Assembly: GCF_020169335.1 (NCBI RefSeq)
Contig: NZ_JAIEZN010000002.1
Span: 372,001 to 436,000, forward strand
Length of the DNA: 64,000 bases
From: Devosia aquimaris
GTDB lineage: Bacteria > Pseudomonadota > Alphaproteobacteria > Rhizobiales > Devosiaceae
Direction: 5' to 3'
Position 1 is the first letter of the stretch; every line of letters begins with the position of its first letter. The notes below the pieces were generated by a model. The model ran no database searches. It saw only the letters and a list, made by a program, of their open reading frames with translations, and had not been told where the DNA came from. Position numbers and translations under genes: made by a program. This document shows positions 1 through 64,000 of the stretch, in pieces.

Positions 1-287
1 GCAATCGAGGTACCCAGGAGGTACTGGCCTTCATAGAGCGCGTTGGCGCGGAACATGGGGAAGACGAAATCGCGCACGAATTCCTCGCGCACGTCCACGA
101 TGCGGATGTCGTTGATGCCGAACATCTCGGCCTTCTTGCGGGCCGGCTCCAGCTCTTCGCCCTGGCCCAGATCGGCCGTGAAGGTGATGATCTCGGCCTG
201 GTAATGCTCCTGCAGCCATTTCAGCATGATGGAGGTGTCGAGCCCGCCCGAATAGGAAAGCACGATCTTCTTGATGTCTTTTGCCAT
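1..287 (-). CDS. argG: argininosuccinate synthase, N-terminal part (gene runs off the window)
   Basis: Only the first 95 residues are visible; the 3' part lies before position 1. The product joins citrulline and aspartate using ATP to form argininosuccinate, the penultimate step of arginine synthesis, in the cytoplasm. The N-terminal sequence carries the ATP-pyrophosphatase loop SYSGGLDTS at about residues 11-19, followed by the conserved TADLGQGEE segment, both typical of ArgG. The ATG at 287 is taken as start because the protein begins exactly at the usual ArgG N-terminus. The next gene is divergent, with about 108 bp between them. The truncation is due to the window edge, not to gene damage. 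Confidence 0.95.
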
Positions 288-395
288 GGTTCGCCGTCGC
301 AGTGATGGGTGGCCGCAGAGGGCCGGAATTTTGGCGCACCCTATTCAGGTGCAGGCGCGCGTGCAATTGTCGGCGCGCAGATTCTTGAGATCACC

Positions 396-1043
396 ATGCC
401 CGCCTTTGTCCCCGACCTCTCCGTCATCCTGACCTTTGCCCTGGCCGGTTTCGTGCTGGCCATCACCCCCGGGCCGGACATGGCGCTGTTTGTGTCCCGC
501 ACCATCAATTTCGGCCGCAGCCACGGCATGGCAACAGTATTGGGCGCGCTGACCGGCATTGCCGTGCACACGAGCCTGGTCGCCTTCGGCATTTCCGTCC
601 TGATCGTCGCCGCGCCTGCCGCCTTCTGGGTGCTCAAGATCGTCGGTGCGCTCTATCTGGTCTGGCTCGCCATTCAGGCCATCCGCGAAGGCGGAGGGCT
701 TTTGGTCAATCGCGCGGCCGGCCGGCAGCCGAGTTTTTTCCAGAGCTACATGACCGGACTGGGCATCAACCTGACCAATCCCAAGGTGGCGCTGTTTTTC
801 GTGACCTTCCTGCCCCAGTTCGTCTCTGCTCATGATCCGGCCGCCGCCGGCAAGCTCTTGTTTCTGGGCGTCGAGTTCGTGGCCGTGTCGCTGCCCATCG
901 TCATCGCCATCGTGCTGGCGGCCGAATGGCTGACCACCACGCTGCGCGACAACGCCTGGGTCTCCAAGGCGCTCAACTGGAGCTTTGCGGCGGTGTTCAT
1001 GGCCTTTGCCGCCACCATTTTGTTGGCGGAAGGCCGCAAATAG
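396..1043 (+). CDS. LysE/RhtB family amino-acid exporter
   Basis: A 215-residue integral inner-membrane protein of the LysE/RhtB translocator family, which exports amino acids such as lysine, threonine or homoserine lactone. The family signature ITPGPDM is at about residues 23-29, and the hydropathy pattern gives roughly six transmembrane helices, with a second conserved GxxxTNPKVALFF-like segment near residue 125. The reading frame is open further upstream to 309, but the ATG at 396 places the signature where the family has it, so I use that start. It is divergent from argG. Substrate cannot be read from the sequence. Confidence 0.9.
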   Translation: MPAFVPDLSVILTFALAGFVLAITPGPDMALFVSRTINFGRSHGMATVLGALTGIAVHTSLVAFGISVLIVAAPAAFWVLKIVGALYLVWLAIQAIREGGGLLVNRAAGRQPSFFQSYMTGLGINLTNPKVALFFVTFLPQFVSAHDPAAAGKLLFLGVEFVAVSLPIVIAIVLAAEWLTTTLRDNAWVSKALNWSFAAVFMAFAATILLAEGRK

Positions 1044-1095
1044 CGCCGCATTTGCCCCCTAAGGATGCCGCAACCGTATCAAGGGGCAAAAACCT

Positions 1096-1254
1096 ATGGA
1101 CGTACTGCGCATCATCCTGTCCGTGATCATCCCGCCGGTGGGCGTGTTCCTGCAGGTGGGCCTGGGGCTGCACTTCTGGCTCAATATCCTGCTGACGCTG
1201 CTGGGCTATTTCCCCGGCCTGATCCACGCCGTCTGGGTCATCACCCGCAAGTAA
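1096..1254 (+). CDS. YqaE/Pmp3 family small membrane protein
   Basis: A 52-residue protein made almost entirely of two hydrophobic helices joined by a short GLGLHF turn. It begins MDVLRIILSVIIPPVGVF and contains LNILLTLLGYFPGLIHAVWVI, closely matching the Pmp3/YqaE family (plasma-membrane proteolipid 3). Members in yeast, plants and bacteria are linked to membrane potential and salt or cold stress. It lies 52 bp downstream of the LysE exporter on the same strand and could be co-transcribed. A short purine-rich stretch (AAGGGGCAAAAA) upstream of the ATG can serve as ribosome binding site. The fold assignment is firm; the physiological role is not known here. Confidence 0.85.
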   Translation: MDVLRIILSVIIPPVGVFLQVGLGLHFWLNILLTLLGYFPGLIHAVWVITRK

Positions 1255-1281
1255 ACAGGCGACACATCGTAGCGTCGCGCA

Positions 1282-1899
1282 TTACCCCGGCCGTTTCTGG
1301 CTCATGATGGCGACGGGACGCGCCTCATTGTCATTGAAGAACGCCATCCATTCCTCGGTGCCATCGCCATGGCGATGGATCATGTGGGGTGCGCCGATGA
1401 ACTGTGCGCCGCGGGCAGCCAGTTGCGCATGGGCGGCGTCGATGTCGATCACGCGGAAATAAAGGACGCTCTCGGCCCTGGGCTGGCCCGCCTCGGCACT
1501 CAGCATCAGCCGGGTTCCGGCACAGTCGAAAAAGGCCAGATTGCCGAAGGTGTAAAGATGCGGCAGGCCGACAATGTCGCGCCAGAAGGCTTCGGCCGCA
1601 CCGATCTCGCCGACGCTGCGGCTGATCTGCCCCAGGGCACCGATGTCCAGTGATGTCATCTCCATGTCTCCCATCACGCCTTTGACGCCGTTCTTGGGCC
1701 CGCCGATCCAATGCTGCAGCGCCGCCCGATCGGCGAGGCCAAGCTTGCCCAGAATATTGCGCAGATGAAACTTGACGCCATCCCGGCTCATTCCCAGGCG
1801 CCGGGCCATGTCAGCCGGCGCCATGCCGTGTCGCACCGCATGGGCTATCCGCCATTCGGCGGGCGTCAACTGATCGTCATGCGGTGGGCGGCCGCGCAT
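1282..1899 (-). CDS. LuxR-type HTH fused to a VOC (glyoxalase-fold) domain
   Basis: A 205-residue protein with two recognisable parts. Residues about 11-62 form a LuxR/GerE-type helix-turn-helix (LTPAEWRIAH, then MARRLGMSRDGVKFHLRNIL). Residues about 82-202 form a VOC (vicinal oxygen chelate, glyoxalase/bleomycin-resistance) domain with the usual GLPHLYTFGNLAFFDCAG and final EWMAFFNDNE segments. A DNA-binding domain on a VOC domain suggests a one-component regulator whose VOC half senses a small molecule, but it could be an enzyme that binds DNA. It is convergent with the YqaE gene. No target site or ligand can be inferred. Confidence 0.8.
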   Translation of the reverse strand: MRGRPPHDDQLTPAEWRIAHAVRHGMAPADMARRLGMSRDGVKFHLRNILGKLGLADRAALQHWIGGPKNGVKGVMGDMEMTSLDIGALGQISRSVGEIGAAEAFWRDIVGLPHLYTFGNLAFFDCAGTRLMLSAEAGQPRAESVLYFRVIDIDAAHAQLAARGAQFIGAPHMIHRHGDGTEEWMAFFNDNEARPVAIMSQKRPG

Positions 1900-1961
1900 G
1901 GCTCAGGCTCCTGTTTCAACACTGACGCTAGCAGAAGCGCAGGGGATTTTCCCTCCCCCAC

Positions 1962-2348
1962 CTAGCGCTCCTTGCGCGCATCCCGCCTGGCCTTGGTCAT
2001 CCTGGTGGGCGCATGAAAACTCGGCGGCTTGCCGGCGACCCAGGCGATGAAACTGGCGATCTCAGGATCGCTGCGCAGCGCCTCGATATCATGGAGATGA
2101 CGGGCGAGCTCGGCCTCCGAGAACCGGGCATGGATGGCGCTGTGGCAGATCTGGTGCAGCCGCACCGTCCCCTTATGCGTGCCACCCTTGAGGCGGGGCA
2201 CCAGGTGATGCCGACTCGATTTTGCCTCGGCCGGAATGAGCCGCCCGCACAGCGGACAAATCGGCGGTTGTCGCTGCGCGGCGCTGGCATCGGCCGCCGC
2301 GATAGCGGCATCGACACGGCGCAGCGACGGCCGCGTACTACTGCGCAT
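1962..2348 (-). CDS. HNH endonuclease-like protein
   Basis: A 128-residue protein with an HNH/zinc-finger arrangement: CPLC at 31-34, RHHLVPRLKGG at about 46-56, and LHQICHSAIH at about 64-73. The Cys pairs would bind a structural metal, and the HH pair plus the later His are the expected catalytic residues. HNH proteins of this size occur as stand-alone nucleases and as parts of defence or mobile modules. It starts 21 bp after the end of the unknown gene at 2370-3143 on the same strand, so it may share a transcript with the Panacea pair, yet its base composition matches the core genome rather than that insert. Confidence 0.75.
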   Translation of the reverse strand: MRSSTRPSLRRVDAAIAAADASAAQRQPPICPLCGRLIPAEAKSSRHHLVPRLKGGTHKGTVRLHQICHSAIHARFSEAELARHLHDIEALRSDPEIASFIAWVAGKPPSFHAPTRMTKARRDARKER

Positions 2349-2369
2349 AAGGTCGTTGTCGACCGGCGA

Positions 2370-3143
2370 TCACCATGCAAAGCCGGGTTGATCAAAGCTT
2401 CGCTTCTGATAGCCCCTGAAGTTTGGTGATCTCGCAGATTCGCCACTCCGGATAAGCATATCAATGCCCTCAACATATACCTGAAGAAGGCGATCAACCT
2501 CGTCGATACTTGGAAGACGGCGATCTCTTCCAAGAATTGAACGAAAGGAGCGCTTTCCTGTGCCGCCTGGACCCGCATATAAATATTCGATGTCCGCCTC
2601 TTCATAGTCATCGCGAGCTAAGTGGGCGCTAGTGATTGCGCAAGCCACATCGATCTCTCGCTCACTTGGCTCATGTGACATCCGAAATCCTGGCATTACC
2701 AAATTTGCCGAACGACCATCAATGCGAATGAACGGCGCTTTGATGCCGACAAAAACAGACTTCCCAGAAGCCCGGCCCACTTCGACTGCCAGAAAGCCAA
2801 TCTTGTGGCACACTGAGACATTCGCCAATGCATAGTCAGCGATCGACTTCACAGCCGATGCATTTTGCTCTCTGCCCTTCGGATTTCCATTACTAAGGCA
2901 GTATCGAATGGCTTCATCCTTGCCTACCGCGCCACGGAAGAGGTCATAGGCGGCTAGGAAGGCCGGATCGTAGTTAAACCTTCCACCTCGTTTGTTGAGA
3001 TACTGCTCAAGAAACCAATCATGAACAGATTTTGGAGTTGCGCTGAAGGGATCAGGCCCCAGAGCTCTAGCGGTATCAAGGACGTTGGTCAGAAGAAAGC
3101 TAGACAATGTAGTCTCCTCAGATGGCGCTACAACGTCCTCCAC
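2370..3143 (-). CDS. unknown protein encoded next to a Panacea antitoxin homologue (candidate toxin)
   Basis: A 257-residue protein I do not recognise. It starts with a GTG at 3143, only 15 bp after the Panacea-domain gene on the same strand, which suggests one operon. The sequence is soluble-looking, without signal peptide or membrane helix. Segments such as SVHDWFLEQYL (39-49), FNYDPAFLAAYDLFRGAVGK (57-75), VCHKIGFLAVEVGRASGKSVF (111-131) and EADIEYLYAGPGGTG (182-196) might be conserved landmarks. Codon use and base composition are more AT-rich than the flanking genes, pointing to horizontal acquisition. By position it would be the toxin of a PanA-type toxin-antitoxin pair, but this is inference only. 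Confidence 0.6.
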   Translation of the reverse strand: MEDVVAPSEETTLSSFLLTNVLDTARALGPDPFSATPKSVHDWFLEQYLNKRGGRFNYDPAFLAAYDLFRGAVGKDEAIRYCLSNGNPKGREQNASAVKSIADYALANVSVCHKIGFLAVEVGRASGKSVFVGIKAPFIRIDGRSANLVMPGFRMSHEPSEREIDVACAITSAHLARDDYEEADIEYLYAGPGGTGKRSFRSILGRDRRLPSIDEVDRLLQVYVEGIDMLIRSGESARSPNFRGYQKRSFDQPGFAW

Positions 3144-3158
3144 CGCAGTAGCAATGCC

Positions 3159-3668
3159 TCAAGATACAAGCCCTTGACCGAGTCGCGCAACAAAGTGACT
3201 GCGGATTTCCTCATTACGTATTCGCATCCCCAGTCGACCAATTGGCTCTGAAGAGTTCCACACTTCATCCCAAGGCGACCCATGTTCGTGTGTCATATCT
3301 GACAGCGCCCATCCGTTGTATTTCGAATAGGTCCGAAACATCGCCTCGACATGTTCGAGGTCTGAGGCATGAATGCTCTCAACGATCTCCTCAAACTCGT
3401 TCGTGAAGATGTTTAGTTTTTTTGCCCTGGCGGTAATCGGCTTCGAACCAAAATCTTTGAAGCTATCGCGCACGACTTTGACTACAGGCCCATACCTCCA
3501 CGCTTCAAACTGTTGCTTTACGAACGGCAGTCCCGTCCTAGCCAAATACCATCCGTGTGAGAAGTAGATTATCTTAAGCAAGACCATTTGTGTCACCGGC
3601 ACCTCGTGACGGTCACCCAAGTCTAGCACTAGGTTGGCAATCAATCGGCCGTCATATGGCGCGGACAT
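3159..3668 (-). CDS. Panacea (SocA/DUF4065-like) domain protein, putative antitoxin
   Basis: A 169-residue protein with the Panacea domain signature: LLKIIYFSHGWYLARTG at about 30-46 and EAWRYGPVVKVV at about 55-66. Panacea proteins (named after PanA, related to Caulobacter SocA) are antitoxins that neutralise many unrelated toxins by direct binding; SocA is instead a proteolytic adaptor. The gene is first in a two-gene unit with the unknown gene at 2370-3143. An ATG at 3668 preceded by GTAGGTAAGG supports this start. The pair sits between two conserved chromosomal genes and is AT-rich compared with them, consistent with an inserted cassette. Confidence 0.85.
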   Translation of the reverse strand: MSAPYDGRLIANLVLDLGDRHEVPVTQMVLLKIIYFSHGWYLARTGLPFVKQQFEAWRYGPVVKVVRDSFKDFGSKPITARAKKLNIFTNEFEEIVESIHASDLEHVEAMFRTYSKYNGWALSDMTHEHGSPWDEVWNSSEPIGRLGMRIRNEEIRSHFVARLGQGLVS

Positions 3669-3726
3669 GCCTTACCTACCCTGTTCCCCGAATCAATACT
3701 GCGCCAACGCCAAGCACAATTACAGG

Positions 3727-4935
3727 CTAAACACCCGCCAGCGCGTCCCGGTCTTTCTTGCTCAGCCGTTCGCTTTCGCTCTTGAGCTGGCCGCAGGCAG
3801 CAAAGATGTCACGACCGCGCGGGGTGCGCACGGGAGACGCGTAGCCGGCCTTGTTGACGATATCGGCAAAACGCTCGATGCGGCTCGAGGGCGAGGTGCC
3901 GTAGTTGGCGCCCGGCCAGGGATTGAACGGAATCAAATTGATCTTGGCCGGAATGCCGGCCAGCAGCCGCACCAGCTCGCGCGCTTCCGCATCGCTGTCA
4001 TTGATGCCATCGAGCATCACATATTCAAAGGTGATGCGGCGGGCATTGGAGAGGCCAGGATAGTTGCGGCAGGCCTCGAGCAGCTCTTCGAGCGGCCACT
4101 TCTTGTTGATCGGCACCAGAACGTCGCGCAGGTCATTATTGGTGGCATGCAGCGAGATCGCCAGCATGACATCGATCTCGCGCCCGGTCGGCTCGATATA
4201 GGGCACCACGCCCGAGGTCGACAGCGTGATGCGGCGCTTGGAAAGGCTCATGCCGTCACCGGCCGAGGCGATCAGCAGTGCCTGCTTGACGTTGTCGTAA
4301 TTGTAGAGCGGCTCGCCCATGCCCATCATCACGATATTGGTGATGGCGCGGGTCTCGCCCGACGGCACCAGGCCGCCATCGTCCGGTCGCACGCCGCCAG
4401 GGAAATCGCCCAGCCGCTCGCGCGCCATTAGGATCTGGCCTAGGATTTCGCCCGCGGTGAGATTGCGCACCAGCTTCTGCGTGCCGGTGTGGCAGAACGA
4501 ACAGGTCAGTGTGCAGCCCACCTGCGAGGAGACGCAGAGCGTGCCGCGGTCTTCCTCAGGGATATAGACGGTCTCGACTTCGACCGGCGGATAGTTGGGA
4601 TTGGCCGGATCGCGAAAGCGGAACAGCCATTTGCGCGTGCCATCGCTCGAGACCTGCTCAGAGACGATCTCGGGGCGGTCGAGGTTGAACGCATCGCTCA
4701 GCTTCTGGCGCACCGGCTTGGCCACATTGGTCATGCGCTCGAAATCGGTGGTGCCATTCACATAGAGCCAGTTCCACAACTGGCTGGCCCGCATGCGCGC
4801 TTCCTTGTCGCTGGCGATGCCGGCCGTGGTCAGGGCCTGCGCCAGCTCGGGCTTGCTTAGCCCGATCAGCGAGGGACGGCTGGCGACAGCCGGACGGACA
4901 GCGGTCGAATGGTCAAGGTTCAGCGCGATGCTCAT
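3727..4935 (-). CDS. rlmN: dual-specificity 23S rRNA/tRNA adenine-C2 methyltransferase RlmN
   Basis: A 402-residue radical-SAM enzyme that methylates C2 of A2503 in 23S rRNA and A37 of some tRNAs. The radical-SAM cysteine motif CTLTCSFC lies at 141-148 (C141, C145, C148). The two catalytic cysteines of the family correspond to C134 in [10 protein letters not shown] and C381 in [18 protein letters not shown] segment and the [10 protein letters not shown] segment are also typical. Length matches alphaproteobacterial homologues. The Panacea cassette ends about 58 bp downstream, so the insertion lies just behind this gene. Absence of an A2503-specific change cannot be judged here. Confidence 0.96.
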
Positions 4936-5077
4936 GGCAGGCCAAGGTTCACTTCAGGACAGCAACAATGCGGGAAAGCCTGCGCGCCATAGCACAGCCG
5001 GCGGCAATTATCAAAGTCACGGCGGCGGGAGGCGGCTTTGCGCCAGCCGCCGGACCGGGCTGATGGGACGAAAAAGC

Positions 5078-5581
5078 CTAGCAGCCGGAGGCGATCGACT
5101 GCTGCGCGGCGGTGGCGCCCGAAAGCGAATAGGCTTGCGTCACCTTGATGCCGCCGGCCGTAACGCCTTCAACGGTCATGCTCGAACCGGCGCGGATGGC
5201 AGACGCCAAAGTGGCAGCCTGGCCGGCGTCGTCGAGCCAGGCGGCGTCATTCTGGGTGAACAGGTTGAACACCTGACCACCCACATTGACCGTGGCCTTG
5301 CTGTCGGGCTGGAAGGTAAAGCCGGCCACCAGATTGAATTCGGTGTCGATATTTTCGGCCGGGCGCTTGGTCACATAGACATAGGCCTGGGTATAGCCGT
5401 CGGGCGTGGGGACGACGCTTTCCGGCTTGGTCATGGCAAAGCACACCGTGCCGGTCGTGTCATTGGCGCTGTAGCTCGACCAGGCGCGATGCTCACCCAG
5501 CAGCCGCACCTGCTGGGCCTGGACGGCAGCAGTGGAAATCAGGCTGGCGACAAGGGCGAGCGCGACGGCGAACTTGGTCAT
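5078..5581 (-). CDS. invasion-associated locus B (IalB) family periplasmic protein, copy 1
   Basis: A 167-residue secreted protein with a clear signal peptide (MTKFAVALALVASLISTAAVQA, cleavage near residue 22). The mature part has the IalB pattern: HRAWSSYSANDTTGTVCFAMTKP near the start and AWLDDAGQAATLASAIRAGS towards the end, closing with a cysteine. IalB was named in Bartonella for a role in erythrocyte entry, but family members are widespread in free-living Hyphomicrobiales and their general function is unknown. A paralogue of the same length class lies immediately upstream on the same strand (5674-6195), so this is a tandem pair. Confidence 0.85.
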   Translation of the reverse strand: MTKFAVALALVASLISTAAVQAQQVRLLGEHRAWSSYSANDTTGTVCFAMTKPESVVPTPDGYTQAYVYVTKRPAENIDTEFNLVAGFTFQPDSKATVNVGGQVFNLFTQNDAAWLDDAGQAATLASAIRAGSSMTVEGVTAGGIKVTQAYSLSGATAAQQSIASGC

Positions 5582-5673
5582 CAGGGCCTCGGCAGGAACA
5601 TCAGGCGACGGGCCCTTCGGCCCAGCGCCCAGTTATGGCGGATTGTCCGGCTGGGGCAACCCGCAATGACGGC

Positions 5674-6195
5674 TTATTTACAGGCCGCGTCGATCGCGTT
5701 CATCGCGGCCGTGGCGCCGCTGAGCGAATAGCTGTCGGTGGTGTTGGTGCCGCGCTGGCTGGTGCCCTTGACGGTCAGCTTGCTGCCCGCCTTGAACGCC
5801 TGCACAAAGCCGCCTTCATCACCGGTCGAGGCCAGCCAAGCCGCCGAGCCTTCGGTGACCATGGGGTAGGACTTGCCATCGATGGTGGCACTGGCCTTGG
5901 CATCGGTGGTGTTGAACGGATAGCCGATGATGGTCTGCACCTCGTTCTTGGTGCCCATGCCCTTGCGGTGGATGATCATGAAATGGATCGGGTCGCGGTT
6001 GGCACCCGCCGGCTCGCTGCTCTGCGGCGTCGCCGAAATATAGCAGATCAGCCCGCTCGCATCGGTCGCCGACCAGGCGCTCCAGGCGTTGAAGGTACCC
6101 AGTTCGGTGGCCTGCTGTGCCTGTGCGGCAGGGGCCAAGGCCATCATCGCGCCCAGCGCGAGGCCCGCAACCAGACTGCCGGATTTCATCGTCAT
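5674..6195 (-). CDS. invasion-associated locus B (IalB) family periplasmic protein, copy 2
   Basis: A 173-residue paralogue of the following gene with signal peptide MTMKSGSLVAGLALGAMMALAPAAQA. It shares the mature-part pattern (FNAWSAWSATDASGLICYISATP, PFNTTDAKASATIDG, AAWLASTGDEGGFVQAFKAGS, SYSLSGATAA). The frame is open further upstream to 6312, but the ATG at 6195 follows a strong GAGGAAGAG ribosome binding site and begins right at the signal peptide; a start at 6213 is the alternative. The two cysteines, one near the N-terminus and one at the C-terminus, could form a disulphide. Function is unknown beyond a periplasmic location. Confidence 0.82.
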   Translation of the reverse strand: MTMKSGSLVAGLALGAMMALAPAAQAQQATELGTFNAWSAWSATDASGLICYISATPQSSEPAGANRDPIHFMIIHRKGMGTKNEVQTIIGYPFNTTDAKASATIDGKSYPMVTEGSAAWLASTGDEGGFVQAFKAGSKLTVKGTSQRGTNTTDSYSLSGATAAMNAIDAACK

Positions 6196-6439
6196 CGCCA
6201 ATCTCTTCCTCATCTTGAAGGTCCGCTGCCGGGGGGAACTGCCCGCCAAGTTTGCCCCCAACATGGTTACCAAGGTGTCAAATGCCGCCGCATAAGATTG
6301 CTTTTGCATCAATAGCAGGCCAATCGCGGCGGGATTTTGGCAGCATCTGCCATGTGTTGTCCGGTTTGCGCCGTCAGGGTTAACATCGCGCTAACGATGC
6401 CGTGAGCCCGGCGGCCGATCCCCGTCCATTTGCGCGCGA

Positions 6440-6979
6440 TCAGGCCGCCAGCGGATAGCTCTGCTCGACAACATAGGGCCCGCCGCCTACCGAATCCCGG
6501 CTGGAAAACAGCACGAAGCGACCCACCGGAAACTGCAGCGGTTCGAAGCGGCCCGCCTCGGCCATGAAGCGCGCCGCATCCATGGCGCTTGAGCCGCGTA
6601 GCCGCGCCAGCGTCACATGCGGCACGAACTTGCGCCCGTCCGGCGGCAGGCCGGCCCGCTGCAACACCCGCTCATGCGCCGACTGCAGCTGGCTGAGCGC
6701 GGCACTGGGCTCCACCCCTGCAAACAGGGCCCGCGGCTTGTCACCGCCAAAGGTGCCCAGATGGGTCAGACGCACGTCAAAACGCATCGAATTGGACAGT
6801 CGGTCCAGGCTGGCGGCCACCTCGTCGGCGGTCTGGTGATCGACGTCACCGATGAATCTCAACGTTATGTGATAGCTGTCGGTATCGATCCAGCGGGCGC
6901 CAGACAGTCCGCCCCGCTTGAGCGAGAGCGCAAAGGCCACCGACTCGGGGACCTCTAGACCGGTGAAGAGCCTGGGCAT
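6440..6979 (-). CDS. thpR: RNA 2',3'-cyclic phosphodiesterase
   Basis: A 179-residue member of the 2H phosphoesterase superfamily (LigT/ThpR), which opens 2',3'-cyclic phosphates on RNA ends. The two HxTL motifs that give the family its name are present: HITL at 37-40 and HVTL at 121-124, both with the expected flanks (SYHITLRFIG and KFVPHVTLARL). Length is standard. The gene is monocistronic, between the IalB pair and the divergent BI-1 gene. Physiological substrates of bacterial ThpR proteins are not established. Confidence 0.92.
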   Translation of the reverse strand: MPRLFTGLEVPESVAFALSLKRGGLSGARWIDTDSYHITLRFIGDVDHQTADEVAASLDRLSNSMRFDVRLTHLGTFGGDKPRALFAGVEPSAALSQLQSAHERVLQRAGLPPDGRKFVPHVTLARLRGSSAMDAARFMAEAGRFEPLQFPVGRFVLFSSRDSVGGGPYVVEQSYPLAA

Positions 6980-7095
6980 TTGGCCCTCCTCTGTTCGGGA
7001 TCAGCACGATTCGCCACCCAGCCTAACACAGCAAAACGCCCCGGCCAGTCGTTTCGTCGCACTCTTCCATCAAGTCTTGTAAACCCCCGGGGGGC

Positions 7096-7173
7096 CATCC
7101 ATATTGATCGGCAAGTGGCAGTTAGTGCCCACCGGCGGTAAAAACACCGCTCCATGATCGAAAGGAACCGAAA
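7096..7173 (+). promoter_or_regulatory. 5' leader of the BI-1/YbhL gene, possible ybhL leader motif
   Basis: The ybhL leader RNA motif was described in alphaproteobacteria upstream of exactly this gene family. In the leader there is a short hairpin, GCGGT (7135-7139) with ACCGC (7146-7150) closing an A-rich loop, about 25 nt before the start codon. This matches the position expected for the motif, but I cannot confirm the consensus by eye. A covariance search with the ybhL family model would decide. Confidence 0.35.
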
Positions 7174-7944
7174 TTGGCTCAATATGACCGCCAGACCCTC
7201 GGAGCACGGGCCGGATCGGCCTTGGCCATTGACGAAGGTTTGCGCAGCTACATGCTGCGAGTTTACAATTACATGGGTATTGGTCTTGTCGTGACCGGCC
7301 TGGCAGCCTGGTTTGCCGCCGCTGCCGCCGTCACCACCAATCCCGACGCCGCCGTTGCCACGCTGAACAACGGCACCATGCTCACCCAGTGGGGTTACCT
7401 GCTGTTCGCCAGCCCGCTGCAGTGGGTGGTGATGCTGGCGCCGCTCGCCTTTGTGCTGGTGCTCAGCTTTGGCATCAACAAGCTCTCCGTGCCGGCCGCC
7501 CAGGCCACGTTCTGGGGCTTTGCTGCCATCATGGGCCTGTCGCTGTCGTCCATCTTCCTGGTCTATACCGACGCTTCGATCGCCAAGGTGTTCTTCATCA
7601 CCGCCGCGACCTTTGGTGCGATGAGCCTTTACGGCTACACCACCAAGCGTGACCTGACCCAGATGGGCAGCTTCCTGATGATGGGTCTGATCGGCCTGAT
7701 CATCGCGTCGCTGGTCAACATCTTCATGCAGTCCTCCATGCTCGAGTTTGCCATCTCGGCTGTGGGCGTGCTGATCTTTGTCGGCCTGACCGCCTATGAC
7801 ACGCAGAAGATCAAGGAAGGCTATTCGGAGTCCTATGGCGCCGATGTGCTGGCCAAGGGTGCCGTGATGGGCGCGCTCAGCCTCTACCTCGACTTCATCA
7901 ACCTGTTCATGATGCTGCTCCGCCTGTTCGGCAACCGCGAGTAA
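7174..7944 (+). CDS. Bax inhibitor-1/YccA (YbhL-type) membrane protein
   Basis: A 256-residue inner-membrane protein of the BI-1 (TMBIM, UPF0005) family with seven predicted helices. The family pattern AYDTQKIKEGY lies near residues 208-218, preceded by the pore-region segment GVLIFVGLTAYD. Bacterial members include calcium-leak proteins such as B. subtilis YetJ and the FtsH-associated YccA. The start codon is TTG at 7174, chosen because AAAGGAACC sits at the right distance and because the protein then begins MAQYDRQ. A rho-independent terminator follows at 8018-8048. Confidence 0.9.
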   Translation: MAQYDRQTLGARAGSALAIDEGLRSYMLRVYNYMGIGLVVTGLAAWFAAAAAVTTNPDAAVATLNNGTMLTQWGYLLFASPLQWVVMLAPLAFVLVLSFGINKLSVPAAQATFWGFAAIMGLSLSSIFLVYTDASIAKVFFITAATFGAMSLYGYTTKRDLTQMGSFLMMGLIGLIIASLVNIFMQSSMLEFAISAVGVLIFVGLTAYDTQKIKEGYSESYGADVLAKGAVMGALSLYLDFINLFMMLLRLFGNRE

Positions 7945-8017
7945 GCATCGCCAGCCTGGTAATGGCATCAAGCTGGCTTGATGCTGCTATCAAGCAATTT
8001 GGTTGGACGATGATCCG

Positions 8018-8048
8018 GACCGCAGCCTACAAGGGCTGCGGTCTTTTT
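8018..8048 (+). terminator. rho-independent terminator after the BI-1 gene
   Basis: A perfect 10-bp stem, GACCGCAGCC (8018-8027) with GGCTGCGGTC (8034-8043), closes a 6-nt loop and is followed directly by five T residues (8044-8048). It lies 74 bp after the BI-1 stop codon and just before the next gene, so that gene needs its own promoter or read-through. Confidence 0.88.
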
Positions 8049-8076
8049 GTTTGCCTGTCGAGCACCCGTCCAAGCC

Positions 8077-8586
8077 ATGTCCGAATTCCAGCCCCAGCCG
8101 ATCCTGCGCCCCTTTGTCTGGAGCGACGTCCCCGCGATCACGGCGATCTACAAGCATTACGTCGAACAGACCGCGATCACCTTCGACACCGAAGTGCCGG
8201 GCGAAGAGGCCATCGCCGAGAAATATGCCGGGCTCAAGCGGCTCGGCCATCCCCTGATCATTGCCGAATTGGACGGCGAAACCGTTGGCTATGCCTATGC
8301 CAGCTTCTATCGGCCGCGCGCCGCGTACCGCTTCACCTGTGAGGATTCGATCTATCTGCGTCCCGACCTCAAGGGGCGTGGCCTGGGCAAGGCACTGCTG
8401 ACCGAACTGCTGGCGCAGTCGCGCGCCTTCGGCTTCAAGCAGATGATTGCCGTCATCACCGCAGACACCGCCAATTCCATCGCCATCCACGAAAAATTCG
8501 GTTTCCGCCACGTCGGGCGCTATGAGGCGGTTGGCTACAAGTTTGACCGCTGGCACGACATCGTGCACCTGCAGCTGGCACTCTAG
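8077..8586 (+). CDS. GNAT N-acetyltransferase, phosphinothricin-acetyltransferase-like
   Basis: A 169-residue GNAT-fold enzyme resembling the Pat/YncA group (phosphinothricin or methionine sulfoximine/sulfone acetyltransferases). The acetyl-CoA loop is in the segment RPDLKGRGLGKALLTELL, and typical group features are YASFYRPRAAYRFTCEDSIYL and NSIAIHEKFGF followed by VGYKFDRWHDIVHLQ. The ATG at 8077 is preferred over an upstream in-frame start at 8047 because the latter would overlap the terminator. The likely role is detoxification of amino-acid analogues, by family inference. Confidence 0.85.
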   Translation: MSEFQPQPILRPFVWSDVPAITAIYKHYVEQTAITFDTEVPGEEAIAEKYAGLKRLGHPLIIAELDGETVGYAYASFYRPRAAYRFTCEDSIYLRPDLKGRGLGKALLTELLAQSRAFGFKQMIAVITADTANSIAIHEKFGFRHVGRYEAVGYKFDRWHDIVHLQLAL

Positions 8587-8592
8587 ACCCCG

Positions 8593-9054
8593 CTAGAGCG
8601 GCTTGTGCATGGCCAGCCCCGTGCCGCCCATGCAGGCAACCGGCGCGGCATCGGCTGTCCAGCCCATGGCACGATAGAAGTCGGCTGCCGTATAGGTGCT
8701 GGTCAGATGCGCCTGCGTCACGCCCTGAGCGCGCATATGCGCCTCCATGGCCCCCAGCAGCGCCTTGCTGACGCCGCTGCGCCGCGCTTGCGGCGCCACA
8801 TAGTTGAGCGCCACCTCCGCGCCCCGCACGGCACCCACCGCCACGACGGCGCCGTCGCGCTCGGCAACCAGCATCGTCAGTTCAGCATCGTCCAGCATCG
8901 CCAGCACGCCGTCGGGCGACTTGTTGGCCGTCCAGCGCGCGATGGCTTCCGGATCGTTCTTGTGGTCGCTGGCGCACAGTTCGGTGATCGAGGCCATGAG
9001 CACAGCGCTCATGGCCGGTGCGTCCGCCGCAAGCGCGGGCCGGATCGCCACCAC
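8593..9054 (-). CDS. GNAT N-acetyltransferase
   Basis: A 153-residue GNAT-family protein. The N-terminal half carries the beta strands around TMLVAERDGAVVAVGAV, the acetyl-CoA-binding region is LNYVAPQARRSGVSKALLGAMEAHM, and the C-terminal part has the usual SxxAxxFYRxMGW pattern (TYTAADFYRAMGWTAD). The GTG start at 9054 directly abuts the TAG of the DUF2794 gene, so the two are almost certainly translated from one message. The acetyl acceptor is unknown. Confidence 0.8.
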   Translation of the reverse strand: MVAIRPALAADAPAMSAVLMASITELCASDHKNDPEAIARWTANKSPDGVLAMLDDAELTMLVAERDGAVVAVGAVRGAEVALNYVAPQARRSGVSKALLGAMEAHMRAQGVTQAHLTSTYTAADFYRAMGWTADAAPVACMGGTGLAMHKPL

Positions 9055-9444
9055 CTATCCCACCACCGCCAGCTGCGGATCGAGCACGCGCAGCACCAGG
9101 CCCAGCTCATGCCCGCGCTTGAGAATACGGCCCTGCTGGTTGGTGACGCTATACTGCCCCTGTCGATTGCGCAGCTTGGGCGTCTTCTCGATGATGAACA
9201 GGGGCCGCTCTGACACCCGCGCATAGACCGAGAACACAGCCCGATCGCGCAGGAAATCCATGGCATAGTCGCGCCACTCGCCCTGCCCGACCTTGCGGCC
9301 ATAGATGGCCAGGATCTGCGCCAGTTCCTTGCGATCAAAGGCGGTGATGACAGGCGGCTTGCTCGACGCCGCATTTGCAACAGGCTCGCCGGCATGCACC
9401 AGCGAGAGCGGTACGGCTTTGTCGTTCGGTGTGCGGCCCTGCAC
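9055..9444 (-). CDS. DUF2794 family protein
   Basis: A 129-residue cytoplasmic protein matching the alphaproteobacterial DUF2794 family: FDRKELAQILAIYGRKVGQGEWRDYAMDFL (about 41-70), RAVFSVYARVSERPLFIIEKTPKL, then RRQG-type QGQYSV and ILKRGHEL. No function is known for this family. The frame starts with GTG at 9444; since the conserved part begins only at about residue 41, a somewhat later start is possible. It is first in a two-gene unit with the GNAT gene. Confidence 0.85.
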   Translation of the reverse strand: MQGRTPNDKAVPLSLVHAGEPVANAASSKPPVITAFDRKELAQILAIYGRKVGQGEWRDYAMDFLRDRAVFSVYARVSERPLFIIEKTPKLRNRQGQYSVTNQQGRILKRGHELGLVLRVLDPQLAVVG

Positions 9445-9744
9445 CGGTCCGGATGCTCCCGTGTCAACGAACCGTCATGATTGCGGCATTTGCGCCCAGG
9501 CGCAAGGGGCTCCGTCGTGGCACAAAATCCCCAATATCGTCACATTTCTTCCCTGATGGCGCCAGAATGGGATGTCAGTTTGTGAGCATTGCCTCCAGTG
9601 GCGGGCACCTGAGCCGACTGAGCCCCCAAACCTGAAGCTTAGGTGTCCGCCCGTCATTCTTTATGACCTATGCGACTTGCCCTGACCTTTCCCCCAAAGG
9701 TCGGGGCTTTTTCTTGCCCGTCTGGTGGCGCGATAGCGGGCCGC
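9445..9744. other. 300-bp intergenic region with an RNA-like fold ending in a plus-strand terminator
   Basis: Both flanking genes are on the minus strand, yet the region ends in a plus-strand terminator-like hairpin. Upstream of that hairpin is a second stem, GGCGGGCACCT (9600-9610) with AGGTGTCCGCC (9641-9651), perfect apart from one G-U pair. No open frame of convincing coding character was seen. The arrangement fits a small RNA on the plus strand of roughly 100-200 nt; no good promoter was identified, so this is a candidate only. Confidence 0.4.
9679..9712 (+). terminator. orphan rho-independent terminator
   Basis: GCCCTGACCTTT (9679-9690) pairs with AAAGGTCGGGGC (9696-9707), twelve pairs with one wobble, and is followed by a run of T (9708-9711). 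The T run is on the plus strand only, although the genes on both sides are on the minus strand; the nearest plus-strand gene ends more than 1 kb upstream at 8586. Confidence 0.7.
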
Positions 9745-10485
9745 TCAGCGCTCGAAAGCGGCCGCGCCAAGGATAGGCCCGGGCAGGCCATTGTGCTCCT
9801 GCTGCACGATCACGGCGATGCCATTGCTGGTATCGGCCAGCATCTCGGGAATGGGCAGCTTGAGGCTTGCGCCGCTATTGCTCTCCCACAGGCCCAGCGC
9901 CTGCCGGCCCGTCACCACCTGGGTATAGACCATCGACTTGCCGGCATTATTGCCCTCGGCAATATCGACATCGGCGCGGTTGATATAGGTCACCAGCCAC
10001 ACCACGGCATCGTTGAGCGCGGTGTCGGCCGGAATGGAAACCTTGAGCATGTTGCGGTCCTGCGTCACCGCCACGTCCAGCGGCAACTGCGCCCGGTCGA
10101 TGGCCCCGTTGACCTCGTTGCGCCTGGACCCCACCACACCGATGGCGCCATTGACCACCATCTGCGGCGTATAGATGCGCGAGGAGCCCCAGCTCTGCGC
10201 ATAGGCGCGCTGGCGGTCCGAATAGGCGGGAGAACCGAAAGTGTCCTTCCAGCCAACATAGTCCCAATAATCAACGTGATAGGCCAGCGCCAGCACGTCG
10301 CCACGCTCGGACAGGCTGGTCAAAAGCGCGTCGGCCGGCGGGCAGGACGAGCAACCCTGGCTGGTGAACAGCTCTACCACCGCCTTGGGCTGCACGCGCA
10401 GGCTGTCGGCGCTGGCCGGAAGGGCCAGGCTCAGCGCAACCAGGAGTGTGCCCAGCAGGGCTGAAACGGCGGGCCGGAAGATCAT
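9745..10485 (-). CDS. DUF1223 family exported protein with CxxC motif
   Basis: A 246-residue protein with a signal peptide of about 26 residues (ending ALPASA). It belongs to the DUF1223 family, a thioredoxin-fold-like group. The hallmark FTSQGCSSCPPAD is at about 40-52 with C45 and C48, followed by ALAYHVDYWDYVGWKDTF and the YTPQMVVNG segment. These resemble redox-active exported proteins, but no DUF1223 member has a well-established function to my knowledge. It lies downstream of acnA on the same strand with about 131 bp between, and the acnA terminator separates them. Confidence 0.88.
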   Translation of the reverse strand: MIFRPAVSALLGTLLVALSLALPASADSLRVQPKAVVELFTSQGCSSCPPADALLTSLSERGDVLALAYHVDYWDYVGWKDTFGSPAYSDRQRAYAQSWGSSRIYTPQMVVNGAIGVVGSRRNEVNGAIDRAQLPLDVAVTQDRNMLKVSIPADTALNDAVVWLVTYINRADVDIAEGNNAGKSMVYTQVVTGRQALGLWESNSGASLKLPIPEMLADTSNGIAVIVQQEHNGLPGPILGAAAFER

Positions 10486-10563
10486 GGCAAGGTTGTAAGC
10501 CGCCGCCGACCGGACTCGCTAGTCAAAAGAGGGTGAGAAAGCCGATATTCCTTTCGCCCAACG

Positions 10564-10591
10564 AAAAATGGCGACCCCGGAGGTCCGCCAT
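10564..10591 (-). terminator. rho-independent terminator after acnA
   Basis: Read on the minus strand, ATGGCG (10591-10586) and CGCCAT (10573-10568), extended by a GGACC-type inner pairing, form a GC-rich hairpin. It is followed by five T residues (complement of 10564-10568). It begins about 25 bp after the acnA stop codon. Confidence 0.7.
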
Positions 10592-10616
10592 CGTCTCATG
10601 CAGGCTGCATTTCCGC

Positions 10617-13289
<2,673 letters not shown>

Positions 13290-13460
13290 TTTGTTCCGCC
13301 CGTCATCTGGTGTTGCGGCAGACGCTCCGGTTTGGGACTTTCGCCCGCGCAACCGTCCAAATGCGCCGCCTTTCCTGGAATGACTCCAATCTATAGGCGC
13401 TTATAGAGAAAGACGAATGGGCTTGCCAGCCCGACCCGTGGTTCAATACGAGAAGGGGTC

Positions 13461-14093
13461 ATGACTGATCGGCAAGTCTTTTCCCCCCTGCGCCTGTCTG
13501 CGAGCGGCCTCAGCTGTGGCCGTGGCGGCATTGCGCTGTCCACCGACATCGGCTTTGAGCTGGCCAACGGCCATGCCCTGCTGCTGCGCGGCCCCAATGG
13601 CACCGGCAAGACCACGCTGCTGCTGACCCTGGCCGGCGTCATCGCGCCCCTGGCCGGCAGCTTTGCCGCCGAGGGTGCCGATCCCGACACACGCTGGCTG
13701 CATTATTGCGGCCATCGCAACGCCATCAAGGCGCGGCTGACCGTACTCGAAGACCTCAGTTTCTGGGCCGAAATCAACGGCCCCACCGGCATGGCGCCAC
13801 GCGAGGCCCTGGCCGAAGTGGGCCTGGGCACGCTCGATGGGCTGGACGCCGGTTTCTTGTCCGCCGGCCAGTCGCGCCGCTTGGCGCTGGCGCGCCTCCT
13901 GGTCAGCCTGCGGCCGGTATGGCTGCTCGACGAACCCACCGCCGCGCTCGACACCGAAGGCCATGCGCTGGTGACGCGCCTGCTGGATCGGCACCTCGGC
14001 ATGGGGGGCCTCGCCATCGCGGCGACGCACGACCCCATTACCCTGTCCGACCCCACACGTCTGGGCGTGCTGCAGCTGGAGCGCGCGCCATGA
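13461..14093 (+). CDS. ccmA: heme exporter ATP-binding subunit CcmA
   Basis: A 210-residue ABC-transporter ATPase of the cytochrome c maturation system. Together with CcmB and CcmC it drives release of haem-loaded CcmE at the inner membrane. Walker A GPNGTGKTT is at 44-52, the signature region is FLSAGQSRRLALARLL, and Walker B is VWLLDEPTAALD. Lengths and motifs match CcmA rather than generic ABC ATPases, and the following genes confirm it. A GAAGGGG ribosome binding site precedes the ATG. The stop overlaps the ccmB start (ATGA). Confidence 0.95.
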   Translation: MTDRQVFSPLRLSASGLSCGRGGIALSTDIGFELANGHALLLRGPNGTGKTTLLLTLAGVIAPLAGSFAAEGADPDTRWLHYCGHRNAIKARLTVLEDLSFWAEINGPTGMAPREALAEVGLGTLDGLDAGFLSAGQSRRLALARLLVSLRPVWLLDEPTAALDTEGHALVTRLLDRHLGMGGLAIAATHDPITLSDPTRLGVLQLERAP

Positions 14094-14743
14094 GTGGATT
14101 TGCCGCCATGCTGCGCCGCGAACTGCGCCTGTCCCTGCGTGGCGGCGGCGATGTGCTGACGCTGGTGCTGTTCTTCATCATCGTGGGCGCCATCGTGCCC
14201 TTTGCCGTCGGGCCCGACCGAACCCTGCTGGCCGCCATTGCCCCCGGCATTGTCTGGATCGCGGCGTTCCTGGCCATGCTGCTTGGCCTCGAGCGCCTGT
14301 TCCGTCCCGACCATGAGGATGGCGCCCTGGTGCTGCTGCGCCAGGCCGAGCTGCCGCTCAGCGCCATCGTTGCCGCCAAGCTGATCGTCCACTGGCTGGT
14401 CTCGGCCGTGCCGCTGCTGCTGGCGACCCCGGTTCTGGCGGTGCTGCTGGCCATGGACCTCGACAGTTTCGGACGCACCATGATCTCGCTGGCCCTGGGC
14501 ACACCGGCGCTGGCCGCCTTTGGCGCCATTGGCGCGGCGGTCACTGTCTCGATCCGCCGCGGCGGGCTGATCGCGCCCATCCTGATCGCGCCGCTGTCCA
14601 TCCCCGTGCTGATCTTTGGCGTGGGCAGCATCACCTCGCCGCAATCGGGCGCGGCGACATTGTTTCTTGCGGCATTGAGCCTCATGGCCGTGGCCTTGGC
14701 TCCCTTTGCTGCCGCGCTTGCGATAAGCTCGGCTGAAGACTAG
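14090..14743 (+). CDS. ccmB: heme exporter membrane subunit CcmB
   Basis: A 217-residue integral membrane protein with six predicted helices and the CcmB landmarks MLRRELRLSLRGGGDVLTLVLFF at the start and RPDHEDGALVLLRQAELPL near residue 73. The ATG overlaps the ccmA stop by 4 bases, so translation is coupled. CcmB is the channel-like partner of CcmA in the system that attaches haem to CcmE and then to apocytochromes c in the periplasm. The C-terminal helix ends ALAISSAED. Confidence 0.95.
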   Translation: MSGFAAMLRRELRLSLRGGGDVLTLVLFFIIVGAIVPFAVGPDRTLLAAIAPGIVWIAAFLAMLLGLERLFRPDHEDGALVLLRQAELPLSAIVAAKLIVHWLVSAVPLLLATPVLAVLLAMDLDSFGRTMISLALGTPALAAFGAIGAAVTVSIRRGGLIAPILIAPLSIPVLIFGVGSITSPQSGAATLFLAALSLMAVALAPFAAALAISSAED

Positions 14744-14755
14744 AGCACTGATCCC

Positions 14756-15517
14756 ATGACCCCAGATACCGAACCCAGGCTCAATTGGTGGAACCGGATG
14801 GCCAATCCGGGGCAATTCGTCGCCTGGACCACGCCGCTGCTCTGGCCGCTGGTGATCCTGACCGCCGTGCTCTTCGTGCTCGGCTTCTGGTTTGCCTTCT
14901 TCAATTCGCCCGAGGACTACCAGATGGGCGACACCGTGCGCATCATGTATGTCCACGTGCCCAATGCCTGGCTGAGCCAGTTCGTCTACGCCATCATGAG
15001 CGTCTCGGCCCTGGGCACGCTGGTCTGGCGCCACCCCATGGCCGATGTCTCCATGAAGGCCGCCGCCCCCCTGGGCGCGCTGTTCACCGCGCTGGCCCTG
15101 TTCACCGGCGCCCTGTGGGGCCGCCCCACCTGGGGCACCTTCTGGGAATGGGACGGCCGCATGACCTCGACCCTGGTGCTGCTGCTGATCTATCTGGGCC
15201 TGGTCGCGCTGTGGCGCGCCTTTGACGACCAGCTCCGCGCCGCCCGCGTCATCGCCGTCTTTACCCTGGTGGGCGCCATCAACATTCCCATCATCAAATT
15301 CTCGGTCGACTGGTGGAGCACGCTGCACCAGCCGGCCAGCGTTTTCCGCCCCGATGGCCCGCGCATGCCGATGTCGATCCTCGTGCCGCTGTTCGTGATG
15401 TTTTTCGCGTTTACATTCCTGTTCCTGGTCCTCCACCTCAAGGCCATGCACACCGAGGTCAAGCGCCGCCGGGTAATGACGCTCAAGCGTCGCCTGGCCC
15501 AGGGAGGCCCGGCATGA
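14756..15517 (+). CDS. ccmC: heme-handling membrane protein CcmC
   Basis: A 253-residue polytopic membrane protein of the CcmC/CcmF/ResC family that presents haem to CcmE. The tryptophan-rich WWD-type signature is seen as GALWGRPTWGTFWEWDGRMT near residues 119-138, with the flanking conserved histidines (HVPNAW near 64 and WSTLHQP near 190). Six transmembrane helices are predicted. It starts 12 bp after ccmB and its stop overlaps the ccmD start, consistent with one transcript. Confidence 0.96.
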   Translation: MTPDTEPRLNWWNRMANPGQFVAWTTPLLWPLVILTAVLFVLGFWFAFFNSPEDYQMGDTVRIMYVHVPNAWLSQFVYAIMSVSALGTLVWRHPMADVSMKAAAPLGALFTALALFTGALWGRPTWGTFWEWDGRMTSTLVLLLIYLGLVALWRAFDDQLRAARVIAVFTLVGAINIPIIKFSVDWWSTLHQPASVFRPDGPRMPMSILVPLFVMFFAFTFLFLVLHLKAMHTEVKRRRVMTLKRRLAQGGPA

Positions 15518-15690
15518 TCGATCTGGGACCACACGCCGTCTTCATCATCTGGGCCTATATCGGCGTGATGCTCGGCATTGCCGGGCTGATTGCCTGGACG
15601 CTGTTTGACGCCCGCCGCACGGCCAGCGAACTCAGCCGCCTCGAGGCCCGCGACCCGCGCCGCCAGCGCCCGGCGGGCACCACCCCATGA
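15514..15690 (+). CDS. ccmD: small membrane protein CcmD
   Basis: A 58-residue protein with one transmembrane helix (residues about 8-29, HAVFIIWAYIGVMLGIAGLI) and a positively charged cytoplasmic tail, the expected form of CcmD. CcmD stabilises the CcmABC complex with holo-CcmE. It overlaps ccmC by 4 bases at its start and ccmG by 4 bases at its end. Identification rests on size, topology and position, because CcmD sequences are poorly conserved. Confidence 0.88.
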   Translation: MIDLGPHAVFIIWAYIGVMLGIAGLIAWTLFDARRTASELSRLEARDPRRQRPAGTTP

Positions 15691-16223
15691 TGCGCTATGT
15701 GCTCTTTGGCCTGCCGCTGATCGCCCTGATTGCCCTGGTGGCGGTGTTTGCCGGCTCGATCAACCGCGACCCCAATCTCGTCCGCTCGGTGCTGATCGAC
15801 AAGCCCGCCCCGGCCTTCGCCATGCCCGCGGTCGACGGCCTGGGCGTGCCCGGCTTTGACACCGAAGCGCTCAAGGGCCAGGTCAGCGTGGTCAATGTCT
15901 TTGCCAGCTGGTGCATTCCCTGCCGCGCCGAACATCCCCTGCTGATGGCGCTCAAGGATGTCACAGAGGTGCGCCTGCTCGGCATCAACCAGGCCGATGC
16001 GCCGGAAAATGCCCGGGCCTTTCTCGAAGAACTGGGCAATCCCTATGACGCCGTGGGCGCCGATCGCGATCGCCGCGTCTCCATCGACTGGGGCGTCTAT
16101 GGAGTGCCGGAGACCTTTGTGGTCAATGCCGAAGGGATCATCACCTTCAAGCATGTCGGCCCGCTCGATCCGCAATCCTTCGAGACCGATTTGCTGCCCG
16201 CCATCGCCAAGGCGCGGAACTGA
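15687..16223 (+). CDS. ccmG: periplasmic thiol:disulfide oxidoreductase CcmG (DsbE)
   Basis: A 178-residue membrane-anchored thioredoxin-like protein. An N-terminal helix (residues 5-23) anchors it, and the active site WCIPC lies at 75-79. The CcmG-specific segment GVYGVPETFVVNAEG follows near residue 140. It keeps apocytochrome c cysteines reduced for haem ligation. The gene ends the ccmABCDG unit; ccmE, ccmF and ccmH are not in this window and must be elsewhere. Confidence 0.95.
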   Translation: MMRYVLFGLPLIALIALVAVFAGSINRDPNLVRSVLIDKPAPAFAMPAVDGLGVPGFDTEALKGQVSVVNVFASWCIPCRAEHPLLMALKDVTEVRLLGINQADAPENARAFLEELGNPYDAVGADRDRRVSIDWGVYGVPETFVVNAEGIITFKHVGPLDPQSFETDLLPAIAKARN

Positions 16224-16507
16224 CCTGTCCTGGATTGTTTCAAGGTCAGATTGACGTAGTTCCGTCGCCCCCTCTCGCTTGAGGGGAATCGGGGTGGAGG
16301 TGGTTCTGCGGGCGACTGACGGCCCCCCTCCCTCGGTCCCTCCCTTCAAGAGCTTGCACTCGGGCGCGCCGAGGCGCGACCCGGGGTGGGGAGGGATGTG
16401 AAGGAACCGCAGACCCAGTAGAGATTAAGACGATCTCGCTGCGTTCAGCCTGGGTTCAGGCCGACCTTGCCATGCTCTTGGCATAGTTTGCGTGTTCAGG
16501 GCGTATC
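16224..16507. repeat. 284-bp intergenic with GC-rich inverted repeats
   Basis: The first 180 bp contain short palindromic pieces, for example CCCCTCTCGCTTGAGGGG (about 16269-16286) and a CCCTCCC / GGGAGGG pair near 16340 and 16398, typical of REP-like or other dispersed non-coding repeats. A related CTCACCCGACCCTGCGGGT element occurs at 55397-55415. The last 70 bp are plain upstream sequence for the Flp pilin gene. No coding frame was accepted. Confidence 0.5.
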
Positions 16508-16651
16508 ATGTCGAAGACCATCAAGAATTTCATCCGCGACGAGGCCGGGGTCACGCCCGTGGAATATGCCCTGATCGCGGCCATTCTGGTGGTGGTGATG
16601 ACCTTTGCCGTCTCGGCCGCCGGCTACAGCCTCGCCGATTTTCTCGACTGA
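16508..16651 (+). CDS. Flp/Fap type IVb pilin subunit
   Basis: A 47-residue protein beginning MSKTIKNFIRDEAGVTPVEYAL. It has the Flp prepilin hallmark: a short basic leader ending in Gly, then a mature protein with the conserved Glu-Tyr pair (VEYALIAAILVVVMTFAV) at about 18-35. A CpaA-type peptidase would cut after G14. Such pilins form Flp/Tad pili for surface attachment. No cpa/tad genes are in the window, so this is a lone copy. The upstream sequence is not clearly a known promoter class. Confidence 0.88.
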   Translation: MSKTIKNFIRDEAGVTPVEYALIAAILVVVMTFAVSAAGYSLADFLD

Positions 16652-16668
16652 GCATGACCTGCGACGGC

Positions 16669-16890
16669 TCAGAAGTCGCTGGTGAGTCCCTTGATCTCCC
16701 AGTCGCCATAGCGCGCCGGTTCCAGCCCGCCGCGGCCGCCCACTTCCTTTTGCGCAAAGGCGCCCTTGGCGTCGATCGCCTGGCGCCGCGCCTCGGCTTC
16801 GGCCAGCGCGCGCTTGGCTGCCGCGCTCAGCGGCGGTCTTGGCGTTTCAGCTGGGGTCTGATTGTCGTCCGGGCTTGTCTTGTCAGTCAT
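16669..16890 (-). CDS. DUF1674 / succinate dehydrogenase assembly factor 4 homologue
   Basis: A 73-residue protein ending YGDWEIKGLTSDF, the invariant C-terminal motif of the DUF1674 family to which mitochondrial SDHAF4 belongs. The GGRGGLEPARYGDW core is at about 51-64. In mitochondria it binds flavinated SdhA during complex II assembly; a similar job in alphaproteobacteria is likely. The ATG at 16890 is chosen because GCGGAAA precedes it at a good distance; the ATG at 16896 is the alternative. The gene is convergent with the Flp pilin and divergent from htpX. Confidence 0.85.
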   Translation of the reverse strand: MTDKTSPDDNQTPAETPRPPLSAAAKRALAEAEARRQAIDAKGAFAQKEVGGRGGLEPARYGDWEIKGLTSDF

Positions 16891-17001
16891 GCTCATTTCC
16901 GCAACCCAACAGGGGTCTGATGACATCTTGTGCAACCCGCTTGCACCGGGCCGCCATTGACCCAACATAATTGTTCGACACCACGAACCCAAGGGCTTCC
17001 G

Positions 17002-17985
17002 ATGTTCAACGCCTTTCGCACTACCGTTCTTCTGGCCGCGCTGACCGCGCTGTTCATGGTCGTGGGCTATTTCATTGGCGGCACCAGCGGCATGGTGATC
17101 GCCTTCCTGTTCGCGCTGGCGACCAATCTCTTCGGCTACTGGAACTCCGACAAAATGGTGCTGCGCATGCAGAACGCCGTGCCGGTGGAGCGCAGTCGCG
17201 TGCCCGAGCTCTATGATATGGTCGATATTCTTTCGCGCAAGGCCGGCCTGCCGACCCCGGCGGTCTATCTGATCCAGTCTGACCAGCCCAATGCCTTTGC
17301 CACCGGCCGCAATCCGCAGAACGCGGCCGTCGCCGTCTCGACGGGCCTGCTGCGCCATCTCGAAACGCGCGAAGTGGCCGCGGTCGTGGCCCATGAACTG
17401 GCCCATATCCGCAATCGCGACACGCTGACCATGACCATCACGGCCACCTTTGCCGGCGCCATTTCGGCCCTGGCCCAGTTCGGCCTGTTCTTTGGTGGCG
17501 GTGACCGCCGCGACAATCCGCTGGGCGGCATCGGCGCGCTGCTGATGGTGTTCCTGGCCCCCATGGCCGCCATGCTGGTGCAGATGGCGGTGAGCCGCAC
17601 CCGCGAATACGAGGCAGATCGCATCGGCGCCGAGATCTCCAGCGACCCGCTGGCCCTGGCCTCGGCCCTGCACAAGATCGCCACCCTGGCGGGCCGCGAG
17701 GTCAATGTCGCGGCCGAGCGCAACCCGGCCATGGCCCATATGTACATCGTCAATCCGCTCTCCGGGCAGCGCATGGACAATCTGTTTTCCACCCACCCGG
17801 ACACCGGCAATCGCATTGAAGCGCTGCGCGCGCTTGCAGCATCCATGCATGTGGACGATAAGGGCCGCAGGCCTCAGCCGCGCCCAGCCCCGACCAGCAC
17901 CGGTCGCGACATTGGCGGCGGCTGGCGCGTGCCGACCGTCGGACGGACCGACGAGGACGGCGGACAACGCGGTCCCTGGGGATAG
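17002..17985 (+). CDS. htpX: membrane zinc metalloprotease HtpX
   Basis: A 327-residue M48B protease of the inner membrane that helps degrade misfolded membrane proteins. Two N-terminal helices (about 7-45) precede the catalytic HELAH at 131-135, and the third zinc ligand is E204 in [10 protein letters not shown]. Two further hydrophobic segments follow the active site. The C-terminal tail (after about 290) is basic and Pro/Arg rich. The ATG at 17002 is chosen over an upstream in-frame start because it gives the family N-terminus ([11 protein letters not shown]). Confidence 0.95.
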
Positions 17986-17994
17986 AAAAGAAGC

Positions 17995-19293
17995 GTGGCT
18001 TACAAACCTGAACCGGCGGGGCTCAAGCTCCGCCTCGTCGCCGCACAGCGGCTGAAATCCGTTCTGGCCGGGGAGAACTTTGCTCCCCTGACCCAGGCCG
18101 ACCTGGCTGACGGGCGCGACCGCGCCCTCGCCAACCGGCTGATCACCACCGCCCTGCGCCGCCATGGCCAGCTCAACTTCATCATCCATGCCCTGCTCGA
18201 CAAGGGCATGCCGGGCAAGTCCGGCACCTTCGAGGCTGTGCTGCGCCTGAGCCTGGCGCAACTGGTGTTCCTGCCCGATCTGGGCGCCCATAGCGCGCTG
18301 TTCCTGGCCGTCGAGGCCGTCAAGCGCGACCCCAAGGCAAGGCACCTCAGCGGCCTCATCAATGCCGTGCTGCGCAGCGCCCAGGCCAATTCGGCCAAGT
18401 TCGGCATGCTGAGCGATGATCTGCTGATCCCCGACACTTTTGGCGATACCTGGCTGGACGCCTATGGCGAAGAGGCCATTTCCGGCTTCTCGGCGGCGCT
18501 TCTGGCCGGCGCCCCGCTCGACCTCACCCTCAAGACCGACGATGCCGAGCTGATCGAGGCGCTGGGCGCCCAGCCCGTGCTGGCCGACACCGTGCGCATC
18601 GAGCAGCGCGACCGACCGGTCGAGGCCCTGCCCGGCTTTGCCGAGGGGCAATGGTGGGTGCAGGACACGGCCTCGGCCATTCCCGCACGCCTGCTTGGCC
18701 TCGAGCCCGGCGACCGCGTGCTCGATCTCTGTGCCGCCCCCGGCGGCAAGACGGCGCAGCTGGTCAAGGCCGGCTATGCCGTGACGGCGCTCGACAGCGA
18801 TGCCAAGCGCATGGAACGCCTGCGCGAGAATCTCGGCCGCCTCAACTACAGCGCCGAAACCGTGGTTGCCGACGCGGGCAATTATGCCCCCGCCAGCCCC
18901 TACAGGGGCGTGCTGCTCGATGCCCCCTGCTCGGCCACCGGCACCTTCCGCCGCCACCCCGAAGTGATCTGGCATCGCTCGGTGGGCGACGTCGCCGGCC
19001 GCATGCGCCTGCAGCGCGCGCTTCTGGCCAATGCCTATCGTTGTCTTGATACCGGTGGCGTGCTGATCTATTGCGTGTGTTCGCTCGAACCCGCCGAAGG
19101 CGAGGAGCAGGTCGACTGGGCGCTCGAATCGCTGCCCGGTCTCAAGCTCTGGCCCGTGGCCGCGGGCGATCTGCCGGGCCTCGAACAGGCGGTTTCCGAT
19201 CGGGGTCTGGTCAGGACACATCCGGGCATGAACCCGGGCGGACGGGACGGCGGCATGGACGGTTTCTTCGTCGCCCGCTTCCGTCGGACATAA
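17995..19293 (+). CDS. rsmB: 16S rRNA (cytosine-967-C5)-methyltransferase
   Basis: A 432-residue protein with an N-terminal NusB-like RNA-binding domain (about 10-140) and a C-terminal Rossmann methyltransferase. The SAM site is DLCAAPGGKT at 244-253, and the two catalytic cysteines are C312 in DAPCSATGTFRRHPE and C362 in YCVCSLEPAEGE. It methylates C967 of 16S rRNA. The start is GTG at 17995, 9 bp after htpX. Its downstream neighbours, heparinase-like and purH, keep an order I know from other Hyphomicrobiales. Confidence 0.94.
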   Translation: MAYKPEPAGLKLRLVAAQRLKSVLAGENFAPLTQADLADGRDRALANRLITTALRRHGQLNFIIHALLDKGMPGKSGTFEAVLRLSLAQLVFLPDLGAHSALFLAVEAVKRDPKARHLSGLINAVLRSAQANSAKFGMLSDDLLIPDTFGDTWLDAYGEEAISGFSAALLAGAPLDLTLKTDDAELIEALGAQPVLADTVRIEQRDRPVEALPGFAEGQWWVQDTASAIPARLLGLEPGDRVLDLCAAPGGKTAQLVKAGYAVTALDSDAKRMERLRENLGRLNYSAETVVADAGNYAPASPYRGVLLDAPCSATGTFRRHPEVIWHRSVGDVAGRMRLQRALLANAYRCLDTGGVLIYCVCSLEPAEGEEQVDWALESLPGLKLWPVAAGDLPGLEQAVSDRGLVRTHPGMNPGGRDGGMDGFFVARFRRT

Positions 19294-19324
19294 GAAGCAA
19301 AAGAGAGAACACGCAGGCGGTGCC

Positions 19325-21013
19325 GTGGGGAAGGGCACCAAACCGGGAATCAGGTCTTTGACGGGCAAACAGGCAGCGACGCAGGCTCCGGCCGCGGCGG
19401 ACAATCGCACAACGGCAATGGCCCGGCTCGGCCATGGCCTGCGCCGCTTTGCCTATGGCCTGGCCGATGCCGTGGTGACCCTGCCCGTGCTGCGCTGGAC
19501 CTGGCGGGGCCTGGCCGATGACGCCTTTGCCGGCGACCTGCCCGAACTCCGGCCAGCCGACCGCGAGGCCGTGCGCGACATGATGGCCGGCCGGTACCTG
19601 CTCGCCAGCAAGCTGATCGAAACCGGCGGCGGCTCGCCCTTTGCCATCGATGTCGAGCACATGGACTGGTGGCTGAACCTGCACGGCTTCTCCTGGCTGC
19701 GCCATTTCCGCGATGTGCGCGACACCGGTGAACGCCACTTTGCCCGCACCCTGGTGCTCGACTGGATCGGCCGCGAAGGCGGCTTTGCCAGCGACAGCTG
19801 GGCGCCCATGGTCACCGCCCAGCGCGTGCTCAACTGGCTGCGCCACCTGCCCCTGCTGCTCGATGGCGCCACGCCCGACCAGGCCAAGACCATCCAGCGC
19901 GTGCTCGGCGCCCAGATCCAGAGCCTCAAGCTGCGCGGGCGCCTGGCCACCAATCCGGCTGATACCCTGTTTGCCGCCATTGCCCTTTTGGGCGCCGAAT
20001 TCTGCGAACAGGGCGACCGCACCGACGTGCCCGGTCGCATCGCGCGGCTCAATGCCCTGCTCGCCCGCCAGCTCGACAGCGATGGCCTGCATCTGTCGCG
20101 CAGTGCCAAGGTGCAGCTGCAATTGCTGGTTGAGCTGGTCAGCGTGCGCCGGATCGCCAGCCTGGACAAATCCGAGGCCGGCAACGAGCTGATGGCCCAG
20201 ATCGACCGCATGCATGATTGCCTGGACGCGCTGACGCTGTCGAGCGGCGAGCCCGGCTATTTCAACGGCACCGGCCACCTGCCCCATGATGTGCTGATCG
20301 CCATCCAGGCCAATGCCGCTGGCCGTCGCCGCCGTTCGATGCTGCTGGGTGGCTATGGCATCTTGCGCGATGGCGACGCTGTGGTGATCGCCGATTCCGG
20401 CCTCATCCCGCCGCCCGGCTTCGACCAGGATGCCCATGCCAGCGCGCTGGCCATTGAGTTTTCCCATGGCAGCGAGCTGATCCTGGGGAGCTGCGGCCCA
20501 GCCCCGGCTGATCTGCGCGCCAGCCAGGCCCTGTTCCGCCAGGGCGTGGCCCATTCCGCACCCACCATTGACGCCGAGGACGCGGCCACCGCCCCCATCC
20601 CCACCATCGGCCTCGACAGCGCCGACCAGCTGCTGTGGCTGACCACGCAGGGCTATGCCAAGCGCTTCGGCGTCGACATCGAGCGCCGCATCACCCTGCT
20701 CTCGGGCGGCACGACGCTGGTGGGGCAGGATCGGCTGATCCCCCATGGCACGCCATCGGGCCTGTTGGCCGTGCGCTTTCACCTGGCGCCGGGCGTGATG
20801 GTGCGGCGCAATCGCGGCGAAGCCATCGTGCGCCTGGTGCTGCCCAATGGCGCGGTGTGGAGCTTTTTGTGGGAAGGCGCCAGCTTCCGCGAGGAGGAAA
20901 GCGTGCGCCAATCGGCCTATGTCGGCCTGCACAAGACGCGCCAGCTGGTGCTCGAGGCCGATGTCACCGCCAATGGCGAGATCGCCTGGATCTTTACCCG
21001 CGAACAGCAATAG
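19325..21013 (+). CDS. heparinase II/III family protein
   Basis: A 562-residue protein of the heparinase II/III-like superfamily: an alpha/alpha-toroid N-terminal half (about 60-330) and a beta-sandwich C-terminal half. No signal peptide is evident. The N-terminal part includes MDWWLNLHGFSWLRHFRD and SWAPMVTAQRVLNWLRHLP; the C-terminal half has LLLSGG-type strands and ends in IFTREQQ. Despite the family name, the conserved chromosomal copy between rsmB and purH is of unknown substrate and may act on an envelope polysaccharide. The start is GTG at 19325. Confidence 0.82.
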   Translation: MGKGTKPGIRSLTGKQAATQAPAAADNRTTAMARLGHGLRRFAYGLADAVVTLPVLRWTWRGLADDAFAGDLPELRPADREAVRDMMAGRYLLASKLIETGGGSPFAIDVEHMDWWLNLHGFSWLRHFRDVRDTGERHFARTLVLDWIGREGGFASDSWAPMVTAQRVLNWLRHLPLLLDGATPDQAKTIQRVLGAQIQSLKLRGRLATNPADTLFAAIALLGAEFCEQGDRTDVPGRIARLNALLARQLDSDGLHLSRSAKVQLQLLVELVSVRRIASLDKSEAGNELMAQIDRMHDCLDALTLSSGEPGYFNGTGHLPHDVLIAIQANAAGRRRRSMLLGGYGILRDGDAVVIADSGLIPPPGFDQDAHASALAIEFSHGSELILGSCGPAPADLRASQALFRQGVAHSAPTIDAEDAATAPIPTIGLDSADQLLWLTTQGYAKRFGVDIERRITLLSGGTTLVGQDRLIPHGTPSGLLAVRFHLAPGVMVRRNRGEAIVRLVLPNGAVWSFLWEGASFREEESVRQSAYVGLHKTRQLVLEADVTANGEIAWIFTREQQ

Positions 21014-21080
21014 CCGGTTGGCGCGCGGGGCGCTTCGTGCTAGCGAGCGGCCAAACTCACCACGATAGGGCACACACCTC

Positions 21081-22667
21081 ATGGGCAAGACGGTCAAGGT
21101 CGGGCGCGCACTGCTTTCTGTTTTTGACAAGTCCGGCATGGCCGACTTCGCCAAGGGCCTCAGCGCTGCGGGCGTGGAACTGGTCTCCACCGGCGGCACG
21201 CACAAGCTGATCGCCGACGCCGGCCTGCCGGTGCGCGAGATTGCCGACCTCACCGGCTTCCCCGAAATGATGGACGGCCGCGTCAAGACGCTGCATCCCA
21301 AGGTGCATGGTGGCCTGCTGGCGGTGCGCGACAAGGCCGACCACGCTGCATCGATGGCCGAACACGAGATCGGCGCCATCGACCTGGTGGCCGTCAACCT
21401 CTACCCCTTCGAAAAGACTGTGGCCTCCGGTGCCGGCTATGACGACATCATCGAGAACATCGACATCGGCGGCCCGGCCATGGTGCGCTCCGCCGCCAAG
21501 AACCATGCCTATGTGACCGTGGTGGTCGACCCGGCCGATTACCCGGCCATTCTGGCCGCCATTGCCGAGACCGGCGGCGTGCCCTTTGCGATGCGCCAGA
21601 AGCTGGCCGCCAAGGCCTATGCCCGCACCGCCGCCTATGACAGCGCCATTTCGACCTGGTTCGCCAAGGCGATCGACTATCCCGAAATTCCCTATCGCAG
21701 CTTTGCCGGCACGCTGCGCGAAGTGATGCGCTATGGCGAGAACCCGCACCAGTGGGCGGGCTTTTATGCCAATGGTGACAGCCGCCCCGGCGTGGCCACC
21801 GCCACCCAGGTGCAGGGCAAGACGCTGAGCTACAACAATATCAACGACACCGACGCCGCCTTCGAGCTGGTGAGCGAATTCGACGCCGCCGAAGTGGCCG
21901 CCGTCGCCATCATCAAGCATGCCAATCCCTGCGGCGTCGCCGTCGCCGGCGACCTGCTGACCGCCTATCAGAACGCCCTGCGCACCGACCCCGTCTCGGC
22001 CTTTGGCGGCATTGTCGCCACCAATCGCGAGATCGACGCCGCCACCGCCACCGAGATCGTCAAGGTCTTCACCGAGGTGATCGTCGCCCCGTCGGCCACC
22101 CAGGAAGCCCAGGACATTATCGCCGCCAAGAAGAACCTGCGCCTGCTGCTCACCGGCGGCCTCGCCGATGCCAAGGCCGATGGCCTGATCGTCAAGTCGG
22201 TGGCGGGGGGCCTCTTGGTCCAGTCGCGCGACAACCGCAATATCGATGATTGCGACCTCAAGGTCGTGACCAAGCGCCAGCCCAGCGACGCCGAAATGGC
22301 AGATCTGCGTCTCGCCGCCAAGGTGGCCAAGCACGTCAAGTCCAACGCCATTGTCTACGTCAAGGGCGGCGCCACCGTGGGCATTGGCGCCGGACAGATG
22401 TCCAGGGTCGATTCCGCGCTGACCGCCCACCGCAAGTCGATCGACGCCGCCAAGGCGGCCGGCATCGAGGGCGCGCTGACCCAGGGTTCCGTCGCCGCGT
22501 CGGACGCCTTCTTCCCCTTTGCCGACGGGCTTGAGGCCCTGGTGGCCGCCGGCGCCACCGCCGTGGTGCAGCCGGGCGGCTCGATGCGCGACGACGAAGT
22601 CATCGCCGCCGCCGATGCCGCCGGCATCGCCATGGTGATGACCGGCATGCGCCACTTCCGCCATTGA
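21081..22667 (+). CDS. purH: bifunctional AICAR formyltransferase / IMP cyclohydrolase
   Basis: A 528-residue enzyme for the last two steps of purine synthesis. The N-terminal MGS-like cyclohydrolase domain (about 1-150) starts [10 protein letters not shown] and includes STGGTHKLI and [15 protein letters not shown]. The formyltransferase part contains RYGENPHQ near 223, the catalytic KHANPCG near 278, and a C-terminal [14 protein letters not shown] segment ending in the typical TGMRHFRH. Length and motifs are complete. The preceding heparinase-like gene is on the same strand. Confidence 0.97.
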
Positions 22668-22725
22668 GGTCTTGTGCACAGCGGCAAATGCGGGTGAACT
22701 GACGCCCTGAGCGGGGGAGACAGCA

Positions 22726-23793
22726 TTGGCCAATTTTGGTTGGGACCTGGCCATCATCGCGGCCCTGGGCCTGTTTGGCATTGTATGCTTCAAGCTGGCC
22801 TATGGCCTGGGTGCACCCGTTTGGCCCAAGCAGTTTGCCACCCGGCTGCCGACATTGCCCTGGCTGAGCAGCGGCGAGGTTGGCGAATTGGCCAATCTCG
22901 GCCTGATCGCCGCCATCTTGCTGGTGCTCCTGGTGCTCACGCCAGACGCAAACCTGCTGGATCTGATCCGCCTGAACTGGGTGGACGCGCTTGCTGTGGT
23001 TCTCATCGTCACCGCGGGGGTCACGCTCTACAGCGTGATCGCCGTCCGCAAGGTGCGGCGTGCCAATTTCCGGCCCGGCATCAAGAAGACCGAGCACAAT
23101 CTGCGTCTGTTGGCGCGCGGCTATCGCTTCTATATCGGCTACGGCGCGGCGATCTCCCTGCTGATCATGGCCATTTTCGGCATCACCGTGCATCAGATCT
23201 TCATCGACTACGATCGCTTCCAGCTTGTCAGCACCAAGGTTGATGCCATTCTGCAGGAACTGCGCGGCATGGATGATGCCGCCGGCTCGGCCCTGCAGAC
23301 CCGCTTTGAGGTGCTGTTCGGCACCCAGCGCGTCGCAGAGGGCTACATTCTCGATCAGGTCAACAGCCTGCTGATGCTGCTGCTCTGCGTCATGCTGGCC
23401 TATTCCATCGTCTATGGCACCAGTATTCGCCAGGTCTTCGCCGAGGAGGCGCTGCATGTGCTCAGGATCATCGTGGCCATTCTGGTCGCCGTATGCCTGA
23501 TCTATGGCTGCGCCATCTTTTTCACCCTGCATATCAACTTCGTCGACAACCTCCTCGGCCAGCTTGGACTCTATGAGTCGCGCATGAACCAGGGACCATG
23601 GGACGTGACCCAGCGCTATCATGAGCTCATTGCCGAACTGTCGCGCCAGCGCGGCATCTTCGGTTTCCTTGTGGCGCTGACCACCGGACGGGGTGGCCTG
23701 ATCCTCGTCACGCCGGTCGCCGGCTACTTCCTGCAAAGCATGCTGTCCGGCAGGGGCAACCAGCAACCGTCGCCCAACACCGGAACCAAGTGA
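22726..23793 (+). CDS. polytopic membrane protein of unknown function
   Basis: A 355-residue protein I do not recognise. It has about seven transmembrane helices: near residues 5-25, 60-78, 85-105, 130-152, 215-238, 245-270 and 310-330. A soluble loop lies between helices four and five (about 155-210). The start is a TTG at 22726 with GGGGGAGACAG before it. Its stop overlaps the GTG of the next gene (an EEP-fold exported protein), so the two are translationally coupled and probably work together at the membrane. No catalytic motif was seen. Confidence 0.75.
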
Positions 23794-24836
23794 CTTTGAA
23801 AAGACCAATTCGTAGCGTTCTGCTGGCCTCAGCAGCCGTTCTGGCGGCCTATCTCGTCGGAGTCTATGTGATCAATTCCACCCAAAAGCCCGTTGCCGAA
23901 AGCACTACGCCCCCCGCACTGGCGACCCTGCCCTCGGCCATTGGCGACCAGATCACCCTCACCACGTGGAATCTGGGCTATGCCGGCCTTGGCGCCCAGT
24001 CCAACTTCATAGCGGACGGGGGCAGCGCGCTGCTACCGCCATCGCGCGCGACAGTGGATGACAATCTGGCAGGCATCGTTCGCACCATCGGCGAGGACAG
24101 CTCCGACATTCGCCTGTTCCAGGAAGTCTCCAACAAGAGCCCTCTCAGCTATTGGGCGCCGGTACGCGACGCGGTGGCGGGCCAATTTGCCGACTGGCAG
24201 ACATTCTATCGCCCCGATGTGGCGACGCGTTTCATTCCCTTCCCGCTGGCGCTCGACCATGGCACGTTCCTCGCAGCGCGCTACAATCCGCTGAGCGTGG
24301 AGACTCTTCCCCTACCCTCCGAGCCGGGCGCCATGCTGGGGTTTCTCAAGCGGCGCTATGCCATTCAGATCGCCCGTTTCGCCTTGCAGGATCGCCCGGG
24401 GCAGCTGGTCGTGGGCAATATTCACCTGTCAGCCTTCGACGATGGCGGCTCCACACGCCAGGCCCAGATCAGTGCCGTATTGGCCTTTGCCGAGGCGGAG
24501 TTCGCCAAGGGCAACCACGTCATTATCGGCGGCGACTGGAACATGGTGCTGGCCGATCCGGCATGGCCCGACAATACCGACCAGAAATACCTGTTCTGGA
24601 TCTATCCTTTCCCGCGCGAGGCGCTGCCAGCGGGATGGACCATTGCTGCAGATGCCACCACGCCCAGCGTGCGTACGCTCTACAAGCCCTATGTCGCTGA
24701 CGAGAACTACACCACCAGCATCGATGGCTTCCTTGTGTCGCCCAACGTCTCAGTGGTGTCGGTGTCCACACGCGACCTGGGGTTTGCACCCTCTGACCAC
24801 CAGCCGGTCACCAGCGTGTTCAATCTGGCGCGGTAA
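23790..24836 (+). CDS. membrane-anchored endonuclease/exonuclease/phosphatase-fold protein
   Basis: A 348-residue protein with an N-terminal hydrophobic anchor (residues about 8-25) and an EEP (DNase I-like) domain. Catalytic landmarks are TTWNLGYAG near 52, RLFQEVSN near 109, a GGDWNMVL segment near 248 and the terminal SDHQPVTSVF near 336. EEP proteins cut phosphodiester bonds in nucleic acids, lipids or inositides; which one is not readable here. The GTG start overlaps the stop of the membrane protein upstream. An export signal rather than a permanent anchor is possible. Confidence 0.8.
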   Translation: MTLKRPIRSVLLASAAVLAAYLVGVYVINSTQKPVAESTTPPALATLPSAIGDQITLTTWNLGYAGLGAQSNFIADGGSALLPPSRATVDDNLAGIVRTIGEDSSDIRLFQEVSNKSPLSYWAPVRDAVAGQFADWQTFYRPDVATRFIPFPLALDHGTFLAARYNPLSVETLPLPSEPGAMLGFLKRRYAIQIARFALQDRPGQLVVGNIHLSAFDDGGSTRQAQISAVLAFAEAEFAKGNHVIIGGDWNMVLADPAWPDNTDQKYLFWIYPFPREALPAGWTIAADATTPSVRTLYKPYVADENYTTSIDGFLVSPNVSVVSVSTRDLGFAPSDHQPVTSVFNLAR

Positions 24837-24916
24837 CCAATCGCTTTGAATTAACAAACCGTAATACTCCTCGCTCTGGAGCTTATGCGTTTTTGCAGGT
24901 AGCCATGGGATAGTGC

Positions 24917-26299
24917 ATGTCGGGGCCAGTGCCCCGATTCCGAGACATATCCATGCGGCTTGGACTCCCTCCCGAAGTCACCCAATTGCTCAGCTCGGGC
25001 CTGGCGCGCTCCGCCGGGTCGCTGGGCATCAAGGTGGCAACGGCAGGCCTCACCTACATCACCTATGTGGTGCTCTCGCGCACCATGACGCAGAGCGAAT
25101 ACGGCCATTTCGCCTTTGGCCTGGCGCTTGCGACCGTGCTGGCTATCGCTGCCGCCGTCGGCCAGCCCACCGCCATTCTGCGCTTCTGGCCCGAGGCCCT
25201 GGTCGCCGGCCGACGCGACGCGGCCCTGCGCGCCATCCGTTCGGGCACGACGCTGATCATCATTGCCTCGCTGGCCATTATCGCGGTGCTGGCAGCGCTG
25301 GTCTTTGTCGTCACCAACACGGTGACGCTGGATGACACCACCAATCATTTCTATGGCGCCGCCTTTCTGGTGCTGCCCATGGCCCTGGCCGAATTCAACT
25401 CGGCGGCCCTGCGCGCACAAGGCTCGCTGTGGACCGCGCTTCTGCCGCGCGACATCATCTGGCGCCTGTCCCTGCCCATTGCCGTGATCGCGCTCTATGC
25501 CATGGGCATCGTGCTCAGCGGGCCCGATGCGCTGGTGCTGTCGGCGGCGCTGCTGATCGGCGCCCTGGGTGTGCAATACTGGTCCGCCATGCGGCAAAAC
25601 CTGGAGCTGCGCCTGCAATGGGCCGGCACCCGCGACTATTGGGTGGAGAACGGCGCCGTCAGCCGCTGGCTGCTGCTTGGCGCGCTGATCGAAACGGCCG
25701 CGCTCAACATCGACATCATTCTGGTTGGCCTGATGGACAGCCTGGAAGACTCTGCCCTCTATTTCAACGCCTTCCGCACCGCCGGGCTGATGACGCTGAT
25801 CAGCTATGCCATCGTCCTGGTCATCGCGCCCATGATTACCCGCGCCTTCTATGCCCGGGAAATGCGCAAGGCCCAGCTTCTGGCCACGGCCAGCGTCTGG
25901 GTCGGCTTCAGCTTCGCCCTGGTGGTCTTCCTGGCATTTCTGCTGTTTGGCGGTCCCATCCTGTCGCTGTTTGGCCCGGCCTATGATGATGGCCAGCTCG
26001 TGCTGGTGCTGCTGGCCATTGGCCTGTTGGCCGACGCCGCCACCGGCCCGTCGCGCACGCTGATGATGACCACCGGCCATGAGCGCACCTATGTCTATGG
26101 CCTAGGCGCCATCACCCTGATCGGCTTTGTCGTGCAGGTGCTGGTGCTGCCCTATTACGGCATGGTCGGCCTGGCGCTGGTCAACATGATCACCCGGCTG
26201 GTCTCGCAGGCCTTCATGGCCATCTGGTGCATCGTCCACATCAGGATCGATCCCACCATCTTTGGCGTGCTGCGGCTGCGCCGGCCACTGGCCGCCTGA
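24917..26299 (+). CDS. oligosaccharide flippase (Wzx/PST family)
   Basis: A 460-residue polytopic membrane protein with 12-14 predicted helices of the polysaccharide-transport branch of the MOP superfamily. The N-terminal region LLSSGLARSAGSLGIKVATAGLTYI and the SRTMTQSEYGHFAFGLALA loop are typical of Wzx-like flippases, which move undecaprenyl-linked sugars across the inner membrane. A start at 24953 (MRLGLPPEV) is the alternative. The only other likely envelope-sugar gene nearby is the convergent GNAT gene, so the polymer is unknown. Confidence 0.85.
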   Translation: MSGPVPRFRDISMRLGLPPEVTQLLSSGLARSAGSLGIKVATAGLTYITYVVLSRTMTQSEYGHFAFGLALATVLAIAAAVGQPTAILRFWPEALVAGRRDAALRAIRSGTTLIIIASLAIIAVLAALVFVVTNTVTLDDTTNHFYGAAFLVLPMALAEFNSAALRAQGSLWTALLPRDIIWRLSLPIAVIALYAMGIVLSGPDALVLSAALLIGALGVQYWSAMRQNLELRLQWAGTRDYWVENGAVSRWLLLGALIETAALNIDIILVGLMDSLEDSALYFNAFRTAGLMTLISYAIVLVIAPMITRAFYAREMRKAQLLATASVWVGFSFALVVFLAFLLFGGPILSLFGPAYDDGQLVLVLLAIGLLADAATGPSRTLMMTTGHERTYVYGLGAITLIGFVVQVLVLPYYGMVGLALVNMITRLVSQAFMAIWCIVHIRIDPTIFGVLRLRRPLAA

Positions 26300-26323
26300 G
26301 GTAATCCCGGCGAGCGCGCCGCC

Positions 26324-27349
26324 TCACGCGAAGTCGAAATCGACGCCCTGGTAGCGGCTGAAGACCACGCTGTCGTCCGGATTGACCAGATCGCGCAGAT
26401 CCAGCGTCATCGGCGATGGCCGCAGCCGATCCGGCAGGGCAAAGCCCGGCAGCGCCGGCATGATCGAATCATGCCCGATATAGATGCCCAGCCGCGCCTT
26501 CTGCATGTCGCAGGCGGCGCGCATGGCATTGCGGACATCGCTGGCCACCGGCGCCGCGTCCCGGGCCGGAAACAATGCGCACAGCAGGGTGAAGTCCACG
26601 CCCTTGCGCTCGCGCCGCGTCGACACGGCCAGCAACCGGTCATTGTAGTGGATGGCGTAATCCTGCGTGCCGGTCAGGCGCGAGAACAGGCCCTGCGCCG
26701 TCCACGCCACGGCATTGTCGGGCGCCAGGTCAAAGCGCTCGAACAGGGCAATGGCGTCGCCATGATCGACATCCTTCATCTGGCGCGAGACCATGTCGCC
26801 CGTGCCCAGGAAGGGCAGGCGCCAGCTCGCCCGGATATCGAGCTTGAGATAGGGGATCATCTTGAGAAAGTGATCATTGATCGAGCGCGCCGAGGTATTG
26901 GGCATGCCCAGGATGAAGCGCACCCCGCGGGCCTGGCAGTTCTCGAGCACCTGGGCAAACAGATCCACCAGCACCTGCCGGGATCGATATTTTTCCAGGA
27001 TGAACAGATCGGTCAGCAGCACGGCCTGCTCGGCCTTGCCCCGGACGTCGATGAACTGGTGGATCAAGGCGATCTGCCCGACCTTGCGGCCATCGGCATG
27101 AGCCGCCAGCACCGTGGTGCCATGCGAGAAGCTGTCATTGTAGAGCCAGCGCATCTGGTCGGCGGTGAACACCTTGCCGCGCGCCGAGAAAGCCTCGGTC
27201 GCGATCTGCGCCGTTTCCTCGAAATTGACCACCGATTCGCGGCGCACCGCCGGCAGGCTGGCTGCCATTGCCAGACCCAGGCCGAGCTTGAGCGCAGACC
27301 CGAGCATAAGCACGCCCTTGCCGACAACGGCCGCACCGACGACAAGCAT
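26324..27349 (-). CDS. GNAT-fold acetyltransferase-like protein with N-terminal hydrophobic segment
   Basis: A 341-residue protein with a hydrophobic N-terminus (about 1-33, VGAAVVGKGVLMLGSALKLG) and a GNAT-like domain. It includes FTADQMRWLYNDSFSHGTTVLAA (61-83), VLLTDLFILEKYRSRQVLVDLFAQVL (about 113-138) and FILGMPNTSARSINDHFL. The latter two are the beta-4/alpha-3 acetyl-CoA-binding elements and the typical FxxGF-P-NxxS loop of acyltransferases acting on envelope polysaccharides. The partner gene is a flippase transcribed towards it. The acceptor is unknown; a polysaccharide-modifying role is inference from position. Confidence 0.65.
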   Translation of the reverse strand: MLVVGAAVVGKGVLMLGSALKLGLGLAMAASLPAVRRESVVNFEETAQIATEAFSARGKVFTADQMRWLYNDSFSHGTTVLAAHADGRKVGQIALIHQFIDVRGKAEQAVLLTDLFILEKYRSRQVLVDLFAQVLENCQARGVRFILGMPNTSARSINDHFLKMIPYLKLDIRASWRLPFLGTGDMVSRQMKDVDHGDAIALFERFDLAPDNAVAWTAQGLFSRLTGTQDYAIHYNDRLLAVSTRRERKGVDFTLLCALFPARDAAPVASDVRNAMRAACDMQKARLGIYIGHDSIMPALPGFALPDRLRPSPMTLDLRDLVNPDDSVVFSRYQGVDFDFA

Positions 27350-27486
27350 GAAAGTTCAACCTCTTACGACTAACGGCATGATACTACTGCCGTTGACCTT
27401 TGGCGAAGCCGACACGTTGGTGTCGTTAACGCTTTGCCGCTGGCACGATCTGGCCGGATGAACCGTACCGGTGAGTACGGTATTGC

Positions 27487-27515
27487 TTGACCCCTGCGGC
27501 ACTCCGGCTTAGAAC
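27487..27515 (+). promoter_or_regulatory. sigma-70-like promoter for leuC
   Basis: TTGACC (27487-27492) is separated by 17 bp from TAGAAC (27510-27515), which fits the alphaproteobacterial housekeeping promoter pattern. The predicted transcript would begin roughly 25 nt before the leuC ATG at 27547. No leucine leader peptide was seen. Confidence 0.45.
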
Positions 27516-27546
27516 CGATCCAAACTTTCCCCGCCGGAATACCGCC

Positions 27547-28953
27547 ATGACCAAGGCTCGCACGCTTTACGACAAGATCTGGGACGACCATCTGGTCCAG
27601 AACAATGCAGATGGCACCTCGCTCATCTACATCGACCGCCACCTGGTGCATGAAGTGACCAGCCCGCAGGCCTTCGAAGGCCTGCGCATGAGCAAGCGCA
27701 GCGTGCGCCACCCCGAGCGGACCCTGGCCGTTGTCGACCACAACGTGCCCACCACCGACCGGTCCCTGCCCAATCCCGACCCCGAGAGCGCGATCCAGAT
27801 CGCGGCCCTGGCCGAGAACACCAAGGACTTCGGCATCGAATATTTCGACCCCTTCGACAAGCGTCAGGGCATTGTGCACATCGTTGGCCCCGAGCAGGGC
27901 TTCACCCTGCCCGGCATGACCATTGTGTGCGGCGACAGCCATACCTCCACCCACGGCGCCTTCGGTGCCCTGGCCCATGGCATCGGTACCTCCGAAGTCG
28001 AGCATGTGCTGGCCACCCAGACGCTGATCCAGCAGAAGGCCAAGAACATGCTGGTGCGCGTGGACGGCAAGCTCCCGCCCCATGTCACCGCCAAGGATAT
28101 CATCCTCGCCATCATCGGCGAGATCGGCACCGCTGGCGGCAATGGCCATGTGATCGAATTTGCCGGCGAAGCCATCCAGTCGCTGTCCATGGAAGGCCGC
28201 ATGACGGTCTGCAACATGACCATCGAGGGCGGCGCCCGCGCCGGCCTGATCGCCCCCGATCAGACCACCTTTGACTACGTCAAGGGCCGCAACCGCGCCC
28301 CGACCGGCAAGGCCTGGGACATGGCGCTCGACTACTGGAAGACGCTCTACACCGATGAGGGCGCCGTCTATGACAAGGTTGTGATCCTGGACGCGGCCAA
28401 TCTGCCGCCGATCGTCTCCTGGGGCTCTTCGCCCGAGGACGTCATCTCGGTGCAGGGCCAGGTGCCCAATCCCGACGACATCGCCGACGAGAACAAGCGC
28501 GCCTCCAAGTGGCGGGCGCTCGAATACATGGGCCTCGAGCCCGGCACGCCGATCACCGACATCGCCGTCGATCGCGTGTTCATCGGCTCGTGCACCAATG
28601 GCCGTATTGAGGATCTGCGCGCCGCTGCCGCCGTGATCCAGGGCCGTACGGTTGCCGCCACGGTCAACGCCATGGTCGTGCCTGGCTCGGGCCTAGTCAA
28701 GGATCAGGCAGAAGCCGAAGGCCTCGACAAAATCTTCAAGGATGCCGGCTTTGAGTGGCGCGAGCCCGGCTGCTCGATGTGCCTGGCCATGAACCCCGAC
28801 AAGCTCAAGCCGCATGAGCGTTGCGCCTCGACCTCAAACCGCAATTTCGAGGGCCGCCAGGGCTTCAAGGGCCGCACCCATCTGGTATCGCCCGCCATGG
28901 CCGCTGCGGCCGCCATCGCCGGCCACTTCGTCGACATCCGGCAGTGGCAGTAA
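27547..28953 (+). CDS. leuC: 3-isopropylmalate dehydratase large subunit
   Basis: A 468-residue iron-sulphur enzyme subunit of leucine synthesis, converting 2-isopropylmalate to 3-isopropylmalate with LeuD. The 4Fe-4S cysteines are in [14 protein letters not shown] near 349 and [11 protein letters not shown] near 409-412. The N-terminal [15 protein letters not shown] and [16 protein letters not shown] segments are diagnostic. The ATG at 27547 is chosen over an upstream frame extension because it gives the family N-terminus and follows CCGGAATACCGCC. leuD is not in the window. Its 3' end overlaps the next gene by 10 bases. Confidence 0.97.
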
Positions 28954-29375
28954 GCCAGGCCGACTGGGGGGCGCGCTACGCGCCCACCCTTGACGACATC
29001 GAGGCCCTGGCCAGCCAGGCCCTCAAGGAACTGCCCGAGCCTTTCCGCTCCTTGGCGGCCGACGTCACCTGTTCGGTGGCTGACTATGCCGAGGACGATG
29101 TGCTCGAAGGCTTCGGCATGGAGAGCCCCTTCGAGCTGATGGGGCTGTTCGTGGGCATCGGCATGACCGAGGACGGCGCCGTGCCCCAGACCGGGCAACT
29201 GCCCAATACGGTGTTTCTCTATCGCCGCGCCATTCTCGACTACTGGGCCGAGAATGACGACAACACCCTGGGCGAAGTGGTGACCCATGTGCTCATCCAT
29301 GAGCTGGGCCACCATTTCGGTTTTTCCGACGAAGACATGGAAGCCATCGAGGCCGCCGCTGACAGCAGCGACTGA
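28944..29375 (+). CDS. metallopeptidase family protein (zincin-like, DUF1025)
   Basis: A 143-residue protein of the minimal zincin family. The zinc-binding motif [15 protein letters not shown] is near residues 119-133. Upstream are the conserved [25 protein letters not shown] and [18 protein letters not shown] segments. The first Met-type codon in a sensible place is a GTG at 28944, inside the end of leuC (10-bp overlap), suggesting coupling. Bacterial members are called metallopeptidases by motif only; activity has not been shown for most. Confidence 0.82.
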
Positions 29376-29399
29376 CCCCGCACCGGCGGCACCCGTCCG

Positions 29400-29699
29400 T
29401 CAGTCGCGCTGCACGAACTCGAACTCGGCCTCATTGCCGCCCGATGGATCGTCCGACACGCGCACGGCCAGATTGTTGGCATCAAGCGCATCGAACCACT
29501 CGTCCCAGCTCACCAGCTGGAAGCCGCCGATGCGGTCGGGTCCTTCATTGCCATCGGTATTGAGTTCATACTGGCCAAAGGTCAGCTGCAGCAGCGTGCG
29601 CGAGCCGGCGCCATCGGGCGTTTCCATCAGCATCGGGTTGCCGGCGCGGGCCGCGGCCCACTGGCGAATGTCTTCTCGTTTGGTCAAAATCTTGGCCAT
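29400..29699 (-). CDS. conserved hypothetical protein
   Basis: A 99-residue acidic protein starting MAKILTKREDIRQWAAARAGNP and continuing LLQLTFGQYELNTDGNEGPD and FQLVSWDEWFDALDANNLAVRV. I recall similar unnamed small proteins in alphaproteobacteria, but the family has no function known to me. No signal peptide, helix bundle or catalytic motif was seen. The ATG at 29699 is chosen over an in-frame start at 29765 because the conserved-looking sequence begins there. It is convergent with the metallopeptidase and divergent from rimM. Confidence 0.7.
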   Translation of the reverse strand: MAKILTKREDIRQWAAARAGNPMLMETPDGAGSRTLLQLTFGQYELNTDGNEGPDRIGGFQLVSWDEWFDALDANNLAVRVSDDPSGGNEAEFEFVQRD

Positions 29700-29811
29700 G
29701 CTGTGCACTCCTGCTTTGGCAATCCCGAAACGGGCACCCTGCCCGTTCGGCCTGGCAATTCCCAATATGGGTATTGCCTGCTAAGAGCACCATAGACTCC
29801 CCGGAGCTGTC

Positions 29812-30348
29812 ATGACCACCAAGACCAATTCCATCCTGCTTGGCCAGATCGGCGCCGCCCATGGCATCAAGGGCGCCGTGCGCATCACTGCCCACACCCA
29901 GGATCCCCTGGCCATCGGCGACTATGGCCCGCTGGCCACCGACCGACCGGGCCTGACCGTGACCATAACCAAATTGCGCCTGCACAAGAATGTTGTCGTT
30001 GCTCACATCAAGGGAATCGATGATCGCAACGCCGCCGAGGCGCTCAATGGCGTGAGCCTCTTCGTCGACCGCGATCGCCTGCCCGATCCCGAAGACGAGG
30101 ACGATTTCTACCACACCGACCTGATCGGCCTTGAGGCGCGCATCACCTCGGGCGTGGTCATCGGCAAAGTCGTGGCCGTGCCCAATTTCGGCGCCGGTGA
30201 CCTCATCGAAATCCGCGATGAGCAGAGCGGGGACACCTTCCTGTTCCCCTTCACCAAGGCCGTGGTCCCCTCCATCCACCTGGCCGAGGGCTATCTGGTG
30301 ATCGAAGTGCCGCTCGATGCCGAAGAGGGCGAGGAAGAGCCCGATTGA
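29812..30348 (+). CDS. rimM: ribosome maturation factor RimM
   Basis: A 178-residue 30S-subunit maturation factor. The N-terminal RimM domain starts [17 protein letters not shown] (about 8-24), followed by the PRC-barrel domain with [33 protein letters not shown] and [13 protein letters not shown]. It binds ribosomal protein S19 and helps fold the 16S 3' domain. The stop overlaps the trmD TTG start by 3 bases, the first step of the rimM-trmD-rplS unit. Confidence 0.95.
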
Positions 30349-31037
30349 GCTTTTCCGCTGACATCATCACCCTGTTTCCCGAGCTTTTTCCCGGGCCGCT
30401 GGGCGCCTCGGTGCTCGGACGGGGCCTGACCGACGGCCTGTGGTCGCTCAATGCCACCCAATTGCGCAGCTTTGCCACCGACCGCCACCACACCGTGGAC
30501 GACACACCCTCGGGTGGCGGCGCCGGCATGGTGCTCAAGCCCGATATCCTGGCCGGCGCCATCGACGCCGTCGCGCCGGCGGGAGACCCGCGTCCGCGCA
30601 TCCTGATGTCCCCGCGCGGCACGCCGCTGACGCAGAAGCGCGCCCGCGAGCTGGCCCTGGGACCCGGCGCCGTCATTATCTGCGGCCGCTTCGAGGGCAT
30701 CGACCAGCGCGTCATTGATGCCCGGGCGCTCGAGGAAATCTCGATTGGCGACTATGTGCTGGCCGGCGGCGAAGTGGCGGCCATGGTGCTGCTCGAGGCC
30801 GTGGTGCGGCTCATTCCCGGCGTACTGGGCGGCGCCGACAGCCATGCCGACGAGAGCTTTGAGAACGGCCAGCTCGAATACCCGCAGTACACAAGGCCAC
30901 AGACCTTCGAGGGCATGCCCATCCCGGCTGTGCTCACCTCGGGCGACCATGGCAAGATCGCCCGCTGGCGCGCCGAACAGAGCCTGGCGCTCACCCGGGC
31001 ACGGCGGCCAGACCTGCTGGACCGCGACAAGTCATAA
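30345..31037 (+). CDS. trmD: tRNA (guanine-37-N1)-methyltransferase
   Basis: A 230-residue SPOUT (trefoil-knot) enzyme that methylates G37 of tRNAs and prevents frameshifting. Landmarks are the N-terminal [28 protein letters not shown] near 62, [16 protein letters not shown] near 88, and the SAM-binding [12 protein letters not shown] near 111. The start is a TTG at 30345 overlapping the rimM stop (TTGA). The rplS gene follows after a 189-bp leader. Confidence 0.96.
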
Positions 31038-31226
31038 AACTGTCCGAAACACTGGACTCTGCGCCCGTTTTCCCCTATAGCCGCGCCACTATCCGCAGGC
31101 CGGGCTAATCGGACCCGACCTGCACCAATAAAAAGACGACAACCCTCCGTTACCAACCAAGACCGGGCGGTCGGGCCGCAAGACCCGAACAACGCTCCTT
31201 TGAAAAGATTCAGAACGGAATCATCG
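31038..31226 (+). other. 189-bp leader between trmD and rplS
   Basis: No open frame of interest was seen. A GGGCGGTCGGGCCGCAAGACCCG stretch around 31166-31188 has self-complementary pieces (CGGTCGGG with CCCG), so an RNA fold upstream of rplS is possible. I see no clear match to a known ribosomal-protein leader. A separate promoter for rplS could also sit here. Confidence 0.25.
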
Positions 31227-31778
31227 ATGTCCAATATCATTCAGCAGCTCGAAGCCGAGCAGATGCAGGCTGTCGCCGAGAAGCGCCAGCTCCCCGAATT
31301 CACCCATGGTGACACCGTCAAGGTGTGGGTCCGCATCACCGAAGGCAGCAAGGAACGCCTGCAGGCCTATGAAGGCGTTGTGATCGCCATCAACGGCGGC
31401 GGCCTGATGGAAAGCTTCACCGTGCGCAAGATTTCGTACGGCGAAGGTGTCGAGCGCGTGTTCCCGCTCTATTCGCCCAATATCGCCAGCATCGAAGTGC
31501 TCAAGCGCGGCAAGGTGCGTCGCGCCAAGCTCTACTACCTGCGCGATCGTCGCGGCAAATCGGCTCGTATTTTCGAATCGACCAACTCGCGTACCAAGAA
31601 GATCGAGGCCACCGAGCGTGAAAACGCCCAGGCTGCCCGTGAAGCCCGCGAAGCTGAGAAGATCGCCGCTGCCGAGGCCTTTGCCGCCGAACAGGCTGCC
31701 AAGGACGCTGAAGCCGCAGCTGCTGCCAAGGCAGCCGAGGCTGCTGCAGCCGCCGAAGGCGAAGCCAAGAGCGAATAA
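31227..31778 (+). CDS. rplS: 50S ribosomal protein L19 with extended C-terminal tail
   Basis: A 183-residue L19, about 65 residues longer than the usual 115-120. Residues 1 to about 118 are the normal protein ([51 protein letters not shown]). The rest is an Ala/Glu/Lys-rich low-complexity tail, partly a predicted charged helix ([20 protein letters not shown]). Such tails are common in Hyphomicrobiales L19. The tail probably lies on the ribosome surface. The ATG at 31227 gives the standard N-terminus. A terminator follows at 31820-31849. Confidence 0.96.
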
Positions 31779-31819
31779 GACAGGGCGACATAACCGCCCT
31801 TGCCTGATCACGAGATTGG

Positions 31820-31849
31820 AGCCCGGCCCCGCAAGGAGCCGGGCTTTTT
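31820..31849 (+). terminator. rho-independent terminator after rplS
   Basis: AGCCCGGC (31820-31827) pairs with GCCGGGCT (31838-31845) around a 10-nt loop and runs into TTTTT (31845-31849). It is 42 bp after the rplS stop codon and ends the rimM-trmD-rplS transcript. Confidence 0.85.
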
Positions 31850-31869
31850 CTATTGGGGAGACCACAACG

Positions 31870-32457
31870 ATGCAGACAGAGGGAACACTCAAGCAGCGTG
31901 CAGAGGCGATCCTGCGCGATACCGGCTGGCTGGACATGTTGATCGGGCGTTTTGGCGCCTGCGCGGTGACCGGCAGCGTGCGTTACGACCTGATGGTCTG
32001 GCCCGACATCGACATCCATATGCCGGTGCCGGCCAGCGCCCGCCTCGCCTGGGCGAGGCTGCTTGGCGACCTCAATGACGGGCTGGAGCGGGCCGGTTTG
32101 CGCCTGCACAAGGCCCAGATGCTCGATGACTATGTTGATCCCCACCCACTTGGCGCGGGGCTCTATTGGGGCGTCCAGTTTGTCGCCGGGGACGGCACGG
32201 CCTGGAAGGCCGATTTATGGGGTTGGGAGCCCGACGATTACGCGCGACGCCAGCAATCGGACGCCCGGCTGATTGCAGCGCTCGACACCGCCGACCGCGC
32301 GCTGATTCTGCGCCTCAAGACCCAGGCCCGGACGCGGAAGGACTATTATGGGGTTATTGTGAGCAGCTGGGACATCTACCAGTTCGTCCTGGCCGGGGCC
32401 GGAACCACACTGGACGAAATCGAGGCCTGGAAGGCGCGCGCGACGGCAAAGCCCTGA
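31870..32457 (+). CDS. putative nucleotidyltransferase-fold protein
   Basis: A 195-residue protein with a nucleotidyltransferase-like signature: G35-S36 followed by an acidic pair D46/D48 (CAVTGSVRYDLMVWPDIDIHM). The rest includes YWGVQFVAGDGTAWKADLWGWEPDDY and SWDIYQFVLAGAG. This GS-x(n)-DxD arrangement is shared with small resistance-type and minimal nucleotidyltransferases. I do not recognise a family or substrate. The ATG at 31870 follows GGGGAGACCACAACG. It is monocistronic between the rplS terminator and xth. Confidence 0.55.
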   Translation: MQTEGTLKQRAEAILRDTGWLDMLIGRFGACAVTGSVRYDLMVWPDIDIHMPVPASARLAWARLLGDLNDGLERAGLRLHKAQMLDDYVDPHPLGAGLYWGVQFVAGDGTAWKADLWGWEPDDYARRQQSDARLIAALDTADRALILRLKTQARTRKDYYGVIVSSWDIYQFVLAGAGTTLDEIEAWKARATAKP

Positions 32458-32471
32458 CCGGTCGCGACAGC

Positions 32472-32485
32472 GATTCACGTGAAAC
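32472..32485. other. parS-like site 1 (one arm variant, contains GANTC)
   Basis: GATTCACGTGAAAC, one mismatch from the palindrome GTTTCACGTGAAAC, in the intergenic space before xth. The variant arm is GATTC, a CcrM methylation motif. It is the outermost site of the cluster on this side. Confidence 0.6.
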
Positions 32486-32578
32486 CATGCCAGGGCACGG
32501 CCCATCATTGGCGAATTCCGGCTTGTCCTTGGCGCTCGGCTTGGCGATAACTAGGCCCCCGCCAGCCAAAGGCCCGTC

Positions 32579-33391
32579 ATGCCCGTCTCCGTCGTTACCT
32601 GGAACATCAATTCGGTCCGCCTGCGCCTGCCCATGGTGCTCGACTTCATCGCGCAGTATCGCCCCGACGTGCTGATGCTGCAGGAAATCAAATGCACCAA
32701 TGACCAGTTCCCGACCAATGCCTTTGCCGAAGCGGGCTATCCCTACCAGGCCGTGCATGGCCAGAAGGGCTACCATGGCGTGGCCATCGTTTCGAAGTTT
32801 CCGCTGACCGACATTTCGAGCCGCGTCTTCTGTGAAATTCCCGAATCACGCCATGTCTCGGCCGTGCTCGACCTCGGCCATGGTCCGCTGACGGTGCATA
32901 ATTTCTATATTCCGGCCGGCGGCGACGAGCCGGACGTGACCATCAACCCCAAGTTCAAGCACAAGCTCGATTTCCTCAGCGAGCTGACCAGCTGGTTCAG
33001 CGAGCCCATGTTCGCCAGGGGGCACCTGATTGCGGGCGATTTCAACATTGCCCCGCACGAGAACGACGTCTGGAACCACAAGCAGCTGCTCAAGGTGGTG
33101 AGCCACACGCCCATCGAGACCGAGGCGCTCAACGCCATCCTCAATGGCGGCCATGGCTGGACCGACCTGGTGCGCAAGCACGTGCCGCATGACACCAAGC
33201 TCTATTCCTGGTGGAGCTATCGCGGTCAGGACTGGAACGCCTCCGATCGCGGCCGGCGGCTTGACCACATCTGGGCCACCGGCGATGTCGCCGCCCATTG
33301 CATTGCCGCCGAGATCATCCGCCCGGCCCGCGGCTGGACCGACAAGCCCAGCGACCACGTTCCCGTCATCGCCACCTTTGCCGGCATCTAG
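32579..33391 (+). CDS. xth: exodeoxyribonuclease III
   Basis: A 270-residue EEP-fold AP endonuclease/3'-exonuclease for base-excision repair. Motifs are TWNINSVRLRLP near 7-18, LQEIKCTNDQFP, the catalytic GDFNIAPHENDVW near 154-166, and the final RRLDHIWAT and SDHVPVIATF near 255-264. Length and order match XthA. The start follows CAAAGGCCCGTC with an ATG at 32579. It is convergent with the DUF930 gene, whose stop overlaps its end by 4 bases. Confidence 0.94.
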   Translation: MPVSVVTWNINSVRLRLPMVLDFIAQYRPDVLMLQEIKCTNDQFPTNAFAEAGYPYQAVHGQKGYHGVAIVSKFPLTDISSRVFCEIPESRHVSAVLDLGHGPLTVHNFYIPAGGDEPDVTINPKFKHKLDFLSELTSWFSEPMFARGHLIAGDFNIAPHENDVWNHKQLLKVVSHTPIETEALNAILNGGHGWTDLVRKHVPHDTKLYSWWSYRGQDWNASDRGRRLDHIWATGDVAAHCIAAEIIRPARGWTDKPSDHVPVIATFAGI

Positions 33392-34104
33392 AACGCGGGC
33401 TCGAGCCCGTCGTCATCGGCATTGAGGAAGTGCTCTTCCCATTCGTTTTCCGGCACGATGGCGCCCGGGGTGAAGGCAAAATCGGTCACCGCTGACAGGT
33501 CCGGCGCGGCCGTGCAGTCATAGTTGACATGGTACCATTGCTGCCCCTGCCGAAACGCCCCGCCGGGGGCGCCAAGGTGGTTGCCGGCAATGTCCATGTC
33601 GCCAAAGGCATAGCCCACGACCGTGTTGGGCTTCGGTTCGCCCAGCGTCTGGCCCAATTGCTCCAGCGCCTCGATGTTGCAAAGCTGGATCAACTGCTCG
33701 CCACTGCCCAGAAGCCCGAAATTGCGCTGCAACTCCCTGTTGCGCGGATCGTTCAATATGCCGGCGGCATAGAACTGCGTGGCCCGCTGCGGGCTAGGAC
33801 GATCGGCCTCAACTGGCGGGGCGTCTTGTGCGCCAACGGATTCGGCATCTCCCTCACCGGGCGCGTCCACAGACCGGGCTATTGGCTCGGTCTGCGACGC
33901 TGCCGGCTGTTGCGCGACCGCTGCAGACGCTTTTGCCGGCGGCGGTGGCACGAGATCGACATTGACCACGCTGAGAAGCGGCGGAGCGAGCGCGTGTGAG
34001 AGATAGACATGCGCCAAAGCCGCCAGCAGCAGGCCATGGGCCAGCAGCGACAGCACGACGCCATTGGCCCCGACAGGGTTCTGGATATGTGGGAGCTTGA
34101 CCAT
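33388..34104 (-). CDS. DUF930 family envelope protein
   Basis: A 238-residue protein with one N-terminal transmembrane helix (about 13-33, VVLSLLAHGLLLAALAHVYL), a Pro/Ala-rich linker (about 45-100) as in TonB-type proteins, and a C-terminal DUF930 domain. That domain has QFYAAGILNDPRNRELQRNFGLLGS, QLCNIEALEQL and NVDYDCTAAPDL-like segments (here VNYDCTAAPDLSAV). The topology suggests a periplasmic domain tethered to the inner membrane. No function is known. The ATG at 34104 is preferred over an in-frame TTG at 34152. Confidence 0.82.
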   Translation of the reverse strand: MVKLPHIQNPVGANGVVLSLLAHGLLLAALAHVYLSHALAPPLLSVVNVDLVPPPPAKASAAVAQQPAASQTEPIARSVDAPGEGDAESVGAQDAPPVEADRPSPQRATQFYAAGILNDPRNRELQRNFGLLGSGEQLIQLCNIEALEQLGQTLGEPKPNTVVGYAFGDMDIAGNHLGAPGGAFRQGQQWYHVNYDCTAAPDLSAVTDFAFTPGAIVPENEWEEHFLNADDDGLEPAF

Positions 34105-34172
34105 GCCCTGCCCGCTTGCCGTTGAGCAGGCGTGGCGCGAGTTTGTGGCCAATATGCGGATGTGAGAAGGGT

Positions 34173-34643
34173 TTAGCTGACGCTGTCGCGCGGCTTCATC
34201 TTGCGGCCAACCGGCTCGAGCGCGCCCAGATAGCTGCCCAGGTCGCGCTCAATACGCGCGACCGCCTTCTGCGCCAGCTCGGGCGACTGCTGCACCAGCT
34301 TCATGAAGGCATGGCGGGGCACGAACAGCGTCGTGCACTCGGTCACCGCGGAGATGGTGACCGGCCGCGGCTTGGACAGGATCAGCGCCATGGTCAGCAC
34401 CACGCTGCCAGGCTCGGAAATGGCATAGGGCTTGCCGGGTATCTCGCCTTCCGGCTTGGCCTTGAGCGTGCCCGAAATCAGCACATGCGCGCCATCGGGC
34501 ACGTCGCCGGCCTGATAGAGCACGGCGTCGGGCTCATGCTGGCGGCGATCGCCAGCAAACGCCAGCAGCTGGCGCTGCTGGTCGTCGCAGATATCGAAGA
34601 ATTCGGCCCGTGCCAGCGCATCGGCCGCATCGTCGCTGATCAT
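34173..34643 (-). CDS. cyclic nucleotide-binding domain protein
   Basis: A 156-residue protein that is essentially one CNMP-binding (Crp/PKA-type) beta-roll without a DNA-binding domain. Typical segments are DADALARAEFFDICDD-like entry, VLYQAGDVPDGAHVLISGTL (about 42-61) and SEPGSVVLTMALILSKPRPVTISAVTE (about 76-102) with FVPRHAFMKLV. It lies 113 bp downstream of the CenR-like regulator on the same strand. In Brucella the otpR regulator is reported to share an operon with a similar gene, so the pairing is meaningful. The canonical phosphate-binding RxA Arg is at PRPVTISAV. Confidence 0.85.
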   Translation of the reverse strand: MISDDAADALARAEFFDICDDQQRQLLAFAGDRRQHEPDAVLYQAGDVPDGAHVLISGTLKAKPEGEIPGKPYAISEPGSVVLTMALILSKPRPVTISAVTECTTLFVPRHAFMKLVQQSPELAQKAVARIERDLGSYLGALEPVGRKMKPRDSVS

Positions 34644-34756
34644 GTGCCCCTATCCGGATGCGCCTTGGCCCCGCACTGCGGGGCCACTGCATCCTATAGG
34701 GCAATTCGCGCGGATTTGTACCGGATTTTGTGTTTCCGGCACGCCGTCCACGGCTT

Positions 34757-35440
34757 TCAGGGCACCAGGCGATAGCCACCTTCTTCGGTGACCAGCAAAC
34801 GGGCATTGGAGGGATCCCGCTCGATCTTCTGGCGCAGGCGGTAGATGTGGGTCTCCAGCGTGTGCGTGGTCACCCGATTGTTGTAGCCCCAGACTTCCTT
34901 GAGCAGGATGTCGCGGCTGATCGTCTTGGGGCCCTGGCGATAGAGAAACTTCAGGATCGAGGTTTCCTTGTCCGTCAGGCGGACCTTGCTGCCTTCATTG
35001 GTCTCGAGCACCTTGGCCGACGGCTGGAAGCTGTAGTGGCCAATGGTGAAGACCACGTCCTCGCTCTGGTCGTGCTGGCGCAGGGCCGCATTGATGCGGG
35101 CCAGCAGCACGGGGAAGCGGAACGGCTTGGTCAGATAGTCATTGGCCCCCGAATCGAGGCCACGGATCTCATCGGCTTCACTGTCGTGTCCGGTCAGCAT
35201 GAGGATGGGGCTGTTGTAGCCCTCTTCGCGCAGAACCTTGACGGCTTCCCGGCCATCCATGTCGGGCAGGCCGACGTCCAGGATCATCAGGTCGATATTG
35301 TGGTCGCGCGTCGCTTTGAGGGCATCATTTGCCGTTTCAGCCTGAACAATCTCGAATTCAGGAAGGGTCTCGAGCTGTTCGACCAGGTTCTGGCGCAGAT
35401 CCGCATCATCGTCTACGAGCAAGATGCGTCGCTTGTTCAT
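34757..35440 (-). CDS. cenR: OmpR-family response regulator, CenR/OtpR-like
   Basis: A 227-residue two-domain regulator. The receiver has the acidic pocket D10-D12, phospho-acceptor D55 (MILDVGLPD) and K105 (YLTKPF). The winged-helix OmpR DNA-binding domain (about 130-227) contains TDKETSILKFLYRQGPKTISRDILLKEVWGY and the recognition-helix region TTHTLETHIYRLRQKIE. The closest match I recall is CenR/OtpR, an envelope-stress and division regulator of alphaproteobacteria; CenK-type kinase is not in the window. The gene name is a family judgement. Confidence 0.8.
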   Translation of the reverse strand: MNKRRILLVDDDADLRQNLVEQLETLPEFEIVQAETANDALKATRDHNIDLMILDVGLPDMDGREAVKVLREEGYNSPILMLTGHDSEADEIRGLDSGANDYLTKPFRFPVLLARINAALRQHDQSEDVVFTIGHYSFQPSAKVLETNEGSKVRLTDKETSILKFLYRQGPKTISRDILLKEVWGYNNRVTTHTLETHIYRLRQKIERDPSNARLLVTEEGGYRLVP

Positions 35441-35605
35441 TGTTATCTCCGGTCTTTTTGCCTCTGCCCGCCCGTGGTCACTTTATTGCGACCCGATTCG
35501 GGCCAGCCAATCACATCGGCGTTATGGGAGGAGGAACGAAGACTTAACCGGACAAGTTGCAGGCAATAAGGCAGAGCTTGGGGCCGAAGTAGACCCAAAC
35601 AAGTC

Positions 35606-36292
35606 TCAGTCGCCGCTGCGAAGGGCCGGGCGCGCGCCAAACAACGCCGAGCCAACGCGAACATGTGTGGCGCCCATGGCGACGGCGACCGGGAAATCCG
35701 AACTCATGCCCATCGACAGCTGCGCGACGCCGGCGGCTTTGGCCAGGCCCACCATCTGCGCGAAATAGGGCCCGGGCGGCACGCCCTCGGGCGGAATGCA
35801 CATCAGCCCGACGATATCGAGCCCATGCACATCGCGGCAGCGGGCGACGAACTCGACGGTCTCGGCCGGGGCAATGCCGGCCTTTTGCGGCTCGAGCCCG
35901 ATGTTGACCTGCACCAGGCAAGGGAGCCGGCGACCGGCGCGCGCCATCTCCTCGGCCAGCACGCCGGCCAGCTTGTCGCGATCAACCGTCTCGATGACAT
36001 CGAACAGCGCCACGGCATCGCGCGCCTTGTTGGTCTGCAGCGGCCCGATCAGATGCAGGCTGACGCCGGCAAAACGCTCGCGCAGGCCGGGCCATTTTTC
36101 CTTGGCCTCCTGCACCCGGTTCTCCCCGAACACACGTTGCCCGGCCTCGAGAAACGGCACGATGGCCTCGGCTGCAAAGGTCTTGGACACGGCCACCAGC
36201 GTCACCTGCTCGGGCGGCGGCCCGAAGCGCAGGCGGGCGGCCTCGATCTGGGCGGTGATGTCGGCAAGCTTCTCGGCGGCACTGGCATCCAT
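35606..36292 (-). CDS. YggS/PLPBP family pyridoxal-phosphate-binding protein
   Basis: A 228-residue PLP-binding protein with the alanine-racemase-like TIM-barrel fold. The PLP lysine is K37 in VAVSKTF, and the other landmarks FGENRVQEAKEKWPGL, HLIGPLQTNK, NIGLEPQKAG and SMGMSSDFPVAVAMGATHVRVGSALFG are all present. The family controls PLP and vitamin B6 homeostasis and amino-acid pools. The ATG at 36292 is preferred over an upstream frame extension to 36403. Its promoter region is shared with divergent leuS (130 bp between). Confidence 0.93.
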   Translation of the reverse strand: MDASAAEKLADITAQIEAARLRFGPPPEQVTLVAVSKTFAAEAIVPFLEAGQRVFGENRVQEAKEKWPGLRERFAGVSLHLIGPLQTNKARDAVALFDVIETVDRDKLAGVLAEEMARAGRRLPCLVQVNIGLEPQKAGIAPAETVEFVARCRDVHGLDIVGLMCIPPEGVPPGPYFAQMVGLAKAAGVAQLSMGMSSDFPVAVAMGATHVRVGSALFGARPALRSGD

Positions 36293-36422
36293 GCTTTCGC
36301 CCTGTTCCTGTTGACCTTGCGGGGGATTTCTGGTGATGGTCCGGTAGACAAAATCCCCCATAAACGCAAGCCGGACCCAAGCTTCCCTCAGGCATTGCGG
36401 CACATTCCCAAGGACGACACAA

Positions 36423-39041
36423 GTGAGCGGCGAACGCTACAATCCGCGTGAAATGGAACCCAAGTGGCAGAAGGTCTGGAACGACGCCCAGAGCTTTGTC
36501 ACCTCCAATGACGATCCGCGTGAGCCCTACTATGTGCTCGAGATGTTCCCCTATCCCTCGGGGCGCATCCACATGGGCCATGTGCGCAACTATTCCATGG
36601 GCGATGTGGTGGCCCGCTACCAGCGTGCCCGCGGCAAGAATGTGCTGCATCCCATGGGCTGGGACGCTTTCGGCCTGCCGGCGGAAAATGCCGCCATCGA
36701 GCGCAAGACCCACCCGGGCACCTGGACCCGGCAGAACATCGCCTCGATGAAGGCGCAGTTGCAGTCGATGGGCCTGGCCATCGACTGGACGCGCGAAATC
36801 GCCACCTGCGAACCCGAATATTACCAGCACCAGCAGGCCATGTTCATCGACATGATGGCGGCCGGCCTGGTCACCCGCAAGCAGAGCAAGGTCAACTGGG
36901 ACCCGGTCGACATGACCGTGCTGGCCAATGAGCAGGTGATCGACGGCAAGGGCTGGCGCTCGGGCGCCCCGGTGGAGCAGCGCGAGCTGACCCAGTGGTT
37001 CTTCAAGATCTCCGACTATGCCGAGGACCTGCTGGCAGGCCTGGATACCCTGACCGAATGGCCGGAAAAAGTGCGCATCATGCAGCGCAACTGGATCGGC
37101 AAGTCCGAGGGCCTGCGCCTGCATTTCGAACTGCTGGCCGACAATGCCACCAGCGCCCGCACCATCGAGGTGTTCACCACCCGGCCCGACACCATTTTCG
37201 GCGCCTCGTTCATTGCCCTGTCGGCCGACCACCCGCTGACCAGCCAGTTGGCGGCGAACAATGCCGAGCTGGCCGCCTTTGTCGCTGAATGTCATCGCCA
37301 GGGCACGGCCACCGAAACGCTGGAAAAGGCCGAGAAGAAAGGCGTCTTCACCGGGTTGCGCGTCAAGCATCCGGTGATCGAGGGCGCGACCCTGCCCGTC
37401 TATGTCGCCAATTTCGTGCTGATGGATTATGGCACCGGCGCCATTTTCGGCTGCCCGGCGCATGACCAGCGCGATCTCGACTTCGCCCGCAAGTATGACC
37501 TGCCCGTCAAGGCCGTGGTGCTGCCCGCCGGCGCCGACGCCCAGAGCTTTGCCGTCGATGATGTCGCCTATACCGACGCCGGCACCATCTTCAATTCCGG
37601 GTTCCTGGACGGCATGAGCATCGAGGCGGCCAAGACGGCAGCCGCCGAGCACTTTGCCGCCCGCACCCTGGATGGCCATCCCCAGGGCAAGGTCGAGGTC
37701 AACTATCGCCTGCGCGACTGGGGCGTGTCGCGCCAGCGCTATTGGGGCTGCCCCATCCCGGTGATCCATTGCGAGGTCTGCGGCACCCTGCCGGTGCCCA
37801 AGAAGGACCTGCCGGTGGTGCTGCCCGAGGATGTGACCTTCGACAAGCCCGGCAATGCGCTGGACCACCACCCCACCTGGAAGCATGTGAACTGCCCGCA
37901 ATGCGGCGCGCCGGCCCGGCGCGAGACCGACACCATGGACACGTTCGTGGATTCCTCGTGGTATTTCGCCCGCTTTACCGCCCCCCAGGCGGCGACGCCG
38001 ACCGAGCCCACCGTTGCCAACCGCTGGCTGCCGGTGGACCAGTATATCGGCGGCGTGGAACACGCGATCCTGCACCTGCTCTATTCGCGCTACTTCACCC
38101 GCGCCATGAAGGCCACCGGCCACGTCGGGCTCGACGAGCCGTTCAAGGGCCTGTTCACCCAGGGCATGGTGACCCACGAGACCTATAAGGGCCCCGCCGG
38201 CGAATGGGTTGCCCCGGTTGACGTGGTCATCGAGACCTTCGGCGAGGGCCGCCGCGCCAAGCATCTGCGCTCGGGCGAAGCGGTGTCGATCGGCTCCATC
38301 GAGAAGATGAGCAAGTCCAAGAAGAACGTCATCGACCCCGACGAGATCGTCGCCACCTATGGCGCCGATACCGCCCGTTGGTTCATGCTGTCGGACTCCC
38401 CGCCGGAGCGCGATGTGCAATGGACCGAGGCGGGCGTCGAAGGCGCCAGCCGCTTCCAGCAGCGCATCTGGCGCCTGGTGAGCGAAACGATCGAGATCGT
38501 GAAACAGTCTTCGGACGTTGTTCGCAGTTCTGACGACGATGAGGGCCTGGGCCTGCGCAAGATCGTGCACCGCGCCGTGCACAATGTCGGCAACGACATC
38601 GAGGGCCTGCGCTTCAACCGCGCTGTAGCCCAGATCTATGAGCTGACCAATGCCCTGGTGCGCCAGGCCGGCATCTGCTCAGCCGCCCCCGCCGGGCGCC
38701 TCGACGCGCTGGAACAGGGCGTCAGCCATCTGATCCAGCTGATCGCGCCAATGATGCCGCATCTGGCCGAGACCTGCTGGGAAGCCCTGGGCAAGCAGGG
38801 CCTCGTCGCCGATGCCCCCTGGCCGACGGTGGACACAGCGCTGCTGGTCGACGACACGGTGACCGTGCCGATCCAGATCAATGGCAAGCGCCGCGGCGAA
38901 ATCGCGGTGGCCAAGGGCACGCCGGCGGCGGAAGTGGAGAAACTGGTCTTGTCTCTGGACGAGATTGTCCGCATTCTCGACGGCAAGGCACCCAAGAAGA
39001 TCGTCATCGTCCCGGACAGGATCGTCAATGTCGTGGTCTAA
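36423..39041 (+). CDS. leuS: leucyl-tRNA synthetase
   Basis: An 872-residue class I synthetase. The HIGH-type motif HMGH is at 50-53 ([20 protein letters not shown]), the editing domain spans about 220-420, and the KMSKSKKN loop is near 627-634. The zinc-like cysteine cluster CEVCG...CPQCG (near 455-495) is present. The C-terminal RNA-binding region ends PDRIVNVVV. The start is GTG at 36423. Its end overlaps lptE by 14 bases, which begins the leuS-lptE-holA unit. Confidence 0.97.
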
Positions 39042-39537
39042 GGCTCTGCGTGCATCGCTGTTGACTGGAATGCTGCTGGGCACGGGCGCCTTTCTGGGCG
39101 CCTGCAGCTTCAGCCCGGTCTATAGCGGCACGCTGGCCAGCCAGCCGTCGCTGAACTTGGCCTATGCTAAGCCCACCACGCGGCTGGAGCAGATCGTCTA
39201 TCAGGAACTCTCGTTCCGCCTGGGTGAATCGACCGCCGAAACGGCACCACTGGCCAGCGTGACGGTCTCGAGCAGCGCCGGCGACATGATGGCCACGGCC
39301 ACAGCCAATCCGGCCAAGGCCGTGCGCGTCACGGTGACAGCCAAGCTCACCATCACCCCGCGGGACGGCAAGGACGCCACGCCAATGGTGTTTTCCCGCA
39401 CCGCCACGGCGCAATATACCCGCAATGGCCAGGTGCTGGCGGACAATGCCGCTGCCGACGAAGCCGCCGAGCGCGCCGCCAGGAGCGCTGCCGAATCGCT
39501 GCGCCTGGCCGTGCTGGCCTCGCTCAGCCGGACATGA
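39028..39537 (+). CDS. lptE: LPS-assembly lipoprotein LptE
   Basis: A 169-residue lipoprotein with signal sequence and lipobox LGAC (C26), the outer-membrane partner of LptD for LPS insertion. The mature part has [20 protein letters not shown] and, towards the end, [19 protein letters not shown]. LptE sequences vary greatly, so the name rests on the lipobox, size and the conserved order leuS-lptE-holA. It overlaps the leuS 3' end by 14 bases and the holA start by 4 bases (ATGA). Confidence 0.9.
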
Positions 39538-40556
39538 CCGCACTCAAGGCGCATGAGGTCGCGCGCTTTCTGGCGCGACCCGATATAGCGAGCGGCATTT
39601 TCCTCGCCTATGGGCCCGACGCGGGCCTGGTGCGGGAGACAGCGCAGCGCCTGATCCGCCAACTGAGCGGCAATGACCCCGAATCGGCCAGCCTTGTGGT
39701 GCTCGACGGCAGCGAAGTGGACGCCGACCCCTCCATTCTGGCGGTGGAAGCACGCAGCGTGTCGTTGTTTGGCGGCAAGCGCATCGTCCGCGTGCGCGGC
39801 GCCGGCAAGTCCCTGGTGATGACCCTCACCGAGTTGCGCGATGATATCGGCGACGCCGCCATCGTGCTCGAAGCCGGCAATCTGACCCCCAGGGATGCCC
39901 TCAGAGCCCTCGTGGAGGCCGCAAAGAATGGCCGTGCCCTCCCCTGCTTCCCCGACAGCGACGAGGCCCTGCAGGCCCTGATTCGCGAGACATTCAACCA
40001 GCAGGGCATTCGGGTCGACGCCGATGTGATTGCCACGCTGCGCGAAATCCTTGGCAATGACCGCGAGATCACCCGGCGCGAACTGGAAAAGCTCTGCCTC
40101 TATGCGGCCCAGAGCAAGGTGCTGACCCGCGAGGACGTCCTTTTGCTGTGCGCCGACAACGGCATGCTGGTGATCGACGCCATTCTGGACGCCACCGGCG
40201 GCGGCCATGCCGAAAAGCTCGAGCTGGCGCTCAACCGGGCGCTGTCCTCGGCTGTTGATCCGCAACGCCTCCTGGCCATGAGCAATATCCACTTTGCCAA
40301 TCTGCGACGCTGGCGCACCGAGGTCGACGCTGGCAAGCCACCGCGGGCCGTGCTCGAAGGCCAGCGGCCCAAGCCGCACTTCTCCCGCATTGGCGCGCTG
40401 GAACAGCAATTGCGCTTGTGGTCTGACAGCGCCCTGGCCACAGCCTCCGGCCGCATCCTACAGGCAACAGCTGATTCGCGCCGCCGCCCGGCCTTGGCCG
40501 AGACCACGCTGCGCCGCGCCCTGCTGGCCATCTGCATGATGGCCGCCACCCACTAG
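39534..40556 (+). CDS. holA: DNA polymerase III delta subunit
   Basis: A 340-residue clamp-loader subunit that opens the beta clamp. Segments include LAYGPDAGLVRETAQRLIRQL (about 23-43), SLFGGKRIVRVRGAG (near 79-93), CFPDSDEALQALIRETFNQQGIRVD and the C-terminal SALATASGRILQATADSRRRPALAETTLRRALLA. These agree with alphaproteobacterial HolA. Its ATG overlaps the lptE stop. It is convergent with parB, with a terminator between. Confidence 0.93.
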   Translation: MTALKAHEVARFLARPDIASGIFLAYGPDAGLVRETAQRLIRQLSGNDPESASLVVLDGSEVDADPSILAVEARSVSLFGGKRIVRVRGAGKSLVMTLTELRDDIGDAAIVLEAGNLTPRDALRALVEAAKNGRALPCFPDSDEALQALIRETFNQQGIRVDADVIATLREILGNDREITRRELEKLCLYAAQSKVLTREDVLLLCADNGMLVIDAILDATGGGHAEKLELALNRALSSAVDPQRLLAMSNIHFANLRRWRTEVDAGKPPRAVLEGQRPKPHFSRIGALEQQLRLWSDSALATASGRILQATADSRRRPALAETTLRRALLAICMMAATH

Positions 40557-40573
40557 ACGGACCACCAGGCACG

Positions 40574-40608
40574 AAAAAGCCCGGCTCCAGAGACCCGGTG
40601 CCGGGCTT
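40574..40608 (-). terminator. rho-independent terminator after parB (possibly bidirectional)
   Basis: AGCCCGGC (40578-40585) pairs with GCCGGGCT (40600-40607). On the minus strand the stem is followed by TTTTT (complement of 40574-40578), so it ends the parA-parB transcript; on the plus strand only TT follows, so it may act weakly for holA. Confidence 0.75.
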
Positions 40609-40625
40609 GTGTTACTTCTGTGGCC

Positions 40626-40639
40626 GTTTCACGTGAAAC
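40626..40639. other. parS site 2 (perfect palindrome)
   Basis: GTTTCACGTGAAAC, a perfect 14-bp palindrome identical to the alphaproteobacterial parS core, lying directly at the 3' end of parB. It is the ParB loading site nearest to parAB. Confidence 0.85.
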
Positions 40640-41514
40640 TAATTGGCATATCCGGTGAGCTTGACGCAGAGCCCGTCGAGCTGTTCGAGCGTCTTGTAGC
40701 GGATCTCCAGCTTGCCGCCGCGTTCGCTATGCGCCAGCGACACCGAAAGCCCCAGGGCATCGGACAGGCGGCGCTCCAGCGCCACCGTATCGGCATCGCG
40801 CTCCTGCGCCGAAGCGCTGGGCTTCTTTGTGCCGGCAATGTCGCGCTGCTGGCTGAGGGCTTCGGCTTCGCGCACCGACAGGCCGCCGCTGACGATCTGC
40901 CGCGCCAGGGTGGCCGGATCCTCGGCGGTGATCAGCGTACGGGCGTGGCCGGCGGTCAGCGAGCCGCTGGAGACCATTTCACGCACATCTTCGGGCAGGC
41001 GCAGCAGACGCAGCGTATTGGCCACATGCGAGCGGCTCTTGCCGATCACCTGCGCCAGATCCTGCTGGGTATAGTCGAACTGCTCGATCAGCTGGCCATA
41101 GCCCATGGCCTCTTCCAGCGGATTGAGATCGGCACGCTGCACGTTTTCGATGATGGCCAGCTCGAGCGCTTCCTTGTCATCGACATCGCGGACGATCACC
41201 GGCACGTCATGCAGGCCAGCGCGCTGCGCGGCGCGCCAGCGGCGCTCACCAGCGATCAGCTCGAAGATATTGGGATCATTGCTCGGCCGGACCAGCAGCG
41301 GCTGCATCACGCCCTTTTCGCGAATCGAATTGGTCAGCTCTTCGAGCTGTTCGCTGTCGAAGGTGCGGCGCGGATTGGCGCGGTTGGCAATGATGAAATC
41401 GACCGGCAGGCGCTTCACACCACCCGATTCGGTGACCCTGGCGCCCTCGACAGTGGCCATATCGCCAATCAGGGCAGCCAGCCCGCGGCCAAGACGTGTG
41501 GGTTTATCGTTCAT
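40639..41514 (-). CDS. parB: chromosome-partitioning protein ParB
   Basis: A 291-residue parS-binding CTPase that loads onto parS and spreads as a clamp, forming the segregation complex with ParA. The CTP motif GERRWRA is at 89-95, the ENVQRADLNPLEEA box at 123-136, the helix-turn-helix at about 150-171 (DLAQVIGKSRSHVANTLRLL), and a C-terminal dimerisation region at about 240-291. The N-terminal RLGRGLAAL motif is the ParA-contact region. Its stop touches the perfect parS site at 40626-40639. Confidence 0.97.
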   Translation of the reverse strand: MNDKPTRLGRGLAALIGDMATVEGARVTESGGVKRLPVDFIIANRANPRRTFDSEQLEELTNSIREKGVMQPLLVRPSNDPNIFELIAGERRWRAAQRAGLHDVPVIVRDVDDKEALELAIIENVQRADLNPLEEAMGYGQLIEQFDYTQQDLAQVIGKSRSHVANTLRLLRLPEDVREMVSSGSLTAGHARTLITAEDPATLARQIVSGGLSVREAEALSQQRDIAGTKKPSASAQERDADTVALERRLSDALGLSVSLAHSERGGKLEIRYKTLEQLDGLCVKLTGYAN

Positions 41515-41524
41515 GGACGGGCTC

Positions 41525-42325
41525 CTATGCCGCGTTGAGCTGCCGCTCGCGGCGGATCACTTCGGTGGCCAGGCGCAGATAAGCCTGGCTACCGGCACAT
41601 TTCAAATCATACAGCAGCGCGGGCTTGCCATAGGAGGGCGCCTCCGACAAGCGCACATTGCGCGGGATGACCGTGTCATAGACCAGGTCGCCCATTTCGC
41701 TGCGCACGTCATGCAGCACCTGTTCGCTCAGATTATTGCGCTTGTCGAACATGGTCATCACCACGCCCTGGATGGAGAGGCGCGGATTGAGCGTCGAACG
41801 GATCTGTTCGATCGTCTGCAGCAGCTGGCTGAGACCTTCGAGCGCAAAGAACTCGCACTGCAGCGGCACCAGCACAGCATCGGCCGCCACCAGCGAATTG
41901 ACGGTGAGCAGGTTCAGAGACGGCGGACAATCGATCAGGATATAGCTGACCGGCTTGTCATTGATGCTGAGCTCATTGAGCTGCTTGAACGCGTTGCGCA
42001 GCTTGAAGGCGCGATCGGCATGACCGGCAATGGTCAGCTCGACGCCCAACAGGTCCATCGTCGAGGGGACGATGGCCACATTGGGCACGCTGGTCATGAT
42101 CGCCGCCTGCGCCACGCTGGCCTCGCCAACCATCAGGTCATAGGAGGAGACTTCACGATCCGTGCGGGAAATGCCCAGACCCGTCGAGGCATTGCCCTGG
42201 GGATCGAGGTCAACAATCAGCACGCGTTCGCCGATAGCCGCCAGGGCCGTGGCGAGATTGATGGCGGTTGTGGTCTTGCCCACGCCGCCCTTCTGATTGG
42301 CCAGTGTCAGGATACGGGGTGCCAC
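41525..42325 (-). CDS. parA: chromosome-partitioning ATPase ParA
   Basis: A 266-residue deviant-Walker ATPase. The P-loop KGGVGKTT is at 12-19, the second Walker motif VDLDPQGNASTGLG is at about 38-51, and DCPPSLNLLT is near 127. The C-terminal region FDKRNNLSEQVLHDVRSEMGDLVYDTVIPRNVRLSEAPSYGKP is typical of chromosomal ParA. It segregates origins with ParB-parS. The gene lies between rsmG and parB with 10-24 bp gaps, part of one minus-strand run. Confidence 0.97.
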   Translation of the reverse strand: MAPRILTLANQKGGVGKTTTAINLATALAAIGERVLIVDLDPQGNASTGLGISRTDREVSSYDLMVGEASVAQAAIMTSVPNVAIVPSTMDLLGVELTIAGHADRAFKLRNAFKQLNELSINDKPVSYILIDCPPSLNLLTVNSLVAADAVLVPLQCEFFALEGLSQLLQTIEQIRSTLNPRLSIQGVVMTMFDKRNNLSEQVLHDVRSEMGDLVYDTVIPRNVRLSEAPSYGKPALLYDLKCAGSQAYLRLATEVIRRERQLNAA

Positions 42326-42349
42326 TATCGGCCTCCAGCTCGTTCGCCG

Positions 42350-42997
42350 CTAACTAACTGATTTCTCTCGCAAATTGCTTAGCGTGAGAAGGACACCGCT
42401 TCGATCGGTGTCGCTAGGGCTTATTAGCACGTCATAGTCCCAGCGCGTAGCGCTTTCGGCGATTTCTTCAACATGTTCCCGCCCTTTGTGCAGGATTGCC
42501 CGGGTTTTCGGCGTCATGAAAGGCGCCATCCAGCTGCACAATTGCGGCAGGCTGGCCAGCGCACGGGAGGTGATGACGTCGGCCGGTGGTGTTTCACGTG
42601 AATCAATCTGGTCGGTTCGCCGCCCTTCTACAGTGACCATCAACCCCAGTTCACGCGCCACGGTGCGCAGGAAGCTGACCTTGCGGCCATTGGGCTCCAT
42701 CAGGGTGAAGTGGCGATTCGTCCCCTTGAGGGCAATGGCCAGGGGCAAAGCCGGCAGCCCGCCACCGCTGCCCATGTCGATGAAGCTCTTGTCGGCCTCG
42801 GTCAGCAGGTTGAGAACCTGCAGGCTGTCGGCAAAATGCCGTGTCCAAACCTCGTTCAGTGTTTCACGTGAAACAAGATTCTGTATCGACTGCCACTTGC
42901 GCATCAGGACAGCATAGGATTCCAGATCGGCGGCAACGGCCTCGATCGGTCGCGCCAAGTGGCGCTCATAGGGCGCGATTGCGGATAGATCGGCCAT
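42350..42997 (-). CDS. rsmG: 16S rRNA (guanine-527-N7)-methyltransferase
   Basis: A 215-residue Rossmann-fold enzyme (formerly GidB) that methylates G527 of 16S rRNA. Motif I is DMGSGGGLPALPLAI near 71-85, followed by LMEPNGRKVSFLRTVARELGL and TVEGRRTDQ. Two parS sites lie inside the coding region (42591 and 42861), constraining its codon choice. It is placed directly after mnmG (1-bp gap). Confidence 0.95.
   Translation of the reverse strand: MADLSAIAPYERHLARPIEAVAADLESYAVLMRKWQSIQNLVSRETLNEVWTRHFADSLQVLNLLTEADKSFIDMGSGGGLPALPLAIALKGTNRHFTLMEPNGRKVSFLRTVARELGLMVTVEGRRTDQIDSRETPPADVITSRALASLPQLCSWMAPFMTPKTRAILHKGREHVEEIAESATRWDYDVLISPSDTDRSGVLLTLSNLREKSVS
42591..42604. other. parS-like site 3 (one arm variant, contains GANTC)
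   Basis: GTTTCACGTGAATC, one mismatch from the palindrome, inside rsmG. It is the exact reverse complement of sites 1 and 7, and its variant arm GAATC is a CcrM motif. Confidence 0.7.
42861..42874. other. parS site 4 (perfect palindrome)
   Basis: GTTTCACGTGAAAC, perfect, extended to a 16-bp palindrome by T42860 and A42875, inside rsmG. This is the best match in the window to the Caulobacter-type parS consensus. Confidence 0.9.
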
Positions 42998-42998
42998 G

Positions 42999-44861
42999 TC
43001 AGCTCGCCTTGCGCAGTTCGCCGCGCCGAATCACGGCCAGCAGCAGCGTCACGGCGGCTGGCGTCATGCCATCCATGGCCTGGGCCTGGGCAATGGTCTG
43101 CGGCCGCATCTGCTTGAGCTTCTGCCGCAGTTCCATGGAAAGGCCCGGAATGGCGTCATAGTCCATGGCTTCGGGGATCGCCTTCTGCTCGTCGCGCCGG
43201 ACCGTTTCGATGTCGTCGCGCTGACGGTCGAGATAGACCGCATACTGGGCGTCCACCACCAGCTGGTCGAGAACCGCCGGAGCAATACCGGCAATTTCGG
43301 GCCATAGCCGCGTGGCATCGGCGGGCGTCACGTCGGGGTAGGACAGCAGGTCAAAGGCGGACCGAAGCTTGCCATCCTCATTGACGGCAATCCCCGCCTT
43401 GCGGGCCACGCTGGGGGTTGCACTGAGCTGATGCAATAGGGCGCGGCCCGTGGCGAGGGCCTCGGCCTTCTCCAGATAGAGCTCGGAGCGCTGTTCACCG
43501 ACCAGGCCAGTGGCCATGGCCAGCGGCGTCAGCCGCTGGTCCGCATTGTCTGCCCGCAAGTGCAAGCGGAATTCGGCGCGCGAGGTGAACATGCGATAGG
43601 GCTCGGAAACGCCGCGCGTCACCAGATCATCGACCATGACGCCGAGATAGCTTTGCGTGCGCGACAATACCAGCGGCTCACGGCCCGAACTGGCCAGAGC
43701 AGCGTTGGCGCCGGCCAGCAGGCCCTGGGCGCCGGCCTCTTCATAGCCCGTGGTGCCATTGATCTGGCCAGCCAGATAGAGCCCGGGCTGGCGCTTGACC
43801 TCCAGCGTCGACCGCAGCTCGCGCGGATCGACATAGTCATATTCTATGGCATAGCCCGGTCGCACGATGCGCACGTTTTCGAGCCCCGGCATGGAGCGCA
43901 GGAAGGCCTCCTGCACATCGGCGGGCAGCGAGGTGGACAGGCCGTTGGGGTAGATGGTCGTATCGTCAAGCCCTTCGGGCTCCAGGAAAATCTGGTGGCT
44001 GTCGCGGTCCGCGAAGCGGACGATCTTGTCTTCGATCGATGGGCAGTAGCGGGGGCCGCGGCTCTGGATGCGGCCAGAATACATGGCCGAGCGATGCAGA
44101 TTATCGGCAATGATCCGGTGCGTTTCCTGCGTGGTGCGGGTGATATGGCAGGCAATCTGCGGCGTGGTGATCGCCGTGGTCAGTGCCGAGAACGGCTCGG
44201 GCTGTTCATCGCCTGGCTGGGCTTCGAGCACCGAGAAATCAATACTGCTGCCATCGAGCCGCGCCGGCGTACCCGTCTTGAGACGCCCCAGTGCCAGACC
44301 CAAAGCCTCGAGGCGCGTGGAGAGGCCCAGCACCGGCGCCTCGCCCACCCGACCGGCTGGGACAGTTTCCTCGCCGCGATGGATGAGCCCGCGCAGGAAC
44401 GTCCCCGTGGTGAGGACAACAGAGCGGGTGCCGAAGGCACGGCCATCCAGCAGGCGAACGCCGGTGATGGTGCCGGCATCGACGACGATGTCATCAACCT
44501 CGCCCTCAATCACCGTGAGGTTCGGCTGTGCCGTCATGGCCGCCTGCATGGCCAGTCGATAGAGCTTGCGGTCGGCCTGGGCGCGGGGGCCGCGCACGGC
44601 CGGGCCCTTGCGGCGATTGAGCACGCGGAACTGGATGCCGGCGGCGTCGGCGACGCGACCCATTAACCCGTCCATGGCGTCGATCTCGCGCACCAGATGG
44701 CCCTTGCCCAGACCACCGATGGCGGGGTTGCAGCTCATTTCACCAATGGTGGCGAACTTGTGCGTGATCAGCGCCGTTGGGACACCCAGACGCGCAGAAG
44801 CAGCCGCGGCTTCACACCCGGCATGGCCGCCCCCGACGACGATAACTGCAAAATCGCTCAT
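42999..44861 (-). CDS. mnmG: tRNA uridine 5-carboxymethylaminomethyl modification enzyme MnmG
   Basis: A 620-residue FAD enzyme (GidA) that with MnmE modifies wobble uridine 34. The FAD dinucleotide motif [12 protein letters not shown] is at 8-19, with [22 protein letters not shown] near 45-66 and the flavin-binding [22 protein letters not shown] region near 153-174. The C-terminal domain ends with [20 protein letters not shown], typical for MnmE interaction. It sits between rsmG and mnmE. Two parS-like sites occupy the gap between it and mnmE. Confidence 0.97.
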
Positions 44862-44895
44862 GGCTGTGCACTCCAGGCGCGCTCAATAGGGCAAT

Positions 44896-44909
44896 GTTTC
44901 ACGTGAATC
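44896..44909. other. parS-like site 5 (one arm variant, contains GANTC)
   Basis: GTTTCACGTGAATC in the mnmG-mnmE intergenic region, with the same one-base variant as site 3. The arm GAATC is a CcrM motif. Confidence 0.7.
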
Positions 44910-44931
44910 AAATCTCGCCTCATCACCAAAT

Positions 44932-44945
44932 GTTTCACGTGAGTC
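44932..44945. other. parS-like site 6 (two mismatches, contains GANTC)
   Basis: GTTTCACGTGAGTC, two mismatches, both in the arm that becomes GAGTC, a CcrM motif. It is 22 bp after site 5 and its last 2 bases are part of the mnmE stop codon. Confidence 0.5.
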
Positions 44946-46236
44946 ATTTTCCGATGCAGAAGCTGGCGAAGAGCCGGTCCAGAACACGTTCGGCATCTAT
45001 CCGGCCGATCAGTCTTTCCAGCGCCTGCGATGCCAGGCGCAGGCTCTCTGCGGCGAGTTCAGGCTGGCCGAGCTGCGCCGATGCCTGGGACAAGGCTGCA
45101 ATCGCAGATGTCAGCGCCAGCCTATCACGTTCGCGACTGAGAAGCATCGACCCCGTGCCGATGAGATCACGACCGATGGCGTCGATGGCCGCGAGCAGCG
45201 CGCCGATGCCGTCGCCCGTCGTCGCCGATACGGCAATGCCATCGCCCTGGCCCTTTGCCAGATCGCTCTTGGTCGCAACGATGATGTCGGCCCGCTTGGC
45301 CAGGTCGTCTTCGGCGTCGGTAATATCGGGCGCCTGCAGCCACAGGACAATATCGGCCTGTTCAATGGCAAGGCGCGCCCGACGCACGCCTTCAGCCTCG
45401 GCCTTGCTGTCGGTGTCGCGCAGCCCAGCCAGGTCGAGCAACACATAGAGCTGGCCATTGATGTCGAGCGGCACTTCGCGCACATCGCGGGTGGTGCCGG
45501 CCTCGTCGGTGACAATGGCAATATCGGACTTGGCCAGGGCATTGAGCAGGCTGGATTTTCCGGCATTGGGTGCACCGGCCAGCGCCACGCGTATGCCCTC
45601 GCGGACGATCCGGCCATGCTCGATGGACTTGAGGGCCTCATCCATTTCAGACCGCAGACTGGCCAGATCCAAACCGAAGTTGGGCGGCAAGCTGTCGCCG
45701 ACATCGCCTTCATCGGAAAAATCGAGATTGGCTTCGATTTCGGCGCGCAGATCCAGCAATTGGTTGCGCCAGCCATCAATGCGCTGGCTGAGCCCGCCCT
45801 CAAAGCGGGCCAGCGCCTGGCGGCGCTGATTCTCCGTCTCTGCCTCGAGCAGATCGCCCAGGCCCTCGATTTCGACGAGGTCAAGCTTGCCATTCTCAAA
45901 GGCGCGGCGGGTGAACTCGCCGGCTTCAGCCAGGCGCGCGCCTTTTGATGTCAGGAGCTTGAGGATGGCCCGGACGCCGGCGGGTGACCCATGCACCTGC
46001 AACTCGGCGCAATCCTCGCCAGTGAAGCTGGCTGGGCCCGGAAACCAGGCCACAAGGCCGCGATCGAGGAGGGACTCGGCCCCGATGGGCCGGAGCGTCA
46101 GTTTACGCGGTTCCGGCAAGGGTCCGGCAATGTCGCGCAGGATCGGTGCAACATCGGGCCCCGACAGGCGCAGGACCGCAACACCGGACGGCGTTGCCCC
46201 GGAGGACAACGCCACAATTGTATCGCCCGACCGCAT
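44944..46236 (-). CDS. mnmE: tRNA modification GTPase MnmE
   Basis: A 430-residue protein with an N-terminal formyl-THF-binding domain (about 1-120), a helical domain and a G domain. The G1 loop GAPNAGKSSLLN is near 217-228, the G2/G3 region has TRDVREVPLDINGQLYVLLDLAGLRDT, and the G4-like ATKSDL is near 323. It ends with the invariant CIGK-type tail (FCIGK), the cysteine needed for catalysis. It works with MnmG on wobble U34. It is between rho and mnmG in the same direction. Confidence 0.97.
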   Translation of the reverse strand: MRSGDTIVALSSGATPSGVAVLRLSGPDVAPILRDIAGPLPEPRKLTLRPIGAESLLDRGLVAWFPGPASFTGEDCAELQVHGSPAGVRAILKLLTSKGARLAEAGEFTRRAFENGKLDLVEIEGLGDLLEAETENQRRQALARFEGGLSQRIDGWRNQLLDLRAEIEANLDFSDEGDVGDSLPPNFGLDLASLRSEMDEALKSIEHGRIVREGIRVALAGAPNAGKSSLLNALAKSDIAIVTDEAGTTRDVREVPLDINGQLYVLLDLAGLRDTDSKAEAEGVRRARLAIEQADIVLWLQAPDITDAEDDLAKRADIIVATKSDLAKGQGDGIAVSATTGDGIGALLAAIDAIGRDLIGTGSMLLSRERDRLALTSAIAALSQASAQLGQPELAAESLRLASQALERLIGRIDAERVLDRLFASFCIGK

Positions 46237-46287
46237 GCGGTCAGGTCCGACCGGGGGCAGCGCCGTATGACGTCGCGCCCATGGTTG

Positions 46288-47553
46288 TCAGGTGTTCATT
46301 GAATCGAAGAAGTCGGAATTCGTCTTGGTCTGGCGAACCTTGTCCATGAGGAATTCCATGGCGTCGATCGTCCCCATCGGATTGAGGATGCGGCGCAGCA
46401 CATACATCTTCTTGAGAATATCGGGCTCGATGAGCAGCTCTTCCTTGCGGGTACCCGACTTGGTGATGTCGATGGCCGGGAAGATGCGCTTGTCGGCGAC
46501 CTTGCGGTCGAGAATGATTTCGGAGTTGCCGGTGCCCTTGAACTCTTCAAAGATCACTTCGTCCATGCGGCTGCCGGTATCGATCAGCGCCGTGGAGATG
46601 ATGGTCAGCGAACCGCCATCCTCGATATTGCGGGCGGCGCCGAAGAAGCGCTTGGGGCGCTGCAGCGCATTGGCATCCACACCACCGGTCAGCACCTTGC
46701 CAGAGCTCGGCACGACAGTGTTGTAGGCCCGGCCCAGGCGGGTGATCGAATCGAGCAGGATCACCACGTCGCGCTTGTGTTCGACCAGGCGCTTGGCCTT
46801 TTCGATGACCATCTCGGCGACCTGGACGTGGCGGCTGGCCGGCTCGTCAAAGGTCGAAGAGATCACCTCGCCGCGCACAGAGCGCTGCATATCGGTCACT
46901 TCCTCGGGGCGCTCGTCGATGAGCAGCACGATCAGATAGCACTCAGGGTGATTGGTGGCGATAGATTGTGCAATATTCTGCAACAATACTGTCTTACCGG
47001 TACGCGGCGGCGCAACAATCAGAGCGCGCTGCCCCTTGCCCAGCGGGGCAACCAGATCCAGCATGCGGGCCGAGCGATCCTTGAGCGTCGGATCGGGCAT
47101 TTCCATGCGCAGGCGCTCTTCGGGATAGAGCGGGGTGAGATTGTCGAAATTGACCTTGTGGCGAACCGCCTCGGGGTCTTCGAAATTGATGGTATTGACC
47201 TTGAGCAGCGCGAAATAGCGCTCGCCATCCTTGGGAGACCGGATCTGGCCTTCGACCGTATCGCCGGTCCGCAGGCCAAAGCGGCGGATCTGGCTGGGGC
47301 TGACGTAGATATCATCGGGGCCCGGAAGATAGTTCGCGTCCGGGGAGCGCAGGAAACCGAAACCGTCTGGGAGAATTTCGACCACACCTTCACCGGTGAT
47401 GTCGACTTCCTGGGCGGCCAGTTCCTTGAGAATGGCAAACATCAATTCCTGTTTGCGCATGGTCGAAGCGTTTTCGACCTCGTGTTCTTCGGCGAACACC
47501 AACAGTTCGGCCGGGGATTTGGCCTTGAGCTCACTGAGCTTCATATTCTGCAT
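46288..47553 (-). CDS. rho: transcription termination factor Rho
   Basis: A 421-residue hexameric RNA helicase. The N-terminal domain starts [20 protein letters not shown]; the cold-shock RNA-binding core [23 protein letters not shown] is at about 63-85. Walker A PPRTGKT is at 182-188 and the Q/R-loop region [26 protein letters not shown] is near 285. It ends rho-dependent transcripts and limits antisense transcription. In the gap before hemJ lies parS-like site 7. Confidence 0.97.
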
Positions 47554-47715
47554 GTAGCGGATAAACCCTTGAGGGAAATCTGGACGGCTGGTCGTTTTGG
47601 GAGGGTAGGCACCGCGCAGCGACCGTGGCCGGTCAGCTCATTTTTGGGATGCGTTGAAACCCATGTAAACCGATCCGCCGCCAGTTTCAAGGTTGAAACC
47701 GTGGGCGGACCGGCC

Positions 47716-47729
47716 GATTCACGTGAAAC
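47716..47729. other. parS-like site 7 (one arm variant, contains GANTC)
   Basis: GATTCACGTGAAAC, one mismatch, between hemJ and rho. The arm GATTC is a CcrM motif, and the site equals site 1 and the reverse complement of sites 3 and 5. It is the parS-like site closest to the putative oriC, about 1.5 kb away. Confidence 0.7.
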
Positions 47730-47733
47730 AGGC

Positions 47734-48159
47734 CTAGAACGGCTTCACGATCACCGCGATCACAATAACAGCTGCGATCACGAAGGGGATTTCGTTGATG
47801 GAGCGGTAGAACTTGTGGCTGCGCGTATTGCGATCCCCGGCAAAGGCCCGCAGCAGCGAGCCGTAGAAGCCGTGCATGCCGCTCAAGGCGATCACCATCA
47901 CCGCCTTGAGCCACATCCAGCCCTGCGAGAAATCGACCAGACCATAGCCGAAGGCCAACCAGAGCCCGAAGATCCAGGTGGCGATCATCGCCGGCGTCAT
48001 GATGCCGCGATAGAGCCGGCGCTCCATCACCTTGAGCGTCTCGGAGAGCTCAGACCCCACCGTGGCGCTGGCGTGATAGACAAACAGCCGCGGCAAATAG
48101 AGCAGCGCCGCCATCCAGGCGATCACTGAAAGCACATGCAGTGCCTTGACCCATTCCAT
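47734..48159 (-). CDS. hemJ: protoporphyrinogen IX oxidase HemJ
   Basis: A 141-residue membrane protein with four predicted helices, the HemJ (UPF0093) type of protoporphyrinogen oxidase used by many alphaproteobacteria in place of HemG or HemY. The N-terminal MEWVKALHVLSVIAWMAALLYLPRLFVYH carries the conserved haem-ligand His8, and KFYRSINEIPF near the end is also conserved. It lies next to hemE (27-bp gap), so the two haem steps are together. Confidence 0.93.
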   Translation of the reverse strand: MEWVKALHVLSVIAWMAALLYLPRLFVYHASATVGSELSETLKVMERRLYRGIMTPAMIATWIFGLWLAFGYGLVDFSQGWMWLKAVMVIALSGMHGFYGSLLRAFAGDRNTRSHKFYRSINEIPFVIAAVIVIAVIVKPF

Positions 48160-48186
48160 CGTGCAAATCCCCTAAAGCGCCGTCCC

Positions 48187-49212
48187 TTAGCCGTTCTTGA
48201 CCCGATCGATCAAGCGCGCCACGTGCTCGATGGGCGTCTCGGGCACAATGCCATGGCCGAGATTAAAGATATGCGGCCGGTCGGCGAAGGCGGCAATGAT
48301 CGCATCAACCCGTTCGTCCATCTGTGCCCCGCCAGCCACCAGGCGCAGCGGATCGAGATTGCCTTGCACAGCCAGACCAGCCGGCAGGTGTCCGGCGGCA
48401 AAATCGAGCGGCGTTGCATAGTCGAGGCCCAGCGCATTGACCCCCGTGCCGGCCGCATAGCGCGCCAGATTGCCGGCGGCGCCGCGCGGAAAGCCGATGA
48501 TCGGCGCATTGGGAATGCGGGCCCGCACGCCCTCAACGATCCGGCGATTGGGCGCGATCACCTGCGTTTCAAACGCCGCGTCGTCCAGATTGAGCGCCCA
48601 GCTCTCGAACAGCTGCACCACATCGGCGCCCGCCTCGAACTGCCCGACCAGATAGTCGATGCTGGTTTCGACCAGGATATCGATGAGCTGCGCAAAGGCC
48701 TCGGGATGGCGCAGGGCAAACAGCCGTGCGGCTGCCTGGTCGGTCGAGCCGCGGCCACCGATCATATAGGTCGCCACTGTCCAGGGTGAGCCGCAGAACC
48801 CAATGAGAGTCTTGTCGGCAGCCAGTTCGGCGCGAAGCCGCGACAGCGTCTCGAACATCGGCGCCAGATGACCCAGCGCGCGCTCGGGCTTGAGCGCTCC
48901 AATGGTCTCGGCAGTCACCGCCTCAAGGATGGGACCTTCGCCCTGTTCGAAGCGGACTTGCTGTCCCAGGGCATCGGGAATGACCAGGATGTCCGAGAAC
49001 ATGATGGCCGCATCCAGATCAAACCGGCGCAGCGGCTGCAGCGACACTTCCACAGCCAGATCCGGCGTGTAGCAGAGATCAAGGAAGTCACGGGCCAGGG
49101 CACGGGTCTGGCGGTATTCGGGCAGATAGCGCCCGGCCTGGCGCATGATCCACACCGGTGGCCGCGTCTGACGTTCGCCCAGAACCGTGGCGAGCAAAGG
49201 CTTATGGCTCAC
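48187..49212 (-). CDS. hemE: uroporphyrinogen decarboxylase
   Basis: A 341-residue enzyme that decarboxylates uroporphyrinogen III to coproporphyrinogen III. Substrate-binding motifs are PVWIMRQAGRYLPEYR near 19-34, YTPDLAVEVSLQPLRRFDLDAAIMFSDIL near 48-76, GFCGSPWTVATYMIGG near 138, and the NLGHGI-type HIFNLGHGIVPET near 313-325. The start is GTG at 49212. In Caulobacter the chromosomal origin lies beside hemE, and the region upstream of this gene has the same kind of signals. Confidence 0.96.
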   Translation of the reverse strand: MSHKPLLATVLGERQTRPPVWIMRQAGRYLPEYRQTRALARDFLDLCYTPDLAVEVSLQPLRRFDLDAAIMFSDILVIPDALGQQVRFEQGEGPILEAVTAETIGALKPERALGHLAPMFETLSRLRAELAADKTLIGFCGSPWTVATYMIGGRGSTDQAAARLFALRHPEAFAQLIDILVETSIDYLVGQFEAGADVVQLFESWALNLDDAAFETQVIAPNRRIVEGVRARIPNAPIIGFPRGAAGNLARYAAGTGVNALGLDYATPLDFAAGHLPAGLAVQGNLDPLRLVAGGAQMDERVDAIIAAFADRPHIFNLGHGIVPETPIEHVARLIDRVKNG

Positions 49213-49344
49213 GTCAAACTTCCCTTCCCAAAAACCCCAAAGAGTCTTTCTGACTTAGTATTTGCATTATCATGGCGGTGTTTTGAGCCAATTCATTGCT
49301 CTCCACAATCGCGACGGTGGCGGCACAAGCGCGCAGGCTCATGG

Positions 49345-49359
49345 TTAATGCCCTGTTAA
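49345..49359. promoter_or_regulatory. CtrA box 1 in putative oriC
   Basis: TTAATGCCCTGTTAA, an exact TTAA-N7-TTAA, the full CtrA recognition sequence of alphaproteobacteria. A GANTC site follows 3 bp after it at 49362. Confidence 0.75.
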
Positions 49360-49401
49360 CAGAGTCTGGCGCCGCGCTCATCAACCACGTCGTCACAACT
49401 G

Positions 49402-49416
49402 TTAACGAAAGCTTAA
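49402..49416. promoter_or_regulatory. CtrA box 2 in putative oriC
   Basis: TTAACGAAAGCTTAA, a second exact TTAA-N7-TTAA, followed by three closely spaced GANTC sites (49423-49442). Confidence 0.75.
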
Positions 49417-49545
49417 CGCGGCGACTCCGGAGTCAATGATTCGCTTTGCCATGTGCAAAACCCCTTGGCGTCGCCCACTGACCCGAAAGCAGTTTTCCCC
49501 AGAGCTCTCCACCGGCCTGCTGGACCCTCCCCGGCAGTCGGGGTG

Positions 49546-49560
49546 TTAACACTTTGGTAA
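49546..49560. promoter_or_regulatory. CtrA box 3 in putative oriC (one mismatch)
   Basis: TTAACACTTTGGTAA has TTAA-N7-GTAA, one base from consensus. It lies between the DnaA-box-like sequences at 49493 and 49625. Confidence 0.5.
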
Positions 49561-49654
49561 CCAACGGGGACAAGTTTGGCGTCCTGGCAAAACCATGAGT
49601 CATTGTCACAGCTTGGGCTTGAGCTGTGCATGACAGTGTGGAAAACATGGTCCC

Positions 49655-50248
49655 ATGTTGATCCTTGCATCCCGCAGCGCGACCCGCAAAGCCTTGTTGC
49701 AGCAGGCCGGATTGCGCTTTACCGCCGTTCCGGCCGAGGTCGACGAACGTGCACTTGAAGCCGATGCCGTTGCGGCCGGTGGCGATGGGCGAGACGTGGC
49801 AATCATCCTGGCGCAGCGCAAGGCAGAAGCTGTTTCTGCGCTTCATCCCGGCGCCATTGTGATCGGTGCCGACCAGACGCTGAGCCTGGGCAGCGAACTT
49901 TTGCACAAGCCGACCAGCCGCAGCGATGCCGCCAGCCAGCTCGATCATCTGCGGGGCAAGACGCACCGACTGCATGCCGCCGTGAGCCTGGTGCGAGACC
50001 GCGCCGTCATCTGGTCCGATATCCAGACCGCCGAGCTGACGATGCGCGACTTCACCCCCCAGGAGCGCGACGATGTGCTGGACCGTGAAGGCGAGGCGGC
50101 GCTGACATCAGTCGGCGGCTATCGCCTGGAAGGGCCGTCCATTCGCCTGTTCGAAACGGTCACCGGCGACTATTTCACCATTCTGGGCCTGCCGCTCCTG
50201 CCGCTGCTGGCCGCCCTGCGCAGCTTTGCGCCCGAGACATTGCAGTGA
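49655..50248 (+). CDS. maf: Maf-family nucleotide pyrophosphatase
   Basis: A 197-residue dTTP/UTP or m7GTP pyrophosphatase of the Maf family. Motifs: MLILASRSATRKALLQQAGL at the start, IGADQTLSLG near 69-78, and FTPQERDDVLDREGE and SVGGYRLEGPSI in the second half. Maf proteins cleave non-canonical nucleotides. The ATG at 49655 follows the putative oriC directly. Its stop overlaps the aroE start by 4 bases, so it heads the maf-aroE-coaE-dnaQ unit. Confidence 0.93.
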   Translation: MLILASRSATRKALLQQAGLRFTAVPAEVDERALEADAVAAGGDGRDVAIILAQRKAEAVSALHPGAIVIGADQTLSLGSELLHKPTSRSDAASQLDHLRGKTHRLHAAVSLVRDRAVIWSDIQTAELTMRDFTPQERDDVLDREGEAALTSVGGYRLEGPSIRLFETVTGDYFTILGLPLLPLLAALRSFAPETLQ

Positions 50249-51072
50249 CCATCAAGGCTTTTGTGATCGGCCATCCGATCAACCATTCGCGTTCGCCGCT
50301 GATCCATGGCACCTGGCTGGCCGAGCACGGCATCGACGGCAGCTATGAGGCGATCGATGTTGCCCCGGCTGACCTGCCGCAGTTTTTCGGGCGCCTGCGG
50401 ACGGGTGAATTTGCCGGCGGCAATGTCACCATTCCGCACAAGGAAGCCGTCTTTGCCCTGTGCGACAGCATTGATCCGCTGGCCCGCACCATTGGCGCGG
50501 TCAATACGCTTGTGGTCACCGATGGCCATATCGCCGGCAGCAATACCGACTATCTCGGCTTTCTGGGCAATCTCGATGCCGGCGCAGCCGGCTGGGACAA
50601 GGGCACGGGCCCGGCCATGGTGCTGGGGGCCGGCGGCGCGGCGCGGGCCATCCTTGTGGCGCTGCAGAGCCGGGACATTCCGGTGATCCTGCTCAACCGC
50701 ACAGTGGCGACGGCCGAAAAGCTGGCGCGGGAGCTGGGCGGCGCCATCACGCCCGGTGCACTGGCCGACTTCAATGCTCTCGCCGGCGATGCCCGCCTTG
50801 TGGTCAACACATCCTCGGTGGGCATGCACGGCAGCCGCTTTGAGGATCTTGATCTCAATCGCCTGCCGTCCACGGCGCTGGTGACCGATATTGTCTATGT
50901 GCCGCGCACCACCCCGCTGCTGGCCGACGCGGCAGCGCGGGGTCTGCGCACAGTCGATGGCCTGGGCATGCTGCTGCACCAGGCCGTGCCGGGCTTTGCG
51001 GCCTGGTTCGGCACGCGGCCAATTGTGACCCCCGAACTGCGCGCCGCCATCGAGGCGACACTGGAGCATTGA
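50245..51072 (+). CDS. aroE: shikimate dehydrogenase
   Basis: A 275-residue NADP enzyme of aromatic amino-acid synthesis, reducing dehydroshikimate to shikimate. The substrate site NHSRSPLIHGTWLAEHG is near 12-28, and NVTIPHKEAVF near 62-72 has the catalytic lysine. The NADP-binding loop LGAGGAARAILVAL is near 128-141, and the YVPRTTPLLADA segment is near 215. The start is GTG at 50245 overlapping the maf stop, and its end meets coaE. Confidence 0.95.
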   Translation: MTIKAFVIGHPINHSRSPLIHGTWLAEHGIDGSYEAIDVAPADLPQFFGRLRTGEFAGGNVTIPHKEAVFALCDSIDPLARTIGAVNTLVVTDGHIAGSNTDYLGFLGNLDAGAAGWDKGTGPAMVLGAGGAARAILVALQSRDIPVILLNRTVATAEKLARELGGAITPGALADFNALAGDARLVVNTSSVGMHGSRFEDLDLNRLPSTALVTDIVYVPRTTPLLADAAARGLRTVDGLGMLLHQAVPGFAAWFGTRPIVTPELRAAIEATLEH

Positions 51073-51074
51073 GC

Positions 51075-51671
51075 ATGTGGCGCATTGGCTTGACCGGCTC
51101 GATTGCCACCGGCAAATCCACGGTTCTCAAGGCCTTTGCCGATCTGGGCGTTCCGGTGCTCTCGGCCGATGACGTCGTGGCCGAGCTCTACGCCGGCGCC
51201 GCCGTGGCCCCGGTGGCCGCTGTCTTCCCCGGCGTGGAGCGCGACGGCAAGATCGACCGCGCCGCGCTGTCGGCCCGGCTGGCGGCCGACCCCACGGGCT
51301 TTGCCGTGCTGGAAGCCATTGTGCATCCCATGGTGCGCGCCGGTATCGCTGATTTTCTGGCCAAGGCCGAGCAAGCGGGCGAAGCCCTGGCGGTGGTTGA
51401 AGTGCCGCTGCTGTTCGAGAGCGGGCACGACTATGGCTTTGACGCCATTGGCGTCACCTGGGTCGATCCGGCCATCCAGCGCCAGCGGGCGCTCGCCCGA
51501 CCGGCAATGAGCGGGGAAAAGCTCGACACCATCCTTGCCCGCCAGATGCCACAGGACGACAAGAAGGCGCGGGCCACCTATCTGTTCGATACCGGCCTGC
51601 CGATCGACAAGACCCGTGAACAGGTGGCCGCCCTGGTGGCCGCCATCCGGGCCAGGAAGGCCACGCCATGA
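51075..51671 (+). CDS. coaE: dephospho-CoA kinase
   Basis: A 198-residue kinase for the last step of coenzyme A synthesis. The P-loop GSIATGKST is at 8-16, with DLGVPVLSADDVVAEL near 25-40 and VVEVPLLFESGHDYGFD near 108-124. An in-frame TTG at 51069 overlaps the aroE stop, but the ATG at 51075 follows GGAG at a normal distance and is used. It is coupled to dnaQ downstream by a 4-base overlap. Confidence 0.93.
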   Translation: MWRIGLTGSIATGKSTVLKAFADLGVPVLSADDVVAELYAGAAVAPVAAVFPGVERDGKIDRAALSARLAADPTGFAVLEAIVHPMVRAGIADFLAKAEQAGEALAVVEVPLLFESGHDYGFDAIGVTWVDPAIQRQRALARPAMSGEKLDTILARQMPQDDKKARATYLFDTGLPIDKTREQVAALVAAIRARKATP

Positions 51672-52363
51672 CGCGCGAAATCGTGCTCGACACCGAAACC
51701 ACCGGCCTGTCGCCCGCTGCCGGCGACCGTCTGGTGGAAATCGGCTGCGTCGAGCTGATCAACCACATCCCGACCGGCCAGCACTACCACGTCTATATCA
51801 ACCCGCAGCGCTCGATGCCCGAAGAGGCCTTCCGCGTGCATGGGCTGAGCGAGGAATTCCTGGCCGACAAGCCGTTGTTTGCCGATGTGGTGGACGATTT
51901 CCGCGCCTTCATCGGCGACGCCACGCTGATCATCCACAACGCCGCCTTCGATATCGGCTTTCTCAATGCCGAGCTGGAAAAGGCCGGCCAGCGCCCGCTG
52001 GCCAATAGTGTGATCGACACCGTGCATCTGGCCCGCCAGAAGCACCCCGGTGCCCGGGTGAGCCTGGATGCCCTGTGCAAGACCTATGGCATCGACAACT
52101 CCCGCCGCACCCTGCACGGCGCCCTGCTCGACAGCGAGATCCTGGCCGAAGTCTATCTCGAGCTGATCGGCGGCAAGCAGGTGAGCCTGGCGCTGATCGC
52201 CGAAAGCAATGTTTCGGGCGCCGATGCCATTGCCGGGCGGACCGTTGCCCTGCCCCGCCCCACGGCGCTGCCCCCGCGCATCAGCCAGGCCGAGCGCGAT
52301 GCCCATGCCGCCTTTGTCGCGGGGCTGGGGCCCGAAGCGCTCTGGGCAAGCTACGATAAATAA
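51668..52363 (+). CDS. dnaQ: DNA polymerase III epsilon subunit (proofreading 3'-5' exonuclease)
   Basis: A 231-residue DEDDh exonuclease. ExoI LDTETTGLSP has D8 and E10; ExoII is HNAAFDIGFLNAEL near 95-108; ExoIII has HGALLDSEILAEVYLEL near 151-167 with the catalytic His and Asp. The C-terminal tail (from about 180) would bind the polymerase alpha subunit. It proofreads replication. The ATG overlaps the coaE stop. It is convergent with secB. Confidence 0.95.
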   Translation: MTREIVLDTETTGLSPAAGDRLVEIGCVELINHIPTGQHYHVYINPQRSMPEEAFRVHGLSEEFLADKPLFADVVDDFRAFIGDATLIIHNAAFDIGFLNAELEKAGQRPLANSVIDTVHLARQKHPGARVSLDALCKTYGIDNSRRTLHGALLDSEILAEVYLELIGGKQVSLALIAESNVSGADAIAGRTVALPRPTALPPRISQAERDAHAAFVAGLGPEALWASYDK

Positions 52364-52390
52364 CCCGGCTTTGACGCCCCGGGGATAACA

Positions 52391-52416
52391 AAACCCCCGG
52401 ATTGCTCCGGGGGTTT
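52391..52416. terminator. bidirectional terminator between dnaQ and secB
   Basis: AAACCCCCGG (52391-52400) pairs perfectly with CCGGGGGTTT (52407-52416) around a 6-nt loop. The plus-strand T run is short (3), while the minus strand has 4 T, so it serves convergent dnaQ and secB with moderate strength. Confidence 0.75.
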
Positions 52417-52441
52417 GCAAGGCTTTGCGCTTGGGCGAAAA

Positions 52442-52945
52442 TCAGTTCGGCTTGTCGGCGGCCGGCTGGGGCGTGCCCTGCTGGGCGGCCAGCTTGGCCA
52501 GATTCTGCCGATAGATGGCAGCGAAGTCGACCGGCTCCATCATCAGCGGCGGGAAGCCGCCCTGCTGGGTGATGCTGGCCAGGACCTGGCGGGCAAACGG
52601 GAAGATTAGCCGCGGGCACTCGATCATCAGCAACTGGCTGAGCGTGGCCTCGGGCACATTCTTGAGACGGAACACGCCGCCATAGATCAGCTCGACATTG
52701 AACAGGATGGTCTGTTCGCGATTGGCCTTGGCGTTGAGCGTCAGCTCGACCGCATAGATCTCGTCGGTCTGCTTCTTGACCGCCACCGAAATGGAAACGT
52801 TGAAGGCCGGATTGCCGCCGCCGGCCATGATCGAGGCGGGCGCGCCCGGATTCTCGAACGACAGGTCGCGGATATACTGGCCCACCATGTTCATCGAGGG
52901 CATGTTGGCCTGGGCTGTTGCGTCGCCCTGGGTCTCGTCGGACAT
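52442..52945 (-). CDS. secB: protein-export chaperone SecB
   Basis: A 167-residue tetrameric chaperone that holds preproteins unfolded for SecA. Recognisable parts are GQYIRDLSFENPGAP near 27-41, LNAKANREQTILFNVELIYGGVFRL near 79-103 and MIECPRLIFPFARQVLASITQQGGFPPLMMEPVDFAAIYRQNL (in short pieces) in the second half. The Ala/Gln-rich C-terminal tail is typical. It stands alone between terminator and the fxsA gene. Confidence 0.95.
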   Translation of the reverse strand: MSDETQGDATAQANMPSMNMVGQYIRDLSFENPGAPASIMAGGGNPAFNVSISVAVKKQTDEIYAVELTLNAKANREQTILFNVELIYGGVFRLKNVPEATLSQLLMIECPRLIFPFARQVLASITQQGGFPPLMMEPVDFAAIYRQNLAKLAAQQGTPQPAADKPN

Positions 52946-53042
52946 TGACGGTTCCTTTGTCGAAAAACGTTGAAGCTGGCTACCACCTTTGCCGGGCCGT
53001 CACAAGCATGTGCGCCATGGAAGGGTTACCGGCGGCGGGCCT

Positions 53043-53507
53043 TTACTTGGGGCGGTATTGGTCATCGTCCAGATCGATGACATCGGGCCCGTCAACGCGG
53101 CGATCCTGCGGCGGCACACCGGCGCCATAGCCGCTGTAGCTGCTCGCGCTGACGACGGTGATGCGGCGGGCCAGGGCGTCATAGATGAGCCCGCGAACCG
53201 GCGGCAGCAGCAGGGCCAGGGCGACGATGTCGCTGAGAAACCCCGGCAGCACCAGCAGCAGCGCCGCCATGCCGATCATCATCGCATCAGCGATGTCGCG
53301 GGCCGGCAGCCGCCCGCTGGACATGTTGCTGCGCATCTGGCCGACGATTTGCAGACCCTGCAGGCGCAGCAGCAGCATGCCGGCGACCCCTGCGCCGATC
53401 ACCAGCGCCAGGGTTGGCCACAGGCCGATGGCCTGCCCCACCTTGATGAACAGGGCAATTTCGATGATGGGCAGGGCCAAGAACCCCAGGGCAAAAAATC
53501 GCAGCAC
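53043..53507 (-). CDS. fxsA: FxsA family membrane protein
   Basis: A 154-residue inner-membrane protein with three or four helices. The FxsA pattern is clear: LALPIIEIALFIKVGQAIGLWPTLALVIG near 10-38, LLLRLQGLQIVGQMRSNMSSGRLP, and LLLVLPGFLSDIVALALLLPPVR. FxsA in E. coli relieves phage T7 exclusion by F; its wider role is unknown. The GTG at 53507 with AAGGAAA before it is chosen over upstream in-frame codons. The C-terminal tail is acidic and soluble. The gene order secB-fxsA-Tim44 is conserved. Confidence 0.88.
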   Translation of the reverse strand: MLRFFALGFLALPIIEIALFIKVGQAIGLWPTLALVIGAGVAGMLLLRLQGLQIVGQMRSNMSSGRLPARDIADAMMIGMAALLLVLPGFLSDIVALALLLPPVRGLIYDALARRITVVSASSYSGYGAGVPPQDRRVDGPDVIDLDDDQYRPK

Positions 53508-53665
53508 GTCAGGTTTCCTTCCCGCATCGGCGCGGCAAATCAGCGTTCGCCCCATCGTGAACTGGTTTTGGGGTGAGGCTTTCCCTATATATAGGTCAAT
53601 TCCTGCGCTCAGCGAGCGTTCCCGCGTCATTTCTTGGCGCAACTGTCGGTAAGGTGCATTGCCCA

Positions 53666-54379
53666 ATGGACGAATTCTTCGATCTGCCCACTCTCATTGT
53701 GATCGCCATCGCGGTTTTCGTGCTGTTCCGCCTGCGCTCCGTGCTGGGCACGCGCACCGGCACCGAGCGCCCGCCGGTCGAACGCCGCAAGCCGGCTGAC
53801 CCGGTGGCCAAGGACGATGTGGTGGTGCCCATGCAGCCCCGCGGCACCGCCGCCCCCGAACTCGACGACGAGCGTCGCAGCCGCAAGCTCGAAGCCGAGA
53901 TCGAGCAATATTCCCATGGCGATGCCGAACTGGCCAATGGCTTCCGCGCCGTGGCCGAGGCCGACCCCACCTTTACGCCCAAGAGCTTCCTCGAAGGCGC
54001 CAAGCAGGCCTATGAGATGATCGTGACCGCCTATGCATCGGGCGACCGCACCACGCTCAAGAACCTGCTCGAAAAGGACGTGTTCGACGGCTTCCAGGGC
54101 GCCATCGCCGAGCGCGAAGCCGCCGGCCAGACGGTGGACTTCACCTTTGTGGGCCTGCCCAAGGTGGAATTCTCCGACGCCGAATATGACCGCAAGAATG
54201 TGCTGGTGACCGTGCGCTTCCACGCCGAAGTGGTCTCGGCCACGCGCGACAAGGCCGGCACGCTCGTTGAGGGCAATGCCGACCAGGTGCAGACCATCGC
54301 CGACGAATGGACCTTCCAGCGCAATCCGAAGTCGCGCGACCCCAACTGGAAAGTGGTCACCACCAGCCAGCTCGACTGA
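53666..54379 (+). CDS. Tim44-like domain membrane-anchored protein
   Basis: A 237-residue protein with an N-terminal transmembrane helix (about 8-24, LPTLIVIAIAVFVLFRL), a charged linker, and a Tim44/TimA-type C-terminal domain. That domain includes FLEGAKQAYEMIVTAYASGDRTTLKNLL and DEWTFQRNPKSRDPNWKVVTT. It is the alphaproteobacterial relative of mitochondrial Tim44, probably inner-membrane attached. The ATG at 53666 starts right at the helix. It is divergent from fxsA and followed by the Smr gene. Confidence 0.9.
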   Translation: MDEFFDLPTLIVIAIAVFVLFRLRSVLGTRTGTERPPVERRKPADPVAKDDVVVPMQPRGTAAPELDDERRSRKLEAEIEQYSHGDAELANGFRAVAEADPTFTPKSFLEGAKQAYEMIVTAYASGDRTTLKNLLEKDVFDGFQGAIAEREAAGQTVDFTFVGLPKVEFSDAEYDRKNVLVTVRFHAEVVSATRDKAGTLVEGNADQVQTIADEWTFQRNPKSRDPNWKVVTTSQLD

Positions 54380-54410
54380 GGACCAGGCCAAAGCCGGGCG
54401 GCTCACTTCC

Positions 54411-55004
54411 ATGTCCAAGCGCGACAACAAGCGCCTGCCGCATGACTTCCATCTGTGGACGGCCGTGGCCGCTACGGTCGATCCCCTGCGTCGCAAGGGA
54501 TTGCTCAAGCTGGGCACCGGCCCGCTGCCACTGCCTGAGCCCGAATCACCGGCCCCGGCGGCCGGAACGGCGCCACCCCCGCCCAAGCGGCAGCCGCCCA
54601 GGCGGGCCTTCTTGCCGCCATACCAGGCGCCGGCGCCACAAGCCAATCTGCCCGACAAGGCCGTCGACCCGGCCATCCGCAAGAAGGTCGGCCGCGGTCG
54701 CATCGAGATCGATGGCCGCATCGACCTGCACGGCATGACGCAGAATGAAGCCCGCAGCGCCCTGCATGGCTTCATCCACGCCCGCTTTTCGCGCGGCGAC
54801 CGCACGGTGCTGGTGATTACCGGCAAGGGGCTCAAGACCGACAATGACTATATCGCTGCCATGACCGAGCGCGGCGTGCTGCGCACCATGCTGCCGATCT
54901 GGCTGAATGAACCATCGCTGTCGCCCATGGTCTCGGGCTGGAGCGTCGCCGCGCGCGGCCATGGTGGGGAGGGCGCCTGGTATGTGCGCCTGCGCCGCGC
55001 ATGA
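54411..55004 (+). CDS. Smr/MutS2-type domain protein
   Basis: A 197-residue protein with a basic, Pro-rich N-terminal half and a C-terminal Smr domain (about 100-195). Hallmarks are IDGRIDLHGMTQNEARSAL near 100-118 and VLVITGKGLKTD near 129-140, ending GEGAWYVRLRRA. Smr domains nick DNA or RNA; stand-alone bacterial members are often linked to ribosome rescue or recombination control. It begins 31 bp after the Tim44-like gene and its stop overlaps the XRE gene. In relatives, mltA is usual between the Tim44 gene and this one; it is missing. Confidence 0.88.
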   Translation: MSKRDNKRLPHDFHLWTAVAATVDPLRRKGLLKLGTGPLPLPEPESPAPAAGTAPPPPKRQPPRRAFLPPYQAPAPQANLPDKAVDPAIRKKVGRGRIEIDGRIDLHGMTQNEARSALHGFIHARFSRGDRTVLVITGKGLKTDNDYIAAMTERGVLRTMLPIWLNEPSLSPMVSGWSVAARGHGGEGAWYVRLRRA

Positions 55005-55369
55005 CCCCGCTGGGCGCCCGCATCCGCCAGCTGCGCGAGGAGCGCGGCATCTCGCTCAAGGATATGGCTGCCGCCCTCAATGTCTCGAGCGCCTATCTCT
55101 CGGCCCTCGAACACGGCAAGCGCGGCAGGCCCACCGGTTTTCTGCTGCATCGCATCATTGCCTTCTTCAACGTCATCTGGGACGAGGCCGAGGAGCTGCA
55201 ACGCCTGGCCGAAGTCAGCGACCCAAAAGTCACCATCGACACCGGCGGTATGCTGCCCGAGGCCACCGAGCTGACCAATCGGTTGCGCGATGATATCGGC
55301 AAGCTCGAGAGCGAGGATTTGCGGTTCTTGCGGGATGAGCTGGTGAAGCGCGCAGGGCGGAAGCGCTAA
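55001..55369 (+). CDS. XRE-family transcriptional regulator
   Basis: A 122-residue protein with a Cro/C1-type helix-turn-helix in its N-terminal half (GARIRQLREERGISLKDMAAALNVSSAYLSALEHGKRGRP, in short pieces, at about 4-43) followed by FLLHRIIAFFNVIWDEAEEL. The C-terminal half is a helical extension ending in RRELVKRAGRK-like basic residues. It overlaps the Smr gene by 4 bases. Target genes cannot be inferred; similar genes follow smr in other Hyphomicrobiales. Confidence 0.85.
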   Translation: MTPLGARIRQLREERGISLKDMAAALNVSSAYLSALEHGKRGRPTGFLLHRIIAFFNVIWDEAEELQRLAEVSDPKVTIDTGGMLPEATELTNRLRDDIGKLESEDLRFLRDELVKRAGRKR

Positions 55370-55443
55370 GCGCCTTGAGGGGGGCCGAACCCCTCACCCG
55401 ACCCTGCGGGTCGACCTCTCCCCAGAGGGGAGAGGTAAGGGCG
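55370..55443. repeat. short GC-rich palindromic repeat
   Basis: CTCACCCGACCCTGCGGGTCGA (about 55397-55418) and CCTCTCCCCAGAGGGGAGAGG (about 55418-55438) each form a self-complementary unit. They resemble the dispersed elements common in such genomes, including one at 16269. It could also serve as a terminator for both flanking genes. Confidence 0.55.
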
Positions 55444-56754
55444 TCACAACACGAACTTGCTGAGGTCGGTGTCCTTGGCCAGCAGGCCCACCTTGTCGCG
55501 CACGAAGGCGGCATCGATGGCGATGGTCTGGCCCTGCTTGTCGGGGGCCTCGAAGCTGATGTCTTCGACCAGCCGTTCCATCACCGTCTGCAGCCGGCGG
55601 GCGCCGATGTTCTCGACCGAGTTGTTGACCAGCACGGCCGCATCGGCGATGGCCTCGATGGCGTCCTGGCTGAAGGCCAGCGTCACGCCCTCGGTGCCCA
55701 TCAGCGCCACATATTGCTTGATCAGGCTCGCCTCGGTGTCGTTGAGGATGCGGATGAAATCCTCGCGGGTCAGCGCCTTGAGCTCGACCCGGATCGGCAG
55801 GCGACCCTGGAGTTCGGGCAGCAGATCACTGGGCTTGCTGACATGGAAGGCGCCCGAGGCGATGAACAGGATATGGTCGGTGTTGACCGGGCCATATTTG
55901 GTCGAGACCGTGGTGCCTTCGATCAGCGGCAACAGATCGCGCTGTACGCCTTCGCGCGACGGACCGCCCTGGGCGCCACCCTCGCGATGGGCCACCTTGT
56001 CGATCTCGTCGATGAAGACGATGCCATGGTTTTCCACCAGTGCAATGGCCTCGGTCTTGAGCTGGTCCTGATCGAGCAGCTTGTCGGCCTCTTCTGATAT
56101 CAGCGGCTCATAGGCATCTTTGACCTTGATCTTGCGCTTGACGCCCCGCCCGCCCATGGCCGACTTGAACATGTCGGAGAGGTTGATCATGCCGATGCCG
56201 CCATTGGGCATGCCCGGGATCTCGAAGCCGCCGGTATTGGGCGCCGGGGTCATCTCGATCTCGATTTCGCTGTCATCGAGCTCATTGTTGCGCAGCTTCT
56301 TGCGGAAGCTGTCACGGGTCGAGGGCGCGGCCGACTGGCCGACCAGCGCATCGAGCACGCGGTTTTCCGCATTTTGATGCGCCTGGGCCTGCACATCGGC
56401 GCGGCGCTTGTCGCGCAGCACGGCAATGCCGGCTTCCACCAGGTCACGGATGATCTGTTCGACGTCGCGGCCGACATAGCCCACTTCGGTGAACTTGGTG
56501 GCTTCCACCTTGATGAAGGGCGCCTGCGCCAGACGCGCCAGGCGGCGCGAAATCTCGGTCTTGCCGACGCCGGTGGGGCCGATCATCAGGATATTCTTCG
56601 GGCTCACCTCGCGGCGCAGCTCGGGCGGCAGCTGCTGACGGCGCCAGCGATTGCGCAGGGCCACGGCCACGGCGCGCTTGGCGTCGTTCTGGCCCACGAT
56701 ATGGCGGTCCAGCTCGGATACGATCTCGCGGGGGGAGAAATTGGTCTCAGTCAT
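55444..56754 (-). CDS. hslU: ATP-dependent protease ATPase subunit HslU
   Basis: A 436-residue AAA+ unfoldase. The N-terminal [17 protein letters not shown] (6-22) and Walker [10 protein letters not shown] (59-67) are typical. Walker B is [12 protein letters not shown] near 250, the I-domain lies at about 110-240, and the sensor-2 region and C-terminal tail [20 protein letters not shown] dock into HslV. It unfolds substrates such as SulA for HslV. Its start overlaps the GNAT gene by 8 bases. Confidence 0.97.
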
Positions 56755-57271
56755 TTTGGTCTCCAGGTGCCTTGTCTAGGAAGCGCACCATCAGGTGTTC
56801 GTCGCAGTAGCGACCGTTCACGAAGAGATAGCGGGGCTCGGTGGCATAGGTTTCAAAGCCCAGCTTCTGGTAGAGGCGGAGGGCCGCTGCGTTTTCGGTC
56901 CAGACGCCCAAATGGAGTTGCAGCATGCCCCAGTCACGGGCGCTTGCGATGGCGGTCTCGATCAGCCTTTGGGCCATGCCGGTGCCGCGCAGCGCGGGCC
57001 GCGCATAGACCTGGATCAGCCAACCGCGGTGCTTTTCCTTGGGATTATCACTGCGGCTGAGCCCGACGATGGCATCGACCCCGCCGTCCGGCGTCACGGC
57101 GGCAAACACCGCCATGCTGTCGAGCATGGCGCCGACATTGTCGTCGTCCCGTCCGGCAAAGCCCTCGGGGGTTTCGACAAAGGCTTCCGGATGGGCGATG
57201 AGCGCTTCCGCGCGGATCGCCCGATAGGCAGCCAGATCGGCCGAGGTCAGGCGGCGGATGACATGGGTCAC
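56747..57271 (-). CDS. GNAT N-acetyltransferase located between hslV and hslU
   Basis: A 174-residue GNAT protein with the acetyl-CoA motif [19 protein letters not shown] near 90-108 and the C-terminal [20 protein letters not shown] pattern. The GTG at 57271 overlaps the hslV stop (GTGA) and the 3' end overlaps hslU by 8 bases, so it is translated as part of the hslV-GNAT-hslU unit. I recall the same order in other Hyphomicrobiales. Its acceptor is unknown; a link to protein quality control is inference. Confidence 0.86.
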
Positions 57272-57828
57272 TGGCCCAGCTCGATGCTTTCAACCGTCAC
57301 ATTGCCATTGGTATAGACGCAGATTTCCTCGGCAATCTTCATGGCGCGGCGGGCAATGTCCTCGGCGTCGAGCTCGGTGGCCTGATGCAGGGCCAGCGCG
57401 GCCGAATGGGCATAATTGCCGCCCGAGCCGATGGCGATGACGCCATGGTCGGGGGTGAGCACATCGCCATTGCCGGTCAGCACCAGCGTATCGCTCTTGT
57501 CGGCCACGATCATCATGGCTTCGAGCTTGCGCAGATAGCGATCAGTGCGCCAGTCCTTGGCCAGTTCGACCGCGGCGCGCATCAACTGGTCGGGATATTG
57601 CTCGAGCTTGGCTTCGAGGCGCTCGAACAGGGTGAAGGCGTCGGCAGTGGAACCGGCAAAGCCGCCGATCACCTTGCCGCCGGCGAGGCGCCGCACCTTC
57701 TTGGCGCCGTGCTTCATCACGGTCTGGCCCATGGACACCTGGCCATCGCCGGCGACCACGACCTTGTTGCCCTTGCGCACGGACACGATTGTCGTCCCGT
57801 GCCAGCCGGGGAATGCTGAATCACTCAT
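57268..57828 (-). CDS. hslV: ATP-dependent protease proteolytic subunit HslV
   Basis: A 186-residue threonine protease. The mature N-terminus [26 protein letters not shown] begins at T12 after an 11-residue propeptide ([11 protein letters not shown]), T12 being the nucleophile. [28 protein letters not shown] and the metal-site region [14 protein letters not shown] follow. It forms the double-ring core with HslU. The ATG at 57828 is chosen over upstream in-frame codons as it gives the exact family propeptide. Confidence 0.96.
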
Positions 57829-58419
57829 GGTGGGAGATACTCCGAATTGTTGAGTGATATTTAGGAGCCCCCGAACGGAATGCAACCGACACGCGTCAGC
57901 GCAGCCCGGCACCGCACCCCGCGGGTTCGGTGTGCAAGGGCGCCCGCGCGAGCGCCCCGGCAGCGCCAGGGCGCCCGGGGGGACACGGTATGAAGCGGCT
58001 TTCGCCCCGGACGGCTTGCGCCGCCAGTTTGAATTGTTGAAGGGGCGAAAGCCGCTTCACACGAGCTGGTATTCCTGCGCACGCATCGAGCGGCCGCCCT
58101 TTCGGGTTGGACCTGCCGGCGTAGGGCGGGGCACCCAGCCCCTCTCTCCCCATGCCCAGCGTCCGGCCGGTGGTCAGCATACACGCATCGGCCTGGGCGA
58201 CCCCATGCAGCCAGCCTCCCCGCCCGATGCTTCGTCGGCACCGCGTGAGCGGCGGGAACGGCGCCATGATAGTCCTGGCGGCGCGGGCGGGGACAAGTTT
58301 TGCGCGGGCCCCCTGCCAAATTGCGCAGCGCAGGCGCCAGACCGCTCGGCAGCCCTCAACCCAATCTTCACGCCATCATGCCTATCTGCTAGAGAGCCGC
58401 CGTATTCCGGAGACCATCC
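57829..58419. other. 591-bp non-coding stretch between hslV and hisB with a long perfect inverted repeat
   Basis: No frame here reads like a conserved protein, although several open frames exist on both strands because of high GC. At 57991-58008 TGAAGCGGCTTTCGCCCC pairs with its exact reverse complement at 58042-58059, an 18-bp perfect stem with a 33-nt loop. A second set of GC-rich palindromic pieces (GGGCGCCC near 57970) is present. The stretch may be a dispersed repeat element; the last part contains the hisB promoter. Confidence 0.5.
57991..58059. repeat. 18-bp perfect inverted repeat with 33-nt loop
   Basis: TGAAGCGGCTTTCGCCCC (57991-58008) is followed after 33 nt by its exact reverse complement (58042-58059). 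The loop contains GCGCCGCC. A hairpin of this quality could be a transcription barrier, a small-RNA stem, or a mobile repeat end. Confidence 0.8.
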
Positions 58420-59007
58420 ATGCGCACAGCCACCATCGCCCGCAAGACCAACGAGACCGAGATTGCCGTCTCGATCAACCTCGACGGCACGGGCGCCCAT
58501 GCCATGGCGACCGGGGTGGGTTTTTTCGATCACATGCTCGATCAGCTCAGCCGCCACTCGCTGATCGACATGGATGTCTCCTGCAAGGGCGATCTGCACA
58601 TCGACTTCCACCACACCGTGGAAGACGTCGGCATTGCGCTGGGCCAGGCCATTGCCCAGGCGCTGGGCGACAAGAAGGGCATCCGCCGTTATGCCAGCGC
58701 CGACCTGCCCATGGACGGCACGCTGACCCGCGCCGCGCTCGACGTCTCGGGTCGGCCCTTCCTGGTGTTCCGCGCCGAGTTCACCCGCGACAAGGTGGGC
58801 GAGATCGACACCGAACTGTTCCGCGAGTTCTTCCAGGCCTTCGCCATGAATGCCGGCATCACGCTGCACATCGAGAACTTCTACGCCGACAACAACCATC
58901 ATCTGGCCGAGTCCATGTTCAAGGCCGTGGCCCGCGCCCTGCGCGAGGCGATCGAGATCGATCCGCGTCAGGCTGACCGCGTGCCCAGCACCAAGGGCAC
59001 GCTCTAG
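58420..59007 (+). CDS. hisB: imidazoleglycerol-phosphate dehydratase
   Basis: A 195-residue manganese enzyme of histidine synthesis. The two metal-binding repeats are [14 protein letters not shown] near 67-80 and [19 protein letters not shown] near 165-183; the N-terminal [29 protein letters not shown] is diagnostic. It begins the his gene run, with a DUF2628 gene next and hisHAFE behind it. Confidence 0.96.
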
Positions 59008-59067
59008 GCCCCAGTGCCACTCACGCGAGTGGTGGCAACGCGGGCTTTCGTTTGCGGCCCTTTTGCA

Positions 59068-59150
59068 CTAAGTCCAAAACCATCGCGGTGACGCCCCGGC
59101 CAAGGCCGGGGGCCATGCTGAGATTTCGATAGGTCTTCCGGTTTCTGCCG
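59068..59150. repeat. REP-like dispersed element A
   Basis: The hisB-DUF2628 gap contains CCCCGGCCAAGGCCGGGG (about 59093-59110), a near-perfect palindrome, followed by CCATGCTGAGATTTC. The element at 62281-62400 shares the CCCGGCCAAGGCNGGGG-NCCATNC pattern, so both belong to one repeat family. Confidence 0.6.
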
Positions 59151-59196
59151 GCAGGCCATCGGGCTTGATGGACGGCGCCGCACGGGAAGCGATGTC

Positions 59197-59544
59197 ATGA
59201 CCCTCTACGCCATTTTCGACCCCAAGCCCGGCAGCAAGGATTTGCCGATCGCCGTGCCAGAGCAATTCTCCTGGCTGGCCGCGCTGCTGCCGCCGGTGTT
59301 CCTGATCAGCCACGGGCTCTGGCTGGAGCTGGTGGCCTTTGTGCTCAAGCTGGTCGCGCTCGTGGTACTGGCCGACTATATCGGTGGCGACGCGGCCTTT
59401 GCGCTCTATCTGCTGGCGGTGATCTGGCTCGGCTTTGCCGCGCCGGGCCTGCGCCGCCATGCCCTAGCCTGGCACGGCTGGACCCATCGCGGCACCCGCA
59501 TCGCCATCACAGCCGAGATGGCGCAACTGGAGGCATTGGCATGA
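59197..59544 (+). CDS. DUF2628 family membrane protein
   Basis: A 115-residue protein with two predicted helices (about 29-65 and 70-88). The DUF2628 pattern starts [11 protein letters not shown] and includes [22 protein letters not shown] and [18 protein letters not shown]-type segments, with a C-terminal helical tail. It lies between hisB and hisH, overlapping the hisH start by 4 bases, an order found in other Hyphomicrobiales. Function is unknown; co-transcription with histidine genes need not mean a role in the pathway. Confidence 0.85.
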
Positions 59545-60191
59545 GCCTTGTGACCATTATCGATTATGGCGCCGGCAATCTGCACTCGGCCGCCAAGGCC
59601 TTTGAGCGCATGGCCGATGGCCTGGGCGGCATCACCGTCGAGGTCACCTCTGACCCCGAGCGCGTGCGCCGGGCCGACCGCATCATGCTGCCCGGCGTCG
59701 GCGCCTTTGCCGACTGCAAGGCCGGGCTCGATGCCGTGACTGGCATGACCGACGTGCTGACCGAGCGGGTCATCACCGGCGGCGTACCGTTCCTGGGCGT
59801 CTGCGTCGGCATGCAATTGCTGGCCAGCGAAGGCCGCGAAAAGACCGTGACCCCGGGCCTGGGCTGGATCCCCGGCGCGGTGCAGCTCATCAGGCCGACG
59901 GACCCGGCGCTCAAGGTGCCGCATATGGGCTGGAACACCATCACGGTCACCCGCCCGCACGCGCTACTGGACGGCATCGCCACCGGGCCCGATGGGCTGC
60001 ATGCCTATTTCGTGCACTCCTATCACCTGGTGACCGAGAGCCCCGATACGCTTTTGGCCACCACCGACTATGGCGGGCCGCTGACCGCCTGCGTCGGCCG
60101 CGACAATATCTTTGGCACCCAGTTCCATCCCGAAAAGAGCCAGGCACTGGGGCTCAAGCTCATCGAAAACTTCCTGAGGTGGACGCCATGA
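59541..60191 (+). CDS. hisH: imidazole glycerol phosphate synthase glutaminase subunit HisH
   Basis: A 216-residue class I glutamine amidotransferase. The nucleophile cysteine is in [11 protein letters not shown] near 90-100, and the His-Glu pair is in [10 protein letters not shown] near 194-203. The N-terminal [21 protein letters not shown] is typical. It supplies ammonia to HisF. The ATG overlaps the DUF2628 stop, and its own stop overlaps hisA (ATGA). Confidence 0.96.
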
Positions 60192-60919
60192 TCCTGTTTC
60201 CTGCCATCGACCTCAAGGACGGCCAATGCGTGCGGCTCAAGCTGGGCGACATGGACCAGGCAACCGTCTTCAATGACGATCCCGCCGCCCAGGCCAGGAG
60301 CTTTGAGGACCAGGGCTTTGAATATCTGCACGTCGTTGATCTCAACGGCGCCTTTGCCGGCGAGAGCGTCAATGGCGCGGCGGTCGAGGCGATCCTCAAA
60401 GCCGTGGACTTTCCGGTGCAGCTCGGCGGCGGCATCCGCACCCTGGCCCATATCGAAAGCTGGCTCGACAAGGGCCTGGCCCGGGTGATCCTCGGCACCG
60501 TTGCGGTGCGCGATCCGGCGCTGGTCAAGGCTGCGGCGCAGAAATGGCCCGGCCAGGTGGCCGTCGGAATTGATGCGCGCAAGGGCATGGTGGCGGTGGA
60601 AGGCTGGGCGGAAACCTCCGAGCTCTCCATCATCGAGCTGGCCAAGCGCTTCGAGGGCGCGGGCGTCGCCGCCATCATCTATACCGATATCGACCGCGAC
60701 GGCGTGCTGGCCGGGATCAACTGGGACTCAACGCTCGAGCTGGCCCGGGCCACCTCCATTCCGGTGATTGCCTCGGGTGGTCTGGCCTCCATGGCCGATA
60801 TCGAGCGGCTGACCCGGCCCGATGCCGCGGTGCTCGAAGGCGCCATCTCGGGCCGTGCGCTCTATGATGGTCGCATTGATTCACGTGAAGCACTGGCCTT
60901 GCTGAAGGCGGCGGCATGA
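60188..60919 (+). CDS. hisA: phosphoribosylformimino-5-aminoimidazole carboxamide ribotide isomerase
   Basis: A 243-residue TIM-barrel isomerase for the fourth histidine step. The catalytic Asp is D8 in FPAIDLKDG, the second is in [16 protein letters not shown] near 161-176, and the phosphate sites are QLGGGIR near 78-84 and IASGGLAS near 195-202. The ATG at 60188 is chosen over a GTG at 60179 because it gives the family N-terminus and overlaps the hisH stop. A parS-like sequence lies at 60878-60891 in its 3' end. Confidence 0.96.
60878..60891. other. distant parS-like sequence inside hisA (two mismatches, contains GANTC)
   Basis: GATTCACGTGAAGC has two mismatches to the parS palindrome and keeps the GATTC arm. 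It is more than 11 kb from the putative origin on the other side from the cluster. In the hisA frame it encodes part of IDSREAL, so it may be a coincidence of codon use. Confidence 0.3.
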
Positions 60920-61251
60920 GCACCCCGGCGGCAGGACGTCCGCGGCGCTTTCCCTGGGGCATCTATGGCCTGATCAGCCTGGGCATTGCCCTGCTCGCCG
61001 CCCTGCCCCTGTTCTCGGTGCTGTTCACCGCCTATGTCGCTGACGCCAATGGTTGCCAGGTCGACGAAGGCAGCGTCCACCCCTGCATGGTCATGGGCCA
61101 GGACTGGGGCGAGACGCTCTATTTCACCGGCATGATGGGCTGGCTGATGCTGGCCACGCTGCCGCTGGGCACCATGGGCCTGGTCGCCATCATGGCCATT
61201 GCCATCATCCACCGCCTCATCTGGGGCCGCCGGCAGAAGGAGACGCGCTGA
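60916..61251 (+). CDS. small membrane protein of unknown function (hisA-hisF gap, first)
   Basis: A 111-residue protein with two predicted transmembrane helices, one near residues 13-36 ([22 protein letters not shown]) and one near 75-98. Between them lies a short loop with two cysteines ([16 protein letters not shown]). The C-terminus is basic ([12 protein letters not shown]). The ATG overlaps the hisA stop and its stop overlaps the next gene, so it is part of the his transcript. I do not recognise the family; the two loop cysteines may form a periplasmic disulphide. Confidence 0.72.
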
Positions 61252-61481
61252 TGGCCAATCCGCCCCGCCCGATCCTGATCACCTCCATCAACTTCCTCTG
61301 GTACCTGCTGGCGCCGATCCCCATATTGGCGCTGGGCTATGCGGCGCTGGTCAACTGGCTGCCCGGCTGGTTCCTGCTCATCGCGCTTTTCGCTTTCTTC
61401 ATGTGGCTGTTCTCGCTGGCATTCGCGGCCTATGCCGTGCTGCGCCGGCGCGGCGGCCAACACAAGGATCCCCGACAGTGA
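61251..61481 (+). CDS. small membrane protein of unknown function (hisA-hisF gap, second)
   Basis: A 76-residue protein with two predicted helices (about 8-30 and 38-62, [20 protein letters not shown]) and a basic tail ([12 protein letters not shown]). Its ATG overlaps the previous stop (TGATG form) and its stop overlaps the GTG start of hisF. It probably forms a pair with the gene upstream. No family was recognised and no link to histidine synthesis is visible. Confidence 0.7.
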
Positions 61482-62275
61482 CGCTCAAGACCCGCCTCAT
61501 TCCCTGCCTCGACGTCATGGGCGGCCGTGTCGTCAAAGGGGTCAACTTCGTTGACCTGCGCGACGCCGGCGACCCGGTGGAGGCCGCCATGGCCTATGAC
61601 GCGGCCGGCGCCGATGAACTGACCTTTCTCGACATCACCGCCAGCCACGAGGGCCGCGACACGATTTTCGACGTCGTCGCCCGCACGGCCGAGCACTGCT
61701 TCATGCCGGTGACCGTCGGTGGCGGCGTGCGGACCATCGAGGATATCCGCAAGCTGCTGCTGGCCGGCGCCGACAAGGTGGCGATCAATTCGGCCGCCGT
61801 CAGCGACCCCGATTTCATCGCCCGCGCCGCCGACAAATTCGGCAACCAGTGCATCGTCGTCTCGGTCGATGCCAAGCAGCGCCTGAGCCAGACCGTGGGT
61901 GGCGACAACCGCAGCGAGTGGGAAATTTTCACCCATGGCGGGCGCAAGCCCACCGGCCTCGATGCCGTGGAATTTGCTGCCCGCATGGTCGAGCGCGGCG
62001 CCGGCGAACTGCTGGTGACCTCGATGGACCGCGACGGCACCAAATCGGGCTTTGACCTCAAGCTGACCCGCGCCATTGCCGACGAAGTCCCGGTGCCGGT
62101 GATCGCCTCGGGCGGCGTCGGTTCGCTGCAGGACCTGGTCGATGGCGTGGTCGAAGGCCATGCAAATGCGGTGCTCGCCGCCTCGATCTTCCACTTCGGC
62201 ACCTTCACCATTCCCCAGGCCAAGCGCTATCTGGCCGACCATGGCGTGGCGGTGCGCCTGGACGGCGCCGCCTGA
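61478..62275 (+). CDS. hisF: imidazole glycerol phosphate synthase cyclase subunit HisF
   Basis: A 265-residue TIM-barrel cyclase that receives ammonia from HisH. Catalytic D12 is in [14 protein letters not shown], and the second Asp lies in [11 protein letters not shown] near 185-195. Phosphate sites are [10 protein letters not shown] near 87-96 and IASGGVGS near 210. The start is GTG at 61478, overlapping the previous gene's stop, so the frame is tightly coupled. It ends with [11 protein letters not shown]. Confidence 0.96.
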
Positions 62276-62280
62276 GCCAG

Positions 62281-62400
62281 AGGTCGCAGATGACGCGGCG
62301 GCAATAATTTGCTCTAAGCCAGACCAACACGGTGTTCCCGGCCAAGGCGGGGGACCATCCCCCGATCTCAAGATGGCGCCCGACACCGATGGGACGCCAA
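62281..62400. repeat. REP-like dispersed element B
   Basis: The hisF-hisE gap (150 bp) contains CCCGGCCAAGGCGGGGGACC (about 62338-62357), then CATCCCCCGATCTC. It matches element A at 59068-59150 in its GGCCAAGGC core, so the two are copies of one interspersed repeat within the his gene run. Confidence 0.6.
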
Positions 62401-62425
62401 TCGCGGATGAGGAGCCTTGACGACA

Positions 62426-62743
62426 ATGACCCTCGACGACCTCGACGCCCGCATTGCCAGCCGCGCGGCGGCCTCCCCCGATGAGAGCTACACCGCCAAG
62501 CTGATCAGCCGCGGCATGGAAAAATGCGCGCAAAAGCTGGGCGAGGAAGCGACGGAAGCCGTGATCGCGGCGGTGACCGGCAATGGCCCCGAACTGGTCA
62601 AGGAAAGCGCTGACGTGCTCTTCCACCTGCTGGTGGTGCTGCGCGCCGCCAATGTGCCGCTGTCGGCGGTGATGGCCGAACTCGATGCCCGTACCGCCCA
62701 GTCGGGCCTGGCCGAGAAGGCCGCCCGCAAGGACCAGGCATAA
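62426..62743 (+). CDS. hisE: phosphoribosyl-ATP pyrophosphatase
   Basis: A 105-residue MazG-type helical protein that hydrolyses phosphoribosyl-ATP in histidine synthesis. The motif [17 protein letters not shown] near 37-53 and [15 protein letters not shown] near 60-74 hold the metal-binding acidic residues. A TTG at 62417 is in frame, but the ATG at 62426 is preferred. The stop overlaps the coaA ATG (TAATG), so the two are coupled. hisI and hisG are not in this window. Confidence 0.94.
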
Positions 62744-63693
62744 TGAGCAAGCGCAAGCCGGTATTGGCGCCCTATCATCAGTTCACCAAGGCGCAGTGGA
62801 GTGCCCTGCGTGCCGACGAGCCCATGACGCTGACGGGGGAGGACATCGCCCGGCTGCGCACGCTCAGCGACCCCATTTCGCTCGAAGAGGCCGAGCAGAC
62901 CTATCTGCCGCTGACCCGCCTGCTCTCGTTTTATGTCGAGGCCATCCAGAACCTGCATTCGGTTTCGACGCGCTTCCTCGAAACCGCCGACCAGAAGGTG
63001 CCCTTCATCATCGGCGTCGCCGGCTCGGTGGCGGTGGGGAAATCCACCACCGCGCGTATCCTCCAGGCGCTGCTGCAGCGCTGGCCGACCAGCCCCAAGG
63101 TGGACCTGGTCACCACCGACGGCTTTCTCTACCCCAATGCGGTGCTCGAAGAGCGCGGCATCATGGCCCGCAAGGGCTTTCCCGAAAGCTATGACCGCAC
63201 CCGCTTCGTGCAGTTCCTGGCCGATATCAAATCGGGCAAGAGCGACGTCAAGGTGCCGGTCTATTCGCACCTGGTCTATGACGTGGTGCCCGGCAGCGAG
63301 GTGGTGATCGACCGCCCCGACATCCTGATCGTGGAAGGGCTCAATATCCTGCAGCCCGGCGAGCTGCCCAAGACCGGCAAGCCGATCCTGTTCGCCTCCG
63401 ACTTCATCGACTTCTCGATCTATATCGACGCCGACAATGCCGATCTCGAAGACTGGTTCATGGAGCGCTTCTTCCGCCTGCGCGAAACCGCCTTCAAGGA
63501 CCCGACCTCCTTCTTCCGCCGCTTTGCCGAGATGAACGAGGCCGAGGCCGGCGAATTCGGCCGCATGGTGTGGCGCACCATCAACCTGCCCAACCTGCTC
63601 GACAATGTGCTGCCCACGCGCGGCCGGGCCGACCTGGTGCTGAAAAAGGGCAAGGACCACCTGATCGAGATGGTGCAGCTGCGCCGCGTCTAG
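62743..63693 (+). CDS. coaA: type I pantothenate kinase
   Basis: A 316-residue kinase for the first step of coenzyme A synthesis. The P-loop GSVAVGKST is at 94-102, with VTTDGFLYPNAVLEERG near 124-140 and SYDRTRFVQFLADIKSGK near 149-166. VPVYSHLVYDVVPGSEVVID near 172-191 is typical. Its start overlaps the hisE stop. coaE lies about 11 kb upstream, so two CoA genes are in the window. Confidence 0.96.
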   Translation: MSKRKPVLAPYHQFTKAQWSALRADEPMTLTGEDIARLRTLSDPISLEEAEQTYLPLTRLLSFYVEAIQNLHSVSTRFLETADQKVPFIIGVAGSVAVGKSTTARILQALLQRWPTSPKVDLVTTDGFLYPNAVLEERGIMARKGFPESYDRTRFVQFLADIKSGKSDVKVPVYSHLVYDVVPGSEVVIDRPDILIVEGLNILQPGELPKTGKPILFASDFIDFSIYIDADNADLEDWFMERFFRLRETAFKDPTSFFRRFAEMNEAEAGEFGRMVWRTINLPNLLDNVLPTRGRADLVLKKGKDHLIEMVQLRRV

Positions 63694-63703
63694 CGATCCT
63701 GCC

Positions 63704-64000
63704 TCAATAGGTGCCGTGCTGGGGCTGGCTCATGATGATCTGGTTGCCATCGGGATCGCGGAACTTGGCGGTCTTGAAGAAATCGCCCATCGATTTGGCC
63801 ACCGGCGTCAGACCCTGCAGGCTCAGCCTCCCGAGATCTTCGGAGAGATCGTCCACGATCAGCGTGAGCAGGCTCGCCCCGGCCCGGTCGGCATCGGCAG
63901 TCACCTGCACCCAGCCGCCGCCGGGCAGCTTCCATTCGGCGACATCGCTGATCGGGCGGGCATCGGGCGGGCGCCCGAACAGACGTTCGTAAAAATCGAG
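63704..64000 (-). CDS. VOC-family (glyoxalase-fold) protein, C-terminal part (gene runs off the window)
   Basis: The gene is read from beyond position 64000; 98 C-terminal residues are visible, starting LDFYERLFGRPP. The typical VOC pattern LFG...WKLPGGGWVQ...SLLTLIVDDL and the final KFRDPDGNQIIMSQ, with the conserved DPDGN turn, are present. The real start is outside the window. Such proteins include glyoxalase, fosfomycin-resistance and dioxygenase relatives; the class cannot be fixed from this part. It is convergent with coaA. Confidence 0.8.
   Translation of the reverse strand, partial: LDFYERLFGRPPDARPISDVAEWKLPGGGWVQVTADADRAGASLLTLIVDDLSEDLGRLSLQGLTPVAKSMGDFFKTAKFRDPDGNQIIMSQPQHGTY

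Follow-up and report, generated by a model that had tools for sequence, protein, structure and literature searches.

A Caulobacter-type oriC with CtrA sites is already a known kind of replication origin: the available text of PMC1914354 describes origins in Caulobacter and Rickettsia that adjoin hemE and carry CtrA sites. The interest of the locus reported here is that it belongs to an order, the Hyphomicrobiales, whose model organisms lack CtrA sites at that place; for Brucella abortus, the accessible part of PMC2877005 reports that CtrA does not bind the origin. The window analysed in this work is a stretch of 64,000 nucleotides (G000:C2:372001-436000) from a Devosia genome of 3.81 Mb in three contigs, whose HemE shares 95% identity with its counterpart in Devosia sp. 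FKR38. In this window, a 442-bp intergenic gap (49213..49654) holding a cluster of motifs separates hemE (48187..49212, minus strand; TIGR01464, 389 bits) from a gene for a Maf-like nucleotide pyrophosphatase (49655..50248, plus strand), which matches NF002690 at 234 bits (cutoff 269) and TIGR00172 at 106 bits (cutoff 117), both below cutoff. As the preliminary description had pointed out, the two flanking genes point away from the gap.

We consider, with a probability of roughly 0.8, that this gap is a Caulobacter-type oriC under direct CtrA control. The two parts of this reading deserve separate grades. That the gap is the chromosomal origin, as proposed earlier, has good support from the clustered motifs and their conservation, from hemE as a neighbour, from the nearby parS sites and ParAB genes and from the arm-polarity signals that switch in the region, and appears very probable. 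That CtrA acts directly on this origin is suggested by the conserved sites together with a CtrA that scores above its equivalog cutoff, and seems reasonably probable. In the mechanism that we propose, DnaA would bind boxes at the maf end and halfway along the gap and would open the AT-richer stretch towards hemE, where the replication machinery could then be loaded. CtrA phosphorylated through the CckA-ChpT-CtrA relay would bind the three TTAA-N7-TTAA-type sites and block opening or loading by DnaA until it is cleared, and CcrM would methylate the GANTC sites, the methylation state possibly recording whether the origin has already been copied. Initiation at the gap, binding, unwinding, repression and the role of methylation are all steps that we infer from sequence.

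Motif content of the hemE-maf gap

The CtrA-type, DnaA-like and GANTC motifs named in the preliminary description were all recovered. Two perfect TTAA-N7-TTAA sites occupy 49345..49359 (site 1) and 49402..49416 (site 2), and a third CtrA-type site, TTAA-N7-GTAA with one mismatch, occupies 49546..49560 (site 3). Two candidate DnaA boxes, both on the minus strand, fit TTWTNCACA: TTTTCCACA at 49637..49645 and TTTTGCACA at 49452..49460. Two weaker candidates, CTCTCCACA (49299..49307, plus strand) and TCATGCACA (49625..49633, minus strand), each show two mismatches to the consensus box TTATCCACA, which does not itself occur in the gap. A further 9-mer, TTTTCCCCA (49493..49501, plus strand), has a TCCCCA core and presumably resembles the TCCCCA weak boxes of Caulobacter. 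GANTC is present six times (49242..49246, 49362..49366, 49423..49427, 49430..49434, 49438..49442 and 49597..49601). The AT content of the gap is 46% vs 36% for the window, and the AT-richest 40-mers (49230..49270, 67.5% AT) mark a possible unwinding region. An IHF-like site with one mismatch to WATCAN5WTR lies inside a conserved block at 49268..49280 (plus strand); the gap holds five such one-mismatch matches, vs 0.83 expected at the window's rate, and no perfect ones. Outside the gap by 58 bp, within the 5' part of hemE, stands the box TGATCCACA (49146-49154, plus strand), which we take to be the Caulobacter G-box sequence. No RNA gene was found in the gap, the sole match up to E 0.5 being located inside maf and far under the gathering score.

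This motif cluster is beyond chance. The two perfect TTAA-N7-TTAA sites of the gap are the only ones in the window, where TTWTNCACA has just a third copy (at 49899, inside maf) and GANTC occurs 81 times, or 0.56 per 442 bp. When the gap was shuffled 20,000 times with dinucleotides preserved, two perfect CtrA sites never appeared, whereas at least six GANTC appeared in seven shuffles and at least two TTWTNCACA in 16. The whole genome has 24 perfect CtrA-type sites, vs eight for a reversed-pattern control, and at a uniform density of 24 genome-wide the probability of two in 442 bp is therefore about 4e-6. Eight of these 24 fall in a segment of about 140 kb on another contig (G000:C1:1645423-1787292), perhaps a CtrA-regulated region. 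In a motif-density scan of 404 kb of the window's own 1.15-Mb contig, counted per 442 bp, the gap had three CtrA-type sites within one mismatch (elsewhere at most one) and three DnaA-like boxes (elsewhere at most two, a small lead), and its six GANTC were tied elsewhere, where the maximum is also six. Counted in 500-bp windows, the best one reached four DnaA-like boxes, but it extends into maf, where one of them (49899) lies.

A somewhat unlikely alternative accepts the gap as the origin and assigns its CtrA-type sites to the regulation of the divergent hemE and maf promoters instead of initiation. CtrA is also a transcription factor (PMC2877005, in its accessible part), and the sites are 95-334 bp from one or other of the two start codons, as would suit such a role. 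Nevertheless, they sit among DnaA-like boxes, and only in this gap, among all 24 perfect sites of the genome, are two found less than 100 bp apart. No terminators were found, nor any sigma-70-like promoters, and the latter result weighs weakly against promoter regulation, given a promoter scan that does not cover CtrA-type promoters.

Chromosomal setting and strand asymmetry

The parS cluster claimed to be close to the gap is indeed there. The window contains eight parS-like palindromes with up to two mismatches, two of them perfect (40626..40639 and 42861..42874); seven of the eight are to the left of the gap, at distances of 1.5-17 kb, and one is to its right, at 11 kb; the nearest, with one mismatch, is at 47716..47729. 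Counted strand-wise, these are 16 matches in the window, vs a shuffle mean of 0.56. The genes parB (40639..41514, minus strand; Pfam ParB_N, HTH_ParB and ParB_C) and parA (41525..42325, minus strand; Pfam AAA_31 and CbiA) are located at 40.6-42.3 kb, less than 9 kb from the gap.

The predicted proteins of the genome include homologues of DnaA, CtrA, CcrM, GcrA and ChpT. The dnaA gene lies on the maf side of the gap, 154 kb away (C2:575 kb). Only one of 11 OmpR-type regulators (L119) passes the CtrA model NF045991, at 427 bits vs a cutoff of 350, and a ChpT-type HPTransfase is encoded about 2 kb from this ctrA. The CcrM-like protein (L123) is the single N6_N4 methylase with a RAMA domain (N6_N4_Mtase plus RAMA), and its best NCBIfam match is CcrM at 627 bits, below the cutoff of 830. 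The GcrA candidate is above cutoff for Pfam (176 bits, in a match that runs across one stop) and below it for NCBIfam (149 bits, cutoff 280); the ORF, in L124, has 196 aa.

Arm polarity was sampled in 16-20-kb stretches of the window's own contig and of eight single-contig relatives, the five Devosia genomes among these nine being represented by contig C2 of our genome and by the single-contig genomes G026, G010, G028 and G004. The expectation that the GC-skew minimum would fall at the gap failed: each of the five Devosia genomes had a mean GC skew below zero on either arm, without a sign change, and negative values were obtained in 85 of their 100 sampled stretches, the right arm contributing 40 of its 51. 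As its sign is constant across the gap in Devosia, GC skew was rejected as an origin locator. We do not count the lacking switch as refuting the origin, since no usable switch was found anywhere in the sampled stretches of the genus. Nor is the method blind, because two further genera of the family (G041 and G046, not G091 and G090), sampled in the same way, gave means below zero on the left and above zero on the right. C is in excess on the maf-sense strand in each of the five Devosia genomes, a strand offset of GC skew that the genus shares. The accessible text of PMC1914354 states that, for several Alphaproteobacteria, GC skew did not suffice to predict the origin, and SkewDB, in the part available, counts about 250 chromosomes with asymmetric skew (PMC8941118). 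In Devosia, an origin search based on GC skew would give a wrong position or none.

Third-position TA skew behaved differently from GC skew within the genus, its mean being negative left and positive right of hemE in all five Devosia genomes; among four other genera of the family, the expected sign change was present only in G046. A further polarity signal came from the octamer GGGCAGGG, which we take to be KOPS-like (GGGNAGGG). In E. coli, KOPS motifs are oriented from the origin towards the terminus (PMC2680272, in its accessible part). At more than 300 kb from the gap, GGGCAGGG was found on the expected arm strand 340 times vs 38, pooled over the nine genomes, and the best single switch fell between -607 and +335 kb of hemE in all nine. 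Genome-wide, our genome has 360 forward and 355 reverse copies, and the first 100 matches listed, taken as ordered by position, are all on the plus strand in C1:1-624 kb. Two other candidate markers were dropped: arm-learned octamers other than GGGCAGGG showed weak, lopsided right-arm polarity, which we attribute to the GC offset, and 16S orientation was abandoned as the primer pattern matched three of 41 genomes, none of them single-contig.

In four of the five Devosia genomes the octamer switch is offset from the gap. It is bracketed at +30/+89 kb in our genome, +71/+291 kb in G010, +78/+238 kb in G028 and +62/+222 kb in G004, which places it on the maf side at a distance of 30-291 kb; in the fifth, G026, the bracket is -264/-64 kb, and a break up to +96 kb also fits, since the -64 stretch is without a site. 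The brackets of G041 (-94/+256 kb) and G090 (-95/+335 kb) include hemE, and those of G046 (-563/-113 kb) and G091 (-607/-107 kb) lie left of it, on two and one sites, respectively. As an observation in itself, this KOPS-like break is displaced from the putative origin, with left-arm polarity of GGGCAGGG persisting up to about 80 kb on the maf side (0 to +40 kb in our genome, +71 in G010, +78 in G028 and +62 in G004); between 0 and +78 kb these four genomes have two forward and 18 reverse copies. The displacement is mild evidence against the exact position of the gap, and the signal supports an origin in this region, not the gap itself.

These data bear on a second, improbable alternative, which keeps the true origin in this region but places it farther to the maf side, by tens of kb up to about 290 kb, perhaps at dnaA. 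The octamer switches of our genome and of G004, G028 and G010 would agree with it, as would the third-position TA skew of our own contig, which is still negative at +89 and +147 kb, short of dnaA at +154 kb. Against it, the stretch around dnaA (L137) reaches maxima of one DnaA-like box, no CtrA-type site and four GANTC per 442 bp, and no 442 bp of the scanned contig, 404 kb of 1.15 Mb, equals the gap in CtrA-type sites or DnaA-like boxes. Third-position TA skew, moreover, flips at -58/+62 kb in G004 and -82/+78 kb in G028, single stretches being noisy, and the octamer brackets of G041, G090 and G026 accommodate hemE.

Conservation in the family and distribution in Hyphomicrobiales

The conservation of the gap was examined in sequences upstream of hemE drawn from 80 named loci and 30 loci of a genus set (including our own, L082); 39 Devosia gaps, less three duplicates (L092, L100 and L101), left 36 distinct ones. 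In the Devosia relatives (L002-L010 and L082-L111) the length of the gap ranges from 433 to 451 bp. Among the 36 gaps, CtrA site 2 is perfect in 34 and within one mismatch in 35, with 23 distinct spacers, and its half-site columns are 99% identical vs 60% for the spacer. Site 1 is perfect in 12 and within one mismatch in 32, with 20 distinct spacers and a mean identity of 87% in half-site columns (one column 47%) vs 70% in the spacer. Site 3 is never perfect and is within one mismatch in 29, also with 20 distinct spacers, its first half-site being conserved and its second weaker. Since the spacers vary, the half-sites appear to be selected beyond the surrounding sequence. Among the DnaA boxes tested, only that at 49637 is present in every Devosia gap (TTWTNCACA and NNNTCCACA, 36/36); the box at 49452 fits TTWTNCACA in 17, the weak box at 49299 fits NNNTCCACA in 28, the TCCCCA core at 49493 is kept in 30, and the weak box at 49625 has the exact NNATGCACA in only three, though the block around it is conserved. 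The GANTC sites at 49242, 49423, 49430, 49438 and 49597 are kept in 34, 24, 33, 30 and 26 gaps, respectively, and that at 49362 is poorly conserved (four).

At the level of the family, a pair of perfect CtrA sites with 20-50 bases between them was sought in 121 genomes and found in 45, at 47 places, vs six of the 121 for a reversed-pattern control. In 40 genomes, 30 from the window's genus and 10 from g16, the pair precedes the hemE match by 132-245 bp (41 places), and the remaining six places are in G049, G072, G075 (two), G077 and G122. Within the window's genus, 31 of 60 genomes have the pair, 30 of them beside hemE, and 29 are without it; the reversed control gave 0/60. In several small genomes of two genera of the family, g10 and g13 (for instance G049, G058, G060, G064, G066, G070, G072 and G075), the HemE match is absent or distant (32-35% identity), and the hemE landmark may therefore be missing there.

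For the comparison across Hyphomicrobiales, 600 bp upstream of hemE were taken where maf was not found (eight of the 80 named loci) or lay at least 800 bp away, and one locus without sequence upstream of hemE (L056) was left out, leaving 63 of the 64 other named loci. At least one perfect CtrA-type site occurs in all 16 named loci of the Devosia/Pelagibacterium clade and in eight of the 63 others: four of Cohaesibacter, one each of Afifella and Aurantimonas, a Phyllobacteriaceae MAG and one very AT-rich uncultured locus. The match of L025 may be due to chance, because its gap has 23% GC. In all four Cohaesibacter loci (L019, L021, L024 and L029) a perfect CtrA-type site precedes hemE, and every locus shows two sites, perfect or with one mismatch, that stand 21 bases apart; Cohaesibacter is thus a second Hyphomicrobiales lineage in which CtrA might control the origin. 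On a HemE tree the presence of a CtrA site requires six changes vs about 22 for shuffled labels, and still six without L056, a result that reflects one gene and in which near-copies make the label look clustered.

As Caulobacter and Rickettsia origins carry CtrA sites (PMC1914354, accessible part), retention in Devosiaceae with loss in rhizobia and Brucella seems simpler than an independent gain at the origin in Devosiaceae, which we do not favour. We lean slightly towards direct CtrA control of the origin being present in Devosiaceae, and likewise or independently in Cohaesibacter, and having been lost in rhizobia, Brucella and their relatives. If this is true, the lack of CtrA action at the origin, as found in Sinorhizobium and Brucella, would reflect a loss particular to their lineage rather than a general feature of the order. 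A family with conserved CtrA sites at its origins offers a natural comparison for the gain or loss of a cell-cycle checkpoint, since the experimental models of this order initiate replication with no CtrA at the origin. The openly accessible literature searched on Devosia with CtrA, GC skew or replication origin gave no title or opening of an abstract about a Devosia origin. A third and improbable alternative, in which the CtrA-type sites are non-functional remnants of an ancestral origin under CtrA control, would fit the 55 of 63 other named loci without a perfect site and the origin of S. meliloti, not bound by CtrA according to the accessible part of PMC4433202, but at all three sites the half-sites are more conserved than the spacers, which suggests ongoing selection.

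Comparison with known origins

A contrast to the proposed Devosia origin under CtrA control comes from the same order. The origin of Sinorhizobium meliloti is described, in the available text of PMC4433202, as having no CtrA motifs and no bound CtrA. In Sinorhizobium medicae (L052) the gap is also beside hemE, but the 600 bp upstream of this gene have no perfect CtrA site, and a Kinase-PPPase (DUF299) gene (L052:3765-4586) stands between the gap and maf, whereas Devosia gaps abut maf directly; DUF299 is the family that flanks the Caulobacter origin. Brucella, of the same order, likewise has its gap beside hemE (L072), and the loci compared (L072, L054 and L074) have neither a perfect nor a one-mismatch CtrA site in 600 bp. 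For Hyphomonas neptunium, which belongs to a different alphaproteobacterial group, one site adjoining the origin has been reported in the part of the source available.

Outside the order, the origins of Rickettsia and Wolbachia resemble the gap in their hemE flank with predicted CtrA, DnaA and IHF sites, and differ from it in their AT-rich genomes and in a second flank of COG1806 or COG1253 (PMC1914354, accessible text). Cori of Caulobacter crescentus differs in its second flank, COG1806/DUF299 in place of the Maf-like gene; in having five CtrA-type sites vs the three predicted from sequence in the gap; and in an IHF site (PMC1914354, same portion), where the gap has one-mismatch IHF matches only. 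We treat the COG1806/DUF299 flank as not defining, because the predicted origins of Wolbachia and Ehrlichia have COG1253, and the GC-skew shift likewise, because it is one of seven elements that are not all required (both from the portion of PMC1914354 available). In the same source, Caulobacter crescentus Cori, like the Devosia gap, lies beside hemE and contains DnaA boxes, several TTAA-N7-TTAA sites and an AT-rich region.
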